Part shown: positions 1 through 12,475 of the stretch, piece after piece
Numbering within the stretch: position 1 is the stretch's first letter
Layout: each line of letters starts with the position of its first letter
NCBI GenBank assembly: GCA_002296885.1
Contig: DBIH01000159.1
Location: 1-12,475 of the forward strand
Direction: 5' to 3'
DNA length: 12,475 nt
Source of the DNA: Flavobacterium sp. UBA807
GTDB taxonomy: Bacteria; Bacteroidota; Bacteroidia; Flavobacteriales; Flavobacteriaceae
Position numbers and translations under genes: made by a program
The notes under the pieces: generated by a model
The model's input: the letters and a program-made list of their open reading frames with translations, nothing else
What the model was told of the DNA's origin: nothing
Databases searched by the model: none

Positions 1-887
1 AAAGGGAGGATTGATTCGCCTGAGCGCAAAGCATCAAGAAGTGGAATTTCCGAATTAGAGAAAAGGCAGTTCTTCAATTTCCCGTCAGCAGTTAAACGGA
101 TGCGGTTGCAGGTACTGCAAAACGGATTGGTAACCGAACTGATAATGGCAAAGCTTCCCAAATGCGATTTTATCTTAAAGTTTTTAGCCGTATCATTCGG
201 CGCATCTTCTAATCGTTCTATTTCGGAAATGCTATATTCGGATTTAATGGTTTCCATGATTTCGGCATAGGAAACCAATTTCGACTTATCCCACTGATTG
301 CCATTGAATGGCATGAATTCTATAAAACGGATTTGAATTTTTTTATTTTTTGTTTTCGAAATAAAATCAAGTATTTCATTGTCATTAAATGACTTGATTA
401 AAACTACATTAAGTTTAACATTAAATTTTTCTTCCAGCAATAAATCGATATTTTTCTGAACAATATCAAAATAATTACGCCTTGTGATAGTGTTGAATTT
501 GTCTTTTATCAAACTGTCAATGCTTATATTTACCGTTTTAATTCGGGCTTCTTTAAATGTTTCGATAAAATCTGAAACCAGAATTCCGTTAGTTGTGATT
601 GATAAATTAACATCAAGCTTTCCCAATCGAAGTATAATTTCCTTAACATCTTTTCTAATCAAAGGCTCGCCACCCGTCAATCTGATTTTAGTTACGCCAA
701 GATTCACAAAGGTTTGTGCAATTGAAATGATTTCATCTACAGTCATCAAATGTGGTTTTGGCGTTAGCTTTATTCCTTCTTCAGGCATGCAATAGGCGCA
801 TCTGAGGTTACAGTGTTCCGTAACCGAGATACGCAAATAATCGTGTTTGCGTCCAAAACCATCCTGCAAAAGATTATTATTTTCCAT
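1..887 (-). CDS. moaA: GTP 3',8-cyclase MoaA (radical SAM), 3' end cut by window
   Basis: MoaA catalyses the first step of molybdenum cofactor synthesis, the radical-SAM rearrangement of GTP that MoaC then converts to cyclic pyranopterin monophosphate. I translated the minus strand from the ATG at 887 to the window edge and found 295 uninterrupted codons. The SAM-cluster motif C26-x3-C30-x2-C33 is present, followed by the RLTGGEPL segment near residue 66. The second, GTP-binding cluster motif C257-x2-C260-x13-C274 is also present. MoaA proteins are usually about 320-330 residues, so some 30 residues, including the C-terminal Gly-Gly tail, lie beyond position 1. The start overlaps the end of the moaC-moaB fusion by 11 bases, which suggests translational coupling as the last visible gene of the Moco operon. 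Identification is firm; only the C-terminus is unseen. Confidence 0.96.
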   Translation of the reverse strand, partial: MENNNLLQDGFGRKHDYLRISVTEHCNLRCAYCMPEEGIKLTPKPHLMTVDEIISIAQTFVNLGVTKIRLTGGEPLIRKDVKEIILRLGKLDVNLSITTNGILVSDFIETFKEARIKTVNISIDSLIKDKFNTITRRNYFDIVQKNIDLLLEEKFNVKLNVVLIKSFNDNEILDFISKTKNKKIQIRFIEFMPFNGNQWDKSKLVSYAEIMETIKSEYSISEIERLEDAPNDTAKNFKIKSHLGSFAIISSVTNPFCSTCNRIRLTADGKLKNCLFSNSEIPLLDALRSGESILP

Positions 888-1791
888 GATCAAATCCATT
901 CAACAATTGAAATAAATGCAAAATTGCCGGAAAAACCGCATCTATTGATTCAGCTGCACCATTAGCTGAACCAGGCAAAGCCATGAGTAAAGTTTCGTCT
1001 TTAAAACCAACTACACTTCGAGATAACATCGCAAACGGCGTACGCTGCTGACCATAAGAACGAATAGCTTCCTCAACTCCCAGAATCCTTCGTTCAATAA
1101 ACGGAGTAATCGCTTCGGGAGTAATGTCTTTGCTAGAAAGACCCGTTCCGCCCGTCAGGATAATCAGATTGGTCTTTACATCACAAAGTTGCTGCACATT
1201 AGCCTGAATAACCTGGATATCATCTGAAACAACCAGATAATCCGAAACCGAAAGTCCTAATTTTTCCAGTTTTTCAGATATGACCTTTCCTGATTTATCT
1301 TCTTTCTTACCTGAAGAAACACTGTCAGAACAAACTATGACAGCAATTTTTAAACTCTGACTGTCTTTTATTTTATGATCTGACTTTCCTCCTTTTTTGT
1401 GTATTAGTTTTACTGTCGAAATTTCAACATTCGTATCAATCGGTTTTAGCATATCATACATAGTCAGCGCCACTATTGACGCGCCATGCATAGCTTCGAC
1501 TTCAACACCGGTTTTGTAAATTGTTTTGACTGTAACCTCTATTTTGATTGCATTTTCAAGGCATTCAAACTCTATTCCTGTATATTCAATCGGTATTGGA
1601 TGACAATCCGGAATAACACTCGAAGTATTCTTAACTGCAAACAATCCGGCTGTTCTTGAAACTTCCAGCACATTCCCTTTCGGAACCGTATTATCCAAAA
1701 CAGCCTTTATGGTTTCAGCCGAACCAACCTTGACAATTGCCTGAGCAACCGCAGTTCTCAGCGTAGTGGTTTTATGTGTGATATCAACCAT
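877..1791 (-). CDS. moaCB: Bifunctional MoaC-MoaB/Mog fusion (cPMP synthase + molybdopterin adenylyltransferase-type domain)
   Basis: This 304-residue protein joins two Moco enzymes. Residues 1-140 are MoaC, which forms cyclic pyranopterin monophosphate from the MoaA product. K54 (AVKNT), H64 (IPDCHPIP), D113 and K116 (YDMLK) and GGKS at 134-137 match its active-site blocks. Residues about 147-300 are a MoaB/MogA domain that adenylylates molybdopterin before metal insertion. It carries LTGGTGLSSKDITPEA (212-227) and ALPGSANGAAE (271-281). MoaC/MoaB fusions are a known architecture. The start ATG directly abuts the moaE stop (TAAATG), and the stop lies inside moaA. The residue before the CHP motif is Asp, where E. 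coli MoaC has Leu. The joined activities are not consecutive steps, since MoaD/MoaE act between them. No separate mog or moaB is visible, so the fusion probably supplies both functions. Confidence 0.95.
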   Translation of the reverse strand: MVDITHKTTTLRTAVAQAIVKVGSAETIKAVLDNTVPKGNVLEVSRTAGLFAVKNTSSVIPDCHPIPIEYTGIEFECLENAIKIEVTVKTIYKTGVEVEAMHGASIVALTMYDMLKPIDTNVEISTVKLIHKKGGKSDHKIKDSQSLKIAVIVCSDSVSSGKKEDKSGKVISEKLEKLGLSVSDYLVVSDDIQVIQANVQQLCDVKTNLIILTGGTGLSSKDITPEAITPFIERRILGVEEAIRSYGQQRTPFAMLSRSVVGFKDETLLMALPGSANGAAESIDAVFPAILHLFQLLNGFDHGK

Positions 1792-2238
1792 TTATGTGTT
1801 CTTTTTCCATATATAACTTTTGTCTTCAAAGATTTCCTTGCCAAATATGGGAACTTTTTCTTTTATTTCTTCCACCAAAAACTCCAATGCTTCATAGGTT
1901 ACTTTTCTTCTTGGTGCAGAAACAAAGACAAACAGGCAAATTTCACCAGTTTTAACCAAGCCCAGACTGTGATAAATATGCAGACAGGACAATTCATATT
2001 TGGCAAAAGCCGCTTCCCTGATTTCATAAAAGCTTTGCTCTGCCATTTCCTCATATGCTGAATACTCAATAGCCACAATATTCTTTCCGTCAATTTCATC
2101 CGCACGAACCTGACCAAGGAAAATATTGTGTGCACCAATTGTTGTCTTGCTTTGGTGCTTCGCAATCGAATTCCCGATAAACTCTGAGGAAATCGCACCC
2201 TGAACAAATGAGGCTTTTTTTGGTTTGTCAGCTATCAT
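1792..2238 (-). CDS. moaE: Molybdopterin synthase catalytic subunit MoaE
   Basis: MoaE is the large subunit of molybdopterin synthase. It transfers two sulfurs from thiocarboxylated MoaD onto cyclic pyranopterin monophosphate to form the dithiolene of molybdopterin. The 148-residue length fits the family. Recognisable segments are GAHNIFLGQVR (35-45), IEYSAYEEMA (57-66), IYHSLGLVKTGE (88-99), and the C-terminal catalytic block EEIKEKVPIFGKEIFED (123-139). That block contains the conserved lysines (K126 and K134 by alignment to memory of E. coli K119/K126). The start overlaps the upstream moeB-like gene by 11 bases and the stop touches the moaC-moaB start, so all three are probably translated from one message. 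The ATG at 2238 gives the expected N-terminus, and no upstream in-frame alternative is needed. Confidence 0.94.
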   Translation of the reverse strand: MIADKPKKASFVQGAISSEFIGNSIAKHQSKTTIGAHNIFLGQVRADEIDGKNIVAIEYSAYEEMAEQSFYEIREAAFAKYELSCLHIYHSLGLVKTGEICLFVFVSAPRRKVTYEALEFLVEEIKEKVPIFGKEIFEDKSYIWKKNT

Positions 2239-2953
2239 TTAATTTAACTTTATAGTTTTGAAATTCAATAGTCTGAAGACAATTATCTAAACTATTATAT
2301 AATAATAATTTACCGCTCAGAATTTCACCTATTCCTAAAATAATTTTCAGTACTTCGTTTGCCTGAAGCGTTCCTAAAATGTTTGGTAAAACTCCCAAAA
2401 CTCCCGAATCATTACAACTCGGAATTGCGTCAGCTCTTTCATCTTCAGGAAACAAACAACGGTATGTTGGTCCGTTTTGATAGTTAAAGACCGAAAGCTG
2501 TCCTTCAAACTTATGAATTGAAGCATAAACCATCGGAATACCTTTGATTACAGCAATATCATTAATCAGATAGCGGGTCGTAATATTATCGGTGCAATCG
2601 ACTATGATTTGATAATCAGAAGCAATTTCAAAAGCGTTTTCTTTTGTAAAAGAAAACGGATACGGCGTTATTATTACTTCCGGATTTTGTCTGACTACAG
2701 CTTCTGAAGCAACATCTACTTTACTTTTCCCCAAATCAGTTGGCGTGTACAATAACTGGCGGTGCAGATTAGTTTCCTCAACAAGATCCCCATCGACGAT
2801 TCCGATTTTCCCAACACCAACTGCTGCCAGATTTTGCAAAACCGGACAACCCAATCCTCCGACACCAATAATTAAAACCTTCGCTTCAGCAAGTTTTAGC
2901 TGTCCAAGAATTCCAATTTCAGGCAATGTAATCTGTCTATCGTATCGTTTCAT
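2228..2953 (-). CDS. moeB: MoeB/ThiF/HesA-family MoaD-activating adenylyltransferase
   Basis: E1-like enzyme expected to adenylylate the C-terminal glycine of MoaD so that it can be thiocarboxylated. The Rossmann ATP site is GVGGLG (30-35). The LHRQ arginine (63-66) and VDCTDN (118-123) are the usual nucleotide and Mg contacts, and PSCNDSGVLG (178-187) matches the conserved crossover-loop region. At 241 residues it is a short form with no rhodanese domain. The zinc-binding tetracysteine of E. coli MoeB looks absent: only C166 remains of the first CxxC pair (T163-Y-R-C166), and there is no C-terminal CxxC. The gene lies between moaD and moaE, with a 13-base gap to moaD, which strongly favours MoeB over ThiF (thiamine) duty. 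A dual role is possible. Confidence 0.87.
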   Translation of the reverse strand: MKRYDRQITLPEIGILGQLKLAEAKVLIIGVGGLGCPVLQNLAAVGVGKIGIVDGDLVEETNLHRQLLYTPTDLGKSKVDVASEAVVRQNPEVIITPYPFSFTKENAFEIASDYQIIVDCTDNITTRYLINDIAVIKGIPMVYASIHKFEGQLSVFNYQNGPTYRCLFPEDERADAIPSCNDSGVLGVLPNILGTLQANEVLKIILGIGEILSGKLLLYNSLDNCLQTIEFQNYKVKLNDS

Positions 2954-2966
2954 TTGGATTTAAAAT

Positions 2967-3209
2967 TTATCCTCCGGCAAAGGGGGGCAGTAAAGCTATA
3001 ATGTCGTCTTTTTCTAATAAAAAATCATTTTGTAAGAATTTCTGATTTACAGCTATTGAATATTTAATATCCAGTATTTTAGGGTATTTTATTTCAATTT
3101 TAGATTGCAATAATTTTAATGTAATTGTATCTTCTTCAACAAAAAACAACTCTTCCTTTTTTTGGGTAATATCCGCTATAATTCCGAAATATTTCAGTTT
3201 TAATTCCAT
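2967..3209 (-). CDS. moaD: Molybdopterin synthase sulfur carrier subunit MoaD
   Basis: Small ubiquitin-fold sulfur carrier of molybdopterin synthase. It begins MELKLKYFGIIADITQK and ends in the diagnostic LLPPFAGG, whose terminal Gly-Gly is adenylylated by the neighbouring MoeB-like protein and then carries the thiocarboxylate. At 80 residues it has normal length. I chose the ATG at 3209. An in-frame TTG one codon earlier (3212) would add a residue but is a poorer start. The gene is 6 bases downstream of the TauE/SafE-type permease and 13 bases upstream of the moeB-like gene, in the middle of the Moco operon. Sequence similarity in MoaD/ThiS proteins is low, so the assignment rests on size, GG tail, fold-typical pattern and position beside moeB and moaE. 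ThiS is the only realistic alternative. Confidence 0.92.
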   Translation of the reverse strand: MELKLKYFGIIADITQKKEELFFVEEDTITLKLLQSKIEIKYPKILDIKYSIAVNQKFLQNDFLLEKDDIIALLPPFAGG

Positions 3210-3215
3210 CAAAAA

Positions 3216-3962
3216 TCAAGTTGTATATAATTTAAAAACAGCTATTAATAAAACTATAGCGAGCACATTTCTGAGCACAATCGTATTCATCTTTTTACTT
3301 CCGAAATAGCCTCCTATAATTCCGCCCAATAAAGCAACGCCAATTAACGAAACTGACGATACAGGCAATGTTCCGCCTTTTGACAGAAAACCAAAAAGCC
3401 CCGAAATGGAGTTCGCAAAAATAAACAATGCCGAAACAGCTGCGCTCTTTTTGATATCTGCCCATCTCAAAAGCAGCAATATCGGGCTCAAAATAATTCC
3501 GCCTCCAATACCAATCAAACCTGATAAAAGTCCGATTACAGCTCCAATAACCAATGCTAACGGAATATCAATAGGTTTTAATTCTCCTTTTTGTTTTCCG
3601 AATAAACCCAGCAATCTTGCGACTGCAAAGAGTAAAACCGTTGCCAGTATTATTTTGTAAACATGAGTTTCAATTGTTATGATTCCACCAATAAATGAAA
3701 ACGGAATCGATGTTATCGCAAACGGATAAAACAGTTTCCACTCAAACTTCTTTTCCCGAAAATAAAAGAAAAACGAAATTGCCGATACCAAAATATTCAG
3801 TACCAGAGCTGTTGGTTTCATAACCGTTACCGGAAACGCAAACAGACTCATCAAGGCGAGATAACCACTGGCTCCGCCATGCCCTACACTGGCATAGAGA
3901 AAAGCCACAAGCAGTAATAAAACTAATAATATCGGAGACTGTATAAGTTCGCCTGAAAGCAT
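3216..3962 (-). CDS. TauE/SafE (DUF81) family membrane permease
   Basis: Inner-membrane protein of 248 residues, with about seven to eight hydrophobic segments (near residues 10-28, 36-65, 78-98, 104-123, 135-165, 172-196, 203-222 and 228-246). It shows the two half-repeats typical of TauE/SafE proteins: SVGHGGASGYLALM (25-38) in the first half and GLIGIGGGIILSPILLLL in the second (about 148-165). Characterised relatives export sulfite or organosulfonates, or move other small anions. The substrate cannot be read from sequence. It is embedded between moeA (46-base gap) and moaD (6-base gap), so it is co-transcribed with Moco genes and may serve the pathway's sulfur or oxyanion handling. No ModABC molybdate importer is in the window. 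Family assignment is strong; the role is inference. Confidence 0.86.
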   Translation of the reverse strand: MLSGELIQSPILLVLLLLVAFLYASVGHGGASGYLALMSLFAFPVTVMKPTALVLNILVSAISFFFYFREKKFEWKLFYPFAITSIPFSFIGGIITIETHVYKIILATVLLFAVARLLGLFGKQKGELKPIDIPLALVIGAVIGLLSGLIGIGGGIILSPILLLLRWADIKKSAAVSALFIFANSISGLFGFLSKGGTLPVSSVSLIGVALLGGIIGGYFGSKKMNTIVLRNVLAIVLLIAVFKLYTT

Positions 3963-4008
3963 ATTTTAAAAAATTTAACGAACCGTAAATATAACGACAA
4001 TTCTTTTT

Positions 4009-5178
4009 CTAAATGAGATATACCGAAACTTTATCGCCTTTTAATAATTGATAATTTCCTTCAGGAATGTATACCAGAGCATTAGCAATTGAAAAGGAAT
4101 TCAGCATTCCCGAATCCTGATGTGATAAAATTTCAACCTCATTTTCTGTAGCTGAAGCTTTTAAAAATTGGCTTCGTGGATTGTCAACCGGAAAATCATG
4201 GGATAAATGCTTCTTCAAATCGGAACCGTATTTGTATTTCATTTCCGAACGCCTTTGCAATGTTGGCAGCACATAGACATAAAAACACGTCAGGCTGGCC
4301 GCAGGATTTCCGGGTAAGGCAAATATGATTTTATCATTTTGTTTACCAACCAGCAAAGGTTTTCCGGGTTTTTGATTGACTTTATAAAACAGTGTTTCCA
4401 CTTCCAAACTCTCCAAAGCTTTCCCGACAAAATCATAATCCCCAACCGATATTCCACCTGAAATCAAGACAACATCATTTTCATTAATTGCTTTTTCCAA
4501 TGTGCTTTTAGTACTTTCAAAATCATCGTTTACTTTGTAAAGTGAAACTGTATCAAAATCTGCATCAAATAAAGCTGTTTGTAGCATTATTGCGTTGCTT
4601 TCGTATACTTTTCCGTTTGGCAGAATTTCTCCCGCTGAGACAAGCTCATTTCCGGTTACTATGATTCCAATAGTTGGTTTTTGAAAAACATTGACTTTCG
4701 TAAATCCCAAACCGGTTAAAAATCCTATCGCTGCCGGATTTAAGAATGCTCCTTTTTCCAAGGCTGCATCGTCTTTTTTAATCTGTGCTCCGAGTTGACG
4801 AATATTAGTCTCGGGACTCAGGTTTTCATCAAATAATACTTCACTGCCTTTTAGAGTTGCTTTTTCAATTTGTATTACGGTCTGCGCCGAATTAGGGACT
4901 GCGGCACCAGTGAATATTTTTACCGCCTGACCGGGTTTTAATTGCTTATCGAAAAAATCTCCTGCTTTTACTTCACCAACAATTTCATAGTGCAGCGAAT
5001 TATGCAAACAAACTGCAAAACCATCCATGGTAGCTTGACGAAACGGAGGCATATTGATTGGCGAAAAAACGGTTTCCGCTAAAACGTGGTTTCGTGCTTC
5101 AAACAACGGCAATTCTACAATTCTTTTGGAATAGCTTAGTTTATCTAAAATTGCAAAAGCTTCTTCGGGAGTAGTCAT
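4009..5178 (-). CDS. moeA: Molybdopterin molybdenumtransferase MoeA
   Basis: MoeA inserts molybdate into adenylylated molybdopterin, releasing AMP and giving active Mo-cofactor. The 389 residues show the family blocks in order: PPFRQATMDGFAV (44-56), the FTGAAVP loop (89-95), TGNELV (175-180), SGGISVGDYDFV (240-251), NQKPGKPLLVG (268-278) and ALPGNPAAS (287-295). A C-terminal beta-rich domain (MoeA domain IV) reaches the end. Size is normal for a stand-alone MoeA, with no fused MogA domain. Its ATG overlaps the xdhC stop in an ATGA junction (5175-5178), which implies coupled translation with xdhC and ties this Moco operon to a xanthine-dehydrogenase-type enzyme. The likely partner for the adenylated substrate is the MoaB/Mog half of the fusion downstream. 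Confidence 0.95.
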   Translation of the reverse strand: MTTPEEAFAILDKLSYSKRIVELPLFEARNHVLAETVFSPINMPPFRQATMDGFAVCLHNSLHYEIVGEVKAGDFFDKQLKPGQAVKIFTGAAVPNSAQTVIQIEKATLKGSEVLFDENLSPETNIRQLGAQIKKDDAALEKGAFLNPAAIGFLTGLGFTKVNVFQKPTIGIIVTGNELVSAGEILPNGKVYESNAIMLQTALFDADFDTVSLYKVNDDFESTKSTLEKAINENDVVLISGGISVGDYDFVGKALESLEVETLFYKVNQKPGKPLLVGKQNDKIIFALPGNPAASLTCFYVYVLPTLQRRSEMKYKYGSDLKKHLSHDFPVDNPRSQFLKASATENEVEILSHQDSGMLNSFSIANALVYIPEGNYQLLKGDKVSVYLI

Positions 5179-6083
5179 CGATTTTGGTTTTTGACTCTGA
5201 TTAATTGTGCGGCAACACTAATTGCGATTTCCTGAGTAGTTTCGCTTTTGATATCGATTCCGATTGGCGCATACACTCTGGCAATATTATCTTTATTAAA
5301 ACCATCGGCAATCATATTTTGGAACAAAGTCGCGATCTTTTCCTTACTGCCTAACAACCCAATATATTTAAAGTTTTTATCAATCAATTTTCTGATGATG
5401 ATATCATCGGTTCGATAACCAAAAGACATGATGACCACATAAATATTCCCGCCTTCCGGAACATATTTATCAATTTCTTCAAAATCAACGATTTGCTTTG
5501 TAGCTACAAAATTGTTCTGCTCCATCGTATTCAGGTTCTCACGATGATCGAAGATATGGATTTCAAAATCGAGTTTTGATAGCGTTTCGCTCAATGCCAG
5601 ACCCACATGACCGCCGCCAATGACATACACTTTCTGCGGAAGCGAATTGGTTTCTGTAAAAGACCATTCTGCTGTTTCTGATGGAACATTGATTCCTAAA
5701 TTGTTATAAATAATCTCGAAATTTTCTTCGGTTATGATTTGATTCAGTAATGGAAGAAAATTGGAGTTAATATCATAAAAAGCAATCGTCTGCTGACCAG
5801 AACATATCATCCCCGATTGGTCTTTCGGTGCCGATTTATCGTGAATCTGATGTTTTATGAATGGTTCAAAAGAAGGTTTGTCCAAAAGTGATTCAGCGAA
5901 CTCAACTAACTTGTGCTCCATGATTCCGCCACCAATGGTCCCGTACATTTGGTTTTTGGTCACCAACATTTTGAAACCTTTCCTGCCCGGACTGCTGCCT
6001 TCGTTGGAAATCACTATCATCAACACCAATCGTTTTTCAACCTGGAGTATTTCAGAAAGTTTTTTATAGAAATCGAGCGTCAT
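5175..6083 (-). CDS. xdhC: XdhC/CoxI-family molybdoenzyme maturation factor
   Basis: XdhC-type proteins bind Moco, help its sulfuration and insert it into xanthine-dehydrogenase-family enzymes. From the ATG at 6083 the protein has 302 residues. The N-terminal XdhC/CoxI domain includes EGSSPGRKGFKM (28-39), GTIGGGIMEHKL (48-59) and MICSGQQ (92-98). The C-terminal Rossmann-like domain has VYVIGGGHVG (152-161), then IMSFGYRTDD (218-227), GLLGSKEKI (242-250) and YAPIGIDIKSETTQEIA (271-287). An upstream in-frame ATG at 6218 would add 45 residues that do not look like XdhC and would run across the divergent promoter into allantoinase, so I rejected it. It is the first gene of the leftward operon and joins moeA by an ATGA overlap. 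No xanthine dehydrogenase subunit is in the window, so its client must lie elsewhere. Confidence 0.92.
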   Translation of the reverse strand: MTLDFYKKLSEILQVEKRLVLMIVISNEGSSPGRKGFKMLVTKNQMYGTIGGGIMEHKLVEFAESLLDKPSFEPFIKHQIHDKSAPKDQSGMICSGQQTIAFYDINSNFLPLLNQIITEENFEIIYNNLGINVPSETAEWSFTETNSLPQKVYVIGGGHVGLALSETLSKLDFEIHIFDHRENLNTMEQNNFVATKQIVDFEEIDKYVPEGGNIYVVIMSFGYRTDDIIIRKLIDKNFKYIGLLGSKEKIATLFQNMIADGFNKDNIARVYAPIGIDIKSETTQEIAISVAAQLIRVKNQNR

Positions 6084-6100
6084 TATTTGCTGTAATCGTT

Positions 6101-6140
6101 TTGCCAAAATTAACTTTTTATCCTTAAGTTTGTACGTTTG
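6101..6140 (+). promoter_or_regulatory. Candidate promoter of the urate/allantoin operon
   Basis: TTG at 6101-6103 and TAAGTTTG at 6125-6132 are separated by 21 bases and fit the flavobacterial promoter pattern TTG-N17-23-TAnnTTTG. A second overlapping match, TACGTTTG at 6133-6140, follows immediately but has no correctly spaced TTG. Transcription would begin shortly before the allantoinase ATG at 6165, so any leader is short. The rightward TTG and the leftward -7 candidate (6105-6112) are adjacent, so the two divergent promoters could interfere or share one regulator. Confidence 0.45.
6105..6112 (-). promoter_or_regulatory. Candidate -7 box for the xdhC-moa operon
   Basis: On the minus strand these bases read TAATTTTG, an exact match to the Bacteroidota -7 consensus TAnnTTTG, 22 bases ahead of the xdhC ATG. 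I do not see a TTG -33 element at the expected 17-23 base spacing, so only half of a promoter is supported. The 81-base divergent gap leaves little other room for the leftward promoter. Confidence 0.35.
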
Positions 6141-6164
6141 CCTTTCGGGTAAATCCAAAATAAA

Positions 6165-7487
6165 ATGCAAGACAGAAAAATATACAGTAATCGCGTTTGG
6201 GTTAATGACAAACTGCAACCTGCAACATTAACTTTTAACGAAGGAATCACCTCAATAGAATTCAATAAATCAGCCGATGCTGAAGATTATGGCAATGCCG
6301 TAATAATGCCGGGCGTTATTGATGTTCATGTTCACATCAATGAACCGGGAAGAACCGAATGGGAAGGTTTTGAAACCGCGACTCAGGCAGCGGCTGCAGG
6401 AGGTTCAACAACTATTATTGATATGCCATTGAATGCGAGTCCGGTGACAACAACGCCCGATGCTTTCAATCAAAAACTCGATGCTTCGAAAGGCAAAATG
6501 AATGTCAATGTTGGTTTTTATGCCGGATTGATTCCGGGAAATGCCAGACATTTAGATGCACTGATTGATGCCGGAGTAGTTGGTGTAAAATGTTTCCTAA
6601 CGCATTCGGGCATTGATGAATTCCCAAATGTTACCGAAAAGGATTTGGACGAAGCGATGCCAATCATTGCCAAACACAACATTCCATTATTAGCGCATTG
6701 TGAATTATATGAAACCGAAGTTGATTGTGATTTTAACAATAATCCGACAAGCTATCAACATTATCTGGCGAGCCGACCAAAGAAATGGGAAAATGACGCT
6801 ATCGATTTGATGATAAAAATGTGCCGCAAACACAACTGCCCGGTGCATATCGTTCACGTTGCATCCGCGGAAGCGTTAGCCATGATTGAAGCTGCTAAAA
6901 AAGAAGGTTTACCGATTACAGCCGAAACCTGCACGCAATATATTTTCTTTAATGCCGAAGATATTCCCGATGCTAACTGCATTTACAAATGTGCGCCGCC
7001 AATCCGTGAAAAGGCAAACAACGAGCAATTGAAACACGCTTTTACAACCGGCGTTTTAGATTTCCTCACAACCGACCACTCGCCTGCTCCGCCGAATATT
7101 AAGGAAATAGAAACCGGAAATCTAAAGAAAGCCTGGGGCGGAATTGCAGGAATTCAGTTCTTATTAACGGCTTCATGGACTGCTTTGAAAGATACAATGA
7201 AACTCGAGCAATTTATTCCGTTAGTAACTTCAAAACCAGCGCATTTTATTAAGGCTGATAAGAAGGGTGAATTCAAAATTGGCAACGATGCCGATATCGT
7301 CATCTGGAATCCCGACGCAAACGATGTCGCAAAACCTGAAGACATTTTTTTCAGATATAAAATAAGTCCATATATTGCGCAAAACTTAAACGGAAAAGTG
7401 CTTGAAACCATAGTAAACGGCGCGACTGTTTATCAGAATAAATCAATACAAAACAAAAATAAAGGACAATGGCTTTTACAAAAGTAA
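6165..7487 (+). CDS. allB: Allantoinase (dihydroorotase-like amidohydrolase)
   Basis: Hydrolyses allantoin to allantoate. The 440-residue protein is a cyclic amidohydrolase with its metal ligands in place: DVHVH (53-57; H55, H57), the probable carbamylated lysine K142 in GVKCFLTHSGI, H178 in LLAHCE, H231 in VHIVHVAS (227-234), and D304 in TTDHSP (302-307). The MPGVIDVHVHINEPGRTEWEG stretch (48-68) and the GVKCF motif distinguish allantoinases from hydantoinases and dihydroorotases, and the next gene being allantoicase supports this. It is the first gene of the rightward block, starting 81 bases from divergent xdhC. Its 3' end overlaps allantoicase by 19 bases. The gene symbol follows the bacterial allB convention; the subclass was not verified by alignment. 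Confidence 0.94.
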   Translation: MQDRKIYSNRVWVNDKLQPATLTFNEGITSIEFNKSADAEDYGNAVIMPGVIDVHVHINEPGRTEWEGFETATQAAAAGGSTTIIDMPLNASPVTTTPDAFNQKLDASKGKMNVNVGFYAGLIPGNARHLDALIDAGVVGVKCFLTHSGIDEFPNVTEKDLDEAMPIIAKHNIPLLAHCELYETEVDCDFNNNPTSYQHYLASRPKKWENDAIDLMIKMCRKHNCPVHIVHVASAEALAMIEAAKKEGLPITAETCTQYIFFNAEDIPDANCIYKCAPPIREKANNEQLKHAFTTGVLDFLTTDHSPAPPNIKEIETGNLKKAWGGIAGIQFLLTASWTALKDTMKLEQFIPLVTSKPAHFIKADKKGEFKIGNDADIVIWNPDANDVAKPEDIFFRYKISPYIAQNLNGKVLETIVNGATVYQNKSIQNKNKGQWLLQK

Positions 7488-8491
7488 CCGAGATTATAAA
7501 AGAATCACCTGCATTTACAGCATTAACCGACTTAGCAGCAGAGCGATTGGGCGGAAAGGTTTTATATGCAACCGATGATTTCTTTGCTGAAAAAGAAAAC
7601 TTAATACTTCCAACACGCGGTATTTTTATTCACGATAAATATACCGACCGCGGAAAATGGATGGACGGCTGGGAAAGCCGCAGAAAAAGAACTCCGGGAC
7701 ACGACTGGGCGGTAATCCAACTGGGAGTTTCGGGAAAGATTACCGGTTTTGATATTGATACCAATTTCTTTTTGGGAAATCATCCGCCACATTGTTCGAT
7801 TGAAGCAGTGAATCTTCCCGAAGGTTATAAAACTTCGGATTGGGAGGATGTGGCATGGACAGAGATTCTCCCAAAATCACATCTGGATGCGGGTTCACAG
7901 AATTTCTACGAATGCAAAAGCGATGAAATTTACACCCACTTACGTTTACATATTTATCCTGATGGTGGCGTTGCACGTTTCCGTGTTTATGGTGAAGTTT
8001 TCAAAAACTGGAACTCGGTTTCGCCTTCAGAGGAAATCGATTTAGCTGCAGCAATCAACGGCGGACAGGCAATTGCCTGCAATGATATGTTCTTTAGTGC
8101 AATGAGTAATCTGATTATGCCAAACCGTGGCGCGAACATGGGCGATGGTTGGGAAACTAAACGTAACCGAACTCCAAACAACCGTGACTGGGTGATTTTG
8201 AAACTGGCTCACAAAGGAACCGTTGACAGAATCGTTGTGGATACCTGTCACTTCAAAGGTAATTATCCTGATAGCTGTTCTATTGAATGCTGCACGAGCG
8301 ATAATGATGAAGCCGTAATCAAAAATGGTTACTGGCAGACTTTATTGCCTCAGCAAAAATTGAGCGCCGATAACGAACACGAATTTGTAAAAGAAATAAA
8401 TGCTCACGACGGCATCACGCATGTCAGACTAAACATCTTCCCTGATGGTGGTGTAAGTCGTTTGAGATTGTTTGGTAAAATCAGTAAATAG
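7469..8491 (+). CDS. alc: Allantoicase (allantoate amidinohydrolase)
   Basis: Splits allantoate into urea and (S)-ureidoglycolate. The 340-residue protein consists of two homologous allantoicase repeats. The first spans about residues 22-165 and includes GGKVLYATDDFFAEKENL (28-45), GWESRRKR and DTNFFLGN. The second spans about 190-338, with ACNDMFFSAMSNLIMPNRG, GWETKRNRTPNNRDW and DTCHFKGNYPDSCSIE. Each repeat closes with a matching HxRLxIxPDGGVxRxRxxG segment. The ATG at 7469 is preceded by an AAAGGA stretch (7461-7466) and lies inside the allantoinase gene (19-base overlap). Its TAG stop overlaps the GTG start of the next gene by one base. Use of allantoicase rather than allantoate amidohydrolase means nitrogen leaves as urea. 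No urease or ureidoglycolate lyase of a familiar type is present here. Confidence 0.95.
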   Translation: MAFTKVTEIIKESPAFTALTDLAAERLGGKVLYATDDFFAEKENLILPTRGIFIHDKYTDRGKWMDGWESRRKRTPGHDWAVIQLGVSGKITGFDIDTNFFLGNHPPHCSIEAVNLPEGYKTSDWEDVAWTEILPKSHLDAGSQNFYECKSDEIYTHLRLHIYPDGGVARFRVYGEVFKNWNSVSPSEEIDLAAAINGGQAIACNDMFFSAMSNLIMPNRGANMGDGWETKRNRTPNNRDWVILKLAHKGTVDRIVVDTCHFKGNYPDSCSIECCTSDNDEAVIKNGYWQTLLPQQKLSADNEHEFVKEINAHDGITHVRLNIFPDGGVSRLRLFGKISK

Positions 8492-9909
8492 TGGCAATAA
8501 GTACTTTTGTAATAATCGTTCTGTATGTAATTGAATTCAGTGTATTAATTACACTGGGATACATCTCATACAAAATGCCGAACATCCTAAAGGGAAAATC
8601 CCAGAAAAATCCGGAAGGCGACGCTGACATCCGAAACATTAGCATGAATTATATTTATGTCGGAATGCTGCTGATGATCGTTGGGATTTTGGTCAATACT
8701 TATATACTTGTAAAAGGAACACCGCTCGAAGCACACATGATGGAATGGCTAAACATTGTCATCCGATTGATGCATATTACCTTCGGAATTGCCTGGATTG
8801 GTGCTTCGTTTTACTTTGTTTTCCTTGAAAATGCCTTAAACCGTACCGAAGATGTGCGCGATGAATTAGCTGGAAACCTTTGGGCTGTTCATGGTGGCGG
8901 ATTTTATTATCTGGAGAAATATAAAGTCGCTCCAAAGACCATCCCGAAACATTTGCACTGGTTTAAATACGAAGCCTATTTTACTTGGCTTACCGGTTTT
9001 TGTCTGTTGTTTGTGGTCTATTATTTCAATGCTTCAGCTTTTTTAATCGATAAGAATGTATTGGATATTACCGCGACTCAGGGAATTTTAATTGGAGTAA
9101 GTTCGTTTATAGTTGCGTGGCTGATTTATGATCGAATGTGTAAATCATCCTTAATCAAAAATCAAACAGCATTTGCAGTAATTGGATTTATTTTCCTGAT
9201 TGCGTTTGCTTTCTTTTATTGCCATGTATTTAGCGCCCGTGCGGCTTATATCCACTTTGGAGCGATGATCGGAAGTATCATGGTGGCGAATGTGTTCTTT
9301 GTGATTATACCGGGACAAAAAGAAATGGTACGTTGTGCCAAACTGGGGATTCCATTGGATCCGAGTCTGGGTAAAAAAGCGCTTGCACGTTCATTACATA
9401 ATAATTATTTCACCTTACCGGTTTTGTTTGTGATGGTCAGCAATCACTTCCCTTCTACCTTTGGATATGAATATCCATGGTTGATGCTGGCGGTTATCTC
9501 ATTAGGTGCAGCCGGTGTAAAACATTATCTGAACTTAAAGGAAAAACAACAACTGAATGTTTGGATACTTCCTGTTTCCGTAGTAATTTTATTAGCTGCC
9601 TGCTTTATTTCGGCTCCAAGTACCGATCCGTATGAGTGTAAAAAAGAAGTAAGCATTCAGGAAGTTCAGGCGATTGTGCAGAAACGTTGTGTGCAATGCC
9701 ACTCTTCTAACCCAACGGATGATGTTTATAAAACCGCTCCAAATGGTGTGAAATATGACACCCCGCAGGATATTTACAATAAGAAAGACTTGATTCTTCA
9801 GCGCGTGGTTGTGACTAAAACAATGCCTCAAAACAACAAAACCAATATCACAGAAGAAGAACGAAATACCATCCGTTGTTGGATTGAACAAGGTGCGAGC
9901 CTAAAATAA
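8491..9909 (+). CDS. puuD: Membrane urate oxidase PuuD with C-terminal cytochrome c domain
   Basis: Integral-membrane urate oxidase that converts urate to 5-hydroxyisourate and passes electrons to a heme rather than directly to oxygen. The N-terminal part (about residues 1-375) has eight to ten hydrophobic segments. It carries PuuD-type motifs: MMEWLNIVIRLMHITFGIAW (83-102), WIGASFYFVFLENAL (102-116), LWAVHGGGFYYLEKYK (130-145), HWFKYEAYFTWLTGF (156-170) and SLHNNYFTLPVLFVMVSNH (301-319). The C-terminal tail (about 385-472) is a small cytochrome c with CVQCH (400-404), and M445 in TMPQNN is the likely sixth heme ligand. The start is GTG, overlapping the allantoicase TAG by one base; the next ATG (M29) would destroy the first membrane helix. 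The last helix ends in a lipobox-like LAAC (368-371). Confidence 0.9.
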   Translation: MAISTFVIIVLYVIEFSVLITLGYISYKMPNILKGKSQKNPEGDADIRNISMNYIYVGMLLMIVGILVNTYILVKGTPLEAHMMEWLNIVIRLMHITFGIAWIGASFYFVFLENALNRTEDVRDELAGNLWAVHGGGFYYLEKYKVAPKTIPKHLHWFKYEAYFTWLTGFCLLFVVYYFNASAFLIDKNVLDITATQGILIGVSSFIVAWLIYDRMCKSSLIKNQTAFAVIGFIFLIAFAFFYCHVFSARAAYIHFGAMIGSIMVANVFFVIIPGQKEMVRCAKLGIPLDPSLGKKALARSLHNNYFTLPVLFVMVSNHFPSTFGYEYPWLMLAVISLGAAGVKHYLNLKEKQQLNVWILPVSVVILLAACFISAPSTDPYECKKEVSIQEVQAIVQKRCVQCHSSNPTDDVYKTAPNGVKYDTPQDIYNKKDLILQRVVVTKTMPQNNKTNITEEERNTIRCWIEQGASLK

Positions 9910-9916
9910 ATGAGAT

Positions 9917-10765
9917 ATGAATTTATTAGCATTTAATAATTTACCTAAAGAATCGGCAAAAAAGGAATTATTCGCCTGCTGTGGTTCGGAGAAATGGGCA
10001 TCGGCGATGATGAAGCACTTTCCTTTTGTATCTGAAAAGCAGTTAGTGGATTTGTCTTCCAAAATATGGTATGATGAATGCGGCGAAGCCGACTGGCGCG
10101 AATCGTTTACGCACCATCCAAAGATTGGTGATGTGAAGAGTTTAACCGAAAAGTTTGCCGGAAAGGAACAAGCCGGAGTTGCTGTTGCGACTTCTGAAAC
10201 GATTGAAGCTCTCGCTAAAGCCAATACTGACTATGAAAACAAAAACGGATTCATCTTTATTGTCTGTGCTACCGGGAAATCGGCGGATGAAATGCTGGCA
10301 TTACTGAATGACCGATTACAGAATACTGCCGAGGAAGAACTACATATTGCAATGGGTGAACAACAGAAAATTTCCATCATCCGTTTTAAAAAGATGCTGC
10401 CTGACGGTGATTTCAGTTTCCTGAAAGTAAGCCAGATTACAACACATGTTTTAGATACCTCAACGGGAATTCCCGGAAAGGATATTTCGATACGATTGCA
10501 GGCATTCAGAAACGGAAGCTGGCAGACCATAACTCAAGGCATTACGAATAGTGACGGACGAATTCCTGATTTATTGGCTCCGGACAAAAACCTAAAGCCT
10601 GACACGTATAAAATGGTTTTCGACACCGAAAGCTATTATTCAAAGAGCAAGACTAAGACCTTTTATCCAAAAGTGGAAATCATTTTCAGCACTTTTGACG
10701 AAACACATTATCACGTACCTTTGTTGATCAATCCTTTTGGATATAGTACTTATCGCGGTAGCTAA
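9917..10765 (+). CDS. Bifunctional OHCU decarboxylase / 5-hydroxyisourate hydrolase (allantoin synthase-like)
   Basis: This 282-residue fusion performs the two steps after urate oxidation. Residues 1-165 are OHCU decarboxylase (UraD-like), with HHPKIGD (66-72; H67 probable catalytic), GKEQAGV (82-88) and NGFIFIVCATGKS (110-122). Residues 172-282 are a transthyretin-related HIU hydrolase (UraH-like), with SQITTHVLDTSTGIPG (172-187; H177), SDGR (212-215; R215), YHVPLLINPFGYSTY (265-279; H266) and the terminal YRGS signature. The domain order resembles plant allantoin synthase, and the hydrolase acts first on the PuuD product. There is no signal peptide, so it is probably cytoplasmic. The gene starts 7 bases after puuD and clearly belongs to the same operon. 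An earlier ATG at 9910 is out of frame and hits a stop within nine codons. Confidence 0.94.
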   Translation: MNLLAFNNLPKESAKKELFACCGSEKWASAMMKHFPFVSEKQLVDLSSKIWYDECGEADWRESFTHHPKIGDVKSLTEKFAGKEQAGVAVATSETIEALAKANTDYENKNGFIFIVCATGKSADEMLALLNDRLQNTAEEELHIAMGEQQKISIIRFKKMLPDGDFSFLKVSQITTHVLDTSTGIPGKDISIRLQAFRNGSWQTITQGITNSDGRIPDLLAPDKNLKPDTYKMVFDTESYYSKSKTKTFYPKVEIIFSTFDETHYHVPLLINPFGYSTYRGS

Positions 10766-10781
10766 TTTAAAATCGAATGCC

Positions 10782-10893
10782 ATAGCCCCGATAGTAGAGG
10801 AAATCCTTTTTTGTTTTACGGAAAATCCCCTCGACTGCATTAGGGGTGACAAAAACAAAAAAGATTGAAACGGATAGCGGGATTAGCTCCTAA
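10782..10893 (+). ncRNA. Structured intergenic element between the urate genes and the lyase-like gene
   Basis: This non-coding stretch folds on paper into nested stems. The main stem pairs 10802-10817 with 10852-10866 (15 pairs, C10805 bulged), joining AATC-TTTTTTGTTTT to its complement. A hairpin at its tip pairs CCCCT 10827-10831 with AGGGG 10842-10846. An outer pairing joins CCCG 10787-10790 with CGGG 10878-10881, plus AGC 10784-10786 with GCT 10886-10888. Flanking words (TAGCCCCGATAG at the start, CGGATAGCGGGA and TAGCTCC at the end) resemble an intergenic element I associate from memory with many Flavobacteriia genomes. That recollection is unverified. The element could be a conserved RNA, a 3'-end or processing structure, or a dispersed repeat. 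It separates the last two genes of the block. Strand is assumed from the genes around it. Confidence 0.5.
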
Positions 10894-10895
10894 AT

Positions 10896-10920
10896 AATTT
10901 AAAATACAAAATTTAAAATA
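10896..10920. repeat. 11-base direct repeat before the lyase-like gene
   Basis: AATTTAAAATA occurs at 10896-10906 and again at 10910-10920, just before the ATG at 10927. The region is nearly pure A/T, as is usual for flavobacterial leaders, and I find no TAnnTTTG box in it. The repeat may be a translation-enhancing AT-rich leader, a regulator site, or chance in low-complexity DNA. Confidence 0.3.
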
Positions 10921-10926
10921 ATAGAA

Positions 10927-12261
10927 ATGACAATTCCTAATAATAAAAAAGAGCAACTGTTTAACAGTTTAAGCAAAGCGAATAATGCTTTCAACGAAAT
11001 ATATCCGGGTGACCGAAGCGACCGTCAGCCAGTGCATACCTTATATGGTGGAGCGAACCTTTTCAAATCGGATGCGCCGATTGCATTGGGACACCGTGCT
11101 TTGGAAATATTGCAAACCTATGCGCCTAATCATGAAGTTTTCGGAAAAGCATTTGGCCTGACGGGTGGCAGCGATTTCAGCAAAAAGATTTATGATAAGG
11201 TCGTAGCCAAATTAAAATCGGAGGCGATTGAAGATTTCCGTATCGATTTTGAAGACGGTTACGGAAACCGAAGCAATGAAGAAGAAGATGCAACGGCTGA
11301 AAGTACGGCTAAAGAAGTTGCCAAAGGAATGGTTGACGGAACACTTTCGCCTTTTATTGGTATCCGTATCAAACCGTTTACCGAAGATATGAGAGACAGA
11401 GGTTTACGTACTTTGGACATTTTCATAACAACCTTAATCAAGGAAACCGGTGGAAAATTACCGGATAACTTTGTGGTGATGCTACCAAAAGTTACCATTC
11501 CGGAGCAACCGGAAACTCTGGCTAATTTCTTTACGATTTTGGAAGAAGAATTAGGTTTGGCGAAAGGAACGTTGAAAATGGAAATGATGGTGGAAACTAC
11601 GCAGGCCATTATGGATATTGCGGGAACGAATCCTTTATACCGATTCATTAAAGCGGCTCAGGGAAGATGCGTTGCGATGCACTTTGGAACCTATGATTAT
11701 ACGGCAAGCTGCAGCATTACGGCAAAATACCAGGAAATGAATCACCCGGTTTGCGATTTTGCGCACAACGTAACTAAAGTTGCACTGGCGCACACCGGAA
11801 TCTGGCTGAGCGATGGTGCTACGAATACGATGCCTATTGGACCGCACAGAGGCGATTTAACTCCGGCACAGGAAAAAGAAAATATGGAAGTGGTTCACAG
11901 AGCCTGGAAAAAAGGTTACGACCACATTCGTCACTCATTGTGGAATGGATTTTATCAAGGCTGGGATTTGAATCCGGCACAGTTCCCAATGCGATATGCC
12001 GCAGTATATGCGTTCTTTCTAGAAAGCTACGACGATGCGGTGGATCGTTTGAAAACCTTTGTGGAAAAAGCAGCACGTGCGACTTTGATTGGGGACGTAT
12101 TTGACGATGCCGCAACCGGACAGGGATTATTGAACTATTTCCTTCGCGCGTTAAACAGTGGTGCAATTACAGAGGAAGAAGTTTTAGCCACCGGATTGAC
12201 CTTAGAGGAAATCAGAGGGCGATCATTTAAGAAGATTTTGGAGAACAGAGCGGCGAAGTAA
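10927..12261 (+). CDS. CitE/malate-synthase-like TIM-barrel protein (HpcH/HpaI superfamily, probably DUF6986)
   Basis: A 444-residue protein whose exact reaction I cannot name. The core looks like the PEP/pyruvate-dependent TIM-barrel superfamily (citrate lyase beta subunit, malate synthase, HpcH/HpaI aldolases): FRIDFEDGYG (104-113), GIRIKP (145-150; R147), MLPKVT (185-190), MEMMVETTQAIMD (218-230; probable metal ligands E219/E223) and MHFGTYDYTAS (251-261; D257). A GGANLFKSD segment (41-49) near the N-terminus and a helical C-terminus with GQGLLNYFLRA (398-408) and LTLEEIRGRSF (424-434) are extra to CitE. It ends the purine block, so ureidoglycolate cleavage or glyoxylate condensation is plausible. 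Similar proteins are sometimes labelled phosphoenolpyruvate kinase, which I consider unsupported. It follows the structured element by 33 bases and may be transcribed from the operon or on its own. No signal peptide or membrane segment. Confidence 0.8.
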   Translation: MTIPNNKKEQLFNSLSKANNAFNEIYPGDRSDRQPVHTLYGGANLFKSDAPIALGHRALEILQTYAPNHEVFGKAFGLTGGSDFSKKIYDKVVAKLKSEAIEDFRIDFEDGYGNRSNEEEDATAESTAKEVAKGMVDGTLSPFIGIRIKPFTEDMRDRGLRTLDIFITTLIKETGGKLPDNFVVMLPKVTIPEQPETLANFFTILEEELGLAKGTLKMEMMVETTQAIMDIAGTNPLYRFIKAAQGRCVAMHFGTYDYTASCSITAKYQEMNHPVCDFAHNVTKVALAHTGIWLSDGATNTMPIGPHRGDLTPAQEKENMEVVHRAWKKGYDHIRHSLWNGFYQGWDLNPAQFPMRYAAVYAFFLESYDDAVDRLKTFVEKAARATLIGDVFDDAATGQGLLNYFLRALNSGAITEEEVLATGLTLEEIRGRSFKKILENRAAK

Positions 12262-12294
12262 GAGAATAGAAAATAGAGAAAAGAATATAAAATG

Positions 12295-12321
12295 ACTCTG
12301 GGGAAACCCGGAGTTTTTTTT
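12295..12321 (+). terminator. Intrinsic terminator after the purine-degradation block
   Basis: An 8-pair stem, ACTCTGGG (12295-12302) with CCCGGAGT (12307-12314), contains one T-G wobble and closes a GAAA tetraloop. A run of eight T follows (12314-12321). It lies 34 bases after the stop of the CitE/malate-synthase-like gene and is the only strong rho-independent terminator seen in the window, marking the end of the rightward transcript. Confidence 0.85.
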
Positions 12322-12475
12322 AGATTTTATACTTTGTCAACCCCAGTAAATACAGAAATTAAAATGATGCTGATAAACTGAATGGTTTTTATGCGGGTTA
12401 ATTATTTTATGTTGTTAATCGGAATAAAATAAGATTTGGATTTTCATCATATATGTTCCCTGATTCTTTAAAATC

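Follow-up and report, generated by a model that had tools for sequence, protein, structure and literature searches.

A DUF6986 protein closing a purine-degradation cluster in Flavobacterium is probably a ureidoglycolate lyase of the CitE/malate synthase superfamily

Gene content of the locus

The window (the whole stretch of 12,475 nt from Flavobacterium sp. UBA807 that was analysed) contains a same-strand gene cluster whose last member encodes a DUF6986 protein, with all four purine genes lying upstream of it (Table 1). With an allantoinase, an allantoicase, a PuuD urate oxidase and an OHCU decarboxylase fused to HIU hydrolase, the cluster spans the pathway from urate to ureidoglycolate. The C-terminus of the urate oxidase shows a weak match to cytochrome c (PF13442, 17.8 bits), which falls under the cut-off. 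On the minus strand, ORFs between positions 3 and 5178 resemble MoaA, MoaC/MogA, MoaE, ThiF/MoeB, MoeA and a TauE-like permease; these were named by eye, and among the minus-strand ORFs of 3-6218 the profile checks covered TauE and XdhC. The molybdenum-cofactor-like ORFs beside XdhC fit the supply of xanthine dehydrogenase.

Table 1 Features of the window, with the profile matches or other evidence on which each assignment is based
Feature	Position	Strand	Evidence and remarks
XdhC-like xanthine dehydrogenase maturation factor	5175..6218	-	PF13478, PF02625; divergent from cluster
AllB allantoinase	6165..7487	+	TIGR03178 481.6 bits, cut-off 357.85
Allantoicase (makes ureidoglycolate + urea)	7469..8491	+	TIGR02961 439.4 bits, cut-off 277.9
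Membrane urate oxidase, PuuD type	8491..9909	+	PF06181 406.2 bits
Fused OHCU decarboxylase + 5-hydroxyisourate hydrolase	9917..10765	+	PF09349, PF00576; TIGR03180, TIGR02962
DUF6986 protein, proposed ureidoglycolate lyase	10927..12261	+	ORF, profile matches, predicted model

The DUF6986 ORF is intact, starts with ATG and encodes 444 amino acids, of which residues 15-437 match the entire PF22484 profile (positions 1-408 of 408) with 602.8 bits against a cut-off of 27. The malate synthase TIM barrel profile PF01274 matches over residues 182-265 only (84 residues), at a score barely above its cut-off (28.3 against 26.4 bits), while the HpcH/HpaI profile PF03328, which likewise covers just a short part of the barrel, falls slightly below cut-off (24.4 against 25). 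None of the malate synthase equivalog models is passed: the sole related matches at E 0.01 or better are to haloarchaeal AceB (17.3 of 780 bits) and malyl-CoA lyase (24.2 of 500 bits). The AllA profile PF04115 gives no match at E 0.01. The protein is a full-length DUF6986 member with a TIM barrel of the CitE/malate synthase superfamily; a preliminary description of the sequence had recognised such a barrel in the last gene, and both the PF22484 match and the predicted model bear this out.

In Pfam, PF22484 is a domain of unknown function. Its relatives are numerous (at least 7999 homologues were scored) and carry NCBI names such as phosphoenolpyruvate kinase or aldolase/citrate lyase family protein; nothing in the present analysis backs the name phosphoenolpyruvate kinase given to some public homologues. 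The term DUF6986 is absent from the literature searched (a search with subscription papers and preprints outside its range), and among the titles and abstracts of the top matches none connects ureidoglycolate with DUF6986 or any CitE-like protein.

Active-site residues and predicted fold

Residues E219, E223, D257 and R147 are invariant in all 65 aligned rows. The preliminary description had proposed E219/E223 and D257 as metal ligands, and this holds for E223 and D257 but not for E219, which aligns with an adjacent Glu that is no ligand. In malyl-CoA lyase (structure 4l9y, assuming a 21-residue chain offset) the counterparts of E223 and D257 are Glu141 and Asp168, which bind Mg (PMC3832036); in E. 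coli AceB they are E250 and D278. Its candidate for an active-site arginine, R147, is upheld: together with the DFED motif (E109, D110) it corresponds to R166 and DFED of AceB, a match made by motif and strand order rather than by residue alignment. The traits of superfamily membership are thus found in the protein, namely the TIM barrel, the Glu/Asp Mg ligands, a Glu-Asp pair for the Mg waters and the Arg. Moreover, DUF6986 retains features that the superfamily ties to CoA enzymes (W346, P350 and D394), and its lid motif FDDAAT resembles the MEDAAT of malate synthases. Position 394, that of the catalytic base, is Glu in 5 of the 65 aligned rows, and one CitE-like group also has Glu there (PMC3832036).

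The predicted fold is nearest to malyl-CoA lyase, and two solved structures with no assigned function (3qqw and 3r4i) are likewise near it. Malate synthases and malyl-CoA lyases possess, at the lid position, a beta-hairpin that contacts CoA (PMC3832036, PMC3112382). This hairpin is absent from the monomer model, in a less confident region where pLDDT is only 74-77; the model there has helices 368-387 and 395-411, linked by a seven-residue loop (388-394) and without strands.

Genomic neighbourhoods and the two routes to ureidoglycolate

Scanning the collected genomes with a profile gave 566 confirmed loci, and neighbourhoods were compared for the best 80 of these; they are the loci most like the window, related to each other, biased towards the relatives of the window and unevenly sampled. 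A purine-degradation gene lies within 10 kb in 70 of these best 80 of 566 loci and within 1 kb in 65, which confirms the association with allantoin genes expected of homologues in the preliminary description; 6 of the 10 remaining loci lie less than 2 kb from a contig end. When five plasmid loci are added (n=85), the neighbourhoods contain OHCU/HIUase (71), allantoinase (58), allantoicase (45), PuuD (44), allantoate amidohydrolase (AAH, 16) and ureidoglycine aminohydrolase (UGHY, 16, of which two were recognised with another reference sequence). AAH and UGHY occur jointly in 15. AllA and AceB are each found in none of the 85, GlcB in one and a weak Gcl match (25%) in one; glyoxylate carboligase and ureidoglycolate dehydrogenase were sought in these neighbourhoods of relatives. 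Clustering of 1091 ORFs revealed no other unassigned family recurring in six or more loci and no other recurrent glyoxylate-using gene, and three clusters that matched no reference looked, by eye, like an XDH subunit, a deaminase and a uricase. DUF6986 is also carried by a Paenarthrobacter plasmid, and in the Gordonia polyisoprenivorans plasmid p174 (L019, 11971-17892) it stands directly before a urease operon, with no other purine reference genes nearby; at a Nonomuraea locus (L020) no purine reference gene lies within 12 kb.

Allantoicase and the AAH/UGHY pair are alternative routes to (S)-ureidoglycolate, and DUF6986 is partnered by either. Both allantoicase and AAH, which the preliminary description had set against each other as possible neighbours, therefore occur, pointing to the shared product; ureidoglycolate is indeed the product of allantoicase (PMC3793230). 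In a DUF6986 tree of 97 rows (quickly made and with long branches), the route changes four times, one change resting on the actinomycete locus L016; the starred branches force at least three changes of the UGHY label, and four allantoicase loci (L064, L068, L069, L074) fall inside groups of AAH/UGHY loci. For a row to be labelled AAH/UGHY, ureidoglycine aminohydrolase sufficed, and L016, from Tsukamurella, is without an AAH match. Since DUF6986 is found with either route, and the routes interchange, the enzyme appears to act at or after their shared product.

Complementarity with AllA

Among 198 genomes of Bacteroidota, including the source, DUF6986 exceeds its cut-off in 11 and allantoicase is present in 7, all within those 11, while AllA occurs in 5, none of which has DUF6986 or allantoicase. 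Four of the 11 are without allantoicase: three (G072, G166, G091) have an AAH/UGHY cluster, and in the fourth (G156, 34% identity) DUF6986 has no purine neighbour, no purine reference gene lying within ~8 kb. For the 149 genomes of Acidobacteriota, DUF6986 matches at E 0.001 in 44, exceeds the cut-off in 18 and is whole in 13, weak or partial matches being dropped. Allantoicase is over the cut-off in nine (G321 would be a tenth, and was dropped at 24.6 bits, below cut-off); six of the nine carry DUF6986 in full, four of them on the same contig, and two (G362, G349) have DUF6986 fragments only, on the contig of the purine cluster. In G349 allantoicase is in three pieces and the DUF6986 piece is under the cut-off (25.3 bits). 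At L130 (9488-10044) and L131 (13671-13805), from two genomes of Acidobacteriota, nothing but pieces of DUF6986 is left at or close to a purine cluster, reflecting decay or assembly. The ninth genome, G382, is without DUF6986 and carries AllA ~60 nt downstream of allantoicase.

Consequently, the 16 allantoicase genomes of the 198 Bacteroidota and 149 Acidobacteriota comprise 13 with a whole DUF6986, two with fragments and one with AllA, and none with both. AllA is nevertheless scarce regardless of DUF6986 (2 of the 149 Acidobacteriota, besides the five Bacteroidota above), and because it is rare in both phyla, most of this complementarity rests on the link between allantoicase and DUF6986 together with one exchange. 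In the 49 DUF6986 genomes (from 50 of the best 80 of 566 loci), AllA occurs once, in G244. The AllA-like protein of this genome (L104 1435-1890, minus strand; PF04115, 61 bits) lies beside nuoD- and nuoH-like genes, named by eye, and is probably not a purine gene. Elsewhere, allA adjoins allantoicase in plasmids of Vibrio, Pseudomonas, Phyllobacterium, Caballeronia and Acinetobacter (ten records among the matches listed); 13 Sinorhizobium records, also among the matches listed, have their best AllA match at a distance from allantoicase, and each has a second AllA place.

The preliminary description had held that a normal ureidoglycolate lyase and malate synthase elsewhere in the source genome would speak against its reading, and neither was found: in this metagenome-assembled genome (83% complete), PF04115 has no match and the sole match of PF01274 is the DUF6986 gene itself. 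Its proposal that the gene fills the gap between ureidoglycolate and glyoxylate is supported by the purine link in 70 of the best 80 of 566 loci and by the complementarity with AllA.

The purine link does not extend to every relative. Whole acidobacterial DUF6986 genes (E below 1e-100) lie in genomes with allantoicase in 6 of 13 cases and beside OHCU/HIUase in one (G379); for the other six, the genome is without allantoicase and no purine reference gene lies closer than ~8 kb; they consist of G292 and G331 (53-54% identity) and a branch of G339, G363, G281 and G371 (41-42%). The DUF6986 genes at L118, L119, L120, L121 and L125 are diverged (34-42% identity) and have no purine reference gene in the surrounding ~8 kb. 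Such diverged members without purine neighbours may have another role or substrate, and not every DUF6986 need be a ureidoglycolate lyase.

Malate synthase, isocitrate lyase and urease

Canonical malate synthase (E below 1e-40; weaker PF01274 matches, mostly in the DUF6986 genes themselves, were dropped) is present in 17 of the 49 DUF6986 genomes and isocitrate lyase also in 17, with 16 in common, such that 31 have neither. It occurs in 6 of the 10 purine-linked Bacteroidota and in 3 of the 6 Acidobacteriota with allantoicase and a whole DUF6986. The preliminary description had asked whether genomes with homologues lack AllA and classical malate synthase; AllA is missing from 48 of 49 and malate synthase from 32 of 49. 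These 32 leave room for a glyoxylate-using role; however, as the canonical enzyme coexists in part of the DUF6986 genomes, DUF6986 is no general stand-in for it. We rejected a glyoxylate-shunt malate synthase as the main role, given that malate synthase tracks isocitrate lyase and that 31 of 49 genomes have neither. As a possible sign of urea release, urease was looked for in 73 genomes: 13 have a strong match (E below 1e-50), comprising 8 of 16 with AAH/UGHY and 5 of 57 others (G055 and G246 being probably one genome counted twice), and the source genome, at its 83% completeness, has none.

Proposed function and alternative explanations

Considering the fold family, the conserved catalytic residues, the genomic association and the complementarity with AllA in two phyla, we propose that the gene probably encodes a urea-releasing (S)-ureidoglycolate lyase (the EC 4.3.2.3 reaction) belonging to the CitE/malate synthase superfamily and non-homologous to AllA/DAL3, a Mg-dependent lyase being the most economical reading. 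Under this proposal, E223 and D257 would hold Mg2+ and E109/D110 its waters, the metal binding ureidoglycolate through its carboxylate and C2 hydroxyl, in the manner of malyl-CoA lyase with its own substrate. R147 would take or stabilise the hydroxyl proton, the C-N bond would be broken in a retro-aldol-like step to give Mg-bound glyoxylate, and the lid acid D394 or D393 may protonate the leaving ureide to yield urea. Such a reaction would correspond to the half of malyl-CoA lyase catalysis that concerns glyoxylate, urea replacing the acyl-CoA enolate.

Ureidoglycolate also decays without an enzyme, which means that the pathway has no absolute need of a lyase. One alternative is a new type of malate synthase, or an enzyme resembling malyl-CoA lyase, joining glyoxylate from the pathway to acetyl-CoA while ureidoglycolate splits spontaneously or by an unseen lyase. 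The preliminary description had offered both ureidoglycolate processing, which the present results favour, and malate synthase, which the coexistence of canonical enzymes and the lid hairpin missing from the model disfavour. The retained catalytic residues, the MEDAAT-like lid motif the 32 genomes lacking a canonical enzyme and the source genome, where only DUF6986 itself matches, would suit a malate synthase, yet 16 of the 17 genomes with a canonical enzyme also have isocitrate lyase, coexistence extends to the purine-linked Bacteroidota and Acidobacteriota counted above, and the exchange for AllA in G382, a genome with its own canonical malate synthase, would be unexpected. The loop modelled at 388-394 in place of the CoA hairpin (at pLDDT 74-77) and the Glu at position 394 in some rows, though shared with one CitE-like group (PMC3832036), point the same way, and we regard this alternative as unlikely. 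The exchange in G382 and the occurrence in malate synthase genomes would be left unexplained by an aldolase that clears toxic glyoxylate by adding it to pyruvate or another acceptor without CoA, which we therefore hold to be quite improbable despite the HpcH/HpaI resemblance, the nearness in fold of 3qqw and 3r4i, and the lack of any other recurrent glyoxylate-using gene in the clusters.

Slimmer still is the prospect of a single enzyme that splits ureidoglycolate and then condenses the unreleased, Mg-bound glyoxylate with acetyl-CoA to give malate, a two-step reading that would explain the 32 of 49 genomes without malate synthase, the lack of a recurrent glyoxylate gene in the clusters and the retention of W346, P350 and D394. 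The same convergence and co-location could also reflect a ureidoglycolate enzyme with another outcome (e.g. an epimerase) or one acting on ureidoglycine; however, DUF6986 occurs both with and without the ureidoglycine route, and the superfamily is characterised by the formation or cleavage of bonds next to groups like glyoxylate and by the hydrolysis of thioesters (PMC3832036), making this the least probable of the explanations considered.

Significance and comparison with known systems

If the proposed lyase activity is correct, it would provide a function for a large DUF family whose members bear names like phosphoenolpyruvate kinase, and would close a gap in purine catabolism in Bacteroidota, Acidobacteriota, some Actinomycetota and other groups. 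In the genome paper of Arthrobacter sp. Rue61a (PMC3534580), growth on allantoin is reported, whereas candidate genes ‘were not obvious’ for the steps between allantoate and glyoxylate. Ureidoglycolate lyase would also have arisen twice independently, the second time from a C-C lyase scaffold tied to CoA substrates that came to break a C-N bond.

The DUF6986 protein shares 17-18% identity with malyl-CoA lyase (4l9y, 5ugr) and with CitE-like lyases such as human CLYBL, from which it differs in a model without the lid beta-hairpin and in its purine gene context. With malate synthases A, G and haloarchaeal it has in common the TIM barrel core and the DFED, VET, DY, W-P and (E/D)DAAT motifs, whereas its model is without their large N-terminal domain and lid hairpin, and 17 of 49 DUF6986 genomes also have a canonical malate synthase. 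AllA/DAL3 (PF04115) catalyses the same reaction as that proposed here, yet the DUF6986 protein has no PF04115 match, and AllA follows allantoicase in the one allantoicase genome (among 16) without DUF6986. Furthermore, AllA is nickel-dependent (PMC3793230), whereas the residues of DUF6986 suggest a Mg-type CitE site.
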